From Myxococcus stipitatus (lineage in GTDB: Bacteria; Myxococcota; Myxococcia; Myxococcales; Myxococcaceae), in the NCBI RefSeq assembly GCF_037414475.1, contig NZ_CP147913.1:8194501-8258500 (forward strand): DNA of 64,000 nt. The letters are read 5' to 3'. Both the position numbers and the translations under genes were made by a program. Below, piece by piece: positions 1 through 64,000 of this stretch. The first letter of the stretch is position 1. Each line of letters starts with the position of its first letter. Under the pieces are notes generated by a model. That model was not told the DNA's origin. It did not search any database and saw nothing but the letters and a program-made list of their open reading frames with translations.

Positions 1-2
1 TG

Positions 3-1976
3 ACCACGGTCAACATCGGCCACACCGTGCACGAGCGCGTGCGTCTGCAGAACACCGCGGATGCTGGCGCGTACTCCATGGCGGCCATGGAGGCGCGCGC
101 GTTCAACTTCTACGCGTACGCCAACCGCACGCAGGTGTCTCACTACGTGTCCGCGATGATGTGGCACTCGCTCATCTCCGTCATCTACGGAGCGGAGGCG
201 TTTTTCACGGACCTCTACGGGTTCATGAAGACCCTCAATCCGTGCGCGGGCAAACGCAAGAAGTTGTGGATCATCTTGTGTCCCATCATCGAGGTGATTC
301 CGTACATCGGGCAGATCATCAAGGCCATCAACAAGATCATCACGCTGTACAAGACGGCGTTCCTCCAGCCGCTTCAGCGCGTCTTGAAGGCAGTCAACCC
401 AGACAGGTGGCTGGGGAAATATGTCGTGCCAGCACATCGTGTGTTCAATGGCGCCATGTATTTCACGTCACAAGCCGTGATGATGTCGGCGGCCACGCAT
501 GTGTTGCAGACGACGCAGGGCGTGCTGGACGCGAACGACACGAACCTCAACTCCATGGCGAGCCAGCTCATCACGGGCGCCTATACCACTTGCCTCTTCA
601 GCCAGGCGCACAGCGCGGCCGCGGGCGGAAAGCCGTTGGCCCCGAATACATGGAAGAACCCCTTCGGTGCGCTGGATGTGAAGGCCCGCGCGGCGAATGA
701 CCCGATTGCGCGAGCCAAGCGCTCCATGGGCGGCATCACCAACGCCACCCGCTACTCGTGTGACCGCAGCTCGGGTGGGACGTGCCCGGAGCGCTTCATC
801 ACGTCGCGCCGCCTGGGAGACATCCTGCCGCTGCCAGATGCGCTCGGCTTCATCCGAGACATGCTCAACAACGGCGTGAATGCGCCAGGTCTGTTCGAGT
901 TCCAGAAGATGGGACAGACGCGCATGCTCTCGGCGACGTTCCCGGCGGCGAAGAACCTCATCGACAGGGGAGGCTCTCAGCACAACTACATCCGCGACTG
1001 GAACGACAACCTCTACCCCTGGGGCATGACGGCGCAGGGCGACAACATGGGCGCGGACGATTTGTACTGGCTCAAGCTGGGGCCGGCCGAGATCGACGTG
1101 GTCGTGGGCAAGGCGGACAATCCGCTGTCCTGCAACAACAAGGACCCGTACACCCGCTGCTTCGGCGACAACCGCAAGGGGCTCGGCGACACCTCGCGCA
1201 CCAAGGTGCCGTACATGCGCATGTTCAAGCCGAGCGTCTGGGCGCTGAACCAAGAGGACTCCCAAGGCGTCAACGGCGGTGTCCACTGGCGTGTCCACTA
1301 TCCCCAGAACAGTGAGAACTGGCGCCAGCACAGGGCGCCCAAGGGGCCCGAGCGTCAGGTGGGTGTCCACGAGGAGAAGGTCTGCGTCCTCGAGCTCCTG
1401 AAGGGGTGCTGGTTCAAGGTGAGCGTGTACACGGCCAACGTGCGCCCGGCCCAGGATGGCAATCATCCGTGGGGCGGTGTGACGCCGTTCATGCACTTCG
1501 AGCCGGGGCAGTATGGCTCGACGTGCGACCCCCGTGCGAATGCGGACATGGGCCAGATGGCCACGCGCGAGCAGGACTTCAACCAGCCCACTGCGTGGCT
1601 GTATCTCAACAAGTCCCCCGAAGATGTTGTGAACCGCGAGAACAAGGACGGCACCGGGACCAATGCTCCGGCGCTCCTGAATGAACAAGGCAAGGTGAAG
1701 TTCGCCCTCACGCCTGACTCCGAGGGGCTGGACATGCTGAACAAGCGCAAGCAGTTCCTCAGCCTCCTCGAGGGAATGAACGTCCTCTCGCGCGGTCAGA
1801 GCTATTACCACCGCCCCGGCAACTGGACGGAGCAGCCCAACTTCTTCAATCCGTACTGGCGCCCACGTCTGGCGTCTGTGTTCCAGGGGCGCCATCAGCT
1901 TCCGGTGGTCGGGGTGATGATTGACTCGCTGCCGAGTGCACTCCAGGGCTTCGGCCCGAAGGTCATCACGCATTGA
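3..1976 (+). CDS. TadG-like Tad pilus-assembly protein, 5' end outside window
   Basis: The frame is open from base 3 with no start, so the gene begins upstream of the window. The visible 657 residues open with the end of the motif that follows the N-terminal membrane helix of TadG-type proteins: T-V-N-I-G-H-T-V, then Q-N-T-A-D-A-G-A-Y. TadG-like proteins are anchored in the inner membrane with a large periplasmic part and belong to Flp pilus or Tad secretion systems. The rest is a long, low-similarity extracytoplasmic region with several cysteines (for example C-D-R-S-S-G-G-T-C near residue 250) and many aromatic residues. The stop is followed at once by the TadE-like gene. The family assignment rests on the N-terminal signature and the neighbours; the exact job is unknown. 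Confidence 0.75.
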   Translation, partial: TTVNIGHTVHERVRLQNTADAGAYSMAAMEARAFNFYAYANRTQVSHYVSAMMWHSLISVIYGAEAFFTDLYGFMKTLNPCAGKRKKLWIILCPIIEVIPYIGQIIKAINKIITLYKTAFLQPLQRVLKAVNPDRWLGKYVVPAHRVFNGAMYFTSQAVMMSAATHVLQTTQGVLDANDTNLNSMASQLITGAYTTCLFSQAHSAAAGGKPLAPNTWKNPFGALDVKARAANDPIARAKRSMGGITNATRYSCDRSSGGTCPERFITSRRLGDILPLPDALGFIRDMLNNGVNAPGLFEFQKMGQTRMLSATFPAAKNLIDRGGSQHNYIRDWNDNLYPWGMTAQGDNMGADDLYWLKLGPAEIDVVVGKADNPLSCNNKDPYTRCFGDNRKGLGDTSRTKVPYMRMFKPSVWALNQEDSQGVNGGVHWRVHYPQNSENWRQHRAPKGPERQVGVHEEKVCVLELLKGCWFKVSVYTANVRPAQDGNHPWGGVTPFMHFEPGQYGSTCDPRANADMGQMATREQDFNQPTAWLYLNKSPEDVVNRENKDGTGTNAPALLNEQGKVKFALTPDSEGLDMLNKRKQFLSLLEGMNVLSRGQSYYHRPGNWTEQPNFFNPYWRPRLASVFQGRHQLPVVGVMIDSLPSALQGFGPKVITH

Positions 1977-1984
1977 GGCCCGCG

Positions 1985-3163
1985 ATGAGAACCCGAATGT
2001 CTCGCAAGAGTTTTCATCGCGGTGGTGCCACGGTCGAGTTCGCGCTGTCCGTGCCCCTCCTCGTGATGATCCTGATGTTCAGCATGTACCTGACGGAGTT
2101 GGTCCGGGCGAAGCTGAAGCTCCAGGAGATGGCGCGCTACGCCGTCTGGGAGATGACCAGCTACGCGCTCTCCGACTTCGCCAAGGGGCAACACGACGCC
2201 GCGTTCGAGGATGCGCGCAAGGAGGCCCACGAGGAGCTGATCGAGCGCTACAAGGACATGGACTCCGTGGAGCCCAACAACCCTGCGGGGTCCTTCATCG
2301 CGCGCTACGCCAACGTGCAGGGCACGATCACCAACAAGGAGATTCCCTTCCTGGAGTCCGGAATGTTGGGGAGCCCTGGCAGCTCGGGTGAGGGAGGCTC
2401 CTTCGCCAGTGGCGTGTTCGGGCTGCTCAACCGGGGCGCGGGTTCGCTGCTCAACTCCTGGGGCTTCAACAACAAGGGGTGGGTGGAGTCGGAGGTTCAG
2501 ATGAACTTCCAGAACGCCATCCTTCCTCGCGCGTACCTGGATGAGAACTCAGGCCCGGGTGGCTTCTTCCAGACGGATGTCTTCGGCGGTCACGACCTCT
2601 CCAACCTGCAGCTTCGCTCTCGCTATTCGATGTACGCCAATGGCTGGCACATGCCGGATGGTGGTGACGCCATCGTTCGTGCACGGCGAGCAGGCAACCA
2701 CCGCTCGGGAAGTGACCCCCACGGTCTCTACCTCCAGGTGAAGCGGATGACGTTCCTCGGGATTCCGCCGGATGGCGAGAGCGGCATCGGGTCCGTGCTT
2801 GGCTTCCTGGGCAACTTCCTGCCGAACTTCCTGGGCACGTTTGTCGTCTCGCGCAACTACGGTATCTCTCCGGCCCAGAAGTCGAAGTGCAACGGCCTGG
2901 AGAAGTACGAGGAGCTCCCCAGCAGCGGTCTCCACACGATGCGAAGCCTGCTGGACCATGAACGCCCGGACTGCTTCGACACGGCCCCGTTCCGCGACGA
3001 GATGACGTACGAGAACAGCAACTACATCAAGGTCTTCAAGGCGCGCGGCGAGTTCTTCATGGGCTGCAAGAGGGCCATGGCAGATGACCCGTCGGATCCT
3101 GATGCCCAGCAAGAGGCTACGAACAAGGATGAGCAGGACAACAAGATCCGCTGCGGGGAATAG
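1985..3163 (+). CDS. TadE-like pseudopilin
   Basis: 392 residues. Near the N-terminus (residues 12-19) it has R-G-G-A-T-V-E-F followed by a hydrophobic helix to about residue 40. This is the TadE/Flp-type class 4b prepilin signature, Gly then four residues then Glu-Phe, so cleavage after Gly13 is expected. TadE proteins are minor pseudopilins that help prime or regulate Flp pilus assembly. The remaining 350 residues are periplasmic and much longer than in a classical TadE (about 170-200 residues), with a Gly-Ser-rich stretch around residues 120-150. I chose ATG 1985 because TGAGG (part of the preceding stop) sits about six bases before it; a TTG at 1973 in the same frame is the alternative. 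Confidence 0.75.
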   Translation: MRTRMSRKSFHRGGATVEFALSVPLLVMILMFSMYLTELVRAKLKLQEMARYAVWEMTSYALSDFAKGQHDAAFEDARKEAHEELIERYKDMDSVEPNNPAGSFIARYANVQGTITNKEIPFLESGMLGSPGSSGEGGSFASGVFGLLNRGAGSLLNSWGFNNKGWVESEVQMNFQNAILPRAYLDENSGPGGFFQTDVFGGHDLSNLQLRSRYSMYANGWHMPDGGDAIVRARRAGNHRSGSDPHGLYLQVKRMTFLGIPPDGESGIGSVLGFLGNFLPNFLGTFVVSRNYGISPAQKSKCNGLEKYEELPSSGLHTMRSLLDHERPDCFDTAPFRDEMTYENSNYIKVFKARGEFFMGCKRAMADDPSDPDAQQEATNKDEQDNKIRCGE

Positions 3164-3164
3164 C

Positions 3165-3941
3165 GTGCTTGTTCGCCTCCTGCTGGGGCTGGCGCTCATG
3201 GCCACGGGGCCGGCGCTGGCCGAGCAGGAGGTGCCCGTCTATCCCGGGACGATTCACACGCGCATCGGCAATGACCTGGTGATTGGGGGCGAGTACTACC
3301 GGCTGGCCTACTTCACGACGACGGACCCGATGAAGAAGGTGGTCGCCTACTTCGCGAAGAAGTGGCGCGACGAGGGCTACCCCACGGTGGTTGAAGGCGA
3401 CCTCGAGGAAGAGGCCGTGGTGTCCGCTATCTTCACGCGCGAGGGGCTGCAGCGCGGTGTGGTGCTGCGCGTGCATCATGGCAAGACGGTGGGCTTCACG
3501 GCGCTGCGAGACTTGTGGACCCGCCCGCCGAAGTCTCCAGCCGCGGGCCTGGTGACGTTGGAAGGCACCATCTACAGCCAGGACGTGACGGCGCGCGATG
3601 ACCCGGGTGGCTCCCAGAACCGTTCGGCGCTGGTGACTGGTGAGCTGACCGACGTCCAGCAGCGCGTGAGCGCGGAACTGGCGCGCCAGGGCTATGAGCC
3701 CGTGCGCCAGTCGGTGACGAAGCTGGGCGGCGGCACGCAGGTGACGATGGAGCACGCGCGCAAGGGCGAACAGGTGATGACGACGGTGTCCTCGGTGGAC
3801 GAGGGCATGTCGACCGTCATGCAGACGTGGGTGGGGTCGGACCGTCTGGACGCGGTGCCCAACGACGACGCCGTCCGCAAGAGTCGCGAGGCCTGGGAGA
3901 AGGAACAGAAGGCGAAGTCGTCGAAGGGAGCGGGGAAATGA
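3165..3941 (+). CDS. Exported protein of unknown function in the Tad locus
   Basis: 258 residues. It starts at a GTG one base after the TadE-like stop, with GGGGAA just upstream. An ATG reading is open further upstream inside tadE, but the GTG places a clean signal peptide at the N-terminus (hydrophobic residues 2-16, A-L-A cleavage site near residue 20). The mature part shows two similar halves with the pattern of a helix ending in a Gly-Tyr turn (around residues 60-80 and 165-185), suggesting an internal duplication. The C-terminus is Lys-rich. I recognise no family. Its stop overlaps the next start (ATGA), so the two are probably translationally coupled; an accessory periplasmic role in pilus assembly is inferred only from position. 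Confidence 0.7.
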   Translation: MLVRLLLGLALMATGPALAEQEVPVYPGTIHTRIGNDLVIGGEYYRLAYFTTTDPMKKVVAYFAKKWRDEGYPTVVEGDLEEEAVVSAIFTREGLQRGVVLRVHHGKTVGFTALRDLWTRPPKSPAAGLVTLEGTIYSQDVTARDDPGGSQNRSALVTGELTDVQQRVSAELARQGYEPVRQSVTKLGGGTQVTMEHARKGEQVMTTVSSVDEGMSTVMQTWVGSDRLDAVPNDDAVRKSREAWEKEQKAKSSKGAGK

Positions 3942-4762
3942 GGGTGGGGTTGGCCATCGTCGCCTTGCTGCTGGCGGTGACGCCGGCGCAGGCGCAGCAG
4001 GAGAATCCGGCGGCCCGCACTGTCATGGCGCACCTGTCGAAGGGTGCGCGTGCGGCGCGCGTGGGCGACTGGGTGACGTACCGGTTCGACGGTGGTGCGG
4101 GCGGCAATCGCGTCTACTACTGGCGCATGGCCGTGGTGGGCGAGGAGAAGGACAAGGCCGGCCGGGACTCCGTGTGGGTGGAGATGGAGGCGGGGACGCA
4201 TCCGGCGATGAAGGCGCCCCTCATGCAGATGCGGATGCTGGTGGCCCGTGAGGGCGAGCAGATCCGCTACGACGCCATCTCCCGGCTCTACATCGGCGGC
4301 CCCACGGATCGCCCGCAGGAGTACTCGCAAGAGGCCCTGGACCACGTCCTCAAGCAGATGGAGGAGCAGGGCCGCGAGGACAAGATGCCGGACCCCGACG
4401 ACGAGAAGACCCCCATGCCCGTGGGGCTCAAGCCCGTGCTACGCTCGAGCAAGGAGATGCGAGTGATGACGCTTGCGGGGACCGTGTCGGCGGTGTCCGT
4501 GGAAGTGGTCGTGAAGAAGACCGTCGTCAAGCGGATGTGGCTCAGCCGCGAGATTCCGCTGATGCAGTTGGCGAAGATGGAGATTCCAGGCATCGCCCAC
4601 TCGATGGAAGTGGCGGAGTACGGTATCGACGCCAAGCCCCGCATGCTGCTTCCCGCCCCATCGGCCCCCAAGGTCCAGCTGGAGTATGCTGACCGTATCT
4701 TCCCTGACCTTCCCGGGACGGAAGCTCCCGACGAGTCAAGCCCTTCGGAGACCCATCCATGA
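3938..4762 (+). CDS. Exported protein of unknown function in the Tad locus
   Basis: 274 residues, starting at the ATG that overlaps the previous stop (ATGA). The first 20 residues form a signal peptide with an A-Q-A cleavage site, so the protein is periplasmic or outer-membrane associated. No catalytic motif is seen. The mature part has a beta-rich look, with a V-G-D-W-V-T-Y-R-F segment just after the signal and a second W-V-E-M-E-A-G strand, as in small periplasmic beta-sandwich proteins. The C-terminus is Pro/Ser-rich. It ends in another four-base overlap with the Flp-type pilin gene, so the group is co-translated. Function is unknown. Confidence 0.7.
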   Translation: MRVGLAIVALLLAVTPAQAQQENPAARTVMAHLSKGARAARVGDWVTYRFDGGAGGNRVYYWRMAVVGEEKDKAGRDSVWVEMEAGTHPAMKAPLMQMRMLVAREGEQIRYDAISRLYIGGPTDRPQEYSQEALDHVLKQMEEQGREDKMPDPDDEKTPMPVGLKPVLRSSKEMRVMTLAGTVSAVSVEVVVKKTVVKRMWLSREIPLMQLAKMEIPGIAHSMEVAEYGIDAKPRMLLPAPSAPKVQLEYADRIFPDLPGTEAPDESSPSETHP

Positions 4763-4986
4763 CCATCCCCAAGACGCAGCAGCGCCTCCGCGCCTCCCAG
4801 CGTGGGCAGGCCATGGTCGAATACTCCATGCTGAACTGGATCCTCGTCGTCGCGCTGGTCGTCGGCGCGTCGGTCAAGGTCCGTTGGTCCGATGACGTCC
4901 AGTCGAACGTCATCGACCTGTTCATGCGCTCGTACCAGATCTACTACGACTCCTTTTACTTCGTGCTGAACCTGCCGTTCCCGTGA
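4759..4986 (+). CDS. Flp-type pilin candidate
   Basis: Only 75 residues. Residues 16-22 read G-Q-A-M-V-E-Y, an exact fit to the Flp pilin processing site (Gly, four residues, Glu-Tyr), followed by a hydrophobic helix at residues 24-38. Flp pilins are the major fibre subunit of Tad pili; they are cleaved after the Gly by a TadV/CpaA-type peptidase and polymerise through the helix. The mature product would be about 59 residues, within the normal range. The tail is rich in aromatic residues (Y-Q-I-Y-Y-D-S-F-Y-F). Start and stop overlap the flanking genes (ATGA, GTGA). It could instead be a minor TadE/F-like pseudopilin; a second flp gene may exist elsewhere. Confidence 0.7.
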   Translation: MTIPKTQQRLRASQRGQAMVEYSMLNWILVVALVVGASVKVRWSDDVQSNVIDLFMRSYQIYYDSFYFVLNLPFP

Positions 4987-5729
4987 CGACCCGAAGCGTG
5001 GTGGGGGCGTCATCGCCCGTGGGTTTGCGGCTGCTCCACGCGGCGGTGTTCCTCGCCATGGCGGCGGGTGTGCTGTACGTCGCGGTGCCCGAGTGGCGGC
5101 ACGTCCTCCTGGTGCTGGGCCAGCCGTTCCATGTGGGCCCGTTGCCTCGGTGGCTGCTCCTCGCGGGCTCACTCGTCGCGGCGGTGGGGGCGTTGCCCCT
5201 GGTCTGGGGGCTGGTGCGTGGACGGTCCGCGCCCCTGTGGGCCTCGGGCGCGGTGCTGGTCTCGGTGGTGGGCGCCGTCGGTGCGGGCGATGGTCGTCCG
5301 CTCGCGGAGGCCCGCTCTGAAGAGTCCGCGAACCTGGCCATTCTTCGCGTCGCGCGCCGGGTCCACCTGTCCATGGTGCAGGAGCTCCAGGCGCATGGAG
5401 AGGCTCCCACGGATGTGGAGTCCTGGCGCAAGGCGCTCGAGGTGGCTGGGCCCTCGCCAGACCGGATTCACACGCGGGAGTTGCGCGCGGTGGCCCCACA
5501 GGTGGTCTGGCTCGAGTCGGAGGAGGAACAGGCCGAGTCGATGATTCCAGGCGCGTTGTGGGTCCATGTGACGCCCGACGGAGTCGGCTTCACCATCCGC
5601 CTGGTGGGGATGCGGGATGGCCAGCCCTCGATGCTGCTCGACGACCGGGGCAAGGAGCTGGTGCTGCGCGGGCTCTTCAATCCCGACCTGCCCCCGGCCG
5701 AAAAGCCCGCTGTCTCGCCCATTCCCTGA
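4983..5729 (+). CDS. Inner-membrane protein of unknown function in the Tad locus
   Basis: 248 residues from a GTG that overlaps the pilin stop. The N-terminal third holds about three membrane helices (approximately residues 18-35, 57-76 and 83-102). The C-terminal part, about 145 residues, is soluble; its second half has a compact alpha/beta look (W-V-H-V-T-P-D-G-V-G-F then a hydrophobic strand), faintly like the periplasmic domain of ExbD/TolR proteins, but I cannot support that. It closes the first Tad gene block: 125 bases separate it from the next gene. Function unknown; a role in anchoring or energising the pilus platform is speculation from context. Confidence 0.6.
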   Translation: MTTRSVVGASSPVGLRLLHAAVFLAMAAGVLYVAVPEWRHVLLVLGQPFHVGPLPRWLLLAGSLVAAVGALPLVWGLVRGRSAPLWASGAVLVSVVGAVGAGDGRPLAEARSEESANLAILRVARRVHLSMVQELQAHGEAPTDVESWRKALEVAGPSPDRIHTRELRAVAPQVVWLESEEEQAESMIPGALWVHVTPDGVGFTIRLVGMRDGQPSMLLDDRGKELVLRGLFNPDLPPAEKPAVSPIP

Positions 5730-5780
5730 CGGGTTTGATTCACGGCGGTGTTGCCGACGACCCGGGAGTCGGCCAGTCTC

Positions 5781-5805
5781 GGGCCACCTCGTGACGCGGT
5801 GGCCC
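5781..5805. repeat. Perfect inverted repeat between Tad gene blocks
   Basis: Arms GGGCCACC and GGTGGCCC (8 bp, perfect) flank a 9-base loop. It sits between the membrane protein gene and the lipoprotein gene. There is no T-run after it, so it is a poor intrinsic terminator in either direction; an operator or mRNA-processing hairpin is possible. Confidence 0.4.
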
Positions 5806-5854
5806 GTGGCCGGAGGGTTGCCATCGCCTCGAATGCGAGGACAAGGAGCGCGCA

Positions 5855-6571
5855 ATGGCGCATGCGGCCTGGAAGTGGATGGTCGTCGCGGTGGGCGTTG
5901 GGGCAGGGGTGCTGGCGTGCAGTGACAATGGTGGCGGCGGTGGCTCTGGCGGCTTCGACGCAGGGGTGAACAAGGAGCGTCCGGGCTTCGGAGAAGACCC
6001 AGGGCAGCCCGTGGGGAATCCCTTCGTCTTTCCGCCCGGAATCGAGCTTGCGGGCGAACCCTACGGCGCGAGCGACGCGGACGGGGATTGCGGCAACGGA
6101 GTGGCTCCCCAGGGCACGGGGCAGGGCGTGCTGGTCTGCGTGCCGCTGCGCAACCTCTCGGGTGCCCCGGTGACGATGACGTTTGAGCCCGCACTCGTCA
6201 TGCTGAGCATGTCGACGAGCCGATATCAGAACGGCATGTTGATGGATCGCGTGCGCATCACGATTCCTCCCACGGGGATTGGCCCTGGAGGTGTCGATGC
6301 GGGTCCAGATGCGGGCTCCGAGGAGAAGCCGTACATCGTTCCCCTCCACATGTACTGCATCAACGAAAAGCGCGCGCCGTCCGAGGAGGGCGTTCCCTAC
6401 GCTCTGAGCGTTGTCTCCACGGATCCAGACATCCTCACGCTGTTGGACCTCTTGAAGAACAAGGTCATCAAGGGCCAGGACGCCATCACCGTCGTGCAGG
6501 ATGCGCTCTACAGCATCACTGAATACAACGGGCTGACCGACGAGGACAGGCGGCGCATCCGGGCGCTCTGA
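5855..6571 (+). CDS. Lipoprotein of unknown function
   Basis: 238 residues. The N-terminus is a lipoprotein signal: a hydrophobic stretch from about residue 8 and the lipobox L-A-C near residue 23, followed by a Gly-rich linker. AAGGAG lies just before the ATG. The mature part has a cysteine pair around a D-C-G-N-G-V motif, an Asp/Gly-rich insert, and a second conserved-looking M-Y-C-I-N-E segment. Myxobacterial genomes contain many such lipoproteins; I recognise no domain. It lies between the two Tad blocks and is followed by the cpaB promoter, so it may end the first transcript. Confidence 0.65.
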   Translation: MAHAAWKWMVVAVGVGAGVLACSDNGGGGGSGGFDAGVNKERPGFGEDPGQPVGNPFVFPPGIELAGEPYGASDADGDCGNGVAPQGTGQGVLVCVPLRNLSGAPVTMTFEPALVMLSMSTSRYQNGMLMDRVRITIPPTGIGPGGVDAGPDAGSEEKPYIVPLHMYCINEKRAPSEEGVPYALSVVSTDPDILTLLDLLKNKVIKGQDAITVVQDALYSITEYNGLTDEDRRRIRAL

Positions 6572-6640
6572 GACCCGCTGACGCAAACGCCCGATCCAAC
6601 AAGGATGGCGCGGGATTCGGTGCTGTCGCGGGAGGTGGTT

Positions 6641-6670
6641 TTGACACCTGCTCTATCGCACGGCTAACAT
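6641..6670 (+). promoter_or_regulatory. Sigma-70-type promoter for cpaB-tadB-tadC
   Basis: TTGACA (6641-6646), an 18-base spacer and TAACAT (6665-6670): a perfect -35 and a 4 of 6 -10. Transcription would begin near 6677, leaving a leader of about 90 bases before the cpaB ATG. A GGAGG ribosome site lies about ten bases before that ATG. This is one of the best promoter matches in the window. Confidence 0.65.
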
Positions 6671-6769
6671 CTCGCGCCATCGGCGCCAAGGTGCGCCTTT
6701 CTAGATTTCTACACCCTTGACCGCCTTTGCCGCCGAACGGCGCCCCCCCGTTTTGGAGGTTCCTGAACC

Positions 6770-7585
6770 ATGCTGAAGGGCAAGACTCCGCTCGTCGTTG
6801 CGCTCGTGCTCGGCCTTCTGGCCGGCGTCATCGCGTATTCCGCCATCAAGAAGAAGGAATCCGATGTTCGCCGTGGCTGGAACCTGGTCCCCGTTGTCGT
6901 CGCGGCCCAGGACATTCCCGAAGGAACTGTCATCACCTTCGAGATGATTTCCCAGCGCTCGGTGCCTGAGCAGTTCGTCACCTCGTCGGTGGTCCGTCCC
7001 GACTCCGCGTCCTACGTGGTGAACCAGAAGGTCCTCGTGGCGCTGCAGGCGGGTGATCCGCTGCTGTGGAGCCAGTTCGAGACCACCAAGGCGGCCGAAC
7101 GGCTGTCCTCGAAGGTCCAGAAGAAGATGCGCGCGATGACCATCGACGCGAAGAACGCCACCGCCGTGGGCGGCTGGATTCGCCCGAACGACCACGTGGA
7201 CATCATCGGCACGTTCCGCGACCCGCAGACGGACGAGAACGTCGGCGTCACGCTGCTGCAGAACATCATCGTGGTGGCCACGGGCAAGATCACCGGTACC
7301 ACCAACGTGAACCTCATCCCGGAGAACCAGCGCGAGTACAACAACGTCTCGCTGATGGTGCTGCCGGAAGAGGCCGAAATCCTGGTGCTGGCGACAGAGC
7401 TCGGCTCGCTGACGCTCTCGCTGCGCAACGAGGACGACGTGGACCTCATCGAGGAGCGTGGCCGCGCCACCATCAGCACGCTGCTGTCGGGTGAGCGCAC
7501 CCGCGTGCTGGAGAAGAAGCGGCAGGAGATCATCCAGATCATCAAGGGTGGTGGCGAGAAGGCCGCCGCCGCTGGCGCTCAGTAG
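6770..7585 (+). CDS. cpaB: CpaB/RcpC Flp pilus-assembly protein
   Basis: 271 residues. One N-terminal membrane helix (residues 7-24) is followed by a SAF domain (about 40-110) with the typical V-V-V-A-A-Q-D-I-P-E-G-T-V-I entry. The rest is the CpaB C-terminal region, including an R-A-M-T-I-D segment and a D-H-V-D-I-I-G strand. CpaB/RcpC is a periplasmic protein of the Tad system that works with the outer-membrane secretin and may contact cell-wall polymer through the SAF domain. Length and layout are normal. It is first in the second Tad transcript, with tadB only 40 bases downstream; in most Tad loci a secretin and ATPase genes intervene. Confidence 0.85.
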   Translation: MLKGKTPLVVALVLGLLAGVIAYSAIKKKESDVRRGWNLVPVVVAAQDIPEGTVITFEMISQRSVPEQFVTSSVVRPDSASYVVNQKVLVALQAGDPLLWSQFETTKAAERLSSKVQKKMRAMTIDAKNATAVGGWIRPNDHVDIIGTFRDPQTDENVGVTLLQNIIVVATGKITGTTNVNLIPENQREYNNVSLMVLPEEAEILVLATELGSLTLSLRNEDDVDLIEERGRATISTLLSGERTRVLEKKRQEIIQIIKGGGEKAAAAGAQ

Positions 7586-7625
7586 TCGGCGCTTCGCCGC
7601 CCTCTAGCCCCCGGGAAGCGCGCGC

Positions 7626-8471
7626 ATGCTTGCTGGTATTGTCCTCCTCCTCGTCACCGGCTCGGTCTTCTTCTTCAGCCTGGTGATCTTCAGCGTCCTG
7701 TCGAAGGCGTATGAGCAGTACCAGGAGCGCTACGTCGCCAAGTCGATGAACGACTTGAGCGACATGTTCCTCTTCATCGATGCGCGCCAGATGTTGGTCC
7801 TCAACATCGCGTGCATGTGCTTGCTGGGGATTCTCTCGTACATCATCTTCAACCCCATCCTGGCGGTGGTGGCCACGGTGTTCGGCTTCTTCCTGCCGAT
7901 GCTGCTGGTGAAGCACTACCGCAAGCGGCGCATCAAGAAGTTCAACGTCCAGTTGGTGGATGCGCTGCAGGCCATGGCGAACGCGTTCAAGGCCGGTCTG
8001 ACCTTCCCTCAGGCCATCGAGCACGTGGCGCGCGAGGCGATGGCGCCGCTGTCTCAGGAGTTCGGCCTGTTCGTGAAGGAAGTGAAGCTGGGCGTGCCGC
8101 TGGAGGAGGCGCTCATCAACATGGGGCGCCGCGTGGGCAGCGACGACCTGGAGCTGGTGGTGGTGTCCACGAACATCGCGCGCCAGCTGGGCGGCAACAT
8201 GGCGGAGATGTTCGAGACCATCTCCACCGTGATTCGCGAGCGCTTCCGGCTCGAGGGAAAGATCGACGCGCTCACCTCGCAGGGCAAGCTGCAGGGGTGG
8301 ATTGTCGCGGCCATGCCGGCGGTGCTGGGCATGGTGCTCAACTACATGCGGCCGGACCTGATGGAGCCCATGATGAACCACTTCTTCGGGTGGATCCTCG
8401 TGGTGCTGATCGCCATCATGGAAGTGATGGGCATCCTCATCATCCGGCGCATCGTCAACATCGATATTTGA
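7626..8471 (+). CDS. tadB: TadB, inner-membrane platform protein (type II secretion F family)
   Basis: 281 residues. Membrane helices at about residues 3-28, 58-78 and 80-98 are followed by the cytoplasmic T2SSF domain (about 115-235; L-V-D-A-L-Q-A-M-A-N-A-F-K-A-G marks its start) and a C-terminal hydrophobic region. TadB and TadC together form the inner-membrane platform on which the TadA ATPase drives pilus assembly. tadC starts ten bases after the stop. The domain order matches the family. Confidence 0.85.
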   Translation: MLAGIVLLLVTGSVFFFSLVIFSVLSKAYEQYQERYVAKSMNDLSDMFLFIDARQMLVLNIACMCLLGILSYIIFNPILAVVATVFGFFLPMLLVKHYRKRRIKKFNVQLVDALQAMANAFKAGLTFPQAIEHVAREAMAPLSQEFGLFVKEVKLGVPLEEALINMGRRVGSDDLELVVVSTNIARQLGGNMAEMFETISTVIRERFRLEGKIDALTSQGKLQGWIVAAMPAVLGMVLNYMRPDLMEPMMNHFFGWILVVLIAIMEVMGILIIRRIVNIDI

Positions 8472-8481
8472 GGAGTGGCCG

Positions 8482-9366
8482 GTGGATCTCCTGACCCAAG
8501 TGTTGGTCGGCAGCTCGGCGCTGCTCTTCGCCGGAGCGGTGGGCTTTCTCGGACTCGGTCTGTACCAGGTGCTCTTCGAGCGCTTCCTGTCGGAGGTGCG
8601 TGACGAGTCCCAGGGCGGCATGAAGGGCTTCGGCTCGGTGGCCATCCGCCGGCTGGGGGCCTTCAACCGCCGGTTCATCTGGCCCAGCTACGAGGCGAAG
8701 TCGCGCCGCAACCTCATCAAGGCGGGCGAGCCCCAGGGCTACAAGCCCGAGGACATGATGGCGCTGCAGGAAGTGAGCGCCGTCGTGGGCCTGCTGATGG
8801 GCCTCTTCATCCTCAACGGCGTGGGTCAGAACCTGGCCTGGTCGTTGGTGTTCCTGCTCTTCGGAATGTACTACCCGCTCTTGTGGCTGAACGACCAGGT
8901 GAAGAAGCGCCACCTGCTCATCAGCCGCGCGCTCCCGTACAACCTGGACCTGCTGACGTTGTCGGTGGAGGCGGGTCTGGACTTCACCGCCGCGCTGGCG
9001 AAGGTGGTGGAGAAGGGCAAGGCGGGCCCGCTTCGCGAGGAGCTGCAGCTGGTGCTCAAGCAGCTCAAGATGGGCAAGACGCGCGAAGAGGGGCTCAAGA
9101 GCATGATTGTCCGCGTGGACCTGCCCGCGCTGACGACGTTCGTCACCGCGCTCATCCAGGCGGACAAGATGGGAACGAGCCTGGGCAAGGTGCTGCGCAT
9201 TCAGTCCACGCAGATGCGCATCGACCGCACCCAGCGCGCGGAGAAGCTGGCCGGCGAGGCGCCGGTGAAGATGCTCTTCCCGCTCATCGCCTGCATCTTC
9301 CCGACGGTGTTCATGGTGCTCTTTGGGCCCATCGTGTTCCAGTTCTTCTTCGGTGAGCTCGCGTAG
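8482..9366 (+). CDS. tadC: TadC, inner-membrane platform protein (type II secretion F family)
   Basis: 294 residues from GTG 8482, with GAGGAGTGGCC just upstream. There is an N-terminal helix (residues 8-28), a helix pair near residues 100-135, a T2SSF domain at about 150-270 (Y-N-L-D-L-L-T-L-S-V-E-A-G-L-D-F is the family signature) and a terminal hydrophobic segment. It is the usual partner of TadB. The next gene, an FHA protein, starts inside or just after its end, so the signalling protein seems translationally tied to the platform. Confidence 0.85.
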   Translation: MDLLTQVLVGSSALLFAGAVGFLGLGLYQVLFERFLSEVRDESQGGMKGFGSVAIRRLGAFNRRFIWPSYEAKSRRNLIKAGEPQGYKPEDMMALQEVSAVVGLLMGLFILNGVGQNLAWSLVFLLFGMYYPLLWLNDQVKKRHLLISRALPYNLDLLTLSVEAGLDFTAALAKVVEKGKAGPLREELQLVLKQLKMGKTREEGLKSMIVRVDLPALTTFVTALIQADKMGTSLGKVLRIQSTQMRIDRTQRAEKLAGEAPVKMLFPLIACIFPTVFMVLFGPIVFQFFFGELA

Positions 9367-11338
9367 GGGGAGTCCTCTGCCCATCCTCCTCACCATCACC
9401 CAGGGGCTCCAGGCGGGACGGGAGCTCGTCTTCGAGCAGGCCGAGGTGAAGGTCGGCCGCACCTCGGAGAACGATGTGGTGCTGCACGACCATGGTGTCT
9501 CCCGGCACCACGCGCGCATCGTCATGCGCGGCGGGCAGTACTTCGCCGAAGACGTCGGCAGCGCGAACGGCACGTTGCTCAACGGTCGTCGCCTGACTGG
9601 CGAGCAGCTCCTGCGCGATGGCGACCGGATTGGCCTGGGGCCCGTGGAGTTCACCTTCGTCTGGGTCCCTCCCGACGGTGATGAAGACGCCACGCGCCCC
9701 ATCCGGCGCGTGCCTCGCGACGCGACTCCCTCCGTGAGCCTGGACCCCCGCGGCCAGGAGTTTCTCCCCACCGGAGAGCTCCCCGCCGTGACGCCCGTGG
9801 CCCCTCGCTCCGGGCCGGGAGTGGCAGGGCCTTCGCCCTCGGCGGGTCCGCCGGGCGGCCTCAAGCCTTCCGCTGCGTTCGTTCCGCCCGGACCGCCCGT
9901 GCTCGAGTCACACCGCGAGGAACGCACCGAGGTTGGACTGTCCACCGTGGTGGGGGCTTCTGGTGCGCCGGTTTTCCCTCCGCTCCCCGATGCCATGCTC
10001 GAGGAGCGCACGGAGGTGGCGCTGCCCATCGTCGCGGCCAGGCTCGTTCCGGCGATGGCGTCGCTGGCCGAAGAGCACACGGAGGTCGGCGTCATCACGG
10101 GGGGCAAGCCGTCCGTGGTGCCTCCGCAGCCCCCCGAGCGGGCGAATGTGTCCGCTCCGCCAGGCATTCCTCCCGGTTTCCCCGCCGAAGAGCCTGAAGA
10201 GCGCACCGAGTTGGCGTTGCCCACGCTCGCGGGTGTCCTCAGCCCCTTGGATGAGCCGACCGCGGTGGACGCTGACGAGTCCACACGGCGCATCACGCGG
10301 GTGCCCGTGACGGCGGCCCTCGCCCCGCCAGTGCCTGCCCCGCAGCTCGCGGCCGCCCCGACCCATGTGGCGTCCGCGCCCCCGACGGGCGGGCCGACCG
10401 CGGCGGACCGGGCGCGGGAGCGCCGGGCGCTCGCTCAGACTCGGGGTGGGCAGTTCCTGCTCTGGTGGCGGGGGCTGTCGGTCCCCGGCAAGCTCCTGGC
10501 CAGCCTGACGCTGCTCTGCGTCGTGGCGGCGGCTGGCGGCGTGGCCCAGGTGTACCTGGCGGGTGGGGCGGGATTGCGCTCGGGTGGGGCGGAGCCGACG
10601 ACCCTGGGGGTTGATGCCACACCGGATTCCTTCGGCCTGGGCGAGGGGGTGCGATGGGAGCACTCCGACCAGAAGTCCTTCGAGTTCCAGTTCGTGGCCC
10701 CCACCCGTGCGGTGGCCCTGCTGCGTTACCAGGCCAGCGATATCTCGAAGGAGGAGGTGGCCCTCATCCTCAACGGGGTGAACCTGGGTTGGGTCCCACC
10801 GGATACCACCACCACCGCGGAGCGGGAGCTGGAGCTCATCCTCCCTGTCGCTACCCTCAAGCGCGGCGACCTCAACACCGTCTCGTTCGACAATGTCCGC
10901 AACCCTCCGGGTCAGGAGACCTGGCGGGTATGGAACCTGCGGGTGGACATCATCCCGGTGCCGGAGCTCCCCCCCGAGCAGCTCCTGGCCCAGGCCCGGG
11001 AGTACGCGTCAGCAGGGCGGCGGTTCTTCGATGCCAGGGGCGTGGGCTCCGAGAACCTGTTCCGCTCCTGGCAGCAGTTCCGCGCGGCCTGGTTGACCTT
11101 GGAGGCGCTGGAGACCAAGCCGGAGCTCTACGAGGACGTGCGGTTCCACCTGTCGCAGGCATCCGGCGAGCTGGACCACCAATGTGCCCAGCTCATGCTG
11201 GAATTCCAGCAGAGTGTGCAGTTCCGGAGCGCGAGGAAGGCCCGGGCGGCGCTGCAAGAGATCAGCAGACGCTTCCCTACCACCGAGCATCGCTGCCACA
11301 ATCTGGCCAAGGAAAAGGCGTTCGAGCACGAGCTCTGA
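9353..11338 (+). CDS. FHA-domain transmembrane protein with E-E-R-T-E-V repeats
   Basis: 661 residues if GTG 9353 is used; a CTG at 9377, better spaced from a GGGGGAG box, is an alternative. Residues 10-105 form an FHA domain with its hallmark G-R (35-36), S-R-H-H (50-53) and N-G-T (82-84). FHA domains bind phospho-threonine peptides. A Pro/Ala-rich linker (about 120-370) contains four spaced copies of [E]-E-[RH]-T-E-[VL] (near residues 185, 216, 239 and 281), each followed by a short hydrophobic patch. One membrane helix lies at about 380-402 and the last 260 residues would be periplasmic, with helical TPR-like pieces. It may connect Ser/Thr kinase signalling to the Tad platform; that is inference. 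Confidence 0.75.
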   Translation: MSSRRGSPLPILLTITQGLQAGRELVFEQAEVKVGRTSENDVVLHDHGVSRHHARIVMRGGQYFAEDVGSANGTLLNGRRLTGEQLLRDGDRIGLGPVEFTFVWVPPDGDEDATRPIRRVPRDATPSVSLDPRGQEFLPTGELPAVTPVAPRSGPGVAGPSPSAGPPGGLKPSAAFVPPGPPVLESHREERTEVGLSTVVGASGAPVFPPLPDAMLEERTEVALPIVAARLVPAMASLAEEHTEVGVITGGKPSVVPPQPPERANVSAPPGIPPGFPAEEPEERTELALPTLAGVLSPLDEPTAVDADESTRRITRVPVTAALAPPVPAPQLAAAPTHVASAPPTGGPTAADRARERRALAQTRGGQFLLWWRGLSVPGKLLASLTLLCVVAAAGGVAQVYLAGGAGLRSGGAEPTTLGVDATPDSFGLGEGVRWEHSDQKSFEFQFVAPTRAVALLRYQASDISKEEVALILNGVNLGWVPPDTTTTAERELELILPVATLKRGDLNTVSFDNVRNPPGQETWRVWNLRVDIIPVPELPPEQLLAQAREYASAGRRFFDARGVGSENLFRSWQQFRAAWLTLEALETKPELYEDVRFHLSQASGELDHQCAQLMLEFQQSVQFRSARKARAALQEISRRFPTTEHRCHNLAKEKAFEHEL

Positions 11339-11373
11339 GCTGGTGCTCTCTTCTAGGAAGTCGGTGATTCGTC

Positions 11374-13107
11374 ATGTCCAACGGTTCCCCTCCTGCTCGT
11401 CGCAGGCCTCCTTCCGGGACGCCCTCGGGAGGGGCTGGAGCTCGCCCAGCGGCCCGTCGGCCGTCGCCCTCGGCTCGGCCCGCTCCGGTCGCTGCGTCTC
11501 CGCGTCTCGTCTGTGTCGCAGGGCCCAAGTCGGGTGAGGAGTTCTCGCTGGAGGATGGCGAGTACGTCATCGGCCGCGCCACGGACAACCCCATCTGCAT
11601 CCCCGACACCTCCGTGTCCCGCAAGCACGTCATGGTGCGCAAGTCGGGCGGTGGCTGGACGGTGAGTGACCTGGGGTCCGGGAACGGAACGCTGGTCAAC
11701 GGCGACGCCATTGGGGACGAGACGCCCCTGGCCAACGGCGACGTCATCACCCTGGGCGACACCGAGCTGCGCTTCGAGGATGTGGCCAACTCCACGAACG
11801 TGGTGGCGGCCCCCCCGCGCAGCCGGCCGGGTGCTCCTCCCGCGGGCCGTGGAGGCGCGCCTGCCCGTCCTCCTCCGCGTGTCGAGGGAGGCCGGGTCCG
11901 CAGCGCGCGTGCGACGGCCAATGCTCCCGCGGACCCCGAGGCCGAGCGCAAGAAGCTGCGCTTGAAGCTGCTGGCCGGCGGCGTGGTCGTGGTCCTCCTT
12001 GGGGGGCTTGGAGTCCTCAAGATGAGGGCCGCGAACCAGGAGGCCCAGGCGACCGCCGAGCGGGGCGTCATGGAGGCCGAGCGCAAGTCGCTGAGCAAGA
12101 CCTTCCAGGACGCGAAGAACCTGGTGCGTGAAGGCAAGTGGGTGGAGGCCAAGGCCCTGCTGGAGGACTTGCAGAGCAGGGCGCCGGATTACCCGGGCGT
12201 GAAGGACTACCTCGACCATGCCCAGCGCGAGATTCCCGTTCAAGAGCGGCTGTCGGAGGCGCGCGAGGCGCTCGCCAAGAGCGAGCTGGGAAAGGCCGCC
12301 GCGGCGCTGTCCAAGGCAGGAGAGAGCCAGTTCCTCTACGAGCAGGTGAACGCGACGAAGCGCGAGGTGGTGGAGCTCGCGGACAAGCGCTCCCGCGAGG
12401 CGCGCGCGTCGTTGGACGGCGGCCAGTTGGACATGGCGAAGATCATCACGGATGACATCCTGAAGGCCTTCCCGGAGCACCGCGACGCCAAGCTCATCAA
12501 CGAGGAGGCTGTGCGGGCCATCGCCGTTCGCGACGCGCCCAAGCCTGTCATCACCGGTCCCGCGCCCAAGCCCTGGGAGCCCGCGGTGGAGCGCTTCCGC
12601 GACGGCGACATGTCTGGCGCGGTGTCCATCCTCAACGCGTGCATGGCGAAGACGGCGCAGTGCAAGAAGCTGCTCGCGCAGATGACGGAGTTCAGCAACC
12701 TCTACAAGCGCATCGAGGACCTGGACGCCAAGGGGCTGTTGAAGCTGCTCGCGCTGGACAAGGACATCACCGAGGGGCGCACGAGCAAGATGGCTCGCAA
12801 CGCGGGAACCCGCGCGGCCACCATCTTCTACAAGAGCGCCAGTGGGGCGAAGGCCGCCGGACAGTGGGCTCGCGCCATGGAGTACGCGCGGCGCACGCTG
12901 CAGGCGGACCCGGGACACGCGGGTGCCACGAACATCATCAGCGAGATGAAGTCGAAGGCGAAGGACCTCTACCTGCAGGCCTACTCCCTGAAGGACGGCA
13001 GCCCCGAGGACGCGCTGCCCAAGTTCAAGGACGTGGTGGCCATGACGCCTCCCGAGGACGAGTACCACGAGAAGGCGAAGACCTGGGTCGAGAAGCTCTC
13101 GCGATGA
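11374..13107 (+). CDS. FHA-domain transmembrane protein with helical C-terminal region
   Basis: 577 residues. After a Pro/Arg-rich N-terminus comes an FHA domain (about 43-137) with G-R (67-68), S-R-K-H (82-85) and N-G-T (104-106). A basic, Pro-rich linker leads to one membrane helix (about 196-215). The remaining 360 residues are extracytoplasmic, helical and TPR-like (repeated A-x-x-x-L-x-x-G patterns, for example the W-V-E-A-K-A-L-L-E-D-L segment). It is 35 bases behind the first FHA gene and shares its architecture, so the two are probably paralogous partners. Its stop overlaps the xseA start (ATGA). Confidence 0.75.
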   Translation: MSNGSPPARRRPPSGTPSGGAGARPAARRPSPSARPAPVAASPRLVCVAGPKSGEEFSLEDGEYVIGRATDNPICIPDTSVSRKHVMVRKSGGGWTVSDLGSGNGTLVNGDAIGDETPLANGDVITLGDTELRFEDVANSTNVVAAPPRSRPGAPPAGRGGAPARPPPRVEGGRVRSARATANAPADPEAERKKLRLKLLAGGVVVVLLGGLGVLKMRAANQEAQATAERGVMEAERKSLSKTFQDAKNLVREGKWVEAKALLEDLQSRAPDYPGVKDYLDHAQREIPVQERLSEAREALAKSELGKAAAALSKAGESQFLYEQVNATKREVVELADKRSREARASLDGGQLDMAKIITDDILKAFPEHRDAKLINEEAVRAIAVRDAPKPVITGPAPKPWEPAVERFRDGDMSGAVSILNACMAKTAQCKKLLAQMTEFSNLYKRIEDLDAKGLLKLLALDKDITEGRTSKMARNAGTRAATIFYKSASGAKAAGQWARAMEYARRTLQADPGHAGATNIISEMKSKAKDLYLQAYSLKDGSPEDALPKFKDVVAMTPPEDEYHEKAKTWVEKLSR

Positions 13108-14816
13108 CGAAGCGCAAAAGCGCGGGCGGCGAGTCTCCGCCGCCCGCCTCGTTGGGACTCCAGGGGGACTTGTTCGGCGTACCGGCTGCGCCCCCGCGCG
13201 TGGTGGCCTCGCCCAAGAAGACGCCTCCACCGCCGCCGCCCGTGGACGCGGATGGCACCGGGCTCTTGGGGCCGCTCGAAGGGGTGCCCGCGGCTCCACC
13301 CAAGCCCGAGCGCGTGGTGCTCTCGGTGGGCGACCTCACGCGCCAGCTCAAGCAGACGCTGGAGTCACGCTTCGCCCGGGTGCTGGTCCGCGGCGAGGTG
13401 ACGGGTTTCCGGGGCGCCAACGCGCGAGGCCACTGGTACTTCTCGCTGAAGGACCCCATGGCGTCCATCGACGCCAAGGTGTGGGCGTCGCTCGCGGGGC
13501 GCATGCGGTTCGCGCTTCGAGATGGCATGGAGGTGGTGGCCGAGGGAAGCGTCGACCTGTACGAGCCGCAAGGGCGCTACAGCCTCATCGTCAACCGGCT
13601 GGAGCCGGTGGGAGAGGGCGCGCTGGCGCTGGCCTTCGAGCAACTCAAGGCGCGGCTGGCGTCGGAGGGACTCATCGGTGACCGCCGCGTGCGGCCTCCT
13701 CGTCCGTTGCCGTTTCTTCCCCAGCGCATCGGCGTGGTGACGAGCCGCACGGGCGCGGCGCTGCAGGACTTCCTGCGGGTGCTGCATTCGCGCAACCCCC
13801 GGCTGAGCGTGCTGTTGGCGGATGCACGTGTGCAGGGCGAGGGCTCCGCGCCCGAGGTGGCTCGGGCGATTGCCCGGCTGGCGCGCACCGACGTGGACGT
13901 CATCGTGGTGACGCGTGGCGGTGGCTCGGTGGAGGACCTCTGGACCTTCAACGAGGAGGTGGTGGCGCGGGCCATCTTCGCCTCGCCAGTGCCGGTGGTG
14001 TCGGCCATCGGTCATGAGATCGACTTCACCATCTCCGACTTCGTGGCGGACTGGCGCGCGCCCACGCCCAGCGCGGCGGCGGAGCGGTTGGCGCCGGTGC
14101 TGGCGGACCTGGAGCTGTCGCTGGCGACGCAGGCGGGGCGGCTGCGCCGGGCCATGGAGCGCCGGGTGTTGGAGCTGCGCGAGTACCAGGGCCAGCTCGC
14201 CTCCCAGTTGGAGGACCCGCGGCGGATGCTCAACCATCAGCGGCTGCACCTGTCCGAACAGGTGGAGGCCATGATGCGGGTGCTGCGGCCCGCGGTGCGT
14301 GAGCGGCGCGAGTCGCTGCGCGCGCTGGCCGAGCGGCTGCAACGCTCCCGGCCCCAAGCCCGGCTGGGTGAGCAACGTGCCCACTTGTTGAAGCTCGCCA
14401 TGCGCTTGTCGGAGGCGGCGCGCGCGGGTGTGGCCTCTCGTCAGGCGACGTTGTCGGCGGCGCGGCTGGGGTTGGAGCGCGCCTCGCCGGTGGCGCTCGT
14501 CTCGAAGGAGCGGGCCCGGTTGGCGGCCCACCAGGCGCGACTGCGGGCGCTCCAGCAGGGGACGCTGGCGGACGCGCAACGGCGTTTCCAGCGTCTGGAG
14601 GGACGGCTGGACGCGATGAGTCCACTGAAGGTGATGTCGCGCGGATACTCCGTGGTGTTCCGTCAGCGTGACGGCGGGGTGGTTCGCTCGGCGGCGGACG
14701 TGGAGGTGGGGGAGCGTCTGGGCATCAAGCTCGCGGCGAACGGGGCGAGAACCCTGGGCGGATGTGAAGAAGTCGAAGCCACCGTGACGGCTGTAAAAGG
14801 GCCGGTGGACTGCTAA
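13104..14816 (+). CDS. xseA: Exodeoxyribonuclease VII large subunit
   Basis: 570 residues. An OB-fold domain begins near residue 72 (V-L-S-V-G-D-L-T-R-Q-L-K) with R-G-E-V-T-G-F-R, followed by the catalytic XseA domain (P-Q-R-I-G-V-V-T-S-R-T-G-A-A and R-G-G-G-S-V-E-D-L-W) and a long coiled-coil region. The enzyme, with XseB, degrades single-stranded DNA in both directions. It is about 110 residues longer than the E. coli protein, mainly because of a Pro-rich N-terminal extension of about 70 residues; the start is the ATG overlapping the FHA-protein stop. xseB follows after 48 bases. Its placement behind the Tad genes is unusual. Confidence 0.92.
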   Translation: MTKRKSAGGESPPPASLGLQGDLFGVPAAPPRVVASPKKTPPPPPPVDADGTGLLGPLEGVPAAPPKPERVVLSVGDLTRQLKQTLESRFARVLVRGEVTGFRGANARGHWYFSLKDPMASIDAKVWASLAGRMRFALRDGMEVVAEGSVDLYEPQGRYSLIVNRLEPVGEGALALAFEQLKARLASEGLIGDRRVRPPRPLPFLPQRIGVVTSRTGAALQDFLRVLHSRNPRLSVLLADARVQGEGSAPEVARAIARLARTDVDVIVVTRGGGSVEDLWTFNEEVVARAIFASPVPVVSAIGHEIDFTISDFVADWRAPTPSAAAERLAPVLADLELSLATQAGRLRRAMERRVLELREYQGQLASQLEDPRRMLNHQRLHLSEQVEAMMRVLRPAVRERRESLRALAERLQRSRPQARLGEQRAHLLKLAMRLSEAARAGVASRQATLSAARLGLERASPVALVSKERARLAAHQARLRALQQGTLADAQRRFQRLEGRLDAMSPLKVMSRGYSVVFRQRDGGVVRSAADVEVGERLGIKLAANGARTLGGCEEVEATVTAVKGPVDC

Positions 14817-14864
14817 CGGGCCACCCTCTAGAGTCCCGCGCCCCGAACGGGGAGGTGGAAGGCT

Positions 14865-15215
14865 GTGGCGAAGGCGGACAAGGCGTCCAAGGCGGACAAG
14901 ACAGCGGAGGCCGAGGTTCCTGGCCAGTACGGGGACGTCGTGTCCCGTCTCGAGGAGACGGTGGGCCGGCTGGAGAGCGGCAACCTGTCGCTGGAGGACT
15001 CGCTCAAGGCGTTCGAGGAGGGCATCCGGCTGGTACGCCGGGGTGAGAAGCTGCTCACCGAGGCGGAGCAGCGCATCGAGCAGCTCCTCCAGGATGAGGA
15101 CGGCTCCGACGTGGTGGCCCCGTTGTCGGTAGCGGCGCGTCCCGCGGCTGCTGCCCCGGCGGCCCCTCGGGCGCCCGCTCCACGGCCTCCTCCCGAGGAT
15201 GACGTTCCGTTCTAG
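14865..15215 (+). CDS. xseB: Exodeoxyribonuclease VII small subunit
   Basis: 116 residues from GTG 14865, with GGAGG about ten bases upstream. The core (about 22-75) is the XseB two-helix bundle with the signature L-E-E-T-V-x-x-L-E-S-G-N-L-S-L-E-D-S-L and the F-E-E-G-I-R-L box. Several XseB copies bind one XseA to form exonuclease VII. Lys-rich N-terminal and Ala/Pro-rich C-terminal extensions make it longer than the usual 70-80 residues. Confidence 0.9.
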   Translation: MAKADKASKADKTAEAEVPGQYGDVVSRLEETVGRLESGNLSLEDSLKAFEEGIRLVRRGEKLLTEAEQRIEQLLQDEDGSDVVAPLSVAARPAAAAPAAPRAPAPRPPPEDDVPF

Positions 15216-15239
15216 GCCGTGCGGGACGTGGGCACCGGC

Positions 15240-15620
15240 ATGTCGAAGCCGAAAATCACCATTGTCGACGACGACCGCGACACGCGGGAGCTGCTCGCGA
15301 CGGCCCTGGAGGACGAGGGCTTCGAGGTGACGCTCGCGGCCAACGGGCTGCGGCTGATTGCCTCACTGCAGCTCCACAGGCCGCAAGCCATCCTCCTGGA
15401 CGTCAACATGTCCTGGATTGATGGCTTCGAGCTTTGTAAGGCGGTGAAGAAGAACGAGCATTTTCGGGACATCCCCATCATCTTCATCAGCGGGCGGGGC
15501 GACTCGGAGGACAAGCGGCGGGGCCGTGAAGTTGGCGCCGCGGACTACTTCGTCAAACCGCTGGATACGGACAAGCTCGTCCGCCGCATTCGTGAGCTGG
15601 TGGCACCACCGGCTTCGTAG
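15240..15620 (+). CDS. Stand-alone response-regulator receiver protein
   Basis: 126 residues, a single receiver domain with no output domain. The acidic pair and phospho-acceptor are present: V-D-D-D-R-D at residues 8-13, L-L-D-V-N-M with the acceptor Asp near residue 54, S-G-R with the conserved Ser/Thr position, and K-P near residue 107. Such proteins pass phosphoryl groups between kinases and targets or bind partners directly. ATG 15240 is preferred; a GTG at 15219 in the same frame is possible. It is inserted between xseB and ispA, genes that are adjacent in many bacteria. Its kinase is not evident, though a hybrid kinase lies 5.5 kb downstream. Confidence 0.85.
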   Translation: MSKPKITIVDDDRDTRELLATALEDEGFEVTLAANGLRLIASLQLHRPQAILLDVNMSWIDGFELCKAVKKNEHFRDIPIIFISGRGDSEDKRRGREVGAADYFVKPLDTDKLVRRIRELVAPPAS

Positions 15621-15650
15621 TTTCCCAGCCGATTCAAGGAGCACCGACGC

Positions 15651-16544
15651 TTGGCCCACTTCGACCTGGATACCTTCCTGCGGACTCAGCAGGCGCGAGT
15701 GGAATCGCTGTTGCTCGAGCGCGCGGACCGGCTCGCGAGTTCGGGGGCGCCGCCTCGGTTGGTGGAGTCGATGCGCTACTCGCTGATGGCGGGCGGCAAG
15801 CGGCTGCGGCCGGTGTTGTGCCTGGCCTTCGCGGACACGGTGGCGCGCGCCACGCTGGTGTCTCCGCTGTCCGGAGACGCGGCCTGTTCGCTGGAGTTCA
15901 TCCACACGTACTCGCTGGTGCACGACGACCTGCCGGCGATGGACGACGACGACTTCCGCCGGGGCCGGCCCACCAACCACAAGGTGTACGGCGAGGCGAT
16001 GGCCATCCTCGCGGGTGACGGGCTGCTGACGGAGGCGTTCGCGCTGCTCGCCAACGGGCCGGAGCCGGTGCGTGGAGCGCTCTGCCGGGAGCTTGCGGTG
16101 GCGGCGGGCGCGGCGGGCATGGTGGGCGGTCAGGTGCTCGACACGGCGGAGGACCGTCCCGCGCAGTTGGACTACCTGGTGCGGATGCATCGGCTGAAGA
16201 CGGGGGCCCTCATCCGGGCCGCGTGCCGCATGGGCGTGCTGGCCGGCGGAGGTGATGCGGAGGCGCTCGTTCGCGCGCAGATGTACGGCGACGCGGTGGG
16301 GTTGGCGTTTCAGATCGCCGACGACGTGCTCGATGTGACGGCCACGCGGGAGGAGTTGGGCAAGCCCGCGGGTGCGGACGCGGAGGCGGGGCGCTTCACC
16401 TTCCCCGCGGTGGTGGGGCTGGAGGAGTCGCGGCGGATGGCGCGGGAGCAGGTGTCCCTGGCCGTGGAAGCGGTTCGTCCGCTCGAGGGTGAGGATGGTC
16501 CCCTGGCGGCGCTCGCGCGCTACGTGGTGGAGCGGAAGTTTTGA
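15651..16544 (+). CDS. ispA: Short-chain polyprenyl diphosphate synthase (farnesyl type)
   Basis: 297 residues from TTG 15651, supported by AAGGAG nine bases upstream. Both Asp-rich motifs are present: D-D-L-P-A-M-D (about residues 88-94) and D-D-V-L-D (about 225-229), plus G-G-K-R near residue 46. The D-D-x-x-x-x-D first motif with H-T-Y-S-L-V-H before it is typical of bacterial IspA farnesyl diphosphate synthases, which condense IPP with DMAPP/GPP in the cytosol. Its stop overlaps the dxs start, in line with joint control of the isoprenoid pathway. The exact chain length cannot be read from sequence alone. Confidence 0.88.
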   Translation: MAHFDLDTFLRTQQARVESLLLERADRLASSGAPPRLVESMRYSLMAGGKRLRPVLCLAFADTVARATLVSPLSGDAACSLEFIHTYSLVHDDLPAMDDDDFRRGRPTNHKVYGEAMAILAGDGLLTEAFALLANGPEPVRGALCRELAVAAGAAGMVGGQVLDTAEDRPAQLDYLVRMHRLKTGALIRAACRMGVLAGGGDAEALVRAQMYGDAVGLAFQIADDVLDVTATREELGKPAGADAEAGRFTFPAVVGLEESRRMAREQVSLAVEAVRPLEGEDGPLAALARYVVERKF

Positions 16545-18295
16545 TGGCGGAACTGCTGGCCCGTATCGCTTCGCCGTCGGACGTCCGGGCCCTGCCTGAA
16601 TCGGACCTGCCCCAGCTGTGCGCGGAGCTCCGCGAGGACATCATCACCGTCTGCGGCAAGGTGGGTGGACACCTCGGCGCGTCGCTGGGGGCCGTGGAGC
16701 TCATCGTCGCGCTCCATCGTGTCTTCCACTCACCCACGGACGCGATTCTCTTCGACGTGGGGCATCAGACGTACGCGCACAAGCTGCTCACCGGGCGGCG
16801 CGAGCGGATGCACACGCTGCGGCAGGCGGGCGGTGTGGCGCCTTTCCTGGACCCCCGCGAGAGTCCTCACGATGCGCTGCTGGCGGGCCACTCGTGCACG
16901 GCCGTGTCCGCGGCGCTGGGCGTGCTCGAGGGCCGCCGGTTGATGGGGCACCGAGGCCACGTGGTGGCGGTGCTCGGGGATGGCGGCCTCACGGGCGGGC
17001 TGACGTTCGAGGGGCTCAACAACGCGGGAGGCAGCCCTCTGCCGCTCGTGGTGGTGCTCAACGACAACCAGATGTCCATCAGCGCCAACGTGGGCGCCAT
17101 TCCGTCGTTGCTGCGCACGCGGGGCGCGCGCGATTTCTTCCAGGGGCTGGGCTTCACGTATCTGGGGCCGGTGGATGGGCATGACCTGGAGGCGCTGATT
17201 CGGGTGCTGCGCGAGGCTCGGGCCTCTCACCGTCCCGTGGTGGTGCATGCGCTGACGCTCAAGGGCAAGGGCTTCCCCCCGGCGGAGGCGGATGCCCAGA
17301 CGCGTGGGCACGCCATGGGCCCCTACGAGTGGCGTGATGGCAAGCTGGTGCGCTCGCGAGGAGGTCATCGCACGTACAGCGAGGCGCTCGCGTCGGCGTT
17401 GGAAGAGGCCATGGCGCGGGACGCTCGCGTCGTCGCGGTGACGCCCGCGATGTTGGAGGGCTCGGCGCTCAATGCCCTCAAGGCGCGCTTCCCGGACCGC
17501 GTGCACGACGTGGGCATCGCGGAACAGCATGCCGTCACGTTCTGCGCGGGGCTCGCGGCCGCGGGTGCCCGGCCGGTGTGCTGCATCTACTCCACCTTCC
17601 TGCAGCGCGCGTACGACCAGATCATCCACGACGTGTGTCTGCCGGGCCTGCCCGTGGTCTTCGCGGTGGACCGCGCGGGGCTGGTGGGCGCGGATGGGGC
17701 CACGCATCAGGGGACCTATGATGTCGCGTCGCTGCGTCCCCTCCCGGGGTTGACGCTGTGGGCGCCCGTGGTGGGAGAGGACTTCGCGCCGCTGCTCGCG
17801 ACGGCGCTCGAGGCGCCTCATCCCTCCGTCATCCGCTTCCCTCGAGGCACGCTGCCTCCGCTTCCCGTGGAGGTGCACGTGGAGGCGGCGCCGGTGCGGG
17901 GGGCTCGCTGGTTGGTGCGCGCCGAGAAGCCTCGGCTGACGCTCGTGACGTTGGGGCCGCTGGGGCTCGCGGCGCTCGAGGCGGCTCGGCAGGAGCCCGG
18001 GTGGAGCGTGCTCGATGCGCGCGGCCTGTCTCCGCTGGACGAGGCCGCGCTGCTCGAGGCCGCTTCGCACGGCGCGGTGGTGGTGGTGGAAGAGGGCACG
18101 GTGCGAGGAGGACTGGGGAGCGCGGTGCTGGAGCTCTATGCGGAGCGGGGCGTGTCTCCGCGTGTCCGCGTACTGGGCATGCCGGATGCGTTCGTTCCTC
18201 ATGGCGATGCGCGGGTGCAGCGCGCGGAGCTGGGCCTGGACGCCGCGGGGATGCTGCGAGCGGGGCGGGCGTTGTTGGAGGAGAGTCGACCGTGA
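16544..18295 (+). CDS. dxs: 1-deoxy-D-xylulose-5-phosphate synthase
   Basis: 583 residues, somewhat shorter than the usual 620-640. Thiamine-diphosphate binding is marked by G-D-G-G-L-T-G-G (about 147-154) ending at N-D-N; the catalytic Glu is in I-A-E-Q-H-A-V. D-R-A-G-L-V-G-A-D-G-A-T-H-Q-G-T-Y-D is the pyrimidine-domain signature. The enzyme joins pyruvate and glyceraldehyde 3-phosphate, the first step of the MEP pathway. Compared with typical DXS, G-H-S-S is G-H-S-C and the loops are trimmed, so this is a divergent but apparently active member. ATG 16544 overlaps the ispA stop; TTG 16541 is the alternative start. Confidence 0.88.
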   Translation: MAELLARIASPSDVRALPESDLPQLCAELREDIITVCGKVGGHLGASLGAVELIVALHRVFHSPTDAILFDVGHQTYAHKLLTGRRERMHTLRQAGGVAPFLDPRESPHDALLAGHSCTAVSAALGVLEGRRLMGHRGHVVAVLGDGGLTGGLTFEGLNNAGGSPLPLVVVLNDNQMSISANVGAIPSLLRTRGARDFFQGLGFTYLGPVDGHDLEALIRVLREARASHRPVVVHALTLKGKGFPPAEADAQTRGHAMGPYEWRDGKLVRSRGGHRTYSEALASALEEAMARDARVVAVTPAMLEGSALNALKARFPDRVHDVGIAEQHAVTFCAGLAAAGARPVCCIYSTFLQRAYDQIIHDVCLPGLPVVFAVDRAGLVGADGATHQGTYDVASLRPLPGLTLWAPVVGEDFAPLLATALEAPHPSVIRFPRGTLPPLPVEVHVEAAPVRGARWLVRAEKPRLTLVTLGPLGLAALEAARQEPGWSVLDARGLSPLDEAALLEAASHGAVVVVEEGTVRGGLGSAVLELYAERGVSPRVRVLGMPDAFVPHGDARVQRAELGLDAAGMLRAGRALLEESRP

Positions 18296-19032
18296 AGCCT
18301 CGCAAGGAGCGGGTGGACGTGCTGGTGGTGGAGCGCGGACTGGCTGAGTCGCGCACCAAGGCCCAGGCGCTCATCCTCGCCGGACAGGTCGTGGTGGATG
18401 ACCAGCGTGTGGACAAGCCCGGCTCCCTGGTCCCGGTGGAAGCCGAGCTGCGCCTCAAGGGCGAGATCCTTCCGTATGTCTCGCGAGGAGGACTGAAGCT
18501 GAAGGCGGCCATCGACCGCTTCGGCTTGGACGTTCAGGGGAAGGTGGGCGCGGACATCGGCGCGAGCACCGGCGGCTTCACCGATTGCCTGCTCCAGCAC
18601 GGCGCGGTGAGGGTCCACGCCATCGACGTGGGGTATGGCCAGCTTCACGAGAAGCTGCGCAAGGACCCTCGGGTGCGCTCGCGCGAGCGCGTCAACGCGC
18701 GCTATCTGACGGACGAGGACCTGCCGGAGAAGGTGGGCGTCGTGGTCATCGACGTGAGCTTCATCTCGCTCACGCAGGTGTTGCCCTCGGTGCTGACGTT
18801 CCTGGAGCCGGGAGGGCTGCTCGCCGCGCTGGTGAAGCCCCAGTTCGAAGTGGGGCCAGACCGCGTCGGCAAGGGCGGTGTGGTGAGAGACCCCGCCGCG
18901 CGTCAGGACGCCATCGACACGGTGACGGCGTTCGTTCGCGAGCAGGGGCTCACCGTGCGCGGGGTGATGGACTCACCCGTGCCTGGGCCCGCTGGCAACG
19001 TGGAAGCGCTCCTCGTCGCCGAGCGGCCCTGA
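18292..19032 (+). CDS. tlyA: TlyA-family rRNA 2'-O-methyltransferase
   Basis: 246 residues from GTG 18292, overlapping the dxs stop. An N-terminal S4 RNA-binding domain (about 5-65; L-V-V-E-R-G-L-A-E-S-R) precedes an FtsJ-like methyltransferase domain with the SAM loop D-I-G-A-S-T-G-G-F-T-D and the V-K-P-Q-F-E-V segment near residue 180. TlyA proteins methylate ribosomal RNA riboses; some members were also described as haemolysins. The order ispA-dxs-tlyA is shared with Bacillus and other phyla. A hairpin 15 bases downstream closes the operon. Confidence 0.88.
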   Translation: MKPRKERVDVLVVERGLAESRTKAQALILAGQVVVDDQRVDKPGSLVPVEAELRLKGEILPYVSRGGLKLKAAIDRFGLDVQGKVGADIGASTGGFTDCLLQHGAVRVHAIDVGYGQLHEKLRKDPRVRSRERVNARYLTDEDLPEKVGVVVIDVSFISLTQVLPSVLTFLEPGGLLAALVKPQFEVGPDRVGKGGVVRDPAARQDAIDTVTAFVREQGLTVRGVMDSPVPGPAGNVEALLVAERP

Positions 19033-19047
19033 GTCAGGCATCCGCGA

Positions 19048-19075
19048 GGGAAGGGCACGTGGATGCGCCCTTCCC
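19048..19075. terminator. Bidirectional hairpin between convergent genes
   Basis: GGGAAGGGC and GCCCTTCCC form a perfect 9-bp stem around a 10-base loop, placed between the tlyA stop and the end of the convergent lipoprotein gene. There is no T-run, so termination may need Rho or be inefficient, but the position suits a shared terminator. Confidence 0.55.
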
Positions 19076-19083
19076 GGAGTCGC

Positions 19084-20703
19084 TCACTGAGGCCGAGCGC
19101 TGCGGTACTGCGACGACGGCTGGAGCTGGAGCAGCTTCTGGTTGGTGCGCATCCAGAGGCGGCCCGACTCATCGAACGCAGCGCCCATCGAGACGGGCAC
19201 CTGGTAGCGGAAGAGCTCGCGGCCTTCGCCGTTGGTGCCCAAGGTCTGATCCACGCCGACCAGCTCTACAGGGAGCGTCGCCGTGTTGCCCTGCGGCGCC
19301 GGGCCGTTGAGGAAGAACAGGTCCGTGGACGGGTTGCCGGGCAGCAGGTACTTCACGTGGAGCGCGCCGTTGGCGTCCACCGAGCGGGTCTCCCGGTTGC
19401 GGACGACCCCCGTCGTCGCGTCCAGCGTCCACACGCGCTGGGTGGTCGCGGCGGCCACGCGGGTTCCATTGGCGTAGGTGACAATCTGCTTCATCTCGCC
19501 GGCCAGGGCGCCCGTCGACCACTTCGACGTCGCGTCCTCACAGCCGGGCAGGCTCGCGGAGCAGGCGATGACCACGGACTTGTCCTCGGGGAGCGGGTAG
19601 CCCAGGTACAGGATGCTCCCATCCGAGCTGAAGCCGCCCACGGGCATCATGACGGCGGTGGTGCGCTTGCGGACGATGGTCGTCTTGAGCAGCTCTCCGG
19701 TGTCGATATCGAGCTCTTCGACGATGACCTCCGCGCTGTTGTCGTCCCGGTACGCGATGTGACTGGCGAAGATGATCTTCTTGTCGTTGATGACAATCTG
19801 CCCGATGGGGTCGCCGATGAGGAGCCGCTGGTACTGCCACTTGACCGCGTTGGCTCCCTGGATGTCCGACGTGTGGTTGACGCGGTAGATGAGGCCCTCT
19901 TTCGAGCGGACGATGGCGTCTCCACTCACGGGGTCGACCGTCAGGTCCTTGACCTTCAGGCCGACGGGCGTCTGCGACGTCCTCTGGAAGGTGGTGCCCT
20001 TGCTGAGGATGGCGAACGCGCCATTGTCCGGGGTGTAGACCCAGCGCTTGTCCGTGCCAGTGCCCGTGCCGCCGGTGCCGGTGTGGCGCGGCGTGATGAC
20101 CGTGGACCCGTTGCAGAACGTGGGGACGTCGATGCGGCCGGAGTTCGCTCCGCTGGCGTTGTGGCGGAGCATCCGCTCGATGCCGCCCGGGGTCGTCTTG
20201 AGGCAGCTCAGGAAGGACGTGTTGCTTCCGGAGCCCTCGACGGCGAACGGGTGGGCGTAGACTTGGTTGCCTTCGGGATCCTCCACCACCCGCGCCACGG
20301 GGAAGAAGATGGCGGGCTGGGGCAGGGACGTGTTCTTGCGACCGTCCTCGCACACCACCTCGGCGATGAGCGAGAGGCTCGCGGCGATGCCCACCAGCGG
20401 CTTGGCGTAGGGGATGTCCGCCGCCAGCAGCTCGATGGGGGAGTCGCCGTTGACGTAGGGGAACGCCTTGAGGAAGACCTCCCGGTCGTAGATGTTGAGG
20501 GTGGAGACCTTCTCGCAGCCCGACACCTGCGCCCTGAGCTTGAGGCTCGTTCCGGCGACGTTCCCCTCGGGGACGGTCAGTGAGACCTGGGGTGGATCCG
20601 GGATTGGAGGGGGCGGGTCACCGCCGCACGACGTCGTAGCCAGGCTGGAGACAAGAACGAAGGCGCATCGCCATGCACGCCGAGTCAAGGCTGGATGGAG
20701 CAT
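19084..20703 (-). CDS. Large lipoprotein with a repeated, probably beta-propeller-like body
   Basis: 539 residues. The N-terminus is a lipoprotein signal with T-S-C at about residue 26, then a Pro-rich linker, so the protein is membrane-anchored and extracytoplasmic. I start at ATG 20703 because it puts the signal at the N-terminus; the frame stays open for 78 codons further upstream. The body contains repeated strands around W, V-Y and D-x-x-G motifs (for example W-V-Y-T-P-D-N-G-A-F and W-T-L-D-A-T-T-G-V-V), as in PQQ-like or WD propellers. It has a short Gly-Thr tandem near the middle. No specific family is recognised. It converges with tlyA and is divergent from the hybrid kinase. Confidence 0.65.
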   Translation of the reverse strand: MLHPALTRRAWRCAFVLVSSLATTSCGGDPPPPIPDPPQVSLTVPEGNVAGTSLKLRAQVSGCEKVSTLNIYDREVFLKAFPYVNGDSPIELLAADIPYAKPLVGIAASLSLIAEVVCEDGRKNTSLPQPAIFFPVARVVEDPEGNQVYAHPFAVEGSGSNTSFLSCLKTTPGGIERMLRHNASGANSGRIDVPTFCNGSTVITPRHTGTGGTGTGTDKRWVYTPDNGAFAILSKGTTFQRTSQTPVGLKVKDLTVDPVSGDAIVRSKEGLIYRVNHTSDIQGANAVKWQYQRLLIGDPIGQIVINDKKIIFASHIAYRDDNSAEVIVEELDIDTGELLKTTIVRKRTTAVMMPVGGFSSDGSILYLGYPLPEDKSVVIACSASLPGCEDATSKWSTGALAGEMKQIVTYANGTRVAAATTQRVWTLDATTGVVRNRETRSVDANGALHVKYLLPGNPSTDLFFLNGPAPQGNTATLPVELVGVDQTLGTNGEGRELFRYQVPVSMGAAFDESGRLWMRTNQKLLQLQPSSQYRSARPQ

Positions 20704-21113
20704 GGCGCGGCACTCTATCGTGCTCGCACCATTCCCGGCATCAACCCCCCTCCAGAATCGCATCCAGGGCCTGGGGCCGCGACGATTGGCGTCCTCCTGG
20801 GGCCCATGACGTGATAGCCGGCCCGTCCCATGTGTGGAGGAGGGATGCTCGAATGGACGGGGAGAGGCCGGGCGGAGAGCCCCCGGGCCTTGCGCGCCTA
20901 TAGAGGGCCCCTCCTGCGGGAAAGCCACGAGGGCCATGGCGCCGCCATGTCCGCACTCTCAGTCTTCGTTGCCCCGGGGTGTGCGCCGCTCTGGCCCACG
21001 GACGTGAACGGCGGCATGATCGGGATCCGAACCATGAACCCTTACGCATTCAACGGGTTTTTGCAGCCTCCCCAGCGTGTCCCGATCCGGGACGCCCAGG
21101 TGCGAGGTTCACT
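20704..21113. other. 410-base intergenic region between divergent genes
   Basis: No convincing gene. It must hold the control regions of the lipoprotein (minus) and the hybrid kinase (plus). On the minus side TTGATG with a weak GATAGA 19 bases later is the best promoter guess. Near the plus end a weak hairpin (AACCC/GGGTT followed by five T, 21039-21063) and a 15-base palindrome at 21079-21093 stand out. A 27-codon frame starting at ATG 21034 ends in a TGA overlapping the kinase GTG, but its coding value is doubtful. Confidence 0.4.
21079..21093. repeat. Palindrome upstream of the hybrid kinase
   Basis: GTCCCG-ATC-CGGGAC: perfect 6-bp arms around three bases, 20 bases before the kinase start. 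It is the right size for a dimeric repressor or activator site, or it could form a small hairpin in the leader. Confidence 0.35.
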
Positions 21114-23633
21114 GTGAGAGTCGAGATGCAGGCGGAGCAGCGGGGACGCGTGCTGGTGGTGGCCGGGAAGGAATCCGGCGACGCCTTGATGGAGCGGCTG
21201 ACGGCGAGCGGCTACCACTGCGCGACGGCCGAACGCGAGAGTGGCCTGGCGGAGCTGGCGGACGCGTTACAGCCGGAGGTCGTCCTCCTGTCGGTGACGG
21301 CCAAGCGCGCCGCGGAGCTGCTGGATTCCCTGCGTCGGGTGGAGCGTCTCCAGCGGTTGCCGGTGGTGGTGGACGTGGGCCGTTCGCGCTCGGCGGAGGC
21401 CTTCAAGCGCCTGGCGGTGGATGACTGGATTCGCGGCGCGGACGAAGTGGTGCCCCGCCTGGAGGCGGCGCTGCGGGCGGGCCGCTTGAAGGACCGCGAG
21501 GAGCGCGTCCGGCTCCGCATGGGCATGCTGCTGGAAATCACCCAGGCGGCCACCAGTTCGCTGGAGCTGGAGGAGATCCTCCGCATCGCGGTGGACAAGG
21601 TGGGGCGGGTCACCGGGACGGACCGGTGCTCGGTGGTGTTGGTGGAGGGCAGCCACGCCCGGACGGGCAAGGTGGTGGCGACGCAGGAGGACCCCAGCCT
21701 CGTGCAGCTCGACATCGAGGTGGCGCGTTATCCGGAGCTGCGCCGCGCGCTGGAGACGCGTGAGCCGGTGCTCATCGAGGAGGCGCAGCGAGACCCGCTC
21801 ATGGCGGAGGTGCGCACCTCCATCGTGCCCCTGGGCGTGAAGTCCATCCTCGTGCAGCCGCTCATCTGCCAGGACGACCTGCTGGGCGCGCTGTTCCTGC
21901 GTGTCTCGCGCATGGATGCGTCCTTCGGCCGCGATGAGCAGGAGTTCACCCAGGCGGTGGCGGGGGTGCTGGCCAACTCCATCCGCAACGCGCGGCTTCA
22001 CACGGCGGTGAAGAAGAAGCGCGAAGACCTGGAGATGGCCTACGTGGAGCGCTACCACGAGCTGCTCGAGGCCAACCGCCGGCTCAAGGAGCTCAACCGC
22101 CTCAAGGATGAAATCATCGCGGTGGTGAGCCACGACCTGCGCGCGCCGCTCCAGGTGCTCCTGGGCCATGGCCGGCTCCTCTTGGAAGGGCCGCTGGAGT
22201 CGCAGCAGAAGCAGTCCGCCGAGGCGATGATTCGCCAGGGCAAGAAGATCCTCGGCCTGGTGGAGTCGCTGCTGGAGAAGGGCAAGGGCGAGGCCGCGCG
22301 GCTGTCCATCGAGCCTCGCGTGCTGGACGTGGCGCAGCTGTGCCGCGACGCCGTCAACGAGCTGGAGATCCTCGCCGCCGAGCGCGGCGTGGCGCTCCGC
22401 GCGGACTGTCCCGACAGCCTGATGCTCATCGGCGACGAGGTGAAGCTGCACGAGGTGCTGCAGAACCTCATCACCAACGCCATCCATCACGCTCGGGCCG
22501 CGGGCGAGGTCGTCGTGTCCACGCGACGCCTGGGCCGTCCGGACGGCGACGCGGCGAAGGTGACGGTGCAGGACGACGGCGTGGGCATTCCCCAGGACGA
22601 GCTGCACCTGGTGTTCGACCGCTACCGTCACGGGGGCAAGGGCACGGGGCTGGGGCTCGCCATCTGCAAGGAGTTCGTCGAATTGCACGGCGGAGAAATC
22701 TGGGCGGAGAGCCCGCCGGAGCACGGCTGCCTCTTCGTCTTCACGCTGCCGCTGGCGCAGGAGGCGCCTCGCAATCCCCGCCCGCCCGTCGCGACGGCGA
22801 CGCTCCATGAGCAGCCTCGCGTGCTGGTGGTGGAGGACGAGCCGGAGATCGCCGCGGTCCTGTCGGAGGTGCTGCGCTCGAAGTACCGCGTGGAGGTGGC
22901 GCGGGACGGCGCGGAGGGCCTGGCGCGTGCGCGTGCGCAGCGGCCGGACCTGGTGGTGATGGACGTGTTCCTGCCCAAGCTGGACGGTCTGGACGCGGCC
23001 ATGGCGCTGAAGTCGTCGTCCGACACCGCGAACATCCCCGTCATCCTGCTGTCCGCGCACCAGGGCGTCGCGGAGAAGGTTCGCGCGCTCAACCTGGGCG
23101 CCGTGGACTACATGAGCAAGCCGTTCAACGCGGTGGAGCTGCTCAACCGTACGGACCGCGCGCTCAAGCTGCGCCAGGGTGAGCGCGAGCAGCAGGAGCG
23201 CGAGAAGTCCCAGCCCGCGCTCCAGCGGCGCACGGGCAATGACCCCGCGACGGGACTGCATGACCGACGGGGACTGCTCCTGCGGCTCGAGCAGGAGCTG
23301 GCGCGCAGCCGGCGCTACCTCCGGGCCTTGAGCCTGGCGGTGCTGCGGCCGGACCGGCCGGTGGAGTCGATTCCGGGCAACATCGCGGACGTCATGCGCA
23401 AGCGGGTACGTCACCCGGATGCCATCTCCCACCTGGGGAGTGGTGTCTTCGTGGTCGTCCTCCCGGAGTGCAATGCCGAGGCGGCACGCAACGTCATCAG
23501 CCGGCTCCTTCCGGATGTGGAGAAGGTGACGGATACCGAGTACCGCTCGGCGGTGGCGGATGTGAGCCAGGACAGCGATTCGGTGGAGAAGTTGCTGGAG
23601 AAGCTGGGCGCGCCGCCGCCTGATGAGGGCTGA
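21114..23633 (+). CDS. Hybrid sensor histidine kinase: pseudo-receiver, GAF, kinase, receiver, GGDEF-like
   Basis: 839 residues from GTG 21114 (ATG 21126 also possible), with no membrane helix, so cytosolic. Domains: a receiver-like fold (about 10-120) in which the acceptor Asp position reads L-L-S; a GAF sensor (about 145-300); HisKA with V-S-H-D-L-R-A-P-L (His near 340); HATPase_c (N-A-I-H-H-A, D-D-G-V-G-I, G-K-G-T-G-L-G-L, to about 552); a complete receiver (567-685) with acceptor Asp near 617; and a C-terminal GGDEF-like domain (about 710-835) that opens D-P-A-T-G-L-H-D-R-R-G but has G-S-G-V-F in place of G-G-D-E-F. The last domain is therefore probably catalytically dead for cyclic-di-GMP. 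Its ligand is unknown. Confidence 0.85.
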   Translation: MRVEMQAEQRGRVLVVAGKESGDALMERLTASGYHCATAERESGLAELADALQPEVVLLSVTAKRAAELLDSLRRVERLQRLPVVVDVGRSRSAEAFKRLAVDDWIRGADEVVPRLEAALRAGRLKDREERVRLRMGMLLEITQAATSSLELEEILRIAVDKVGRVTGTDRCSVVLVEGSHARTGKVVATQEDPSLVQLDIEVARYPELRRALETREPVLIEEAQRDPLMAEVRTSIVPLGVKSILVQPLICQDDLLGALFLRVSRMDASFGRDEQEFTQAVAGVLANSIRNARLHTAVKKKREDLEMAYVERYHELLEANRRLKELNRLKDEIIAVVSHDLRAPLQVLLGHGRLLLEGPLESQQKQSAEAMIRQGKKILGLVESLLEKGKGEAARLSIEPRVLDVAQLCRDAVNELEILAAERGVALRADCPDSLMLIGDEVKLHEVLQNLITNAIHHARAAGEVVVSTRRLGRPDGDAAKVTVQDDGVGIPQDELHLVFDRYRHGGKGTGLGLAICKEFVELHGGEIWAESPPEHGCLFVFTLPLAQEAPRNPRPPVATATLHEQPRVLVVEDEPEIAAVLSEVLRSKYRVEVARDGAEGLARARAQRPDLVVMDVFLPKLDGLDAAMALKSSSDTANIPVILLSAHQGVAEKVRALNLGAVDYMSKPFNAVELLNRTDRALKLRQGEREQQEREKSQPALQRRTGNDPATGLHDRRGLLLRLEQELARSRRYLRALSLAVLRPDRPVESIPGNIADVMRKRVRHPDAISHLGSGVFVVVLPECNAEAARNVISRLLPDVEKVTDTEYRSAVADVSQDSDSVEKLLEKLGAPPPDEG

Positions 23634-23676
23634 GCCGCCTGCACGCGGGACGGGGCCGCGCTAGACTTCGTCTCGC

Positions 23677-25554
23677 GTGAGCTCCTCCCGCCTCCTCGCC
23701 TTCGTCCTGCTCGCCGCCCTGTGGGGACCCGGGGCCGTCGCGGCGACCCCCGCGCCCCGCCGCCCGCGTGTGGACCGGGAGGCCATGCGCGAGGCCATGG
23801 ACGCGGCGGCTTCGGACGAGGGGACCTTCTCCTCGTCCGCCAGCTACACCCAGTTCCTGCGCGCCCGGCTGCTGCACCATGCGGGGAACCATCGGGGCGC
23901 GGTGGATGCCTTGCGGTTGGCCCTGGCCACGAACGATGGGCATCCGCTGCTGCTCACCCGTCTGGCGGAGGAGTACGCGCGCCTGGGAGACCTGGACAAG
24001 GCGGAGCGTGAGCTGCGCCGCGCCGTCGAGCGTGCTCCCGCGTACTACCCGGCCCATGTCCTGCTGGGCCGGGTCCTCTTGGAGTCCGGCCGCTTCACCC
24101 GCGCGCGGCTTCACCTGCGGCGGGCCATGGCGCTCAAGCCTCGCGAGCCCGAGGCCTACCTGGTGCTCGCGCAGCTCTATCTGGAGACGGGCTCCGTGGC
24201 CGAGGCCGTGAGGGTGGTGGACTCCCTCGCCCGAGCCCTCCCCGGAGAGGCCTCCGGTTATCGCAGGCTGGGCCTGGCCCTGGCAGAGCGCGGCGACATC
24301 CTCCGCGCGGAGCGCCTGTTGACCGAAGCCGCGGCCCGGGACCCCGGAGACGTGGAGGTGCTGGGGACGCTGGCGAAGCTGTACGAGGAGACGGGGCGCC
24401 CGGCGCGCTCGGAGGAGACGCTGGCGCGCGCCCTGGAGAGGGACCCGGACAGCGAGGAGGTGCTGCTGGCGGCGGGCCGCTCGGCGCTGAAGGCGGGCTC
24501 GTTGGTGCGGGCGCGGGCGTATCTGGATCGGCTCTTGTCGCTGTCACATGAGCCGGAGACCTCGGTCCGGGTGGCCTTCATCTACCTGTCCGGGCGCGAG
24601 CCCGAGGCCGCCGTGGAGGTGTTGACGTCGGCCCGGGCGTCGAATGCCCAGGAGCCTCGTCTGGCGTACTACTCGGGACTGGTGCACGAGCGGATGCGGC
24701 GTTTCGCCGAGGCGGCGGAGGACTACGCCGCCGTGCCAGAGGGCGCGGAGGTCTTCGCCGATGCCCGGGTCCGCCGCGCCCGCTGCCTGTCCATGGCGGG
24801 GCAGCACCCCGGGGCCTTGTCGCTCCTGCGGGCCGCGCTCCAGGCGGCTCCGGCGGACCCGGAGGTGCGGGCCCAGTACGCCCGAGCCCTCGAGCGGGGA
24901 GGTTCACCCGCCCGCGCCGAGTCCGTGCTGCGGGAGGGCCTGTCCGGGACTCCTTCGGCCTCGCTGTATGACGCGCTCGCGGCCACCTTGCATCGCCAGG
25001 GGCGCGGAGACGAGGCCGTCGCGCTCTTGAACGAGGCGGTGACTCGTGCCCCCCGGGACCAGGCCCTGCTCTACGTGTCGGGCGCGGCCTGCGAGCGGCA
25101 TGGGGACCTCGCGGGGGCGCAGGCTCGCATGCGGGCCGTGCTCGCGGTGGAGCCGGACCATGCCTCGGCCCTCAACTTCCTGGGCTACCTCATCGCGCAG
25201 TCGGGGAAGGACCTGGACGAAGCCGAGCGGCTGGTGCTCCGCGCGCTGGAGCTGCGCCCCGATGACGGCGCCTTCCTGGATTCCCTGGGGTGGGTCTACT
25301 TCCGGCGAGGGGACTACCCTCGCGCGGTGGATGCGCTGGAGCGCGCGGTGGCGCAGTCTCCGGACGAGCCCGTCATCCTCGAGCACCTGGGGGATGCCTA
25401 TCAGCGCGCCGCCCGAGGGGAGGCCGCCGCGGGAGTCTGGCGCCGGGCGCTGGAGGTGCTGGCGTTGGATCCCGAGTCGGCCGAGCCCCCGGGTCAGCGG
25501 GAGACCCTGGAGCGCAAGCTCAAGGCGCTATCCATGGGTGCGGCGGGCCGCTAA
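23677..25554 (+). CDS. Exported tetratricopeptide-repeat protein
   Basis: 625 residues from GTG 23677. A signal peptide (hydrophobic residues 5-22, cleavage near A-V-A-A) is followed by about 14 TPR units running to the C-terminus, with typical pairs such as A-E-R-E-L-R-R-A-V-E-R-A-P-A-Y-Y-P-A. The segment A-L-N-F-L-G-Y-L-I-A-Q-S-G-K-D-L near residue 500 is characteristic of a common family of outer-membrane-associated TPR proteins. It probably acts as a scaffold for periplasmic complexes. TAGACT lies ten bases upstream of the GTG, suggesting a very short leader. The hydrolase gene follows after 12 bases and may be co-transcribed. Confidence 0.75.
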   Translation: MSSSRLLAFVLLAALWGPGAVAATPAPRRPRVDREAMREAMDAAASDEGTFSSSASYTQFLRARLLHHAGNHRGAVDALRLALATNDGHPLLLTRLAEEYARLGDLDKAERELRRAVERAPAYYPAHVLLGRVLLESGRFTRARLHLRRAMALKPREPEAYLVLAQLYLETGSVAEAVRVVDSLARALPGEASGYRRLGLALAERGDILRAERLLTEAAARDPGDVEVLGTLAKLYEETGRPARSEETLARALERDPDSEEVLLAAGRSALKAGSLVRARAYLDRLLSLSHEPETSVRVAFIYLSGREPEAAVEVLTSARASNAQEPRLAYYSGLVHERMRRFAEAAEDYAAVPEGAEVFADARVRRARCLSMAGQHPGALSLLRAALQAAPADPEVRAQYARALERGGSPARAESVLREGLSGTPSASLYDALAATLHRQGRGDEAVALLNEAVTRAPRDQALLYVSGAACERHGDLAGAQARMRAVLAVEPDHASALNFLGYLIAQSGKDLDEAERLVLRALELRPDDGAFLDSLGWVYFRRGDYPRAVDALERAVAQSPDEPVILEHLGDAYQRAARGEAAAGVWRRALEVLALDPESAEPPGQRETLERKLKALSMGAAGR

Positions 25555-25566
25555 GTTGCTAGCCCT

Positions 25567-26406
25567 ATGGCTCGCATCGACGAGGGCTATTTCACCAGCA
25601 GGGATGGGACGCGGCTTTTCTGGAAGACCCATCTCCCGGACTCCGAGCCGCGTGCGCACGTCGCGGTGGTGCACGGCTACGGCGACCACTTCGGACGCTA
25701 CCAATACGTGACGGACGCCCTCGTGGCGGACGGTTTCGCGGTGCACGGCTTCGACTACCGGGGCCATGGCCGCGCCGAGGGCCGGCGCGCCTACTGCGAG
25801 AAGTGGCCGCACTACGTCGACGACCTGGAGGTCTTCTGGGAGCGCGTGCGTGGCGCGGCCGGCGGACGCAAGACGTTCGCCCTGGCCCACAGCCACGGTG
25901 GCCTCATGGCGGCGCACTGGGCGGGGGCTCGCACCGTGGAGGGCCTGTCCGGACTGGTGCTGTCGGGGCCGTACTTCAAGCTGGCCATCACGCCTCCAGC
26001 GGTGAAGGTGATGGCGGCGCGCGCGGCGGGAGCGCTGGTGCCGTGGCTGGGCATCGCCTCCGGCCTCAAGGTCGAGGACCTGACGCGCGACCCCGAAGTC
26101 CAGCGCGCCACGAAGGAAGACCCGCTCTATCTGTCCATCGCCACGCCTCGCTGGTTCATCGAGTCCACCAAGGCCCAGGCGGAGGCGATGCTGCTGGCGC
26201 CGAAGATTCAAGTCCCGCTGTTCGTGCTGTGTGGAGCGGAGGATGGGGTGGCGGCTCCGGCGGCGGCGCGGGTGTTCTTCGAGACGGCGGGCTCGGCGGA
26301 CAAGAAGTTCAAGGAGTACCCGGGCATGAAGCACGAGCCGCTCAACGAGGTGGGGCGCGGCGAGGTGTTCCGGGATATCTCCGGCTGGATCTCCGCGCAT
26401 CTCTGA
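25567..26406 (+). CDS. Alpha/beta hydrolase, lysophospholipase / monoacylglycerol lipase type
   Basis: 279 residues. The fold signatures of the PldB/monoglyceride-lipase group are present: H-G-Y-G-D-H near residue 38, F-D-Y-R-G-H-G near 62, the nucleophile elbow A-H-S-H-G-G (Ser near 110), an acid in G-A-E-D-G-V (near 226) and the catalytic His in M-K-H-E-P-L (near 257). The elbow is A-x-S-x-G instead of the usual G-x-S-x-G. No signal peptide, so cytosolic. Likely substrates are monoacylglycerols or lysophospholipids, but the specificity is not readable. Confidence 0.82.
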   Translation: MARIDEGYFTSRDGTRLFWKTHLPDSEPRAHVAVVHGYGDHFGRYQYVTDALVADGFAVHGFDYRGHGRAEGRRAYCEKWPHYVDDLEVFWERVRGAAGGRKTFALAHSHGGLMAAHWAGARTVEGLSGLVLSGPYFKLAITPPAVKVMAARAAGALVPWLGIASGLKVEDLTRDPEVQRATKEDPLYLSIATPRWFIESTKAQAEAMLLAPKIQVPLFVLCGAEDGVAAPAAARVFFETAGSADKKFKEYPGMKHEPLNEVGRGEVFRDISGWISAHL

Positions 26407-26412
26407 CATAAT
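26407..26412 (+). promoter_or_regulatory. Possible -10 box of the bactofilin operon
   Basis: CATAAT (5 of 6 to consensus) directly after the hydrolase stop. No good -35 is visible (CTGGAT at 16 bases). If used, transcription starts near 26419, exactly where the hairpin at 26419-26444 begins. Confidence 0.4.
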
Positions 26413-26418
26413 CAAGGC

Positions 26419-26444
26419 AGCCGGCTCCTCGGAAGGAGCAGGCT
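26419..26444 (+). repeat. Hairpin in the bacN leader
   Basis: AGCC-G-GCTCCT / AGGAGC-A-GGCT: 10 base pairs with one mismatch around a CGGA tetraloop. It lies between the hydrolase and bacN. With no T-run it is either a Rho-type terminator for the hydrolase or a 5' stem protecting the bactofilin mRNA. Confidence 0.45.
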
Positions 26445-26461
26445 CTGGGTGAGGTCACCGC

Positions 26462-26803
26462 ATGGCAACGGGTGAAACGGGCATCATCGGCAAGGGTATC
26501 GTCATCAAGGGAAGCCTCACGGGTGGTGGGGACCTTGTCATCGAGGGTCGGGTGGAGGGGCAGATTGCCCTGAAGAACCACCTCACCATCGAGAGCACCG
26601 GCAAGGTGCAGGCGGACATCCGAGCCGAGGAGTTGACCATCAACGGCGAGGCCAGTGGCAATATCGACGCCTCGACGCGCGTGGCCATCAACGCTTCGGC
26701 CAAGGTGGCTGGCGACATCAAGGCGCCGCGCATCGTCATCGAGGACGGCGCCGTGTTCAACGGCTCCATCGAGATGGACGTCCGGCTGCCGGACGATATC
26801 TGA
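26462..26803 (+). CDS. bacN: Bactofilin BacN
   Basis: 113 residues, essentially one bactofilin domain: a right-handed beta-helix built of short repeats (G-x-L-x-I-E-G-R-V-E-G-Q-I, then V-Q-A-D-I-R-A-E-E-L-T-I-N-G). Bactofilins polymerise without nucleotide into cytoskeletal filaments. In Myxococcus xanthus BacN, BacO and BacP copolymerise into subpolar filaments that position the ParABS chromosome-segregation machinery. Three bactofilins in a row followed by a ParB-like gene match that cassette, which is the basis for the symbol; the N/O/P assignment is by order. Confidence 0.85.
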   Translation: MATGETGIIGKGIVIKGSLTGGGDLVIEGRVEGQIALKNHLTIESTGKVQADIRAEELTINGEASGNIDASTRVAINASAKVAGDIKAPRIVIEDGAVFNGSIEMDVRLPDDI

Positions 26804-26858
26804 AGCTCACGCCGCGGGCGGCCGCGGCATACACCTTTCGAGAGGGCGGACTACACTC

Positions 26859-27182
26859 ATGGCGAATACGGTCATCGGTTCGAGCATCGTCATCGACGGA
26901 GAGATTTCCGGAGACGAGGACCTGGTCATCCAGGGCACCGTGAAGGGGAAGATCTCCCTCAAGGAGAGCCTCTACGTGGAGGGCAGTGGCGTCGTCGAGG
27001 CGGACATCGAGACGCAGAACGTGGAGATTGGCGGGAAGGTGACGGGCAACATCGTCGCCAGCGACAAGGTGGAGCTGAAGACGGACTGCCGCGTGGTGGG
27101 CGACATCAAGGCGCCGCGCATCCTCATCGCCGACGGAGCCTCCTTCAAGGGCAACGTCGACATGGACATGAAGGAGCGCTGA
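26859..27182 (+). CDS. bacO: Bactofilin BacO
   Basis: 107 residues, a bare bactofilin domain like BacN with repeats such as G-E-I-S-G-D-E-D-L-V-I-Q-G-T-V-K-G and V-E-A-D-I-E-T-Q-N-V-E-I-G-G. The opening T-V-I-G-S-S-I-V-I-D-G is the usual bactofilin N-terminus, so ATG 26859 is preferred over the longer open frame. It should copolymerise with its neighbours. bacP follows after three bases. Confidence 0.85.
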   Translation: MANTVIGSSIVIDGEISGDEDLVIQGTVKGKISLKESLYVEGSGVVEADIETQNVEIGGKVTGNIVASDKVELKTDCRVVGDIKAPRILIADGASFKGNVDMDMKER

Positions 27183-27185
27183 TTC

Positions 27186-27878
27186 GTGGCCACCCCGAAG
27201 GAGCTGAGCAACGATATCGTCAACAACACCGTGGTGGGGCCTTCCATCCTCATCAGCGGCCGGTTGACGGGCGATGAGGACCTCACGGTCCGAGGCCGCG
27301 TGGAGGGCGAGCTGACGCTCAGCCGTACCCTCATCGTGGAGCCGTCGGGCGTGGTGAAGGCCAACGTCGCGGTGAAGAACGCCATCGTCAGTGGCGTGGT
27401 GGTGGGCAACATCAACGCCACGGAGAGCGTGGAGCTGACCCGCGAAGGACGCATGGTGGGCGACATCCACGCCCCGCGCGTCATCATCGTGGACGGCGCC
27501 AGCTTCCGAGGCCGCGTGGACATGGGCGATGTGGAGCCTGGCCGTCTGCCGTCGGAGCGCCCGGTGGTGGCGCGTCCCACCGCGGTGACGCGTCCGGTGA
27601 CGACCACCACGCGCCCCAGCGCCGCGCCCGCGCGTCCTTCCACGCCGACTCCGCCGCGCCCGCCGCCGCCTCCCGCGGCCACGCGCCCGTCGGCACCGGC
27701 GCCCACGACTCCCGCCCGCCCCGCGAGCAAGCCGCTGCCGCCGCCTCCGCCCCCTCGGGTTGAGTCGCGTCCGGCCGCCCCGCCCGTGGAGCAGACGACT
27801 TCTGCCGAGCCGCCAACGCCCTTCTCAGTGGGTGCTGGCGCCAAGAAGAAGGTCGTGGTGAAGAAGAAGACCCGCTAG
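27186..27878 (+). CDS. bacP: Bactofilin BacP with Pro-rich tail
   Basis: 230 residues from GTG 27186. Residues 8-115 are a bactofilin domain (V-V-G-P-S-I-L-I-S-G-R-L-T-G-D-E-D). After that comes a Pro/Ala/Arg-rich disordered region (about 120-215) and a strongly basic end (K-K-K-V-V-V-K-K-K-T-R). In M. xanthus BacP is likewise the long one of the three and is linked to polar placement of proteins, including a small GTPase acting on type IV pili motors; the tail is the likely binding surface. The Lys-rich terminus could bind nucleic acid, lipid or acidic partners such as the PadC N-terminus (inference). Confidence 0.85.
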   Translation: MATPKELSNDIVNNTVVGPSILISGRLTGDEDLTVRGRVEGELTLSRTLIVEPSGVVKANVAVKNAIVSGVVVGNINATESVELTREGRMVGDIHAPRVIIVDGASFRGRVDMGDVEPGRLPSERPVVARPTAVTRPVTTTTRPSAAPARPSTPTPPRPPPPPAATRPSAPAPTTPARPASKPLPPPPPPRVESRPAAPPVEQTTSAEPPTPFSVGAGAKKKVVVKKKTR

Positions 27879-27939
27879 AGCGCACATCCCGCGCCGCCGG
27901 AGTTGGCGGTGTGGGTGAACGCGAAACAGGGGTGCCACC

Positions 27940-29121
27940 ATGGACGCCGAGCACAGGGTTGACGGAGAGGAAGGGATGCCGGGGTCTCCGGAGGGTGGCT
28001 CGTCGTCGGCGCCCGAGGCGATTTCGGCGCGGGGCGACGGTGGCTCTGATGTCGCCGCGCAGGGCGAGCCCTCGTTCGCGGCACTCGCGCGAGTCGATGG
28101 TGGGGGAGGGGAGCCGGGCTCCTCGACTCCCGCCTCGGCGGACGCGGGCGGCGTGTCGCCAGAGGGAGGCTCGGTGGAGTCTCACGGAGTCGCCGCGGAA
28201 GGGGCGCCCGGCGCGGGCGAGCCCGAGCGGACCATGGAGTCGCCGGTGGGTGCGTCGGAAGAGTCCCAGGTGAAGTCCCCCTCGGAGTCCGGTGACTCCG
28301 GCGGGGAGCCGAAGCCCGAGGCGCGGACCGAGGATGCTCCCGCTGCGGAGGTTCGGGCGGATGACGCGCCGTCGACGCAAGCAGCGGCGTCGCCGGAGGC
28401 CGCGCTCTCCGAGTCCGAGGCTTTGTCGGCGCCCGAGTCTCATTCAGACGCTGCTGAGTCCGATGACGACGAGGAGCCGGGGCTGGAGATGCTGGCCGCT
28501 CCGGAGCAGCGGCTCGCGGGTCGCGTGGTGACGGTGTTGTTGCCGTTGGACCGGCTCGAGGACGACACGGGCCATCGCCTCCGTCCGGAGGGAGACGTGT
28601 CCGGGCTGGCGACGGACATCGCCCGGCTGGGGCAGTTGTTCCCGGTGGACGTGCGGCCCCGGGGCGGTGAGCGCTACCAACTGGTGTGCGGTTTCCGTCG
28701 CGTGGCGGCGCTGCGCTTCCTCAAGCGGGACGCGGTGCAGGCGCGTGTCCACACGGACCTGTCCGACGAGGACGCGCTCCTCATGTCGCTGGCGGAGGCC
28801 ATCCACGCCACGCCCGTCGAGCCCGAGGTGCTGGAGGCCAAGCGCGAGCAACTGGAGTCCGAGGGGCGCCTGAGCGCCGCCGTGGCGGACATGCTCGCCA
28901 AGGCGCTCGCGACCGAGGACGGGCTGGCGCCCGAGGGCGTGGAGGAGGAGATCGACGCGGACGAACTGGCGGCGGATGTCTCGCAGCGGCTGGGGGCCAT
29001 CAACCAGGACCTCTCGCTGTTGGCGGACGTCTTCAATTCGCTGGATGAGTCGCGCCGCGCGGAGTTGTTGATGCAGCTTCGGTATTCGTCGGAGCTGGTC
29101 GCGTACCTGGAGGGACTGTAG
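27940..29121 (+). CDS. padC: PadC-like ParB-family adaptor
   Basis: 393 residues. The first ~190 are acidic, Ser/Glu/Ala-rich and probably disordered. A ParB/Srx-type domain (about 193-290) follows: V-L-L-P-L-D-R-L, then G-F-R-R (251-254), where chromosomal ParB has G-E-R-R. The C-terminal 100 residues are helical and acidic. In M. xanthus PadC binds the BacNOP filaments and recruits ParA; its ParB-like domain binds CTP. There is no HTH of the ParB type, so parS binding is unlikely. The next gene, pyrE, starts on the stop codon. The symbol is based on domain layout and position behind bacNOP. Confidence 0.85.
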
Positions 29122-29690
29122 TGCTCACCGATACCCTGGCCCGCGACAAGGCCCGCCTGTTGGAGTTGCTCACGCAGCGCTCCTTCGAGCGTCGCCGAGT
29201 GGTGCTCTCGTCCGGCAAGGAGTCGGACTTCTACATCGACTGCAAGCGCACGGCGCTCCTGGCCGAGGGGCACTTCCTCATCGGCCGCCTGTTCCTGGAC
29301 GCCATCCGCCGGGAGGCTCCCGAGGCGGTGGGCGCGGGAGGTCTGACGCTGGGCGCGGATCCGCTGGCGTCGGCCGTGAGCCTCACCGGCTACCTGTCCG
29401 GGTATCCGCTGTCGGCCTTCATCGTCCGCAAGGAGCCCAAGGGCCACGGCACCGGCCAGTGGATTGAAGGGCTCAGCGGGTTGGGCACGGGCGCGAAGGT
29501 GGCCATCGTCGAGGACGTGGTGACGACGGGTGGCTCCACCATCAAGGCCATCGAGCGGGCCCAGTCGGAGGGCCTCACGGTGCTGGGCGCCTTCGCCCTG
29601 GTGGACCGGATGGAGGGCGGACGCGAAGCGGTGGAGGCCGCGGGCCACCGGCTCTTCACGCTGTTCACCCGCAAGGACTTCATTCCGTGA
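29121..29690 (+). CDS. pyrE: Orotate phosphoribosyltransferase
   Basis: 189 residues from GTG 29121, overlapping the padC stop by one base. L-S-S-G-K-E-S-D-F-Y-I-D is the orotate-binding loop and V-A-I-V-E-D-V-V-T-T-G-G-S-T (about 130-143) the PRPP-binding loop. R-K-E-P-K-G-H-G-T near 107 is the flexible catalytic loop. The enzyme makes orotidine 5'-phosphate in pyrimidine synthesis. Length is normal. Its placement in the cytoskeleton cassette looks like simple co-transcription. Confidence 0.9.
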   Translation: MLTDTLARDKARLLELLTQRSFERRRVVLSSGKESDFYIDCKRTALLAEGHFLIGRLFLDAIRREAPEAVGAGGLTLGADPLASAVSLTGYLSGYPLSAFIVRKEPKGHGTGQWIEGLSGLGTGAKVAIVEDVVTTGGSTIKAIERAQSEGLTVLGAFALVDRMEGGREAVEAAGHRLFTLFTRKDFIP

Positions 29691-30316
29691 AGAAGGTTCT
29701 CGCCACGGGAGCGCTGCTGGGCATGCTGTCCGGCTGCTCCTCCTTGCCTCCCGCCATTGGCGAGCAGGCCCCCACGCTGCACGATGAGAGCGCGGAAGAG
29801 GCCTACCGGGCGCTGCTCAACAAGTACTCGGCGAACCAGGAAATCTACGACGGCTTCGACACACGCCTCTTCGCGGGTGTGACGCTCCAGACGTGGACCT
29901 TCCGTGAGGCCCGGGTGCGCCGTCAGGCGGCCTTCCAGGTGTTGCCGGCCCCCAAGGTGGAGCAGTTGCTCGCGGAGGAGCGCGCCGAGGCCGGGCAGGT
30001 GCACGAGTTCTTCCTGGGCGTCCACGTCAACGACTACCGGTACCTCGACTTCGACTTCAAGCGCTCCATCTGGCGCATGGCGCTGGTGACGCCCGCGGGC
30101 GAGGTGACGCCGGTGCGCATCCGCCGGCTGGGTCGCGCGGACCTGGAGATGCGCGCGTACTACCCGTACACGAGTGTCTTCTGGGTGGGCTACGAGGTGC
30201 AGTTCCCCACGGTGATGTCCACCGGGCAGCCCGTCATCCCGCCAGGGACGGACAAGGTGATGTTCCGCCTCGCCTCGTCGTTGGGCAAGGCGGAGCTGAA
30301 GGTGTCCGCGCAGTAG
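29687..30316 (+). CDS. Lipoprotein of unknown function
   Basis: 209 residues from GTG 29687, overlapping the pyrE stop (GTGA). A lipoprotein signal ends with L-S-G-C near residue 17. The mature part is a beta-rich single domain with an F-F-L-G-V-H-V-N-D-Y-R-Y-L-D segment near residue 107 and a W-V-G-Y-E-V-Q-F strand near 167. No named family is recognised; small lipoproteins of this pattern are common in myxobacteria. It ends 16 bases from the convergent LOG gene. Confidence 0.65.
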   Translation: MKKVLATGALLGMLSGCSSLPPAIGEQAPTLHDESAEEAYRALLNKYSANQEIYDGFDTRLFAGVTLQTWTFREARVRRQAAFQVLPAPKVEQLLAEERAEAGQVHEFFLGVHVNDYRYLDFDFKRSIWRMALVTPAGEVTPVRIRRLGRADLEMRAYYPYTSVFWVGYEVQFPTVMSTGQPVIPPGTDKVMFRLASSLGKAELKVSAQ

Positions 30317-30329
30317 GCCGCGCGCGGCC
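30316..30329. repeat. GC palindrome between convergent genes
   Basis: GGCCGCGCGCGGCC, a perfect 14-base palindrome overlapping the lipoprotein stop and ending two bases before the LOG stop. It may act as a compact terminator for both strands, but there is no T-run. Confidence 0.35.
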
Positions 30330-30331
30330 CG

Positions 30332-30925
30332 TCACGTCTGCTCGGGCCGCTTCAACCACTTCTCCGTCACCTTGAGCGTGGGGCCGGCCAGCATCCGGTC
30401 CACGAGTTCCAACGGAGAGGCGCTCACCGCGTACGGCTGGGCCTGCTCCTCGGGAACGAAGCCCTCCTGGGCCATGTGCCGCGCGAGGGCCACCAGCGGT
30501 TGGAAGAAGCCGCGTGTGTCCAGCAGACCCATGGGCTTGCCGTGCAGGCCGAGCTGCGCCCAGGTGGTGATTTCAAACAGCTCATCCAGCGTGCCGAAGC
30601 CGCCAGGCAGGGCGATGAAGGCATCCGAGCGCGAGGCCATGAGGGCTTTTCGCTCATGCATGGAGTCCACACGGATGAACTCCGTGAGGCCCAGATAGGC
30701 GAGCTCGCGCTTGCCCAGGAACTGGGGCAGCACGCCCACCACCTTCCCGCCCGCGGCCAGCGCGGCGGAGGCCACCGTGCCCATCAACCCCACGCTGGCG
30801 CCGCCGTAGACGAGGGTGATTCCCCTCCGGCCCAGCTCCGCGCCGAGCTGCTGGGCGGCTTCGGTGTACTCGGGCCGATTGCCCGGCCGGGAACCGCAGA
30901 ACACACAGATACTGCGTACTTCCAT
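30332..30925 (-). CDS. LOG-family cytokinin riboside 5'-monophosphate phosphoribohydrolase
   Basis: 197 residues. The family motifs are complete: V-F-C-G-S at the start, G-G-A-S-V-G-L-M-G (Rossmann loop), M-H-E-R-K near residue 96 and P-G-G-F-G-T-L-D-E near 115. LOG proteins release the base from nucleoside 5'-monophosphates and were long mislabelled lysine decarboxylases. In bacteria outside plants' company the role is probably nucleotide salvage or housekeeping. ATG 30925 has GGAGG eight bases upstream. It starts one base after the rhomboid stop and is last in the nadB operon. Confidence 0.87.
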   Translation of the reverse strand: MEVRSICVFCGSRPGNRPEYTEAAQQLGAELGRRGITLVYGGASVGLMGTVASAALAAGGKVVGVLPQFLGKRELAYLGLTEFIRVDSMHERKALMASRSDAFIALPGGFGTLDELFEITTWAQLGLHGKPMGLLDTRGFFQPLVALARHMAQEGFVPEEQAQPYAVSASPLELVDRMLAGPTLKVTEKWLKRPEQT

Positions 30926-30926
30926 T

Positions 30927-31664
30927 TCAGAAGCCTCCACGTCGTTCTGGGTGGGCCGCGAAGAGCGCCACCACGGCTGTGAGGAAGAGGATGATGGGCA
31001 GTGCGAGCGCGTAGACACGCCGCCCCTGCCGCAGCGCGACCCCGCACGGCAGGCCGAAGAGGAACCCGCCCAGGTGTCCGGACCAGCTCACCCCCGGGAG
31101 GAGGCTGAGCACGGCCACCTGGACCAACCAGATGCCCAGCTCGCGCCGGCCCTGCCGGGTGGCGATGGGAATCATGGCGCCCGCCCATCCCAGAATCATC
31201 CCCGAGGCTCCGACCATCGTCTTGTCGAAGTCGAAGAGCAGGGAGAACGCGGACGAGCCCAGCGCGGTGACGAGCGACAGGCCCGCGAAGCGCAAGCTGC
31301 CGATGCCTCGCTCCAGCGTGAAACCCAGCGTCACCACCACGGACATGTTGAAGGCGAGGTGGAGGATGCCTCCGTGTTCGAAGGCCACGGCCAGAAGCCG
31401 CCAGTACTGTCCGGCCTGCACCGCGGGCCCGTACAGGGCACCCAGGGGAAGTTTGCCTTCCTTGAACGCCGGGAGCATGCCGAGCTCCTCGAGCGCGAAC
31501 ACGCCGACGCAGATGGCGATGATGGCGTAGCAGACCCACGGCCGGGGCTGGGGTTCCTGGGGCGGTGGCGGGGTGCCGAACGAATGGCTCGGACCGCGGT
31601 GGCCTTCAGGCCCACCGCCCGGTGCGTCGAGGATGTGTCGCGGTCCAGAGGACATGTCGCTCAC
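30927..31664 (-). CDS. Rhomboid-family intramembrane serine protease
   Basis: 245 residues from GTG 31664. After a cytoplasmic Pro-rich N-terminus come six or seven membrane helices from about residue 42. The catalytic Ser is in V-G-A-S-G-M-I-L-G (about 147-155) and the His in W-S-G-H-L-G-G-F-L-F-G (about 191-201). H-G-G-I-L-H-L-A-F-N-M near residue 97 is the rhomboid H-x-x-x-H-x-x-x-N signature. Rhomboids cut single-pass membrane proteins within or near the membrane. GTGA overlaps the end of nadB. Substrates are unknown. Confidence 0.87.
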   Translation of the reverse strand: MSDMSSGPRHILDAPGGGPEGHRGPSHSFGTPPPPQEPQPRPWVCYAIIAICVGVFALEELGMLPAFKEGKLPLGALYGPAVQAGQYWRLLAVAFEHGGILHLAFNMSVVVTLGFTLERGIGSLRFAGLSLVTALGSSAFSLLFDFDKTMVGASGMILGWAGAMIPIATRQGRRELGIWLVQVAVLSLLPGVSWSGHLGGFLFGLPCGVALRQGRRVYALALPIILFLTAVVALFAAHPERRGGF

Positions 31665-33250
31665 AGCTCCCGGGAAAGGATGGTGTCACGCAGCCAGTGG
31701 TGGTCGTCGGTGTGAGGATAGTCGAGCGTGAAGTGCAGGCCGCGGCTCTCCTTGCGGCGACTGGCGCAGTCGACGATGAGCATCGCCACGTCGGCGATGT
31801 TGCGCAGCTCGATGACGTCGCGAGTCACCTTGAAGCGCCAGTAGTAGTCGCGAATCTCCTCGCGCAACAACTCCAGCCGCCGGCGCGCGCGCATCAGCCG
31901 CTTGTCCGTGCGGACGATGCCCACGTAGTTCCACATGAGCCGGCGAATCTCGTCCCAGTTGTGGGTGACGACGACGCTCTCGTCGGACTCCACCGCGCTG
32001 CCCGGGTCCCACTCCGGCGGGTCCTCGTGCGGCGTGGACAGCGAGGCCATCTCCGCCACGGTGGCCGCCACCGCGCGCTCGCCGAAGACCAGTCCTTCCA
32101 ACAGCGAGTTGGACGCGAGCCGGTTGGCGCCATGAAGCCCCGTGCAGGACACCTCGCCGATGGCGTACAGGCCCGGCACCGACGTGCGCCCGTGCAGGTC
32201 CGTCACCACGCCGCCGCACTGGTAGTGGGCCGCGGGGACGACGGGGATGGGCTGCACGGCCATGTCGATGTTGAACGCCTTGCAGGTCGCGTAGATGTTG
32301 GGGAAACGCTCCGTGAGGAAGGCCCGGCCCATGTGTGTCATGTCCAGGTACACGCACTCGTCGCCGGTGCGCTTCATCTCCGCGTCGATGGCGCGCGCCA
32401 CCACGTCGCGCGGGGCCAGCGCGCCCAGCGGGTGATAGCGCTCCATGAAGGTCTGCCCGCCCTTGAGCCGGAGCTTGCCACCCTCGCCGCGCAGCGCCTC
32501 GCTGATGAGGAAGCTCTTGGCCTCCGGGTGGTACAGGCAGGTGGGGTGGAACTGGTAGAACTCCATGTTCGCCACCTGCGCGCCCGCGCGGTACGCCATG
32601 GCCACGCCGTCGCCCGTGGCCACGTCCGGATTGGACGTGTACAGGTACACCTTGCCCGCGCCGCCCGTGGCCAGCACCGTCACCCGCGCGAGGAAGCGCT
32701 CGATGACCCCGCTCTCCAAGAGTGCGTAGGTGCCCAGGCACCGGTTGGCGCCGGAGCGGGGCTGGCGCCGGTCCAGGATGAGGTCGATGGCGGCCGTGTT
32801 CGTGAAGAACGTGATGTTGGGCGTCTCGTCACACTTGGCCAGCAGGGCGCGCTGCACCTCGCGGCCGGTGATGTCTCCGGCGTGGATGATGCGCCGCTCG
32901 GAGTGGCCGCCCTCTCGCGTCAGGTGGAACTCGCCGGAGGTGTTTCGGTTGAACTCCGCGCCCAGCGTCACCAGCTCGCGAATGCGCGCGGGCCCCTCGC
33001 GCACCGTCACTTCCACCGCGTCCTTGTGGCAGATGCCCGCGCCCGCGATGAGGGTGTCCTCGATGTGCGCATCGAACGAGTCGGTGGGGGCGAGCACGCT
33101 GGCGATGCCACCCTGGGCGTAGGCGGTATTGCTCTCGCCTCGCTCGCGCTTGGTCAGCACGGCCACGGTGCCATGGCGAGCGGCCTGGAGGGCGAACGAG
33201 AGGCCCGCAACTCCGCCGCCCAGGACGAGGAAGTCGAACCGATGGGGCAT
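31661..33250 (-). CDS. nadB: L-aspartate oxidase
   Basis: 529 residues. The FAD-binding loop L-G-G-G-V-A-G-L-S is at about residues 10-18 and S-N-T-A-Y-A-Q-G-G-I-A near 40-50 is the flavoprotein signature shared with succinate dehydrogenase. The active-site segment H-P-T, the Y-Q-C-G-G-V motif and G-L-H-G-A-N-R-L-A-S-N-S-L-L-E are all intact. The enzyme oxidises aspartate to iminoaspartate, the first step of de novo NAD synthesis. It is first of three overlapping genes; ATG 33250 is two to three bases after the predicted transcription start. Confidence 0.93.
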   Translation of the reverse strand: MPHRFDFLVLGGGVAGLSFALQAARHGTVAVLTKRERGESNTAYAQGGIASVLAPTDSFDAHIEDTLIAGAGICHKDAVEVTVREGPARIRELVTLGAEFNRNTSGEFHLTREGGHSERRIIHAGDITGREVQRALLAKCDETPNITFFTNTAAIDLILDRRQPRSGANRCLGTYALLESGVIERFLARVTVLATGGAGKVYLYTSNPDVATGDGVAMAYRAGAQVANMEFYQFHPTCLYHPEAKSFLISEALRGEGGKLRLKGGQTFMERYHPLGALAPRDVVARAIDAEMKRTGDECVYLDMTHMGRAFLTERFPNIYATCKAFNIDMAVQPIPVVPAAHYQCGGVVTDLHGRTSVPGLYAIGEVSCTGLHGANRLASNSLLEGLVFGERAVAATVAEMASLSTPHEDPPEWDPGSAVESDESVVVTHNWDEIRRLMWNYVGIVRTDKRLMRARRRLELLREEIRDYYWRFKVTRDVIELRNIADVAMLIVDCASRRKESRGLHFTLDYPHTDDHHWLRDTILSREL

Positions 33251-33258
33251 GGCCAACA

Positions 33259-33287
33259 GCCTTAACGACTGTAAGTGCCGGAAACAA
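33259..33287 (-). promoter_or_regulatory. Promoter of the nadB operon
   Basis: On the minus strand TTGTTT (33287-33282), 17 bases, then TAAGGC (33264-33259). Transcription would start about seven bases on, near 33252, giving an almost leaderless mRNA for the ATG at 33250. Confidence 0.5.
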
Positions 33288-33296
33288 GGCGTTTTC

Positions 33297-33325
33297 TTGA
33301 GGACTTTCCGCCGTGTGTCTAAGGT
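33297..33325 (+). promoter_or_regulatory. Promoter of the transglycosylase operon
   Basis: TTGAGG (33297-33302), 17 bases, TAAGGT (33320-33325), back to back with the nadB promoter and sharing its TAAGG -10 form. Start expected near 33332, six bases before the ATG. Confidence 0.5.
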
Positions 33326-33337
33326 TGGTGCGCCGAT

Positions 33338-34024
33338 ATGCGTGCCATTCCCGCGCTCCTCCTGACCGTGCTGGCCTTCCCGCTGTGGGCGGGAGCGTCC
33401 GAGTCCATCTACCGGTATGTGGAGAAGGACGGGACCATCGTCTACACGAACGTCCCGCCGACGGGCTCCAAGGCGGCGAAGAAGATGAAGGGCTCGTTCG
33501 CGCAGGCCCCCGCCAAGAGCGCGCCGGTGGTGGGGCGCTCGCGCACGCCGCCGGACCTGGACCCGCACATCGCCGCGGCGGCGCTGCGCTATCGCATCCC
33601 CACCGCGCTGGTGCGCGCCATCATGCATGCGGAGAGCAACTTCAATCCGAATGCGCTGAGCCACAAGGGGGCCAGCGGGTTGATGCAGCTCATGCCGGGG
33701 ACGGCGTCGGACATGTATGTGAAGGACATCTTCGACGAACGGGACAACATCGAGGGCGGGGTGCGCTATCTGCGGGTGCTCGCCAACATGTTCGACGGCG
33801 ACATGGTGAAGATGATTGCCGCCTACAACGCGGGCCCGGACGCGGTGAAGCGCTACGGCGGCAAGGTGCCCCCTTACGAAGAGACGCAGGGGTACGTCCG
33901 CAAGGTGCTCCAGCTCTACTACCACTACAAGGAGCGCGAGCGGCCCGCCGAGGGCGGTCCCCGCGAGCCCAACTTCCAGAATGACGACGCGCGTGAAGGG
34001 GCGGGCGGAGACGAGCCCCGCTGA
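33338..34024 (+). CDS. Lytic transglycosylase with DUF4124-type N-terminus
   Basis: 228 residues. A signal peptide (to about residue 20) is followed by a short DUF4124-like segment (Y-R-Y-V-E-K-D-G-T-I-V-Y-T-N) and an SLT goose-lysozyme-like domain (about 75-190). The catalytic Glu is Glu99 in H-A-E-S-N-F; G-A-S-G-L-M-Q-L-M-P-G-T-A and A-A-Y-N-A-G-P complete the family pattern. It cleaves peptidoglycan glycan strands to anhydromuramyl products in the periplasm. The C-terminus is hydrophilic. The next gene overlaps it by 44 bases in another frame. Confidence 0.9.
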   Translation: MRAIPALLLTVLAFPLWAGASESIYRYVEKDGTIVYTNVPPTGSKAAKKMKGSFAQAPAKSAPVVGRSRTPPDLDPHIAAAALRYRIPTALVRAIMHAESNFNPNALSHKGASGLMQLMPGTASDMYVKDIFDERDNIEGGVRYLRVLANMFDGDMVKMIAAYNAGPDAVKRYGGKVPPYEETQGYVRKVLQLYYHYKERERPAEGGPREPNFQNDDAREGAGGDEPR

Positions 34025-35441
34025 CGACGAATTCCTCCAGCAGCTCCAGCGCGGTGGCGAGCTGCTGGCCGCCAACAAGGTCATCGAGTCGAAGGAGTTC
34101 CTGGAGCGCGCCCACCAGCTCCAACCTCGCAACGAGAAAGCGCAGAACCTGCTCGGGCTCTGCTACTTCAAGCTGGGCCTGTTCGACCGCGCGGCCGAAC
34201 TCTACGAGATGCTCGTGCGCGACAACCCGGTGGACCCGACGCTGAGGGTCAACCTGGGCCTGGTGTATCTGAAGACCAACGCGCTCCAGCGCGCGGTGCG
34301 TGAGTTCGAGACCGCCACGGACCTGTCGCCCGAGCACCAGAAGGCCCAGAACTACCTGGGCCTCGCGCTCGCGCAGATGGGCGAGTACGGCCGCGCGCGT
34401 GAGCACTTCCTGCTCGCGGGCAGCGACGCGATGGCCGAGAAGATGTCGCGCGCCATCGCCGGAGAGAACTTCTCGAGGCCCACGCCCGCGCCCACCGCGC
34501 CCGCGGCTCGCGTGGAGGCGCCGCCTCCCGCTCCGGTGCGGGAGCAGGCCGCGCCTCCTTCGGAGGAACTACCGGAGGAGGAGATTCGTTTCGCCGAGGA
34601 CGAAGGCCCCAGCGCGCTGACCGAAGGCGACGGCGGGCCGGTGCTCACGGCGACCCCCGAGGAGGTGGCGCCGCCAGCGGACGCGGGTGCCTCCGTCACG
34701 CCCGAGCCCCCGCGCGACGCGGCCACGGTGCCAACGCCCGTGCCGTTGACGAAGGTGCAGCTCACGAAGGTCGCCGCGCGAGCCGCACCGGTCGCCACGG
34801 CGCTTGTCCTGGCGAAGCTCGCGCCCGCGGTGGTGCTGGAGGCGGAGCGCTCCAAGGGCCCCTTCGTCCCGGGCGAGGGGACGTTCAGCATCGCGGTGGA
34901 CGGGGAGATGCTCACCCGATTGGAGGGGGTGGTGGCGCTCCAGGGCCAGCTCGTGTTCCAGCCGGAGATGAAGCGTTTCCGGGGCAGGGCGACGGACAAG
35001 CCCTTTGGTGAAGGACCGGTCCGGATGGTGCGGGCGCGCGGAAAAGGCGTGCTCCACCTGGAGCCGGCCGAGCACCGCGTGTTCCTCTCCGTGGACCTGG
35101 GTGAAGACTCCGCTTACTTCCGGGATGAGAACGTCTTCGCGTTCGAGGAGCCGGTGATGTTCGAGAACGGCCGGGTGCCGTCGGACATCGCGCCGGACCT
35201 GGACCTGGTCCACCTGCGCGGGCAGGGGCAGGTGCTGTTGAGCCTGCCTGGGCCCCTGCGCTCGGTGGTGGTGCGCCCGGAGGCCCCGGTGACGGTGCCG
35301 TTGACGCACCTGGTGGGCTGGCAGGGCAACCTCACGCCCCGCGTCGTGTCGCTGCTCAAATCCCCCTCCGGCGAGACCTTGCGCACCGCGGTGGAGCTGG
35401 GGGGCGAAGGTTTTGCCCTCATCGCCCTCGCGGTTCGCTAG
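33981..35441 (+). CDS. TPR protein with C-terminal AIM24-like domain
   Basis: 486 residues. Residues 15-150 hold three to four TPR units (N-L-L-G-L-C-Y-F-K-L-G-L-F-D-R-A-A-E-L-Y and the following copies). A Pro/Ala/Glu-rich linker (about 160-260) leads to a beta-rich domain (about 275-470) resembling the AIM24/DUF124 family, with L-V-F-Q-P-E-M and H-L-E-P-A-E-H-R-V-F-L-S-V-D. No signal peptide is seen. ATG 33981 lies inside the transglycosylase gene; GTG 33993 would still overlap it by 32 bases. Function unknown; TPRs suggest a scaffold. Confidence 0.75.
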   Translation: MTTRVKGRAETSPADDEFLQQLQRGGELLAANKVIESKEFLERAHQLQPRNEKAQNLLGLCYFKLGLFDRAAELYEMLVRDNPVDPTLRVNLGLVYLKTNALQRAVREFETATDLSPEHQKAQNYLGLALAQMGEYGRAREHFLLAGSDAMAEKMSRAIAGENFSRPTPAPTAPAARVEAPPPAPVREQAAPPSEELPEEEIRFAEDEGPSALTEGDGGPVLTATPEEVAPPADAGASVTPEPPRDAATVPTPVPLTKVQLTKVAARAAPVATALVLAKLAPAVVLEAERSKGPFVPGEGTFSIAVDGEMLTRLEGVVALQGQLVFQPEMKRFRGRATDKPFGEGPVRMVRARGKGVLHLEPAEHRVFLSVDLGEDSAYFRDENVFAFEEPVMFENGRVPSDIAPDLDLVHLRGQGQVLLSLPGPLRSVVVRPEAPVTVPLTHLVGWQGNLTPRVVSLLKSPSGETLRTAVELGGEGFALIALAVR

Positions 35442-35452
35442 AAGAGCGCGCC

Positions 35453-36142
35453 ATGGCCACGGACCGAGCGAGCCGGAAACAGCGCAAGCGGGAGGAGCGG
35501 GCGCGCCGACGCGCGGAGCGCAAGCCCAGCGTGTTGGTGCAGGAGTTCTGGAACCTCCCCAACATGCTCACGTTGGGGCGCATCTTCCTCATCCCCCCGT
35601 TCGTCTGGCTCATGTACGACGCGGACCCGCTGAGCTCCCTGCTCGCGGGCCTGGTCTTCGCCGCCGCCGCCATCACCGACGTGGTGGATGGTTACCTGGC
35701 GCGCAAGTGGAACCTCATCACCGTGGTCGGCAAGTTCATGGACCCGCTGGCCGACAAGCTCATCGCGATGGCCGCGCTGGTGATGATGGTTCGCCTGGGC
35801 CGCATCGCCGCATGGGTGGTCATCGTGCTCCTGGCGCGCGAGCTCATCGTCAGCGGGCTGCGCACCATCGCCGCGAGCGAAGGCATGGTCATCGCGGCGG
35901 GGCAGGAGGGGAAGTGGAAGACGTCCCTCCAGCTCGTCGGAATCATCTCGCTGTGCGTCCACTACGTGCACCCGCTCACGCTCGGCTCGTTCAGCACGCC
36001 GGTGGACTACAACCTCGTGGGCAAGGTGCTCGTCTACTTGTCCGGCGCGTTCTCCGTCTGGAGCGCGGTCGTCTACTTCCGAGCGTTCCTCGCGATGCTC
36101 GCGAAGCGTGGCGACGAGGCACCTGTCGCGAAAAGTGTTTGA
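35453..36142 (+). CDS. pgsA: CDP-diacylglycerol-glycerol-3-phosphate 3-phosphatidyltransferase
   Basis: 229 residues. A very basic N-terminus (residues 4-25) precedes the CDP-alcohol phosphotransferase motif D-G-x-x-A-R-(8)-G-x-x-x-D-x-x-x-D, seen as D-G-Y-L-A-R ... G-K-F-M-D-P-L-A-D-K (about 82-107). Four to six membrane helices cover the rest. N-L-P-N-M-L-T-L-G-R at about 34-43 is the typical PgsA opening. It makes phosphatidylglycerol phosphate in the inner membrane. The basic extension of about 25 residues is longer than usual. Its stop lies within the tRNA promoter. Confidence 0.87.
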   Translation: MATDRASRKQRKREERARRRAERKPSVLVQEFWNLPNMLTLGRIFLIPPFVWLMYDADPLSSLLAGLVFAAAAITDVVDGYLARKWNLITVVGKFMDPLADKLIAMAALVMMVRLGRIAAWVVIVLLARELIVSGLRTIAASEGMVIAAGQEGKWKTSLQLVGIISLCVHYVHPLTLGSFSTPVDYNLVGKVLVYLSGAFSVWSAVVYFRAFLAMLAKRGDEAPVAKSV

Positions 36143-36167
36143 CGTGCTCGGGAGGCCTCTGTATACC
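36139..36167 (+). promoter_or_regulatory. Promoter of tRNA-Gly
   Basis: TTGACG (36139-36144), 17 bases, TATACC (36162-36167): strong sigma-70 form. The -35 overlaps the pgsA stop codon. Transcription would begin near 36174, about 50 bases before the mature tRNA. Confidence 0.65.
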
Positions 36168-36223
36168 CCATCTCACTTCGGGCGCGGCGGCAACACGGTG
36201 CGAACGAAGCGGCGGTACCTGAT

Positions 36224-36298
36224 GCGGGAATAGCTCAGCGGTAGAGCATCGCCTTGCCAAGGCGAGGGTCGAGGGTTCAAATCCCTTTTCCCGCTCCA
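36224..36298 (+). tRNA. tRNA-Gly (anticodon GCC)
   Basis: Complete cloverleaf: acceptor GCGGGAA/TTCCCGC, D stem GCTC/GAGC, anticodon stem TCGCC/GGCGA with loop TTGCCAA (anticodon GCC), T stem GAGGG/CCCTT around TTCAAAT, discriminator T and an encoded CCA. It reads GGC and GGT, the main glycine codons in this GC-rich genome. Confidence 0.97.
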
Positions 36299-36303
36299 GA
36301 ACA

Positions 36304-36339
36304 AAGGCCTCCTGGGAAACCAGGGGGCCTTTTTGTTTT
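36304..36339 (+). terminator. Intrinsic terminator after tRNA-Gly
   Basis: A 12-bp stem (AAGGCCTCCTGG / CCAGGGGGCCTT, one G-T pair) with a GAAA tetraloop, followed by TTTTTGTTTT. This is the clearest Rho-independent terminator in the window. Confidence 0.92.
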
Positions 36340-36520
36340 CCGCGCAATGACTCGCATGGCATGGCGGTGCGGGTGTGGTTGGGAAAGCGTCTCGTGCTGG
36401 GTGGGGTGAACGTTTCATCGTCCCACGGGGCAGGCGTGGTGAGCGTCGCGAGGCGGGCCTGGTCGAGGAGAGGGCGAACAAGCCCCTCAGGAATCTGAGT
36501 CACCGCGAGAGTGCATCTGC

Positions 36521-36560
36521 TTGCCTCGCACGCACTCGGGGCCTGCTATATGAAGGCCCC
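36521..36560 (+). promoter_or_regulatory. Possible wzm promoter with overlapping hairpin
   Basis: TTGCCT (36521-36526), 17 bases, TGCTAT (36544-36549), or an extended -10 TG-C-TATATG. GGGGCC (36538-36543) and GGCCCC (36555-36560) form a hairpin around the -10, ending three bases before the ATG; its 3' arm includes part of GAAGG, the only candidate ribosome site. Confidence 0.35.
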
Positions 36561-36563
36561 CTC

Positions 36564-37346
36564 ATGATTCGCCTCGTCCGAGAACTCTACCAATACCGCG
36601 GACTGCTCCTGAGCCTCGTGCAGCGCGAGCTCAAGGCGCGCTACCGAGGGTCGTTCCTTGGGTTCCTCTGGACGTTCCTGAACCCCACGCTGCACATGAT
36701 GGTGTACGCGCTGCTGTTCACCGTGGTGATGCGGCAGAACATCCCCAGCTTCCCGTACTTCATGTTCGTGGGGCTGCTGCCGTGGCTCTGGTTCGCCTCG
36801 TCCCTGGGCGGTGGCGCGAGCGCCATCAGCGACCGGCGCGACTTGATGACGAAGGTCCGGTTCCCGGCGCAGGTGTTGCCCACGACGGTGGTGTTGACGA
36901 ACCTGAGCAACTACCTGCTGTCGTTGCCGCTGATGGTGGGACTGGGACTGTTCTACGGGCAGACGCCCACGTGGCACATCCTGGCGTTCCCCGTGGTGGT
37001 CGCCATCCAGCTCGTCTTCACCCTGGCGCTCACGTACATCCTGGCCGCCATCAACGTGACGTTCCGGGACCTGCAGCACATCGTCACCAACCTGCTGACG
37101 ATGTGGTTCTTCATGACGCCGGTGCTGTACCCCGTCTCCACCATCCAGGACGGCCCGCTGCGCGATGTGGTGATGACCCTGAACCCGATGTCCAGCCTGC
37201 TCGTCTCCTACCAGGCAATCTTCTACGAGCACCGGTGGCCGGATCCGGCGCCCTTGGCGTTGTTGGCCGTCTTCTCGGTGGTGCTGCTGTGGGGCGCCTC
37301 GAGCATCTTTGAATCCCGCCGCGAAGACTTCGCGGAATCCATCTGA
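36564..37346 (+). CDS. wzm: O-antigen ABC transporter permease Wzm
   Basis: 260 residues with six membrane helices of the ABC-2 permease type. R-E-L-K-A-R-Y-R-G-S-F-L-G-F-L-W near residue 22 is the family signature, with Y-P-V-S-T-I near 190. Wzm and Wzt export finished lipid-linked O-antigen across the inner membrane. In M. xanthus this gene was first called rfbA and its loss affects O-antigen and motility. ATG 36564 gives the standard N-terminus M-I-R-L-V-R-E-L. Wzt follows after nine bases. Confidence 0.9.
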   Translation: MIRLVRELYQYRGLLLSLVQRELKARYRGSFLGFLWTFLNPTLHMMVYALLFTVVMRQNIPSFPYFMFVGLLPWLWFASSLGGGASAISDRRDLMTKVRFPAQVLPTTVVLTNLSNYLLSLPLMVGLGLFYGQTPTWHILAFPVVVAIQLVFTLALTYILAAINVTFRDLQHIVTNLLTMWFFMTPVLYPVSTIQDGPLRDVVMTLNPMSSLLVSYQAIFYEHRWPDPAPLALLAVFSVVLLWGASSIFESRREDFAESI

Positions 37347-37355
37347 GCCGTCGCC

Positions 37356-38651
37356 ATGCAGGAATCCCTCGACGCCATTGTCATGCGCGATGTCGTGAAG
37401 CACTTCCGGAAGCGGACCATCCGGGGCGAGTACACGACTTTCAAATCCGAACTCATGCGCTGGTTGCGCGGCCAGCGCGTGCCCAAGGAAGCGGGGCTCA
37501 TCACCGCGCTTCGCGGCATCAACCTTTGCATCCCCCGCGGCAAGACGGTCGGCATCATTGGCCGCAATGGTTCGGGCAAGAGCACGCTGCTGAAGCTCAT
37601 CACCGGCATCTATGCGCCCACCTCGGGTGTCATGGAGATCAACGGCCGTATCTCCGCGCTGTTGGACCTGGGCGCGGGCTTCCATCCGGACTTCTCCGGC
37701 AGGGAGAACATCCTCATCAACGGCATCATCCTCGGAATGTCGCGCGCGGAAGTGCGGGCGAGGATGGACGACATCATCGCCTTCAGTGAGCTGGGCGAGT
37801 TCATCGACGAGCCGGTGCGCACCTACTCCAGCGGCATGTACATGCGGCTGGCGTTCGCGGTGGCCACACACGTGGACCCGGACATCCTCATCGTCGACGA
37901 AATCCTCGCCGTGGGTGACGAGCACTTCAGCAAGAAGAGCGTCGCCAAGATGACGGAGTTCAAGCGTCAGGGGAAAACCATCGTCGTGGTGACCCATGAC
38001 CTGGCCACGGTGGAGCGCTGGTGCGACCTGGCCATCTGGATTGACGGTGGCTACGTGCGTCGCGTGGGCCGCCCCTCGGAGATTGTCACCGAATACCGGC
38101 AAGCCATCGCCCTGGCGGAGGCCCAGTCGGTGGTCTTCACCCCTCCGGCGCTGACGGAGGGCGGCGGCGCGCTGCCCGAGGTCCACTCGGTGGTGGGCGG
38201 AGACGCCCCCGTGCGCATCGCGGGGCTGCGGCTGGTGGATGCGTCGGGTGGGGAGCCGCGGAACCTGTCGCCGGACATGGGCGTGGAGGTCTGCGTGGAC
38301 TTCTCCGCCCGCGGTGGTTGCGAGGACGTGGAGTTCGAGGTCTCGCTCCAGACGCCGGATGGGCGCCCGCTGTACGAGACGAGCACCCGGTTGGAGGCGG
38401 TGCCGTTGCCGCGGGAGCTGCCGCCGTCGGGGCGGATGCGCCTGGTGTTGGAGCGCCTGGGGTTGCTTGCCGGTACATATGTCCTGGTGGTGACCGCGCG
38501 GACGGCGGGTGGAGTGTCCACGGAGCGGCGCTCGTTCGAGGTGAGCTCGAATGTGGCTGAGCGCGGCGTGTTCCGTCCGGCGCACCACTGGGTGGTAGAG
38601 CCTGTCCCGGTGCCGGTGGAGTCCGCGCTCGCGGGTGGGGGTCATCCCTGA
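37356..38651 (+). CDS. wzt: O-antigen ABC transporter ATPase Wzt with C-terminal binding domain
   Basis: 431 residues. The ATPase domain (about 1-250) has Walker A G-R-N-G-S-G-K-S-T (69-77), signature Y-S-S-G-M near 157, Walker B I-L-I-V-D-E near 178 and the switch His in V-T-H-D. The extra C-terminal domain (about 280-415) is a beta-sandwich of the Wzt-C type, which in other bacteria recognises the modified end of the O-antigen and so couples chain completion to export. That suggests a terminal modification exists here; the methyltransferase fusion at 42765 is a candidate. Earlier name in M. xanthus: rfbB. Confidence 0.9.
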   Translation: MQESLDAIVMRDVVKHFRKRTIRGEYTTFKSELMRWLRGQRVPKEAGLITALRGINLCIPRGKTVGIIGRNGSGKSTLLKLITGIYAPTSGVMEINGRISALLDLGAGFHPDFSGRENILINGIILGMSRAEVRARMDDIIAFSELGEFIDEPVRTYSSGMYMRLAFAVATHVDPDILIVDEILAVGDEHFSKKSVAKMTEFKRQGKTIVVVTHDLATVERWCDLAIWIDGGYVRRVGRPSEIVTEYRQAIALAEAQSVVFTPPALTEGGGALPEVHSVVGGDAPVRIAGLRLVDASGGEPRNLSPDMGVEVCVDFSARGGCEDVEFEVSLQTPDGRPLYETSTRLEAVPLPRELPPSGRMRLVLERLGLLAGTYVLVVTARTAGGVSTERRSFEVSSNVAERGVFRPAHHWVVEPVPVPVESALAGGGHP

Positions 38652-38702
38652 GGTCGGGGCTGACTGGCGCCGGGAGGGGGCGCGTCTTTCGACGGCCCGG
38701 AT

Positions 38703-41700
38703 GTGAACGAGAGAGGCGGTACGTCGGTGAAGACGGTCCTGGAGAAGCTCGCCGTGGAGGCGGGGGCACCTGACGCGGCGCCGGGCGCTGGGGAACTGGC
38801 CCGGATGGTGGCGGCGGTGCGCTCCCTGCTGGACTCGCGGCGCCCGTGTCTGCCCGAGGCCTGTGAGGACGTGACGGCGCTCGAGGGCGCCCTGAAGCTC
38901 CTCACACAAGAGCTCCATCGGGCCCGCCCGGACGGCGCGCTGGCGCTCTCTCCGCTCCAGGAGGCCGCGCGGTTGGCGGTGCCCCACGAGTTCTCCGTGC
39001 CTGACTCACACCGCGCCCGGCTGGGCCGCGTGGTGACGGCCACCAAACGCGCCTTCATCGAGGGTCTTCAGCCCTTCCACGTCGAGTCGCTGCGGCCGCA
39101 GGCGGACTTCAACAAGGCCGTGGTGCGGGTGCTGGAGTATCTCTCCGTGCACCGGAGCCTGCGCCTGCGCGAGGACCTGACGGCGTGGGTGCGCGGGCAG
39201 CTCGAGCCTCGGGTGGACCCGACTCGCTGGAAGGTGACGCGGTCTCACCGCGGTGGCGCCTTGGGTTCGGTGGTGGAGGTGGCCAAGCGCTCCTATCTCT
39301 CCGCCGCGGGCCCGTTGCTGGAGGGGCTCCTGCGGGGCCAGGCGGAATGGAACGAGGCCATGGTGGAGGCCATCGCCGGCGCTGCGGGACTCCAGCCTCC
39401 GGACGAGGCCACGGGGGCGCGGTGGATTGCCTCGCTCGTGGACCGCAATGATCCGCTGCGAGCCCAGGCGCTGCCGAAAGCGCTGCGGGCGGGTGGCCCC
39501 CTCTGGACGGAGCTCTTGCGCCGGCAGACTCGCTTCAACGAGCAGGCGGTGTTGGCTCTCGCGGGCGTGTTGGGGACCCGCACTCCGCCGCCCCTTCCTC
39601 CGGAGCTGGGCGACTACGAGGCGTGGTGCGAGCGCCGGGAGAAGGACGACCTCGCGCGGGCGCGTGAGTCGGTGGCGGCGTTGTCCGTGCGTCCCCGGGT
39701 GTCGCTCATCACGGTCCTGCGCGATACGCTCGAGGACTTCTTCGGCGCCTGTGTCACCTCCATCGAGGCGCAGGTGTATCCCGATTGGGAGTGGGTGCTC
39801 GTCGACGATGGCCGCGCGGGGGGCCATGTCCGCGCGCTGGTGAGTGCGGCGGTGGCGCGGGAGCCGCGCATTCGCCGGGTCGTGTTGCCCCGTGAGACGG
39901 GCGGCGCCGAGGCGATGAACGCGGGACTCGCCGTGGCGACGGGGGCGTGGGTGGCCGGGTTGGCGCCAGACGCCACGCTGGCGCCGCATGCGCTGGCGGA
40001 GGTGGTGCTGGCGACGGAGGCTCAGCCCTCGCTCGACGTCCTCTACGCGGATGAGGACCGGCTGGACGCGGAGGGCCGGCGCACCGCTCCCTTCTTCAAG
40101 CCGGACTGGTCACCGGACCTGCTGCGCTCGGTGAACTACGTGGGCTCCTTCGCCGTCGCGCGCAAGAGCCTGGTCGAATCGGTCGGGGGCGCCCGCGAGG
40201 GCTTCGGCGGTGCGTGGGACTTCGACCTGCTGCTGCGGCTGAGTGAGGTGGCGCGCGGCATCGGCCATGTGCCCAAGGTGCTCTTCCACGGGCGCGACGC
40301 GCATGCGGCGACGCCACCGGGACTGGAGCCGGAGCCGGCGCGAGTCATGGACACGGCCCAGCGGGCCCTGCGCGAACACCTCTCGCGGCGAGGCGAGGTG
40401 GCCGAGGTGACGAGCCTCACGCCCCATCACCACCGGGTGCGCTACCCGGTGCGCGGCACGCCCAAGGTCTCCATCATCGTCCCGTTCAAGGACCGGCCGG
40501 ACCTGCTGGAGCTGCTGGTGCCGGGGCTGCTGGCGCGCACCGCGTATCCCCACTTCGAGGTGTTGTTGGTGTCCAACAACAGCACCCAGCCGGAGACCTT
40601 CGCGCTCCTGGAGCGGCTGACCGACCCGCGGTTGGTGAAGCTGACGTGGGACTTCCCGTTCAACTACCCGGCCATCAACAACTGGGCGGCGAAGCAGGCC
40701 ACCGGGGAGTTGCTGCTCTTCCTCAACAACGACATGGAGGTGATGGACCCCTCCTGGCTGGAGGAGTTGGTGTCGCAGGCGCAGCGCCCCGAGGTGGGCG
40801 CGGTGGGCTGCAAGCTGCTCTTCCCGGAGGGGACGGTGCAGCATGCGGGCGCGGTGGTGGGCATCACCGGCATGGCGGGCCATCCCTTCTGGCGGCTGCC
40901 GGACGGCCCCATCTCCACCCCATTTGGCCACACCGAGTGGACGCGCAACTGGCTGTCCGTCACCAGCGCCTGTGTCATCTTCCGCCGCGACGTGTTCGAG
41001 TCGCTGGGGGGCTTCGATGAGCGCTTCCAGGTGTGTGGCAGCGACGTGGACATCGGCCTGCGCTTGAATCAGCGGGGGCTGCGGGTGGTGTACACGCCAC
41101 ACGCGCGGCTCATCCACCATGAGTCCGCCAGCCGGCGCGCGGACGCCATCCCGGAGTCGGACTACTGGCGCTCCTACGTGTCCTATCGCCCGTACCTGGG
41201 CGAGCGGGGAGACCCTTTCTACAACCCCAACCTCACGCTGCAGGGCACGGACTGCTCACTGCGCCATCACGAGGAGACGGGGGAGACGCTGGCCCTGCGC
41301 ACGCTGACGCACGACGTTCCCAGCGCGCAGGACGCCGCCCTGGAGGCGCGGGCGCTCGCCCAGCGTCACCTGGTGGAGCACCTGGGGGAGCTCGACTTCA
41401 CGCCGGAGCAGGCGGAGGCGTCCCGCGTGCAGGCTCCGGCGGCCCTGGCGGCCCTGCGCTCGCGCGGAAAGGTGCGCACTGCCTCCTGGTTCATCCCGGC
41501 CTTCGGCCACGTCTACGCGGGCATCCACACCTTGTTCCGCTTCGCGGACCTGATGCACCGCCGCCATGGCGTGAAGAGCGACTTCGTCGTCTACGACAAG
41601 CCCGGGGCGAGCCCCGGTGACTTCGAGGCGCGCGCCGCCACCGTGTTTCCCCAGGCGGCCGGGGCCTTCCGCGTGCTCGCGGGCGCGGCGGACCTGGCGT

Positions 41701-42542
41701 CGCTCCCCGCCTGCGACCTGGCCATCGCCACGTACTGGACCTCCGTCTATCAGGTGCTGCGCCATCCGCGCGCCGGCGTGCGCGCCTACTTCGTCCAGGA
41801 CTACGAGCCCATGTTCTTCGCGGCGGGCACCCAGTCCGCGCTCGCGGAGCAGACGTACCAGCTGGGCTTCCAGGGCATCTTCAACACCCCGGGCCTGCGC
41901 GACACGGTGAGGGCGCTTCACGGCATGGGAGGCTTCGCCTTCGAGCCCGCGGTGGATGGCGTGCTCTTCCATGACCGTCGCCCCGCGCGGCGAGGGCCCG
42001 TGCGCGTCTTCTTCTACGGGCGCCCGGGCAACGAGCGGAACGGCTTCGAGCTGGGGCTGGCCGCGCTCACGCGGCTCAAGCGCGAGCTGGGCCCGGCGGT
42101 GGAAATCGTCACCGCGGGAGCCGAGTGGCATCCTGAGTCCTACGGCGTCCGGGGCCTGGTGACGAACCTGGGCGTGCTCCCCGCCGAGCGCACCGCGGCG
42201 CTCTACCGCGAGTGCGACGTGGGGTTGTGCTTCATGTTCACCCGGCACCCGTCCTACCTGCCGCTGGAGATGATGGCGTGCGGCATGACGGTGGTGACGA
42301 ACGACAACCCCGCCAACCACTGGCTGCTGGAGGACGGTGGCAACTGCTTGCTGGCGGCGCCGACGCCCGGCTCGGTGCTGGCGCGGTTGAGGGCGGCGGT
42401 GCTGGACCCGGAGCTGCGAGTGCGGCTCGGAGCGCGCGCCGCGGAACGTGTCCGCCGCACGACATGGGAAGAGCAGGTGGACCGGATGATGGAGGACCTG
42501 CTGGCCCAGGAGTCTCGGCCCGCCCGCTCCGCCGTCGACTGA
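38703..42542 (+). CDS. wbgA: Giant multidomain glycosyltransferase WbgA (M. xanthus RfbC type)
   Basis: 1279 residues from GTG 38703; a GTG at 38727 with GAGAGG upstream is an alternative. The N-terminal 300 residues carry two clear copies and one worn copy of a motif like S-H-R-x-x-x-L-G-x-V-V-x-x-x-K-R followed by L-R-x-Q-x-x-F-N (near 101, 181 and 250). Then come two GT2 domains (about 330-560, with an E-W-V-L-V-D-D strand; and about 587-850, with N-N-D-M-E-V and a C-G-S-D-V-D-I-G-L-R segment) and a C-terminal GT4-like domain (about 923-1270). The first GT2 looks less complete. It probably builds the O-antigen backbone on the cytoplasmic side of the membrane. Confidence 0.87.
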   Translation: MNERGGTSVKTVLEKLAVEAGAPDAAPGAGELARMVAAVRSLLDSRRPCLPEACEDVTALEGALKLLTQELHRARPDGALALSPLQEAARLAVPHEFSVPDSHRARLGRVVTATKRAFIEGLQPFHVESLRPQADFNKAVVRVLEYLSVHRSLRLREDLTAWVRGQLEPRVDPTRWKVTRSHRGGALGSVVEVAKRSYLSAAGPLLEGLLRGQAEWNEAMVEAIAGAAGLQPPDEATGARWIASLVDRNDPLRAQALPKALRAGGPLWTELLRRQTRFNEQAVLALAGVLGTRTPPPLPPELGDYEAWCERREKDDLARARESVAALSVRPRVSLITVLRDTLEDFFGACVTSIEAQVYPDWEWVLVDDGRAGGHVRALVSAAVAREPRIRRVVLPRETGGAEAMNAGLAVATGAWVAGLAPDATLAPHALAEVVLATEAQPSLDVLYADEDRLDAEGRRTAPFFKPDWSPDLLRSVNYVGSFAVARKSLVESVGGAREGFGGAWDFDLLLRLSEVARGIGHVPKVLFHGRDAHAATPPGLEPEPARVMDTAQRALREHLSRRGEVAEVTSLTPHHHRVRYPVRGTPKVSIIVPFKDRPDLLELLVPGLLARTAYPHFEVLLVSNNSTQPETFALLERLTDPRLVKLTWDFPFNYPAINNWAAKQATGELLLFLNNDMEVMDPSWLEELVSQAQRPEVGAVGCKLLFPEGTVQHAGAVVGITGMAGHPFWRLPDGPISTPFGHTEWTRNWLSVTSACVIFRRDVFESLGGFDERFQVCGSDVDIGLRLNQRGLRVVYTPHARLIHHESASRRADAIPESDYWRSYVSYRPYLGERGDPFYNPNLTLQGTDCSLRHHEETGETLALRTLTHDVPSAQDAALEARALAQRHLVEHLGELDFTPEQAEASRVQAPAALAALRSRGKVRTASWFIPAFGHVYAGIHTLFRFADLMHRRHGVKSDFVVYDKPGASPGDFEARAATVFPQAAGAFRVLAGAADLASLPACDLAIATYWTSVYQVLRHPRAGVRAYFVQDYEPMFFAAGTQSALAEQTYQLGFQGIFNTPGLRDTVRALHGMGGFAFEPAVDGVLFHDRRPARRGPVRVFFYGRPGNERNGFELGLAALTRLKRELGPAVEIVTAGAEWHPESYGVRGLVTNLGVLPAERTAALYRECDVGLCFMFTRHPSYLPLEMMACGMTVVTNDNPANHWLLEDGGNCLLAAPTPGSVLARLRAAVLDPELRVRLGARAAERVRRTTWEEQVDRMMEDLLAQESRPARSAVD

Positions 42543-42764
42543 TGTGCATGGCGTTGCACACCTGGCTGGCGGGGGGGCAGGCGGTTAGCCGAGAATGGGG
42601 CTCACTCCAATCCGACCGGGGTCCTCCCTGGGCGCTTTTACCATTCACTTTCCGCACGTCTCTTGCCTGATTGGTGCCAAGCGTGGGAATGGTTGCGGTT
42701 CTGCGGGAACCCCGCTGACAACCCACCTTCGGTTCATGTAGGCGGCGTCGTTTCACATCGGCAC

Positions 42765-44783
42765 ATGTACAAAGACATCAAGAGCGAGGGCCCCGCTGGG
42801 GACGCGGCCCAGATGAGCGAGAGTCTCCACTTCTGGAAGACGACCAACGGCCACTCCTATCGGGAGCTGTCGCGGGTCCGCGAAGGGCAGGGAAACATCG
42901 CGCGGGGTCAGCAGGAGCGAGTCCTGACCACCCTCATTCGCTCCGAGCAGCGCCGGTTGGACCGGTCGCTGTCCGTGCTTGAGTTTGGCTGTGGCTTTGG
43001 TCACCACGCGACCTACATCTCCCAGCTTTCCCGCGTCCGCTACCACGGGTACGACATCTCCGAGTCGATGACGGAGCCGCTCCGGCAGGAGCCTCCCGCG
43101 TCGCTGCAGCCCGTCGAGGAGCGCATCTTCTGTGGGGACGATCCGCTCGTGGCGGTGGACGGGCGCCGGTTCGACATCGTCTTCACCGTCTCCACGCTCG
43201 TGCACAACCCGAGCGAGCGCATCACCCAGCTGTTGGAGACCCTGGGGCAGTTGGTGCTTCCGGGGGGCATCCTGGTGCTGGTGGAGAGCCCGCTGATGCC
43301 CACGAGCGTGTGGGATGCCTCGAAGCACCCAGGGAGCTGGCTCCACGCCTTCGCGGACCTGCTGCCGGAGGGGTGGGACCTGCATCACGGGCCGGGGCTC
43401 GTGGATTCCCACGATGTCTACGTCCTCAAGCGCCAGGGTGGAAAGGGGCGCCGCTACTTCCAGCTCGTGGGGCCGGAGGCTCCGCGCGACGAGTCCCAGC
43501 CGCTGACGTTGGAGGCGCTGCACACGCGCGCGACGCCTCGGTTGTTGGAGTGGGCGAGCCGCGCCAGCAAGACCTTGTCGGAGCCCGCCCCGAATCTGGA
43601 AGCGCAGGTGGCGGAGCTCACCGAGCAGCTCGGGGTGGAGACCGAGCGCTTCGCGCGCCGCCAGCGGCTCCAGTCGCTGTCCGATGACCTGGCGCGCTTG
43701 CGTTCCTCGCGGGTGTCCTTCCCGGACGCGCCCGTGACGTATACGCCGCCGTCATCGCCTCCTGGCTTCATCCACAACGCGGCGTTGGATACGCGCTGGG
43801 CCTTCGACCTGCCTCAGTTCGGGCGGGTGATGCAGGTCTTCCATCAGGAGTGGCACGGCATCCGCGCGGCCTCGGGGTACCTGCCGGGGCAGAAGCTGGC
43901 GCTCACCTCCGAGCGGCCCCTGGATGAACGCGAGCTGCGCGCCGCCATCGAGCTGGTGGACCGCAGCGGCTGCCGTTCGGTCGTGATGCACGGCTACTCC
44001 AACAACGCCCATGACTTCATGGTGCTGTTGCGCCGGGCGCTGGGCTCGTCGGTGCGCATCCTCGCGCTGTGGCACGGCTCGACGGCTCAGTTCCACCACA
44101 CGTTCGAGCTGGAGAGTTTCTCGCAGCTCATTGACCTGAAGCGGCGGGGTGTCATCGACGCGTTGGCGACGGTGAAGCCGGGCATGCACCTGCTTGCACG
44201 GGAGATATTCCCCAAGACGGTGCTCAACCTGCCTCCCCGACTGTCGGCGGCGGAGCGCACTTCGCGGGTGCGTGGACTCACGCGCACCGCGCTCATCCCG
44301 ACGCCCAACGACTGGCGCAAGAACTTCTATACGAACCTCCTGGCCTGCCAGGCCTCGTCTCGTATCAGCGACATCTACGTCACGACGAACTACAGGCTGC
44401 CAGAGCCGATCAAGAGCTCTCGGCGCATCCACCACCTCTCGCGCCCCAGCCGCACCGAGATGTTCGAGCTGATTCGCCGCTGTGACATCGTCCTGAATGC
44501 CTCCCTTTCAGAGTGCCAGCCCATGACCGGGCTGGAGTCGCTTGCGCTGCGGATTCCGTGTGTCCACGGACCGCTCAGCCTGGGATCGCTGGACTCGCAT
44601 CCGTATCAGCAGCTCGCGCAGGTTGTGGGTGTGGACTCCGTGGAGGTGGTCTCCACGGCCATCGAGCGGCTCGTGTCCCTGCGCGAGCGTGCACCCGATG
44701 AACTCATGCAGATGATGGATGACTACGAGCAGGTCTTGGTCTCCAAGGCTGTCAGCGTCCTGGAGGCGTTCGTTCAATCATGA
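42765..44783 (+). CDS. Methyltransferase-glycosyltransferase fusion
   Basis: 672 residues. The N-terminal half has a class I SAM methyltransferase domain (about 15-240) with motif I V-L-E-F-G-C-G-F-G-H-H near residue 68 and post-I Y-H-G-Y-D-I-S. After a coiled linker (about 270-320) comes a GT4-like domain (about 350-665) with N-A-S-L-S-E-C-Q-P-M-T-G-L-E-S, the donor-site E-x7-E region. A terminal methyl group capped on a sugar would be a plausible chain-end mark for Wzt; this is inference. ATG 42765 starts the conserved part; the 222 bases before it hold no gene, only a weak TTGCGG-N17-TGACAA. Its stop overlaps the next start (ATGA). Confidence 0.75.
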   Translation: MYKDIKSEGPAGDAAQMSESLHFWKTTNGHSYRELSRVREGQGNIARGQQERVLTTLIRSEQRRLDRSLSVLEFGCGFGHHATYISQLSRVRYHGYDISESMTEPLRQEPPASLQPVEERIFCGDDPLVAVDGRRFDIVFTVSTLVHNPSERITQLLETLGQLVLPGGILVLVESPLMPTSVWDASKHPGSWLHAFADLLPEGWDLHHGPGLVDSHDVYVLKRQGGKGRRYFQLVGPEAPRDESQPLTLEALHTRATPRLLEWASRASKTLSEPAPNLEAQVAELTEQLGVETERFARRQRLQSLSDDLARLRSSRVSFPDAPVTYTPPSSPPGFIHNAALDTRWAFDLPQFGRVMQVFHQEWHGIRAASGYLPGQKLALTSERPLDERELRAAIELVDRSGCRSVVMHGYSNNAHDFMVLLRRALGSSVRILALWHGSTAQFHHTFELESFSQLIDLKRRGVIDALATVKPGMHLLAREIFPKTVLNLPPRLSAAERTSRVRGLTRTALIPTPNDWRKNFYTNLLACQASSRISDIYVTTNYRLPEPIKSSRRIHHLSRPSRTEMFELIRRCDIVLNASLSECQPMTGLESLALRIPCVHGPLSLGSLDSHPYQQLAQVVGVDSVEVVSTAIERLVSLRERAPDELMQMMDDYEQVLVSKAVSVLEAFVQS

Positions 44784-47083
44784 GCCCTCGCCGCGTCTGC
44801 CTTGTCTCGGATGAGCTCTACCCCTTCACCGCGGGGGGAATTGGCCGCATCCTTCACAACCTCATCGAGGAGACACTGCGCCGCGATCAAGGCGTGGAGA
44901 TGCACGTGCTCCTGCCGTCCTACGTGACGGTACGTCCGCTCGAGGTGGAGCGATATTTCCACGGCAAGGTGAAGGCCCATGTCGCCAAGGCCCGTTCGGA
45001 TTGGGACCTGAGCTTCGACGAGGGTGGCACGTATCCACCTTCGGCGGCTTTCACGGACACCTCCTGCCACGCACAGTCCATGGAGTTGCTCCTCCAACTG
45101 CGCCGGTTGGAGGCAGAGGGGACTCACTTCGATGTCATCGAGTTCCCGGACTACCGAGGATGGGCGTTCTGCGCCATCCAAGAGAAGCTCCTGGGCTGTG
45201 GATTGGTGGACAGTGAGATCGTGGTGCGGCTGCATTCGACGGCGGGCATCCTGGCTCCGTTCGAGCGGCAGGTCCTGACGAAGGAGGGACTCGGCTGCTT
45301 TGAGTTCGAGCGCAAGGCGCTGCGGGATGCCGACCTCGTCGTCGCTCACATCCCGGGCATCGCCGAGTTCAACCGCTCCTACTACGGCTTTCCGAAGACG
45401 TGGCTGGACAAGGTCGTTCAAGAGTTTCCGCCCGTGGCCCCCAAGCCGGAGATGGTGCCGCTGCGGGGGGAGGGCGAGCAGGACCTGCTCTTCGTCACGA
45501 AGATCCAGCCGTTCAAGCGCACGGACTTGTTCGTCCGGGGCGCGGCCACCTTCATGCGTGCCTGCCCGGAGTACCGGGGCAACGCGGTGCTGGCCTGCCA
45601 CACGGCGAATTCAGTCTATCTCGCCTACATCCAGTCCCTGATTCCGGAGGACCTGCGCCCGCGCTTCATCTTCTCGGGACCAAGCAAGGACCGCGACGCG
45701 TTGATGCGGCAGGGCATCGTCGTCATTCCTTCGGACTACGAGTCGCTCAACCTCACGGCCTATGAAGCCTCCGCGGCGGGGGCGACGCTGGTGCTCAATG
45801 GGGCCTGTATCGCCTTCGGGCAGGGCACTCCGTTCGCCGATGGGGTGAACTGCCACAAGTTCGACGGCAGCGTCGAAGGGCTCGCGAGCGCGCTGGAGCG
45901 CGCGTGGCGCTCCCCGGCGCTTCGTCCCGTGGAGTGGACGGCGGACGTTCCGTACTGGGAGATGGAGCGGAAGAAGTCCGCGCCGGTGGTCCGCGCCAAG
46001 GCCTCGGCCCGGCCTCGCGTCAGTGTCCTCGTCACCAATTTCAACCTGGGCCGCTTCTTGCCGGAGACGCTGGCGAGCATCGCGGACAGCGACTACCCGG
46101 AGATTGAAGTCATCGTCGTGGACGATGCCTCGACGAGCGCGTTCGACCACGAAGTGCTGGCTCGCATCGAGGAGGATGCCAACGCCGGCATCAGCGGCGT
46201 GAAGCTCATCCGCAACCCTGCGAACCGGGGCCTGCCCGCCTCGCGCAACATCGGCCTGCGCGCGGCCACGGGGGATTACGTCCTGCCGTTGGACGCGGAC
46301 GACTGCATCAGTCCCACCTTCATCCGCATGGCGGTGGAGGCGCTGGAGCGTCACCGGGAGTTCGACGTGGTGGTTCCGTCGACCGGGTACTTCGACTCCG
46401 ACGAGGGGCGTTCCCAGCGGCGCTTCATCGACTACGCGCTCTTCATCGGGGACTGTCCGTCGCTGGGCATGGTGGCCAATCGGCTGTCATGCGCCACGTC
46501 GCTCATGCGGCGGTCCCTGTTCGACACCTTCCGCTACAACGAGCAGCTGACGAGCTACGAGGACTGGGACCTCTACCTGCGCCTGTCGCACGCGGGGCAC
46601 CGCTTCCTCGTCACCAACGCACTGCACTTCCACTATCGGCGGCGCAAGGGGTCGATGATTTCCGGCGTCAACCCGCGCCGGCATGAAGAACTGCTGTTCC
46701 AGCTCCACCAGGGACTTCGCCGCCCGCTTCCCGAGGGAATCCAACTGGCGGCCTTCCTGCTACTGGCGGCGGCCCCTGAGGTACCTCGCTCGCCCCCGCC
46801 CGAGCAGCCCTTGGTGGCGTCGATTGCCGGCGCCGTCGCGGAGGTGCCCCTGCGCTACAACGTGGTGGACACGCTCAACTCCACGCTCAAGCGCATGCCC
46901 GCGGTGCACGGTCTCATCAAGCGCGCCGTCAGCAGCCTGGCGCCAGAGGGCGCGGAGGCACGCCCCACGCGCTATGCCTTGGTGGATCTGGTCAACCGGA
47001 CGCTCAAGTCGGTGCCCGCCGTCCACCCTTGGGTGAAGCAGGTGGTGAAGACCACCCGGAAGTGGAGCAACCCGAGGCGTTGA
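44780..47083 (+). CDS. Bifunctional glycosyltransferase, GT4 then GT2
   Basis: 767 residues. The first half is GT4: G-G-I-G-R-I at residues 13-18 is the acceptor loop and E-A-S-A-A-G near 330 lies in the donor site. The second half (about 410-640) is GT2 family A: V-S-V-L-V-T-N-F-N, V-V-D-D-A-S-T, L-D-A-D-D-C-I. Two copies of a 26-residue C-terminal motif, R-Y-x-[VL]-V-D-x-x-N-x-T-L-K-x-x-P-A-V-H, lie at about 692-717 and 731-756. It should add two different sugars in turn. It converges on a second GT4-GT2 gene that has one copy of the same motif. Confidence 0.82.
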   Translation: MSPRRVCLVSDELYPFTAGGIGRILHNLIEETLRRDQGVEMHVLLPSYVTVRPLEVERYFHGKVKAHVAKARSDWDLSFDEGGTYPPSAAFTDTSCHAQSMELLLQLRRLEAEGTHFDVIEFPDYRGWAFCAIQEKLLGCGLVDSEIVVRLHSTAGILAPFERQVLTKEGLGCFEFERKALRDADLVVAHIPGIAEFNRSYYGFPKTWLDKVVQEFPPVAPKPEMVPLRGEGEQDLLFVTKIQPFKRTDLFVRGAATFMRACPEYRGNAVLACHTANSVYLAYIQSLIPEDLRPRFIFSGPSKDRDALMRQGIVVIPSDYESLNLTAYEASAAGATLVLNGACIAFGQGTPFADGVNCHKFDGSVEGLASALERAWRSPALRPVEWTADVPYWEMERKKSAPVVRAKASARPRVSVLVTNFNLGRFLPETLASIADSDYPEIEVIVVDDASTSAFDHEVLARIEEDANAGISGVKLIRNPANRGLPASRNIGLRAATGDYVLPLDADDCISPTFIRMAVEALERHREFDVVVPSTGYFDSDEGRSQRRFIDYALFIGDCPSLGMVANRLSCATSLMRRSLFDTFRYNEQLTSYEDWDLYLRLSHAGHRFLVTNALHFHYRRRKGSMISGVNPRRHEELLFQLHQGLRRPLPEGIQLAAFLLLAAAPEVPRSPPPEQPLVASIAGAVAEVPLRYNVVDTLNSTLKRMPAVHGLIKRAVSSLAPEGAEARPTRYALVDLVNRTLKSVPAVHPWVKQVVKTTRKWSNPRR

Positions 47084-47103
47084 GCCGCGCTGGGCACCCC
47101 GGA

Positions 47104-47122
47104 CCCCGGCTTAGCGCCGGGG
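47104..47122. terminator. Hairpin between convergent glycosyltransferase genes
   Basis: CCCCGGC-ttagc-GCCGGGG, a perfect 7-bp stem; the loop holds the stop codon of the minus-strand gene. No T-run, so a weak bidirectional terminator at best. Confidence 0.4.
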
Positions 47123-49282
47123 CGGGGCCTTGCGGCGCAGCCGGTCCGCGAGCTGATGGCGCAGGGGACGCGGGTCGTCCTCCGCGCCCAGCACGCGAGT
47201 GGCCGCGCCACGCAGCGCGTGGTGGACGAAGTCGAAGCGCTTGAGTGTGCCGTTGACCCGGTCGACGACCCGGTTGAGCAGGGGCGGGGGAACGGCCGCG
47301 GCGGCCTGGGCGAGGAGCCGAAGCTCGTTCCTGCGTGCTTCGCCCCGGTGGATGCGGAGTGCCCGCTCCGGATTCGACGCGAGGCGTGGGTGCTTCTGGT
47401 TCAGCCGGGCTAGCAGTGCGTCTCGTTCGGAGACCAGCGACGTGCGCGTCATGGAGTCGTGTCGCACGCGGTAGTGGAACAAGGGCTCGGGGATGACGGA
47501 GCCTTCCAGTCCCCGCTCCGCGAGCGAGCAGAAGACGTCCCAGTCCTCGTAGCCCATGAACCACTCGTCATAGCCGCCGAGGTCCAAGAGGACGCGGCGC
47601 TCCATCAGCGCGGTGCAGGTCGAGGCCACGTTGGCCACCCACAGCGCGTCCCGTTCCATCCCCCAAGGGACGAAGCCACCCGTCATCCGGGCCGGGTCAT
47701 CGACGAAGTAGCTCACCAGGGACGTGGCGTAGCCGAGCCCCGGCGTGCCCTCCATCACCGTGACGGTCTTCTCCAAAAACGTGGGCGAGATGAGGTCGTC
47801 CGGGTCCAGCGGGAGGACGTAGTGCCCTCGCGCGTGGCGAAGGCCCGTGTTGCGCGCCGCGCTCAGTCCTCCGTTGCGCTGACGGATGATCCGGAGGTCG
47901 GGGGCCTGGACACGTTCGAGCAGTTCAATGCTCTCCGCTTCAGTGGAGCCGTCATCGACGAGGACAATCTCGTAGTCGGTGAAGGTCTGCGCGCGGATGG
48001 AGCGCAGCGTCTCCGGCAGATAGCTCCCCATGTTGTAGTAGGGGACCAGCACGGAGATGCGCGGCGTGTCGGAGCGCGGCCTGGGCTTGGGGAGCGCGTG
48101 GTTCCGGACGTGTGAGACGGAGGCCACGGCGTCCTCCACTTGCTTCACGACGCTCGCGGGCGCGCAGCGGGCGGCGATTCGCGCGGGGGCCTCGATGCGG
48201 ACCTGCTCACGCAAGGCGATGTCGCTCAGTGCCTTCTCGAGAGTCTCGGCCAGGTGGGGCACATCTCCCGCGCGGAAGAGCAGCCCACTGCGAGGCACCT
48301 CGATGAACTCCGCGAGGCCGCCGCTGTCGCTGGCCACGACAAGCGCTCCGACTGACATGGCTTCAAGACAGATGTCGGGCGCGTTGTCCCAGAGCGAGGG
48401 GATGCAGACGACGGTGGCGCCCGCGATGGCCGCGGTGTGCTCGGAAGGGGGCTCGAAGTGGATGCGCTCGCGCCAGGCGGGCGCGATGCGGCGCTCCAGC
48501 CAGGCGCGCATGGAGCGTCCCGAGGGCCCCGTCTGGGTGTCGGCACCGATGAGCTGGAGCTCCGCGTCGACCCCTTTCTCGAACAGGTCCTGCATGGCGT
48601 CCACGAGCAGGTGGACACCCTTGCGGTGCTCGAGGTCGCCCACGTACAGCACCCGTGCGCGGTCAGAGGTCGCGCGGGGTGAAGGAGCAGACGGGAAGGG
48701 CGGTGGGATGACGACACCCGGGCGCTCCAGGTTCAGCCGGGTGCTCACCTTGTCGAGGAGCGCGCGTGTCGAGGAGAGGACGAGGTCCGCCTCTTGGATG
48801 GAGCCATCCTCCATGTACTGTTGCTGGGCCGCGTTCAGGTCCAGCGTCGAGACGCGATTGAGCTCCTGGATGTCGCGCGAGGGCGTGTGCAGCCGCACGG
48901 CGAGCACCGCCGAAGCGAAGTGCCCCAGCGTGCGCCGGGCCCGCAGCGCGAAATAGCCCTCGAACTCGAACTCGGGGAACTCGATGTAGTCGAAGGCGTG
49001 ACGTGCATGCAGTTCCTGCAGGCACTGATACGCATCCATGGCGTGTCGCGGCGGCGGGAAGGGAAAGGCCCCCGCGAAGGCGAAATCCATCTCCGAGTGG
49101 ATGGCGTGGACGCGGATGCCAGGCAGGTCGCGCTCGGCGTGCTCCAGGCCCGCCTGAGGCGCGGTGAGGAGATGCACCTCATGGCCCGCATCGGCGAATG
49201 CTCGGGCCATCCTCGTCACGTATGCGCCGATGTCACCGCCGCTATAGGGAGAGAGCTTTCGAGAGACCAGGCAGATGCGCAC
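47111..49282 (-). CDS. Bifunctional glycosyltransferase, GT4 then GT2
   Basis: 723 residues from GTG 49282. GT4 part (about 1-400): S-G-G-D-I-G-A near 14, Y-V-G-D-L-E-H-R-K-G near 220 and P-S-L-W-D-N-A-P-D-I-C-L-E-A-M near 310, all typical. GT2 part (about 425-640): V-L-V-P-Y-Y-N, V-D-D-G-S-T, L-D-P-D-D-L and a G-Y-E-D-W-D segment. One copy of the V-V-D-x-V-N-x-T-L-K-R-x-x-x-V-H motif lies at about 672-697. Its architecture mirrors the plus-strand neighbour at 44780 although the sequence is only distantly similar. Confidence 0.82.
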   Translation of the reverse strand: MRICLVSRKLSPYSGGDIGAYVTRMARAFADAGHEVHLLTAPQAGLEHAERDLPGIRVHAIHSEMDFAFAGAFPFPPPRHAMDAYQCLQELHARHAFDYIEFPEFEFEGYFALRARRTLGHFASAVLAVRLHTPSRDIQELNRVSTLDLNAAQQQYMEDGSIQEADLVLSSTRALLDKVSTRLNLERPGVVIPPPFPSAPSPRATSDRARVLYVGDLEHRKGVHLLVDAMQDLFEKGVDAELQLIGADTQTGPSGRSMRAWLERRIAPAWRERIHFEPPSEHTAAIAGATVVCIPSLWDNAPDICLEAMSVGALVVASDSGGLAEFIEVPRSGLLFRAGDVPHLAETLEKALSDIALREQVRIEAPARIAARCAPASVVKQVEDAVASVSHVRNHALPKPRPRSDTPRISVLVPYYNMGSYLPETLRSIRAQTFTDYEIVLVDDGSTEAESIELLERVQAPDLRIIRQRNGGLSAARNTGLRHARGHYVLPLDPDDLISPTFLEKTVTVMEGTPGLGYATSLVSYFVDDPARMTGGFVPWGMERDALWVANVASTCTALMERRVLLDLGGYDEWFMGYEDWDVFCSLAERGLEGSVIPEPLFHYRVRHDSMTRTSLVSERDALLARLNQKHPRLASNPERALRIHRGEARRNELRLLAQAAAAVPPPLLNRVVDRVNGTLKRFDFVHHALRGAATRVLGAEDDPRPLRHQLADRLRRKAPPRR

Positions 49283-49303
49283 GGAGACCTCGTTGGCGGG
49301 AGG

Positions 49304-49963
49304 CTAGCGCCGGCCAGAGCGGCGTCGGGAGGTTCCGCCCACGGGCCCGCGCGGGGGCCCTTGCGGTCCGGTGTCCGCGCCAGGCCGTGGGGCCGCGGCG
49401 CGTTCTGTCTGGGGAACTTCGAGGGTGGAGGGAGATGAAGGCGCTACCGCGTTGGGGCTCGCGCTCGTGGATGCACGCGGGAGCGCGGCTTCGGTGTCGG
49501 TGGCCTCATGGGAACCACGTGCCCGGGCCGCCTCTTCCATCCGCGCGAGCCTCCGCTCGACGTCCTGTCTCCAGGTGGCGTGCGTGCGTGCGTGCTCGCG
49601 CTGCACGTCGTGGATGGTGGCGAGCGCATCGAGGATGGACTCGTTGAACTCCACCTGCTTGCGCAGCGCCTCGTTGATGAACGGCTGGAAGAGCAGCCGG
49701 AACGCACGCTTCGCGAGCACCAGCGCGGGGCCCGAGATGCCGCCCCGGTGGGACGTCACCGGTCCGGCATAGCGGCTGTCCATCTTCCCTCGCGCCTCCA
49801 GGAGCAGCGTGGGCCAGGGCGCGGGTGTCGCCTGTTGGGCGGAGGACTCCAGCGCGCGGCGCAGGGACTCGCGTGTCTCGGCGGAGACCTCTGGCAGCTT
49901 CTCGGTTTCCCTCGCCACGGCTTCGGCCGAGGGAGCATCGGTCAACAAATCCTCAGCGCGCAC
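49304..49963 (-). CDS. Small coiled-coil protein with the S-H-R-G-G accessory motif
   Basis: 219 residues from GTG 49963, with GGGAGGGG just upstream. No catalytic motif. Residues 68-115 read S-H-R-G-G-x-x-G then V-L-A-K-R, a hydrophobic amphipathic stretch, L-R-K-Q-V-E-F-N and a helix, the same motif as in the WbgA N-terminus. A coiled coil (about 115-150) and a Pro/Ala/Ser-rich tail follow. It lies between two glycosyltransferases, overlaps the end of the upstream one by 11 bases, and may dock the enzymes to the membrane or to each other. No known family is claimed. Confidence 0.7.
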   Translation of the reverse strand: MRAEDLLTDAPSAEAVARETEKLPEVSAETRESLRRALESSAQQATPAPWPTLLLEARGKMDSRYAGPVTSHRGGISGPALVLAKRAFRLLFQPFINEALRKQVEFNESILDALATIHDVQREHARTHATWRQDVERRLARMEEAARARGSHEATDTEAALPRASTSASPNAVAPSSPSTLEVPQTERAAAPRPGADTGPQGPPRGPVGGTSRRRSGRR

Positions 49964-51566
49964 GCAACCCCTCCCACAGCGTCGTGATGGCGGCCTCGGG
50001 GGCCGTGGGCTCCATCATCACCAAACGGTCCTTCAAATGGCTCCGCGCGGACTCCAGGGTCGTGGAGGCTTGCCCCGCCACATGCACCCCCCACGCTCTG
50101 GCCCCCACGTACGGCAGCACCGCCTGTGCGCTGAGCGTGTCCACTCCCACCAGCACCACGGGCGCCGCCGAGACGCGCACGGCCGTCTCCATCGATGACG
50201 AGCCGGGCAGGACCGCGCTCGTGCGGCTCGCGGGTTGGTCCGGCGTGAAGTGCCACACGGACACGCCATCCACCTGCTGCCCGCGCAGCTCCATCGAAGC
50301 GGGTTCCCCTCGGGGCCTCAAGGCGAGGACCCTCGCCCCCGGCAACCGCTCCGCCAACCGCCGGGTCAGTCGCGAGGATGCATCCTCGGGATGCATGGTG
50401 TACCCCGGGCACACCAGGTCGATGGTGGCGGGGACTGCTTGGGCGGTGACCTCGCTGGGGCGCGAGGTGAGCAGGTCATCCAGCGCCTCGCGGACCTGCG
50501 TGGCCACGAACTCCTGCGACAGCGCACCCAGCCGGGCCCTCTGCGCCTCGAGCACCTGGGCTCGCAGCGTGGGATTGCGGTCCATGACGGCGAGCAGCTG
50601 CGCCACATCGGCCGGGTCATCCGAGAGCGTGGTGAGCCCCGCGCCGCCCATCGTCTCAGGAACGGCCGCCGCGCCGTACGCGACCACCGGCACGTTGCGG
50701 TACATGCCCTCCAGCAAGGGCACGCCAAACCCTTCATGCCGGCTCATGGAGAGGTAGGCCGACGCCGTCGCGAAGCACGCGGAGAGCTGCGCCGGACTCA
50801 CCCGGCCCATGAACACGACGCGCTCGATGCCGAGGACATCCTTGAGCCCGTGCAGATACGCGCCATAGGCGCTGTCCCGGTGAAGGTAGCCCGCGATGAT
50901 GAGCCGGCTGCGCGGCTGATAGAGCCGCTGGTACGCGGCGAAGACGCGCAGCACATCATCCACCTTCTTGCTGGGCACCGCCCGTCCCACGAAGAGGATG
51001 TTGGAGTATCCATCGCTCAGCTCCGCCTGGAGCGCGGGGTCCGGAGGTGTGTCGAACCCGGTCCAGTCGATGGCGAAGGGCATCGTCACCACGGAGCGAT
51101 AGCCCGCGGCCACCAGCTCCTCGGCGCTGAACTTCGAATAGGTGAAGGCCCGCTCGATGTGCGGACGCAGCTCCAGCAGCTCGTCCCGGGCCGCGTCGCA
51201 CGCGGCCGCCACCTTGCGCTCGAACCCCTCGAACAGCCGGGCGGGCGTCACGTTCTGGTAGATGAGGGCCTTGCGGCCAGGCGCCCGAGCGATGAGCGGC
51301 ACGAGCCGCGACTGGAAGCTGTGCTGGATGAGCAGCACGGTGTCCGGGCGGGCTTGCTTCTCGTACTCGCGCACGTGCCGGACCTGGTTCTTGCACGCGT
51401 CATCCCAGTCCTCGGCGAAGATGTCGGACGTGTAGCCCCATTGGCGCAGGAGCCCCTGGAGGTAGCGCGCCTGGTTGCCCACCCCGTCTCCCCACGCGAG
51501 TCGTGGCACGAGCTGGTGGACTTCCCGGGGAGTCGACGTCGAAGGGCTGCGGAGGCTCTCTTTCAC
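49953..51566 (-). CDS. GT4-family glycosyltransferase with C-terminal extension
   Basis: 537 residues from GTG 51566. The N-terminal 370 residues are GT4: G-D-G-V-G-N-Q-A near residue 28, I-L-F-V-G-R-A-V-P-S-K-K near 190, and S-R-H-E-G-F-G-V-P-L-L-E near 275. The last 150 residues look like a second, degenerate GT-B N-terminal half (V-C-P-G-Y-T-M then R-L-A-E-R-L-P-G). The frame is open far upstream, but the GTG follows a TTGTGT-N17-TAAGGG promoter and opens the conserved part. First of three minus-strand genes, divergent from rfbB. Confidence 0.78.
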   Translation of the reverse strand: MKESLRSPSTSTPREVHQLVPRLAWGDGVGNQARYLQGLLRQWGYTSDIFAEDWDDACKNQVRHVREYEKQARPDTVLLIQHSFQSRLVPLIARAPGRKALIYQNVTPARLFEGFERKVAAACDAARDELLELRPHIERAFTYSKFSAEELVAAGYRSVVTMPFAIDWTGFDTPPDPALQAELSDGYSNILFVGRAVPSKKVDDVLRVFAAYQRLYQPRSRLIIAGYLHRDSAYGAYLHGLKDVLGIERVVFMGRVSPAQLSACFATASAYLSMSRHEGFGVPLLEGMYRNVPVVAYGAAAVPETMGGAGLTTLSDDPADVAQLLAVMDRNPTLRAQVLEAQRARLGALSQEFVATQVREALDDLLTSRPSEVTAQAVPATIDLVCPGYTMHPEDASSRLTRRLAERLPGARVLALRPRGEPASMELRGQQVDGVSVWHFTPDQPASRTSAVLPGSSSMETAVRVSAAPVVLVGVDTLSAQAVLPYVGARAWGVHVAGQASTTLESARSHLKDRLVMMEPTAPEAAITTLWEGLRAR

Positions 51567-51574
51567 GCCCGGTT

Positions 51575-51603
51575 CCCTTAGCGCCGCGGGGGGGCGTACA
51601 CAA
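51575..51603 (-). promoter_or_regulatory. Promoter of the minus-strand glycosyltransferase operon
   Basis: TTGTGT (51603-51598), 17 bases, TAAGGG (51580-51575) on the minus strand. Start expected near 51568, two bases before the GTG. Same TAAGG -10 form and short leader as the nadB promoter. Confidence 0.45.
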
Positions 51604-51623
51604 GCCTGGGCGTCCCGAGCGCC

Positions 51624-51652
51624 TTGACCGTCGCCACCCCCTCCGATACGCA
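51624..51652 (+). promoter_or_regulatory. Promoter candidate for rfbBDAC
   Basis: TTGACC (51624-51629), 17 bases, TACGCA (51647-51652). Good -35, weak -10. It supports the downstream rfbB start at 51687 over a TTG start at 51624. Confidence 0.4.
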
Positions 51653-51686
51653 GGCACACTCTCCGAGCTCTCGAGGCCCGCGACAC

Positions 51687-52712
51687 ATGAACGTATTGGT
51701 GACAGGAGGGTGTGGCTTCATCGGCTCCAACCTCGTGAGGTACCTGCGACGCGAGCGACCCGACTGGACGGTCGTCAACCTCGACCAGCTCACGTATGCG
51801 GGCAACCTGGAGAACCTGTCGGACCTCGAGGGCGACCCGCGCCACGTCTTCGTCCGGGGCGACATCGGCAACCGCGAGCTCGTGGAGCACCTGATGTCGG
51901 TGCACGCCATCGACGCCGTGCTGCACCTGGCGGCCGAGAGCCACGTGGACCGCTCCATCCTGGGCCCCGAGGTCTTCGTCACCACCAACGTGCTCGGCAC
52001 CCAGCGCCTGCTCGAGTCATGCCGCGCGCGAGGCGTGAAGCGCTTCGTCATGGTGTCCACGGATGAGGTGTACGGCTCGCTGGGGCCCACGGGCGCCTTC
52101 ACCGAGTCCTCGCCGCTCAAGCCCTCCAGCCCGTACTCGGCCAGCAAGACGAGCTCCGACCTGCTGGCGCTGGCCTATCACCACACCTTCGGCATGGACG
52201 TGGTGGTGACGCGCTGCTCGAACAACTACGGCCGCTACCAGTTCCCGGAGAAGTTGATTCCGCTCATGGTGGTCAACGCCCTGCATGACAAGCCGCTGCC
52301 GGTGTACGGCGACGGCGCCAACGTGCGCGATTGGCTGCACGTGGAGGACCACTGCCAGGCGCTGCTCCTCGCGCTGGAGAAGGGCCGCGCGGGAGAGGTG
52401 TACAACATCGGCGGTGGGGCGGAGCGGCGCAACATCGACATCGTGAAGGCGATCCTCGGGCTGGTGGGCAAGCCGGAGTCGCTCATCCAGTACGTGAAGG
52501 ATCGGCCGGGCCATGACCGGCGCTACGCCATCGACCCGTCGAAGATTCGCGCCGAGCTGGGGTGGGCGCCCGCGCATACCTTCGAGCAGGGGCTCGCGGA
52601 CACGGTGCGCTGGTACGTGGACCATCCCGCGTGGTGGGAGCGCGTGATGAGCGGCGCGTACCGGCAGTACTTCGAGACGCAGTACCGCCACCGCCTCCAG
52701 GGGAGGGCGTGA
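51687..52712 (+). CDS. rfbB: dTDP-glucose 4,6-dehydratase
   Basis: 341 residues. NAD loop G-G-C-G-F-I-G-S-N at residues 7-15; catalytic triad segments S-T-D-E-V-Y-G and Y-S-A-S-K (Tyr near 152); A-E-S-H-V-D-R-S-I and P-G-H-D-R-R-Y are RmlB signatures. It dehydrates dTDP-glucose to the 4-keto-6-deoxy sugar, second step of dTDP-L-rhamnose synthesis. First of four tightly packed genes. ATG 51687 is the standard family start. Confidence 0.93.
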   Translation: MNVLVTGGCGFIGSNLVRYLRRERPDWTVVNLDQLTYAGNLENLSDLEGDPRHVFVRGDIGNRELVEHLMSVHAIDAVLHLAAESHVDRSILGPEVFVTTNVLGTQRLLESCRARGVKRFVMVSTDEVYGSLGPTGAFTESSPLKPSSPYSASKTSSDLLALAYHHTFGMDVVVTRCSNNYGRYQFPEKLIPLMVVNALHDKPLPVYGDGANVRDWLHVEDHCQALLLALEKGRAGEVYNIGGGAERRNIDIVKAILGLVGKPESLIQYVKDRPGHDRRYAIDPSKIRAELGWAPAHTFEQGLADTVRWYVDHPAWWERVMSGAYRQYFETQYRHRLQGRA

Positions 52713-52713
52713 C

Positions 52714-53616
52714 ATGCGCGTGCTCGTCACGGGCTCCAACGGTCTGGTGGGCAGCCGCGCGTGTGCGCTGCTGGAGAAGCGGGGCCACACCGTGGTCGGC
52801 TTGGGGCGGGGGCCTCGGCGCACGGGGGGCGCGTACGGTTACGTCTCCGTGGACCTCACGCGCGACGCGGAAGTGTCCGCGGCGCTGGCCGCCGCCGCGC
52901 CCGAGGTGGTCATCCACTGCGCCTCCATGACGGACGTGGACGCGTGCGAGAAGAACGCGGAGGCGGCCTATGCCGCCAACGTCCAGGCGACGGCGGCGGT
53001 GGCCCGTGGGGCCCGCGTGGCCGGTGCGCACCTGGTCCATGTCTCCACCGACTACGTCTTCGATGGCGACGCGGGGCCGTATGATGAAGCGGCCGTGCCC
53101 AATCCTCGCGGCGTCTATGCCCTGACCAAGCACATGGGGGAGCAGACGGTGCGTGTGCTCGCGCCGGGATGCGCCATCGCCCGGACGGCGGTGGTGTACG
53201 GCTGGCCTCCGGTGGAGGGGCGGCTCAACTTCGGCGCGTGGCTGGTGACGAATCTGGAGAAGGGGCAGCCCGTGAAGCTGTTCGATGACCAGATTGTCTC
53301 GCCGTCGCTCGCGGACAACGTCGCGGCGATGCTGGTGGAGTTGGGGGAGCGCAGGCTCGGTGGGGTGTGGAACACCTGCGGTGGCGCGGTGATGGACCGG
53401 GTCGCCTTCGGACGGGCGCTGTGCGAGGTGTTCGGGTTCGACTCGCGGCTCGTCATCCCCACGCGCATGGCGGAGCTGAAGCTGCCGAGTCCCCGGCCCC
53501 TGAAGAGCGGGCTCAAGACGGACAAGGCGCGCGCCGAGTTGGCGGAGAAGCCCCTGGAGCTGGCCGAGTCGCTCTCGCGCTTCCACGCGATGTGGAAGGC
53601 CGCTCGCGGACACTGA
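52714..53616 (+). CDS. rfbD: dTDP-4-dehydrorhamnose reductase
   Basis: 300 residues, one base after rfbB. NADP loop G-S-N-G-L-V-G-S near residue 7; S-T-D-Y-V-F-D-G near 111 is the RmlD signature; the catalytic Tyr-Lys is in Y-A-L-T-K (near 133-137). It reduces the 4-keto group to give dTDP-L-rhamnose, the last step. Length is normal. The order rfbB-D-A-C is common. Confidence 0.88.
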   Translation: MRVLVTGSNGLVGSRACALLEKRGHTVVGLGRGPRRTGGAYGYVSVDLTRDAEVSAALAAAAPEVVIHCASMTDVDACEKNAEAAYAANVQATAAVARGARVAGAHLVHVSTDYVFDGDAGPYDEAAVPNPRGVYALTKHMGEQTVRVLAPGCAIARTAVVYGWPPVEGRLNFGAWLVTNLEKGQPVKLFDDQIVSPSLADNVAAMLVELGERRLGGVWNTCGGAVMDRVAFGRALCEVFGFDSRLVIPTRMAELKLPSPRPLKSGLKTDKARAELAEKPLELAESLSRFHAMWKAARGH

Positions 53617-53631
53617 CCTCAAGAGGTGGCT

Positions 53632-54513
53632 ATGAAGGGCATCATCCTCGCCGGTGGCTCGGGTACCCGGCTGTATCCCCTGACTCGCGTGGTCAGCAAG
53701 CAGCTGCTGCCCGTGCACGACAAGCCGATGATCTACTACCCGCTCAGCACGTTGATGCTGGCGGGCATCCGCGAAGTGCTCATCATCTCCACGCCGCAGG
53801 ACCTGCCTCGCTTCCGCGAGCTGCTGGGCAGCGGCGAGCAGTGGGGCATGCGCTTCGAGTACGCGGAGCAGGCTCGGCCCGAGGGGCTGGCGCAGGCGTT
53901 CGTCATCGGCCGCGACTTCGTGGGCACCTCGCCCGTGTCGCTCATCCTGGGTGACAACATCTTCTACGGCCACGGGCTGAGCCAGCGGGTGCGCAACGCG
54001 GCGAAGCGCACGTCGGGGGCCACCGTGTTCGGCTACTACGTGAAGGACCCGGAGCGCTACGGCGTGGTGGAGCTGGACGCGAACAACCGCGCGGTGAGCC
54101 TGGAGGAGAAGCCGCTCAAGCCCAAGTCGAACTACGCCGTCACCGGGCTGTACTTCTACGACAACCAGGTGCTCGACATCGCCGCCGCGCTCAAGCCGAG
54201 CCCGCGCGGTGAGCTGGAGATCACCGACGTCAACGCGGAGTACCTGCGCCGGGGACAGCTCGACGTGGAGCTGATGGGGCGGGGCTACGCGTGGCTGGAC
54301 ACGGGGACACACAGCTCGCTGATGGAGGCCTCGAACTTCATCGAGATCATCGAACGACGCCAGGGGCTGAAGGTGTCGTGCCCCGAGGAGATTGCGTACC
54401 GGATGGGCTACATCGACGTGAAGCAGCTGACGGCTCTGGCGGAACCCATGCGGAAGAACGAGTACGGGCAGTACCTGCTCGCCGTCGCGGAGAACCGGGG
54501 CGCGGTGTCATGA
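53632..54513 (+). CDS. rfbA: Glucose-1-phosphate thymidylyltransferase
   Basis: 293 residues. [11 protein letters not shown] at about 6-16 is the nucleotide-binding loop; L-G-D-N-I-F-Y-G near 107 holds the metal-binding Asp; E-K-P and W-L-D-T-G-T-H complete the RmlA pattern. It makes dTDP-glucose from glucose 1-phosphate and dTTP and is usually inhibited by dTDP-rhamnose. AAGAGG lies before ATG 53632. The stop overlaps the rfbC start. Confidence 0.94.
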
Positions 54514-55055
54514 AGGTGACGCCGTTGGAGATTCCGGAGCTGCTCCTGGTGGAGCCCAAGGTGTTCGGCGATGACCGGGGCTTCTTCATGGAGATGTTCC
54601 ACGCGAAGCGCTATGCGGACGCGGGCATCCCCGGGCCCTTCGTCCAGGACAACTACTCGCGCTCGTCGCGTGGCACCCTGCGCGGGCTGCACTTCCAGGA
54701 GCCGCAAGGGCAGGGGAAGCTGGTGCAGGTGCTCGCGGGCCGCGTGTATGACGTGGCGGTGGATGTCCGGCGCGGCTCGCGGACCTTCGGCCAGTGGGCG
54801 GCGGTGGAGTTGTCCGCGGAGAACCGCCGGCAGCTCTGGATTCCACCGGGCTTCGCCCACGGCTTCTGCGTGACGAGCGAGTCCGCCGACTTCCATTACA
54901 AGTGCACCACGCTGTACGCGCCGGAGACGGAGCGTTGCATCGCGTGGAACGACCCGGACCTCGCCATCCCCTGGCCGGTGTCCGAGCCGCTGATGTCGCC
55001 CAAGGACCTGCGCGCCCCTCGCCTCAAGGACGCGCCTGTCCTCCCTTCGCTCTAG
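54510..55055 (+). CDS. rfbC: dTDP-4-dehydrorhamnose 3,5-epimerase
   Basis: 181 residues, cupin-type. D-D-R-G-F-F-M-E near residue 21, Q-D-N-Y-S-R-S near 45, R-G-L-H-F-Q (catalytic His near 62), V-D-V-R-R-G-S and the F-A-H-G-F segment are the RmlC signatures. It epimerises C3 and C5 before the RfbD reduction. ATGA overlap with rfbA. It closes the rhamnose operon; only 24 bases separate it from the convergent SRPBCC gene. Confidence 0.94.
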
Positions 55056-55079
55056 CGGCGCAGCGGGTGGGGCGCCAGC

Positions 55080-55520
55080 TCAGTAGGCGCCGCCCGCGCG
55101 CAGGTTGATGCCGTGCTCGAGGTACGCCTTGAGGCACGTCACCATGTGCATCCACCCACCGCAGTTGTCGTATGACGCCTTGAAGCCCTGGGCGTCCGGC
55201 TTCCAACCCGACTCGCGAATCTGCACCATCGTGTTGTTGGCATCGATGGGCTTGAAGTTCATCTCGATGAGGGTGTTGGAGCCGCCGACCGCGGACTCCC
55301 ACTCCAGGGTGATGCGCTCGTCCTTCGCCACCTCGCGGACGACGACGTCGAACTCCCCCGGAGTCTCGAGGAAGCCCCACTTCACCGTGGTGCCCGCCAC
55401 GAGCGGCGCGCTGGCCGTCTTCACGAAGTAGCTGGTGAGCTTGCGCGGATTCACGACACCGTCGAAGACCTCCGATACCGGCTTCTGGATTTTCAACTGC
55501 ACCTGGAACTTGGGCTCCAT
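55080..55520 (-). CDS. SRPBCC (AHSA1-like) domain protein
   Basis: 146 residues, a single helix-grip domain of the AHSA1 type: an opening strand V-Q-L-K-I-Q-K-P-V-S-E-V-F, a middle V-K-W-G-F and a C-terminal helix with G-G-W near residue 125. Such domains hold small hydrophobic ligands. ATG 55520 has GAGGAG eight bases upstream; ATG 55535 is the alternative. Pairing with a divergent ArsR-type gene is a recurrent arrangement in which the regulator controls the SRPBCC gene. The ligand is unknown. Confidence 0.85.
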   Translation of the reverse strand: MEPKFQVQLKIQKPVSEVFDGVVNPRKLTSYFVKTASAPLVAGTTVKWGFLETPGEFDVVVREVAKDERITLEWESAVGGSNTLIEMNFKPIDANNTMVQIRESGWKPDAQGFKASYDNCGGWMHMVTCLKAYLEHGINLRAGGAY

Positions 55521-55559
55521 GGAACGGCTCCTCATGGGGGTGGGGTTTCGTTCGACGAT

Positions 55560-55579
55560 ATGTTATAGAAATATAACAT
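55560..55579. promoter_or_regulatory. Operator shared by the SRPBCC and ArsR-type genes
   Basis: ATGTTATA-gaaa-TATAACAT, perfect 8-bp arms. It overlaps the -10 of the minus-strand promoter and the ATG of the regulator gene (55578), so a bound regulator would block both. The AT-rich site stands out in this GC-rich DNA. Confidence 0.75.
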
Positions 55580-55590
55580 GTCGAGGGCAA
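55562..55590 (-). promoter_or_regulatory. Promoter of the SRPBCC gene
   Basis: On the minus strand TTGCCC (55590-55585), 17 bases, TATAAC (55567-55562). The -35 lies inside the regulator's coding region and the -10 inside the operator. Confidence 0.6.
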
Positions 55591-55910
55591 AGCAAGACGA
55601 CCTCATCTTCAAGGCGCTGGCGGACTCACGGAGGCGGGAGGTGCTGGACCTGTTGAAGGCCGCGCCCCGGACGACGGGGGACTTGTGCGCGCACTTCGAG
55701 TCCACGTTGGACCGGTGCACGGTGATGCAGCACCTCAAGGTCCTGGAGACCGCGGGCCTGGTCATCGCCGTGCGCGAGGGGCGCGTGCGTTGGAACTACC
55801 TCAACGCCACGCCGTTCAAGGAGATCCATGAGCGATGGATATCCCCCTATGCGTCCGAGGCGGTGAACCTGCTCACCCGGTTGAAGCGCGACATGGAAGG
55901 GGAGGACTGA
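55578..55910 (+). CDS. ArsR-family HTH transcriptional regulator
   Basis: 110 residues, a winged helix-turn-helix of the ArsR/SmtB type (F-K-A-L-A-D-S-R-R-R-E-V-L-D-L-L, then V-M-Q-H-L-K-V-L-E as recognition helix near residue 50). No metal-binding C-x-C-x-x-C motif is seen, fitting the AHSA1-linked subgroup. It probably represses itself and the SRPBCC gene through the palindrome. There is no ribosome site before the ATG and the ATG is part of the operator, so its mRNA is likely leaderless. Confidence 0.87.
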   Translation: MSRAKQDDLIFKALADSRRREVLDLLKAAPRTTGDLCAHFESTLDRCTVMQHLKVLETAGLVIAVREGRVRWNYLNATPFKEIHERWISPYASEAVNLLTRLKRDMEGED

Positions 55911-55917
55911 CGCTTCG

Positions 55918-56700
55918 TCAGGCTGGTGTCGTGGCGATGCTCTGGCGCGCCCCGTCGCATTCCTCGCAGCCCGCATCGTGGGGGCACAGGAAGGTCAGGG
56001 GTTCGGCGGTGAGCCGCCGTACCGTGAGCTCCACCAGGGCCCTGGCGTCGCAGAGCCGCGCGTGGGCATGGCCGACAGGGCCCTCTTGTTGGAGGCCGAG
56101 CGCTCGCAGCCAGTCGTCAGCGAGCGGGAAGCGCGAGCAGCAGTGGTCGGTCTCGGCGATCATCACCGTGCGCGCGACACCGTCGACCTCGACGACGCAG
56201 GGATGCTCGACGGAGTAGGGCACCTGTGCGAGTGCCTCGGCCAGATGGAGGGTCGTGTTCTCTCCATGGCTCACGCCGAGCAGGAGCACCTGGCCACCCA
56301 GGTCGTGGACCCGGCCCACGGGGCTGTCGGGCCCGTGGGGTGGTGAGAGGGGCTGAGGGCGGCAGATGTCCGCGGCGTGAGGGCCCACGGCGGCGAACGA
56401 GCCTCCAGGGTGTGTGCTTCGCATCACGCCGGGTTGGCGCCAGAAGAGCTCCGCGGTGATGCCCATGTTCTCCGTGGGCGTCGAGGCGGGGTCGAAGACG
56501 GTGTCTCCGCTGGTCATCGCGGGCATCACCAATGTGCCCAGGGGGCCCAGCGCCGCTCTCAGGGCGCCGATGAGGCCCAGGGGGCCGCCCTCGACGGGGC
56601 GCACCGCCTTGAAGGAGGTATGGACCAGGAGCGTGCCGCCCTCGCGGACCCCCAGCGTCCGGAGCTGCTCCACCATTCGCGCGTGGCTGACTTCGAGCAT
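55918..56700 (-). CDS. AAC(3)-family aminoglycoside N-acetyltransferase
   Basis: 260 residues. The family pattern is clear: L-L-V-H-T-S-F near residue 25, G-T-L-V-M-P-A near 53, R-S-T-H-P near 93, G-V-S-H-G-E-N-T-T near 141. AAC(3) enzymes acetylate the 3-amino group of aminoglycosides with acetyl-CoA; environmental homologs often have other or unknown substrates. The C-terminus carries C-P-H-D-A-G-C-E-E-C, which could bind a metal and is unusual for the family. Converges with the ArsR-type gene (7-base gap). Confidence 0.85.
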   Translation of the reverse strand: MLEVSHARMVEQLRTLGVREGGTLLVHTSFKAVRPVEGGPLGLIGALRAALGPLGTLVMPAMTSGDTVFDPASTPTENMGITAELFWRQPGVMRSTHPGGSFAAVGPHAADICRPQPLSPPHGPDSPVGRVHDLGGQVLLLGVSHGENTTLHLAEALAQVPYSVEHPCVVEVDGVARTVMIAETDHCCSRFPLADDWLRALGLQQEGPVGHAHARLCDARALVELTVRRLTAEPLTFLCPHDAGCEECDGARQSIATTPA

Positions 56701-56872
56701 GAGGAACCTTGTGGGGAGTCTTCCATGGAGGGGCTCGCGGCGGGAGAGGGCTGATTCCCTTGACTGCCTGGGGATGGGGGCGGGACACCGGGGCGTCGTG
56801 CGCCGCGCCGCGTTTCCCGTGCGCATCGGCATCCTGAGGGTTAACGGAGGAGCGCCGGGGGTGATGCCTGCC

Positions 56873-56890
56873 CGGGACGGGGCGGTCCCG
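56873..56890. repeat. Inverted repeat before the LLM oxidoreductase
   Basis: CGGGAC-ggggcg-GTCCCG, perfect 6-bp arms, 35 bases upstream of the start in the 225-base divergent region. A possible operator; no good -10 box was found there, although TTGACT at 56760 is a fair -35. Confidence 0.3.
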
Positions 56891-56925
56891 TCCTTCGTTC
56901 CGCGAGTGTGCCCCGGGGTCCTCCG

Positions 56926-57921
56926 ATGATTCCCTTCTCCGTTCTCGACCTCTCTCCCATCCGCCAGGGCAGCCACGCGGGGGAGGCCCTGCGTTCGACG
57001 CTGGACCTGGCTCGTCATGTCGAGCGTTGGGGCTACCAGCGCTTCTGGCTCGCCGAGCACCACAACATGACGGGCATCGCCAGTGCCGCCACGGCGGTGG
57101 TCATCGGGCACGTCGCGCAGGGGACGTCCAGGATTCGCGTGGGCGCGGGGGGCATCATGCTCCCCAATCACTCACCGCTCGTCATCGCCGAGCAGTTCGG
57201 CACGCTCGAGTCGCTGCATCCCGGACGAATCGACCTGGGACTGGGCCGGGCTCCGGGGACGGATGGCCGTACCGCGTTGGCGCTGCGGCGCAGCCACGCG
57301 GACACGTCCGATACCTTTCCCCAGGACGTCGCGGAGCTTCAGGCGTACTTCCAGGAGCCCACGTCCCAGCAGGCCGTGCGCGCCGTGCCCGGCATGGGGC
57401 TCAAGGTGCCGTTGTGGCTGCTGGGCTCCAGCCTCTTCAGCGCGCAGCTCGCCGCGGCCATGGGGTTGCCGTTCGCGTTCGCCTCTCACTTCGCGCCGCA
57501 GCAGATGATGCGGGCGTTGCATCTGTATCGCACCCAGTTCCGGCCGTCCGAGGTGCTCCAGAAGCCCTACGCCATGCTGGGCGTCAACGTCTTCACGGCC
57601 GATACGGAGGCGCAGGCCCAGCGGCTGTTCACCTCGCTGCTGCAGGCCTTCATCAACCTACGGCGTGGCCGTCCTGGGCAGCTGCCTCCGCCCGTGGACA
57701 GCATGGACGGGCTCATCACCGAGTACGAACTGGCGGAGGTGGAGTCCATGCTGGCCTGCTCCTTCGTGGGCGCTCCCGAGCAGGTGCGCGAAGGGCTGCG
57801 TGCCTTCATCGCGGAGACGCAGCCGGATGAGCTGATGGTCACCTCCCAGATTTTCGACCACGCGGCGCGGCTGCGCTCCTACGAACTGCTCTCGCAGGTG
57901 CATTCACAGCTCGGGGCCTGA
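56926..57921 (+). CDS. LLM-class (luciferase-like) flavin-dependent oxidoreductase
   Basis: 331 residues. The N-terminal strand [15 protein letters not shown] near residue 42, [11 protein letters not shown] near 76 and the L-G-x-G-R segment ([10 protein letters not shown]) define the single-component alkanal-monooxygenase-like subgroup. These TIM-barrel enzymes oxidise diverse small substrates with FMN or F420; the substrate here is unknown. The stop is one base from that of the convergent pilin-like gene. Confidence 0.88.
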
Positions 57922-57922
57922 G

Positions 57923-58573
57923 TCAGTCGAGGTGGTCATCCACCACGTGGATGACGGAGTCCGGCTCCGAGGGCTTCCCATCGGCGTGATTGAGCGGGAG
58001 CGGGCCCGTGGAGATGACCCAGACATCGAGCGTGTCGTCGTCATCGAGGTTGGCGGCGCAGGCCGCGCTGATTTGACACTGGGGGCACGTCCCCGTCATG
58101 CCCAGGACCGCCTGCACCCCAGGCGGGAGCTGCTCGAACGAGACGAGCGACTCCGTGCTGTCCTTCTGCTGCTTGAGGAACTCCGTGTCGGCGCCAATCA
58201 CCGTCGCCGTGTCGGCCCCCACGGATGGCGTGGTGTCGCGCAGCTCCACCGGCCCTCTGCCCGCGAAGTAGGTGTACCGGTTGCCGCGCTGCATGGGGAA
58301 GTCCACCTTGGCGAAGACCGGATCATAGACGTCACTCTCGGCGTGATGGGTCCCCTGCGCGATGCGCCAGGACTGCAGCGCCAACTTGCACTCGAAGAAG
58401 CGTGTGTCCTTGGCGTCGCGAGGGCGGCTCGAGGAGCGGGGGGCCTCCGACGAACGGGCATGAAGAAGCCATCCCGCGCCAAGTACAAACGGCAGCGCCA
58501 CCAGGCCGGCGACGAGGAGGCGTTTTCCGGAGTGCCCCTTGTCAGGAGCTGGAGGGCTTGGGTCGGGCGTCAT
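57923..58573 (-). CDS. Pilin-fold protein with a non-prepilin membrane anchor
   Basis: 216 residues. A Pro-rich start and one membrane helix (about 17-37) are followed by a soluble domain. F-P-M-Q-R-G-N-R-Y-T-Y-F near residue 92 and A-A-C-A-A-N-L-D-D-D-D-T-L-D-V-W-V-I-S-T-G near 165-187 resemble the body of myxobacterial type IV pilin-like proteins (G-F-x-P-x-R-G-N-R-Y and N-I-D-x-D-x-T-L-D-V-W). The usual G-F-T-L-I-E processing site is missing, so it should not be cleaved or polymerised like a pilin. C-P-Q-C just before may be redox-active or structural. Last gene of the kinase operon. The pilin relation is from memory of motif forms. Confidence 0.6.
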   Translation of the reverse strand: MTPDPSPPAPDKGHSGKRLLVAGLVALPFVLGAGWLLHARSSEAPRSSSRPRDAKDTRFFECKLALQSWRIAQGTHHAESDVYDPVFAKVDFPMQRGNRYTYFAGRGPVELRDTTPSVGADTATVIGADTEFLKQQKDSTESLVSFEQLPPGVQAVLGMTGTCPQCQISAACAANLDDDDTLDVWVISTGPLPLNHADGKPSEPDSVIHVVDDHLD

Positions 58574-58621
58574 TTCTTCTCCGGGAGCGAATGCGAAAGG
58601 GGCGCTCCAGTTTGCCGTGGG

Positions 58622-60463
58622 TCATTCAGAGACGTCGGGAGGCAACATCTGTCGGCACCGGTTGATGCCGCGCTGTGCGTCAGCGAGCTGCGGATAGTCT
58701 TTCTTCAGGGCGCGGTAGAGGAGGATGGCGTCATGGCAGTTGCCTTCGTCCTCACGGCCGCGCGCGCGCGCCAGCCGCTTGGAGGCATCCTCGATTCGGG
58801 TTCCCAGCTCCGCGAGCTTGGGCTCGACGACGTCCAATCCCAGGCTCCGCGCGAGGGCCAGCTTCTCCGAGGCCTTGGACAGCTCGCCATCGTTGAAGTC
58901 GTCGCCAATCTCGATGAGTCGATCCAGTGCCTTCTCCTTGCGTCGCTCCAGCGCGGCGGCATCCGCATCGGCCGCGGCGGCCGTGGGGGCAGGGGCCTTG
59001 GTTTCCTCCACGGGTCTGGGAGGAGGCTCCGCGACTGGCTTGGGGCTCTCCGCGACAGGCGGGGGACTTGGATTGTCTCGGGTGCCACTTCGGACAGTCA
59101 CCACCCCGAGCCCCGCGACAATCAACACGCCCGCGATGCTCAAGCCCACCCCCCAGCCCACGCGGCCGCGTGACGCGGGCGCATAGGGCGACATCGCGTG
59201 CGCGGTCTTGTCGAACCCGTCGCGCGCGGCCTGCGCCGGCAATGGCGTCACGGGAAGCCGCTCGGTCCTGTCGATGACCGGCGTCTGCGTCTCGTGCGAG
59301 GGGGACTCGGGTGTCCCCGGTGCTGGCTGAGCCAACGGGAGGGGCGTCATGCGCCCCGTGTTGATGCGGCCCGCGTCGGTGGGCGTCGCCCCCGAGGCCC
59401 CCCGCAACATCGTGTCCTCGGTGCCATCGCCGTAGATGAGCGTGCCCGAGTGGACATTGCCATTCGTGCCAGGCTTCACCACGGGATTGACGCCGCTGAT
59501 GGGCGGCCGCCCGATGAGCGTGGGCAGCGCGTTGCTCAGGTCCGAGGCGAACGCTTCCATCGTCGCGTAGCGCTCCACGCGCTTCTTCGCGGTGGCCTTC
59601 TGGATGACCGCGTCGAGCGCGGGCAGGTCCAGCTCCGCCGTTACGTCTCCCAGCCGGGGCGTGGGCTGATTCACCTGCCGCTGCATGATGTCCGCGACGC
59701 TGTTGCCGTCGAACGGCTGCACGCCCGTGAGCAGCTCGAAGAGCACCACGCCCACCGCGTAGATATCCGCGCGGGCATCCACGTCCTGGCCCAGCGCCTG
59801 CTCGGGCGACATGTATCGGGGCGTCCCCGCCACCGCGCCCTGGGCCGTGAGTCGCGTGGCTCCGTCGGCGATGCGCGCGATGCCGAAGTCCAGCACCTTC
59901 ACGTGCCAGCCGCGCAGGCCCTGCCGCACCATGATGTTCTCGGGCTTCAGGTCCCGGTGCACCACGCCCCGCGCGTGCGCGTACGCGAGCACGTCCGCCA
60001 CCTGAAGGATGATGTCCCCGGCCTCATGGGCGCTCATCCGGCCCACGTTCGCGAGCAGGCGCTTGAGGTCATCTCCCTCCACGTACTCCATGGAGATGTA
60101 GAGGTTGCCCTCCTCGTCCTGCCCGAAGTCGTGCAGGTTCACCGCGTTGGGGTGGCCCACCCGCGCGTAGCTCTTGGCCTCGTTGAGGAAGCGGCGGGTG
60201 ACGTCCAGGTCCAGCGACAGGCCGCTGTGCAGGAACTTCATCGCGACCTGCTGCCCGATGCCCACCTGCTCCGCCAGGTACACCGAGCCCATGCCGCCCT
60301 GGCCCAGCTTCTTGACGATGCGATACCGCCCCGCCACGGTGCGGCCCAGCATCCGGTCCACTCGCTGAGTCACCGTGAGCAGCTCCGTGCCCCCACAGCC
60401 AGGGCACGCGCCGTTCCAGGTGTCGTGCTGCGCCTCGCATCGCTGGCAGATGAAGAGGGCCAT
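58622..60463 (-). CDS. Zinc-ribbon, transmembrane Ser/Thr protein kinase
   Basis: 613 residues. C6-x-x-C9 and C20-x-x-C23 form an N-terminal zinc ribbon. The Hanks-type kinase domain (about 45-320) is complete: G-Q-G-G-M-G-S-V-Y (54-62), catalytic Lys76 in V-A-M-K, H-R-D-L-K-P-E-N near 165, D-F-G near 188 and A-G-T-P-R-Y-M-S-P-E. A Pro/Thr-rich juxtamembrane region, one helix (about 447-470) and a Pro/Ala-rich plus helical periplasmic tail follow. Likely a membrane kinase that senses envelope conditions. FHA proteins at 9353 and 11374 could be among readers of its class, without direct evidence. Confidence 0.88.
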   Translation of the reverse strand: MALFICQRCEAQHDTWNGACPGCGGTELLTVTQRVDRMLGRTVAGRYRIVKKLGQGGMGSVYLAEQVGIGQQVAMKFLHSGLSLDLDVTRRFLNEAKSYARVGHPNAVNLHDFGQDEEGNLYISMEYVEGDDLKRLLANVGRMSAHEAGDIILQVADVLAYAHARGVVHRDLKPENIMVRQGLRGWHVKVLDFGIARIADGATRLTAQGAVAGTPRYMSPEQALGQDVDARADIYAVGVVLFELLTGVQPFDGNSVADIMQRQVNQPTPRLGDVTAELDLPALDAVIQKATAKKRVERYATMEAFASDLSNALPTLIGRPPISGVNPVVKPGTNGNVHSGTLIYGDGTEDTMLRGASGATPTDAGRINTGRMTPLPLAQPAPGTPESPSHETQTPVIDRTERLPVTPLPAQAARDGFDKTAHAMSPYAPASRGRVGWGVGLSIAGVLIVAGLGVVTVRSGTRDNPSPPPVAESPKPVAEPPPRPVEETKAPAPTAAAADADAAALERRKEKALDRLIEIGDDFNDGELSKASEKLALARSLGLDVVEPKLAELGTRIEDASKRLARARGREDEGNCHDAILLYRALKKDYPQLADAQRGINRCRQMLPPDVSE

Positions 60464-60496
60464 CCAATCCTTCCCGGTGATGAGGACGCCGCCCGC

Positions 60497-61480
60497 TCAA
60501 CGCGACGCGGCCGGCGAGTAGCGTTGGAAGAGCAGCCGCTCCAGCTCCCGCGCGCCATCTCCCGCCGACGTCTGCTGCGCCACCGCCGCGCGCAGCAGGT
60601 CCGTGCGAGGGTCCTCCGGAAGGTCCGTCTCCATCACCGTCAACGCCCCACGCAAATCCCCCGCCCGCTGGAGCGCGGCCGCCCGCCACACGCGATACTC
60701 CGTCACACCCGGCGCCTCCGCGGTGGCCTTGGCGAACAACCCCTCCGCGGCGCGCGCGTCTCCTCCCTGGAGTGCCACCAACCCCTCCAGGAACAGCCCC
60801 TTCGCGGAGGCCTGGGGCACGGGCTCCCCCGTGTCCCGCGCCCAGTCCAGGAGCCCCCGCGCGGTGCTCAATTGCTCGGCCGTGAGCGCCTCGCCCGTCA
60901 ACGCGCGGCGGTGGCTCTCCTCCGCGCCCGCGCGGCTCGCCGTGCTCAAGCGCGAGGCCATCTCCGCCAGGTCCACGCCCAGATATCCTTCCGACACGAG
61001 CGTGCGCAGCGCCTCGCCCGCCTCGGTGAGCTTGCCGGCCTCGAGCATCTCGAAGAAACCCGCCTTCATCTCCACGTGCCGCGCCGTCAGGTCCGCGGGC
61101 GCCGGGGACTTCTTCTTCCGGGTGGCCTTGAGCTGCCGCTCGCACAGCTCCAGCTCACCCTGGGCCTTGGGCCGCTCCTGGATGTCCGGCGCGCTCTTGA
61201 GCCAGGCGCGGTACGCGGCGCAGGCGCTCGCCGTCTCCTTGGCGCCCATGCGCGCGCGGCCCAGTCCCAGATAGGCCGGCAGCAGCGAGGGATTGGCTCG
61301 CGTGGCCCGCAGGAACAGGCGCGTGGACTCCGCGTACTGTCGTTTGTTGTAGAGCTTGGTGGCCTCGGCGACGAGCGCGTCGGCGTTGCCCACCGAAGGG
61401 CCCACGAGCGGCTCCGCTCCCGCCACACCTCCCAGCAGCAGCATCCACGTCAGCAGCAGCCGGCGCGACTTAGAACGCAT
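60497..61480 (-). CDS. Exported TPR-like protein
   Basis: 327 residues. Signal peptide to about residue 22 (L-L-L-G-G-V-A-G-A). Two TPR units (about 35-105: A-T-K-L-Y-N-K-R-Q-Y-A-E-S-T-R and the next) precede a longer helical region with further Ala-rich repeat pairs, for example A-L-Q-R-A-G-D-L-R-G-A. No catalytic residues. Its start overlaps the PEGA gene's end by 11 bases, so the two are co-translated. It probably works with the PEGA protein and kinase in an envelope complex. Confidence 0.7.
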   Translation of the reverse strand: MRSKSRRLLLTWMLLLGGVAGAEPLVGPSVGNADALVAEATKLYNKRQYAESTRLFLRATRANPSLLPAYLGLGRARMGAKETASACAAYRAWLKSAPDIQERPKAQGELELCERQLKATRKKKSPAPADLTARHVEMKAGFFEMLEAGKLTEAGEALRTLVSEGYLGVDLAEMASRLSTASRAGAEESHRRALTGEALTAEQLSTARGLLDWARDTGEPVPQASAKGLFLEGLVALQGGDARAAEGLFAKATAEAPGVTEYRVWRAAALQRAGDLRGALTVMETDLPEDPRTDLLRAAVAQQTSAGDGARELERLLFQRYSPAASR

Positions 61481-63029
61481 AGCCCACCCCTCCCCGGAAG
61501 TTGCTCGTCCCGGCAATCTTGCTCAGCAGCGAGAAGCCCCGCTGGTAGGCCACGGAGGCATAGAGGCCCTCGTAGACGAAGATGCGCGCGGAGGCCTGTC
61601 CGGAGGCGTGCAGGTCCAGCGCATAGAGGCCGTCCTTGAAGCGCGGCGAGAAGCCCGAGCCGTCGTCCTCCTCCTTCGCGAGCGCGCCTCGGATGTCCAG
61701 GCCCGCCTGGATGGCGAAGGACACCGGGCCCAGCACGTAGCGAAGCTGCGGCTGGAGCGCGCGCACCGACAGCATCTGCACCTTCGTGTCGACCTGCGTG
61801 AGCCCCGTCAGTCCGGGGGCCGTCGCGGCCTGCGGCACGTTGACGCCCATCGTCCAGACATCACCGGTCGAGTACCAGGTCGCCCCCACCAGCATGACGC
61901 CGAAGTACTGGCCATACCGCCCATACTCCAATCCCAGCCCCCGCAGCCGTCGCGAGCCCGGAGCCCGCACGCCAGTGCCGCGGACTTCGCCCACGCCGCC
62001 CTCCGACTTCACCGGCTGCGCCGTCAGCGTGTCGGACGTGAGGCTGGAGAACTCATACGCCGCCTCCAGGTAGCTCTGCCGCGCCATGGTGGCCGCCTGC
62101 CGCCGCCGCATGGCCAGCTTGAACGCCTGCATCGACGTGGGCTTGAGCTCCTGCTCCAGCGTGTACGTCGCGCCGGGCGCGATATCCGCCTCGACCTCGT
62201 GCGGCTCGTAGCCTTCTTGCGTGAGCCGAAGCGTGCGCTTTCCGGGCTGGATGCCCTGGTCCACCGCGTCTTTTCCCACCACCGTGCCGTCCACGAGGAT
62301 GGCCGAGCCCTCCGGCAACACCTTCACCACCAGCCGCGCGGGCACCTTCTCCAGCGCGGGCCGCAGCTTCACGTGCTCGCGTGAGGCGACCACTCGCGTC
62401 TCCTCGCGTGGCAGATGTGAGGCCAGCTCGAACCGGAACGCGTGCTCTCCGGGCAGCACCTCCGTGGTGTACGGCGTCACGCCGACCTTCACCCCGTCGA
62501 TGAACACCGTGGCGCCCGCGGGCTCCGTCACCGCTTCCACCACCGCGTTGAGCGACAGGAACTTCACCATCACTCCGGCCAGGGCCTTGTCGAAGGAGGG
62601 GTTGCTCGTCTCCGCCTCCGCGCGGGCTCCACTCTCCGAACGGACGCTCACCGCGCGGAAGCGATACCCCGCGTCATCCTGACCCACCCGCACGAGCACC
62701 ACACGCTCCAACCCCAGCGAGGCCAGGTACGTCCCCAAGGGCTCGCGGCACCGGGCGCCACCGGCCAGACAGGCCAGGTCGCCGCTGCGTCCTTGGAGGT
62801 GGGTGGCCAGGGCCTTGGACCCCAGCACCTGCTTGGGCTTCACGTCCTCGGGCAGGAGCCCCGCGATGCCTGTCTCGGCCCGCTGCACCAACGCGTCCTG
62901 GCCGGGGTACATGGGTTGAACGAGCCAGAGCGTCTGGGAAGGGGCCTCGGCGCGAGCCTCCGCGGAGGCGCCAGGTGTCGCACTGGCCACGAGCGCCAGA
63001 CTGACACTCAGCAGAGATGCAACGAGCAT
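61470..63029 (-). CDS. PEGA-domain protein with beta-barrel-like C-terminus
   Basis: 519 residues. Signal peptide to about residue 23. Residues 165-300 hold two PEGA-type repeats (P-A-G-A-T-V-F-I-D-G-V-K-V-G-V-T-P and P-E-G-S-A-I-L-V-D-G-T-V-V-G), surface beta domains common in myxobacteria. The C-terminal 200 residues alternate polar and hydrophobic residues and end in G-V-G-Y-A-F, with a terminal Phe as in outer-membrane beta-barrels. A cysteine pair lies near residues 87 and 94 (L-A-C-L-A-G-G-A-R-C). First gene of a four-gene minus-strand operon with the kinase. Confidence 0.72.
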   Translation of the reverse strand: MLVASLLSVSLALVASATPGASAEARAEAPSQTLWLVQPMYPGQDALVQRAETGIAGLLPEDVKPKQVLGSKALATHLQGRSGDLACLAGGARCREPLGTYLASLGLERVVLVRVGQDDAGYRFRAVSVRSESGARAEAETSNPSFDKALAGVMVKFLSLNAVVEAVTEPAGATVFIDGVKVGVTPYTTEVLPGEHAFRFELASHLPREETRVVASREHVKLRPALEKVPARLVVKVLPEGSAILVDGTVVGKDAVDQGIQPGKRTLRLTQEGYEPHEVEADIAPGATYTLEQELKPTSMQAFKLAMRRRQAATMARQSYLEAAYEFSSLTSDTLTAQPVKSEGGVGEVRGTGVRAPGSRRLRGLGLEYGRYGQYFGVMLVGATWYSTGDVWTMGVNVPQAATAPGLTGLTQVDTKVQMLSVRALQPQLRYVLGPVSFAIQAGLDIRGALAKEEDDGSGFSPRFKDGLYALDLHASGQASARIFVYEGLYASVAYQRGFSLLSKIAGTSNFRGGVGYAF

Positions 63030-63242
63030 TGCGTCCTCGGAGCGGATTGAGTCCTGGAGTGGGCGCCGGGCCTTGCCGGGCAGGTTCGACCGGGCGTGAA
63101 GTGTTTTTTACAAGATGGAATGTTTTTCAGGAAGCCAGCTCCCCGAGGGAGGGGCGGCCGGGGAGGCAATCCGAGGGGGAGGGGGCGCCGCCTCGGGGGT
63201 CCATGGCCAACATCCCCGGGACCTACATGGGCGAGGGGTGAG

Positions 63243-64000
63243 ATGGTCTTCCCGGGCAACGGCATGGGGTGGAAGGAGTTCTTCAAGCGCCTGAAGGACG
63301 AGTGGAAGCGCGACGATGTGAGCAACGTCGCGGGGGCTTTGACGTTCCGCGCCATCCTCGCGCTGTTCCCCTTCCTGCTCTTCCTGGTGTCGCTGGCGGG
63401 CGTCATCATCGACCCGAAGCAGGCCCAGGTGCTCATCGGGGAGCTGGGCAAGGTGGCGCCCAAGGAAGTGACGAGCATCCTGGGACAACGCATCGAGTCG
63501 CTGGCGGACAGCAACCCGGTGGGGCTGTTGACGGTGGGTGGCGTGGGCGCCATCTGGGCAGCCTCCGGTGGAATCGTCGCGTTGATGGACGCGCTGAACA
63601 CGGCCTACGGCGTGGAAGAAACGCGGCCGGTGTGGAAACTTCGACTCATCGCGGTGACCACGACGCTGATGGCGGCGGTGGTGACCATCGTCGCGGCGCT
63701 GGCGGCGGTGGTGACGCCCGCTCTGGCCAGCAGGCTGCCCGGCCCGGTCTCCACGGTGGCGCAGTGGCTGCGGCTGCCCGTGGCGGGCCTGCTGATGATG
63801 TTCCTGTGGGCCGTCCTGTACTACGTCCTGCCCGACGCCCGGCACCGCTTCCGTTTCATCACGCCCGGCGCGGTGGTGGGCGTGGTCATCTGGGTGGTGG
63901 CGTCCTGGGGCTTCTCCAAGTACGTGGCCAACTTCGGGAAGTATGACGTGAACTACGGCGCCATCGGTGGCGTCATCGTGCTGCTGTTGTGGATGTGGTT
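63243..64000 (+). CDS. YihY/BrkB-family membrane protein, 3' end outside window
   Basis: The frame is open from ATG 63243 to the window end (252 codons). GAGGGGTGAG precedes the start. D-D-V-S-N-V-A-G-A-L-T-F-R near residue 25 and several long membrane helices (from about residue 34) match the YihY family, once misnamed ribonuclease BN. These are multi-pass inner-membrane proteins of unresolved function, sometimes seen as transporters. The family usually runs to about 300 residues. The 213-base region before it is divergent from the PEGA gene and contains an unusually AT-rich patch (63098-63127) but no promoter I can defend. Confidence 0.85.
   Translation, partial: MVFPGNGMGWKEFFKRLKDEWKRDDVSNVAGALTFRAILALFPFLLFLVSLAGVIIDPKQAQVLIGELGKVAPKEVTSILGQRIESLADSNPVGLLTVGGVGAIWAASGGIVALMDALNTAYGVEETRPVWKLRLIAVTTTLMAAVVTIVAALAAVVTPALASRLPGPVSTVAQWLRLPVAGLLMMFLWAVLYYVLPDARHRFRFITPGAVVGVVIWVVASWGFSKYVANFGKYDVNYGAIGGVIVLLLWMW

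Follow-up and report, generated by a model that had tools for sequence, protein, structure and literature searches.

In the window analysed here, a stretch of 64,000 nucleotides from Myxococcus stipitatus, a gene beside the Tad platform genes codes for a membrane protein, FHA1, in which an FHA domain is followed by a linker with repeated threonines in acidic surroundings. The initial annotation had suggested that this chain could carry both a phosphothreonine reader and the ligands of that reader, which raises the question of whether phosphorylation could cluster the Tad machine via FHA1.

FHA1 within the Kil locus

The locus comprises the following features, with positions referring to the window:

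6770-7585, + strand: KilB/CpaB (profile match)
7626-8471, + strand: first T2SSF platform protein (profile match)
8482-9366, + strand: second T2SSF platform protein (profile match)
9353..11338, + strand: FHA1, a bitopic protein with an FHA domain encoded in kil cluster II; GTG-started ORF of 661 aa
9383..9673, + strand: FHA domain, in which the phosphothreonine-binding residues R36, S50, R51 and N72 are conserved (Pfam, alignment, model)
9674..10390, + strand: disordered linker with pLDDT below 50 for the most part and a length of 73-1007 aa among orthologs (model, orthologs)
10481..10558, + strand: transmembrane helix with basic N-terminal side (helix 367-392 of the model; charge from the translation)
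10595..11335, + strand: C-terminal domain made up of a CBM-like beta-sandwich and a helical bundle (structure model)
11374..13107, + strand: FHA2, the cluster's second protein with an FHA domain (FHA match and weak TPR matches)

KilB and the two T2SSF platform genes together span 6770..9366 (+). With CpaB, a pair of platform proteins, pilins of the TadE type and FHA genes in this order, the Tad locus, next to whose platform the FHA protein had rightly been placed, is identified as kil cluster II, the Tad system by which Myxococcus kills prey on contact. The same components are shared by cluster II of M. xanthus (MXAN_4648-4661; PMC8460266, in the excerpts considered), where the FHA1 ortholog is probably among the FHA genes at the end of that range. 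No profile identified the small pilin KilK in the window (4759-4986, no Pfam match). The gene order KilB-TadB-TadC-FHA1 is kept in all 14 loci with flanks, which derive from 13 genomes and among which L003 and L042 are one locus. As described for M. xanthus, a separate cluster I is located elsewhere in the genome, encoding a T2SSE+FHA ATPase of 604 aa, a secretin and a Peptidase_A24 prepilin peptidase, along with two further proteins bearing FHA domains. Altogether the genome yields 113 Pkinase and 49 FHA matches.

Sequence and structure models agree on an FHA1 chain composed of a canonical FHA domain, the disordered linker, the membrane helix and a CBM-like/helical C-terminal domain. Pfam recognises the FHA domain at residues 32-96 (71.3 bits versus a cut-off of 20.7). 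R36, S50, R51 and N72 are invariant in 25 of 25 rows of an alignment which includes two non-orthologs and lacks the orthologs G010 and G016, in both of which the equivalent residues were found by eye. Retaining these binding residues, the domain is predicted to be a phosphothreonine reader. We infer that it lies on the cytoplasmic side of the membrane, and the C-terminal domain is probably periplasmic. The PDB matches of the whole FHA1 model are FHA domains, with GarA and OdhI at the top and DgcB from rank 14. The C-terminal model is nearest to CBM-like domains (BcsB, Z 9.3, rmsd 3.3, 109 aligned), a score that barely exceeds the best Z of 7-8 normally obtained; a search of the PDB with its sequence profile gave no convincing match (best E 0.18).

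YscD/SctD of type III secretion possesses an FHA-like cytoplasmic domain, one membrane helix and a periplasmic part. The corresponding family PF16697 matches FHA1 with 67.2 bits (cut-off 33.2), but the model of the C-terminal part of FHA1 shows a CBM-like sandwich together with helices, and SctD is absent among the matches which VIA-align listed for this domain. FHA1 remains below the cut-offs of the NCBIfam models for TagH/Fha of type VI secretion (TIGR03354; 49 bits versus 120.25) and for the gliding protein GltG (NF033760; 37.7 bits versus 650), and PADLOC returned no match.

Acid-threonine sites of the linker

The sites and the remnant of one are located as follows:

9680..9709, + strand: site adjoining the FHA domain, DEDATRPIRR (T114)
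9917..9934, + strand: repeat 1, EERTEV (T192)
10001..10018, + strand: repeat 2, EERTEV (T220)
10070..10087, + strand: repeat 3, EEHTEV (T243)
10133..10150, + strand: decayed near-repeat PERANV (Ala264), LERTDV in G013, G014 and G008
10196..10213, + strand: repeat 4, EERTEL (T285)
10250..10294, + strand: two further sites, DEPTAV (T303) and DESTRRI (T311)

The four repeats of the form E-E-[RH]-T-E-[VL] reported initially are all present, although at spacings of 28, 23 and 42 residues instead of the 25 to 45 given. In the near-repeat, which reads PERANVS, the threonine has been lost to A264. Three more sites of the same type, T114, T303 (LDEPTAVD) and T311 (ADESTRRI), raise the total to seven [DE][DE]xT sites. 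Threonine occupies seven of the eight non-acidic linker positions behind [DE][DE]x (hypergeometric P=3.8e-8). For the whole of FHA1, the P value of 1.2e-6 for [DE][DE]xT is the lowest among 1605 sampled proteins of the same genome, a non-random background which covers 2.31 Mb (22%) centred on FHA and kinase genes. Its genes were called by a custom codon-usage script and not taken from the annotated gene set, 2 of the 113 kinase and 2 of the 49 FHA matches being without a called gene. The repeats are genuine and greatly exceed chance expectation. In the DNA they do not form a tandem series, the best family of copies being 54 nt long with 67-72% identity, and Tandem Repeats Finder reported no array of EERTEV-type copies.

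A general [DE][DE]xT code of FHA proteins or kinases was rejected, as no enrichment is seen in either class of this genome: within a first sample of 1104 proteins, FHA proteins contain 23 such motifs versus 20.4 expected, seven of them in FHA1, and kinases 34 versus 38.6. A Thr-Arg motif directly behind the FHA domain is likewise not general.

Pooled over seven representatives, 37 threonines lie in sites and 90 outside, as compared to 4 and 158 serines; taken singly, three of them (G004, G002, G019) show no significant preference. The site contexts vary widely (EERTEV, EESTAML, EDDQTLPP, DEPTFIKV, EEKTAS) around a common acid-acid-x-Thr core. According to the excerpts considered of Meek et al. 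(PMC6733907), self-binding FHA tails feature E at -2 and hydrophobic residues at +2 and +3, as in LEKpTSIV of Bdellovibrio DgcB, which resembles LERTDVL and EERTSML of FHA1 orthologs. Among 50 unique site contexts, E is found at -2 in 43 and a hydrophobic residue at +2 or +3 in 39 (versus 69 of 198 other Thr contexts), yet at +3, the pocket position in DgcB, in only 21. All three features coincide in 8 of the 50, none of them from the window protein, versus 1 of 198 other Thr contexts. The Thr sites of M. tuberculosis which are lost on pknA depletion yield a logo with acid at -1 and -3 to -6, Pro at -1 and +2, a hydrophobic residue at +3 and a basic one at +4; DEDATRPIRR fits this logo. In their resemblance to published FHA self-ligands and to the mycobacterial kinase logo, the contexts are in line with the initial view that the threonine setting would suit both a kinase and an FHA reader.

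Variation among orthologs

The ortholog set consists of 25 genomes including the present one; loci L003-L006, which belong to the same genomes as G004, G022, G011 and G019, do not enter the counts. Linkers of 73 to 1007 aa bear 1 to 12 sites, and 15 of the 25 orthologs constitute a short-linker branch (73-174 aa, 1-4 sites). The platform protein adjoining this fast-changing linker is 96-99% identical in 14 loci. Some linker duplications are free of threonine, such as the KRPLVAPVAP units of G004. At the T114 position, threonine is present in 24 of the 25 orthologs and serine in one, with the acid pair kept in 21; among those without it are G010 (Thr) and G016 (Ser), whose linkers carry 12 and 11 sites. 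The site adjoining the FHA domain is, as far as the aligned orthologs indicate, the only near-universal one.

In the quartet G000/G013/G014/G008, all seven motif Thr columns are invariant versus 4 of 15 other Thr columns, and synonymous codon changes lie beneath the conserved threonines. Over the row pairs of this quartet, the threonine is identical in 42 of 42 cases, positions -3/-2 in 75 of 84 and positions +1 to +3 in 117 of 126. To judge from these sequences, conservation covers the entire short motif and not the threonine alone, as expected of any binding motif. In G010/G016, 10 of 14 motif threonines are conserved versus 13 of 86 others. The pairs G003/G005 (6 of 6 motif versus 7 of 10 other threonines) and G004/G012 (4 of 5 versus 10 of 12) do not discriminate. 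That the threonines are kept while the linker drifts consequently holds in two of four comparisons, but not in these latter two. The expectation of constant Thr positions across the genus failed, the number and place of the sites varying freely from 1 to 12. Because of this variation and of the 15 short-linker orthologs, basic Kil function is unlikely to depend on the E-E-R-T-E-V repeats.

Possible roles of the array and its kinase

The reading which we tentatively favour, with a confidence just short of even, regards FHA1 as an inner-membrane Kil scaffold which is clustered via phosphothreonine-FHA binding with tunable valency. Upon prey contact, a Hanks-type kinase would phosphorylate several of the site threonines, which would be bound in trans by the FHA domains of neighbouring FHA1 molecules and by further readers among the sister Kil FHA proteins, i.e. 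the KilF ATPase, the double-FHA protein and FHA2. This binding would draw platform and ATPase into a single cluster. T114 might serve as the basic switch, and the extra linker sites, gained and lost quickly in evolution, would set the valency. The data suggest, but do not prove, that phosphorylation clusters the Kil machine at prey contact. The original interpretation thus gains from the Thr conservation in two comparisons, the preference for Thr over Ser, the FHA residues and the Kil locus, while the genus-wide variation of the sites speaks against it.

Unlikely, though deserving serious attention, is that T114 alone acts as a phospho-switch, being an in-cis self-ligand of the kind found in GarA, OdhI and DgcB, and that the linker repeats are old duplications of acid-Thr sequence with little or merely tuning function. 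The near-invariance of T114, the acid pair kept there in most orthologs, the retention of the gene throughout the short-linker branch including genomes with one site, and the self-ligand precedents argue for it; in the quartet, however, the repeat threonines are kept as well as T114 amid a drifting linker, and G010 and G016 have many linker sites without the acid pair at T114. Disordered arms bearing docking motifs are common, and the repeats could be short motifs of this kind which act independently of phosphorylation, e.g. by beta-strand addition, with threonine favoured by its strand propensity. The conservation of the entire motif and the strand-like composition of EERTEVAL are in line with this improbable alternative, but the diverse contexts around an acid-acid-x-Thr core better suit a kinase and an FHA reader than a single fixed groove.

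That the sites are phosphorylated, but only to contribute charge, to provide a sink or to be recognised by non-Kil FHA proteins, seems very improbable: the numerous FHA and kinase matches of the genome offer many possible readers and writers, yet an intact FHA domain is present on the same chain, presumably with the sites within its reach. Hardly credible is a Pro/Ala-rich spacer under neutral drift with a chance pattern of threonines. The unconstrained linker length, the Thr-free duplications in some genomes and the two close pairs without excess conservation of site threonines would fit such a spacer; against it stand the P value of the linker sites, the conservation in two comparisons and the preference for Thr over Ser.

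As regards the kinase required by the favoured scaffold reading, none of the 113 Pkinase match positions falls within kil cluster I or II. A Hanks kinase at 68387-70948 of the genome, about 12 kb from kilF on the same strand and lacking a Thr array, is a lead only. This vicinity was found in the present genome and in all 10 genus genomes that were searched out of 24, the genus being largely collinear around kilF, which shows 93-100% identity. Of 12 genomes searched beyond the genus, 11 contain a KilF homolog, near which no match to this kinase was detected on the listed contigs of the 11 genomes, several of these contigs being short; the best matches to the kinase there reach 43-46% identity or score lower.

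The only other protein among the 1605 with at least five [DE][DE]xT sites is a tail-anchored Hanks kinase (DDEPTHA, EDEPTAV, DDESTAV), encoded away from Kil in this genome, with 0-11 copies among orthologs and a P value of only 0.016 in the present genome. Its copy number shows no significant co-variation with that of FHA1 over 23 genomes (Spearman 0.25, P=0.24), nor over 24 with G010 added by hand (0.35, P=0.09; kinship uncorrected); G016 was left out because of its incomplete kinase locus, which shows at least 10 sites. A single circuit of FHA1 and this kinase, in which either phosphorylated arm would act as a multivalent 'sticker' array, recruit FHA domains and condense the prey-killing platform where prey is contacted, is a distinctly speculative extension; within it, species might tune the threshold by gaining or losing sites. 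The kinase encoded in the window at 58622-60463 (-) was rejected as a candidate, lying about 47 kb from FHA1 with nothing linking the two.

Known systems, as described in the excerpts considered, provide partial parallels. Rv1747 of M. tuberculosis, which like FHA1 unites FHA and a disordered linker in a single membrane protein, forms condensates promoted by PknF phosphorylation (PMC9312465); it is, however, an ABC transporter with two FHA domains, whereas FHA1 has one, is part of a Tad machine and reaches 12 sites in orthologs. In DgcB (PMC6733907), GarA and OdhI, the FHA domain binds a Thr site on its own chain, yet this is one N-terminal site, in contrast to the array C-terminal to the FHA domain and the membrane anchor of FHA1. 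The type VI proteins Fha1 and TagH are Thr-phosphorylated FHA scaffolds of a contact-dependent killing machine, but with the dedicated kinase PpkA (PMC3953482, PMC12607579) and not in a Tad system; Acidovorax Fha forms condensates, and a phosphosite mutant still made foci (PMC12607579).

For Kil itself, the over-representation of FHA domains, a possible signalling role and the essential FHA protein KilD have already been noted. Machine components form foci at prey contact, and KilD foci arise without a functional Kil system, the trigger therefore being upstream; Seef et al. 2021 (PMC8460266) pointed to an upstream signalling cascade and FHA proteins for Kil assembly. FHA signalling in Kil was thus proposed in 2021; what is new here is the acid-Thr array, which, like the conservation of its threonines and the rapid gain and loss of its copies, is not described in the excerpts considered of that paper, of a 2025 study (PMC12075869) and of a review (PMC10433427). 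As T114 and the linker array residues, 25 orthologs forming a natural series from 1 to 12 sites and two candidate kinases are named, the idea is directly testable. If true, FHA1 would represent a Tad counterpart of type VI phospho-FHA assembly and an example of rapid valency evolution beside a nearly invariant machine.

Architecture and acid-threonine sites of FHA1

FHA1, an FHA protein of kil cluster II, which codes for the Tad-like prey-killing Kil machine, corresponds to the following open reading frame:

9353-11338: FHA1, 661 amino acids, GTG start; the start overlaps the 3' end of the platform gene before it

A canonical FHA domain is connected by a long linker to a membrane helix, behind which lies the C-terminal domain. 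The Pfam models for FHA (71.3 bits) and for the YscD cytoplasmic domain (67.2 bits, covering the FHA stretch) match above their cut-offs; the TagH and GltG models of NCBIfam score below theirs. In an AlphaFold2 model calculated from 25 input sequences the FHA domain is folded, pLDDT is below 50 across nearly all linker residues from 99 to 332, and residues 367-392 form a long helix leading into a beta-sandwich with helices. Modelled alone, the C-terminal domain reaches a mean pLDDT of 88.9. Its sandwich most closely resembles CBM-like domains, the top match being BcsB, a subunit of cellulose synthase (Z 9.3, rmsd 3.3, 109 aligned residues), a Z slightly above the best value of 7-8 usual for models without a clear match. 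Since a basic flank precedes the helix, the FHA domain is probably cytoplasmic and the C-terminus periplasmic. A paralog of the same architecture (39% identity; L044:6339-7928, own genome 2780335-2781930, minus strand) is devoid of the repeats, lies distant from Tad genes and adjoins WYL-like regulator genes, assigned by reading.

The initial annotation described four E-E-[RH]-T-E-[VL] repeats within the linker. All four are present (T192, T220, T243 and T285), and the array was even underestimated, as T114, T303 and T311 likewise belong to a [DE][DE]xT core (hereafter, site). Thr occupies 7 of the 8 non-acidic positions behind two acids in this linker (P=3.8e-8), and FHA1 ranks first for [DE][DE]xT (P=1.2e-6) in a set of 1605 proteins predicted from 2.31 Mb of its genome; this set is not a random sample, as it consists of almost every FHA and kinase gene together with adjacent genes. 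The repeat copies are 67-72% alike across 54 nt and not tandem; they therefore look old, with a core apparently retained at the protein level. A near-repeat (PERANV in the window protein, LERTDV in three relatives) was tallied with the other Thr since the second acid is absent.

Conservation of the site threonines in a variable linker

An FHA1 gene is present in each of the 25 genomes that the search labelled as belonging to the same genus, a number that includes the own genome. The order KilB, TadB-like, TadC-like, FHA1 is identical in all 14 loci that include flanking sequence (13 genomes), within which the first platform protein shows 96-99% identity; FHA2, the next FHA gene, and xseA follow in 13 of these loci, the remaining contig ending before these genes. 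Linker length ranges from 73 to 1007 residues and site number from 1 to 12 among the 25 orthologs. In a tree whose root is unsure, a short-linker branch with support 83/79 unites 15 orthologs (73-174 residues, 1-4 sites); long linkers occur in the own group and in the genome pairs G003/G005, G004/G012 and G010/G016. The site adjoining the FHA domain reads D[EV]DATRPIRR or DEEATRPIRR in 23 of the 25 orthologs, its Thr being retained in 24. The linkers of G010 and G016 (L038, L039) comprise about 1000 residues in proteins of nearly 1400 with otherwise normal domains, and the first platform protein beside them is 97.5-97.9% identical to that of the window. In those of G004 and G012 (L042, L043) there are also near-perfect tandem units (KRPLVAPVAPRPIPVLADDFPALAPPSG) that lack Thr sites; the spacer thus appears free to lengthen.

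Whether the Thr of each repeat is kept while the linker drifts, as the initial annotation proposed to examine, is answered positively in two groups. In the quartet G000/G013/G014/G008 (76% pairwise linker identity) all seven motif Thr columns are invariant versus 4 of 15 other Thr columns (P=0.002), with different Thr codons in 11 of 42 row pairs. In G010/G016, site Thr columns are kept in 10 of 14 cases versus 13 of 86 for other Thr (P=4e-5). The close pairs G003/G005 (6/6 versus 7/10) and G004/G012 (one site column out of 5 mixes Thr and Ser, and of the other Thr columns 10 of 12 are kept) do not discriminate between site Thr and other Thr. When the eight long-linker rows apart from G010/G016 are taken together, their alignment is ambiguous and sites are gained and lost.

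Candidate kinases in the Kil setting

Seef et al. 2021 (PMC8460266) report that foci of Kil proteins arise where prey is contacted and that killing requires genes from both kil clusters, and suggest FHA-based signalling by analogy to type VI secretion; according to a 2023 review (PMC10433427), several Kil genes, kilD among them, code for FHA domains. The main text of a 2025 Kil paper (PMC12075869) contains none of the terms "FHA", "phosphorylat" and "kinase", and among the papers listed in searches of a limited library none dealt with the phosphorylation of FHA proteins in Kil. Cluster I of the own genome encodes an FHA-ATPase, a secretin, a prepilin peptidase, a 286-residue FHA protein and a 744-residue double-FHA protein. 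In the KilF-like FHA-ATPase (L080:8325-10139, minus strand) Tyr residues are spaced along a strongly acidic stretch (EEAYDDQGDEGYPEEEPYEDEPPYEEEE), and a Thr array is absent.

None of the 113 Pkinase matches in the own genome lies inside either Kil cluster. Three Hanks-type kinases were noted:

68387-70948 (own genome, L116), minus: kinase beyond glyS, on the strand of kilF and about 12 kb away from it
4035412-4037811 (own genome, L143), minus: tail-anchored kinase
58622-60463 (window), minus: kinase (Pkinase 170.8 bits), about 47 kb from FHA1

The first keeps this distance to kilF in all 10 genomes of the genus that were searched. Outside the genus, a KilF homolog was found in 11 of 12 genomes searched, and in none of these 11 does a match to the kinase lie close to that homolog; the link may therefore reflect no more than collinear genomes within the genus. 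The tail-anchored kinase, with its C-terminal membrane anchor, is besides FHA1 the only one of the 1605 sampled proteins with at least five sites, its linker holding EDERTQ repeats and EDEPTAV (5 sites, P=0.016). In each of the 24 remaining genomes the best match to this kinase (L156-L166, L206-L218) has 0 to 11 sites (e.g. DDEPTHA, DDESTAV), with no significant co-variation in copy number with FHA1. The linker of the tail-anchored kinase is hypervariable, like that of FHA1. This kinase and the one near kilF were both found after the fact; they are candidate partners at most and serve as leads.

FHA1 as a possible phosphothreonine scaffold

The 25 linkers contain 170 non-acidic positions behind two acids; Thr accounts for 92 of these, Ser for 11 and other residues for the remaining 67. 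In seven pooled representative linkers Thr occurs 37 times in acid-acid-x sites versus 90 outside, and Ser 4 versus 158, counts whose P-values overstate the significance, since neither the repeats of one protein nor the orthologs are independent of each other. A hydrophobic residue at +2 or +3 accompanies 39 of 50 unique site contexts versus 69 of 198 other Thr. The structural study of Bdellovibrio DgcB (PMC6733907) describes FHA domains binding to their own tails, in which Glu stands at -2 and hydrophobic residues at -3, +2 and +3; LEKpTSIV is given as ligand. Among the ortholog sites some (EERTSML, EERTDVLL) nearly match this pattern, whereas the window's EERTEVA/G sites, with a small residue at +3, fit less well. 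Thr sites lost upon PknA depletion in M. tuberculosis carry acidic residues at -3 to -6 and also at -1, Pro at -1/+2, a hydrophobic residue at +3 and a basic one at +4 (PMC7164672); DEDATRPIRR of FHA1 meets most of these features. Both likenesses are to be taken as resemblances, not as a test.

Precedents exist for such an arrangement. Rv1747 is described as a membrane protein uniting FHA domains with a disordered linker, which condenses more readily upon phosphorylation (review PMC9312465), and Fha of type VI secretion as a phosphorylated scaffold (PMC3953482). Fha of Acidovorax forms condensates, and its phosphosite mutant still makes foci (PMC12607579), which is a warning for the corresponding idea on FHA1. 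That a single chain carries both an FHA reader and candidate ligands, as the initial annotation proposed, is well supported as anatomy. Phosphorylation of FHA1, self-binding and control of the Tad machine would build on this anatomy, and that FHA1 may be the phosphothreonine scaffold of the Kil machine is, in our estimation, a possibility just short of an even chance.
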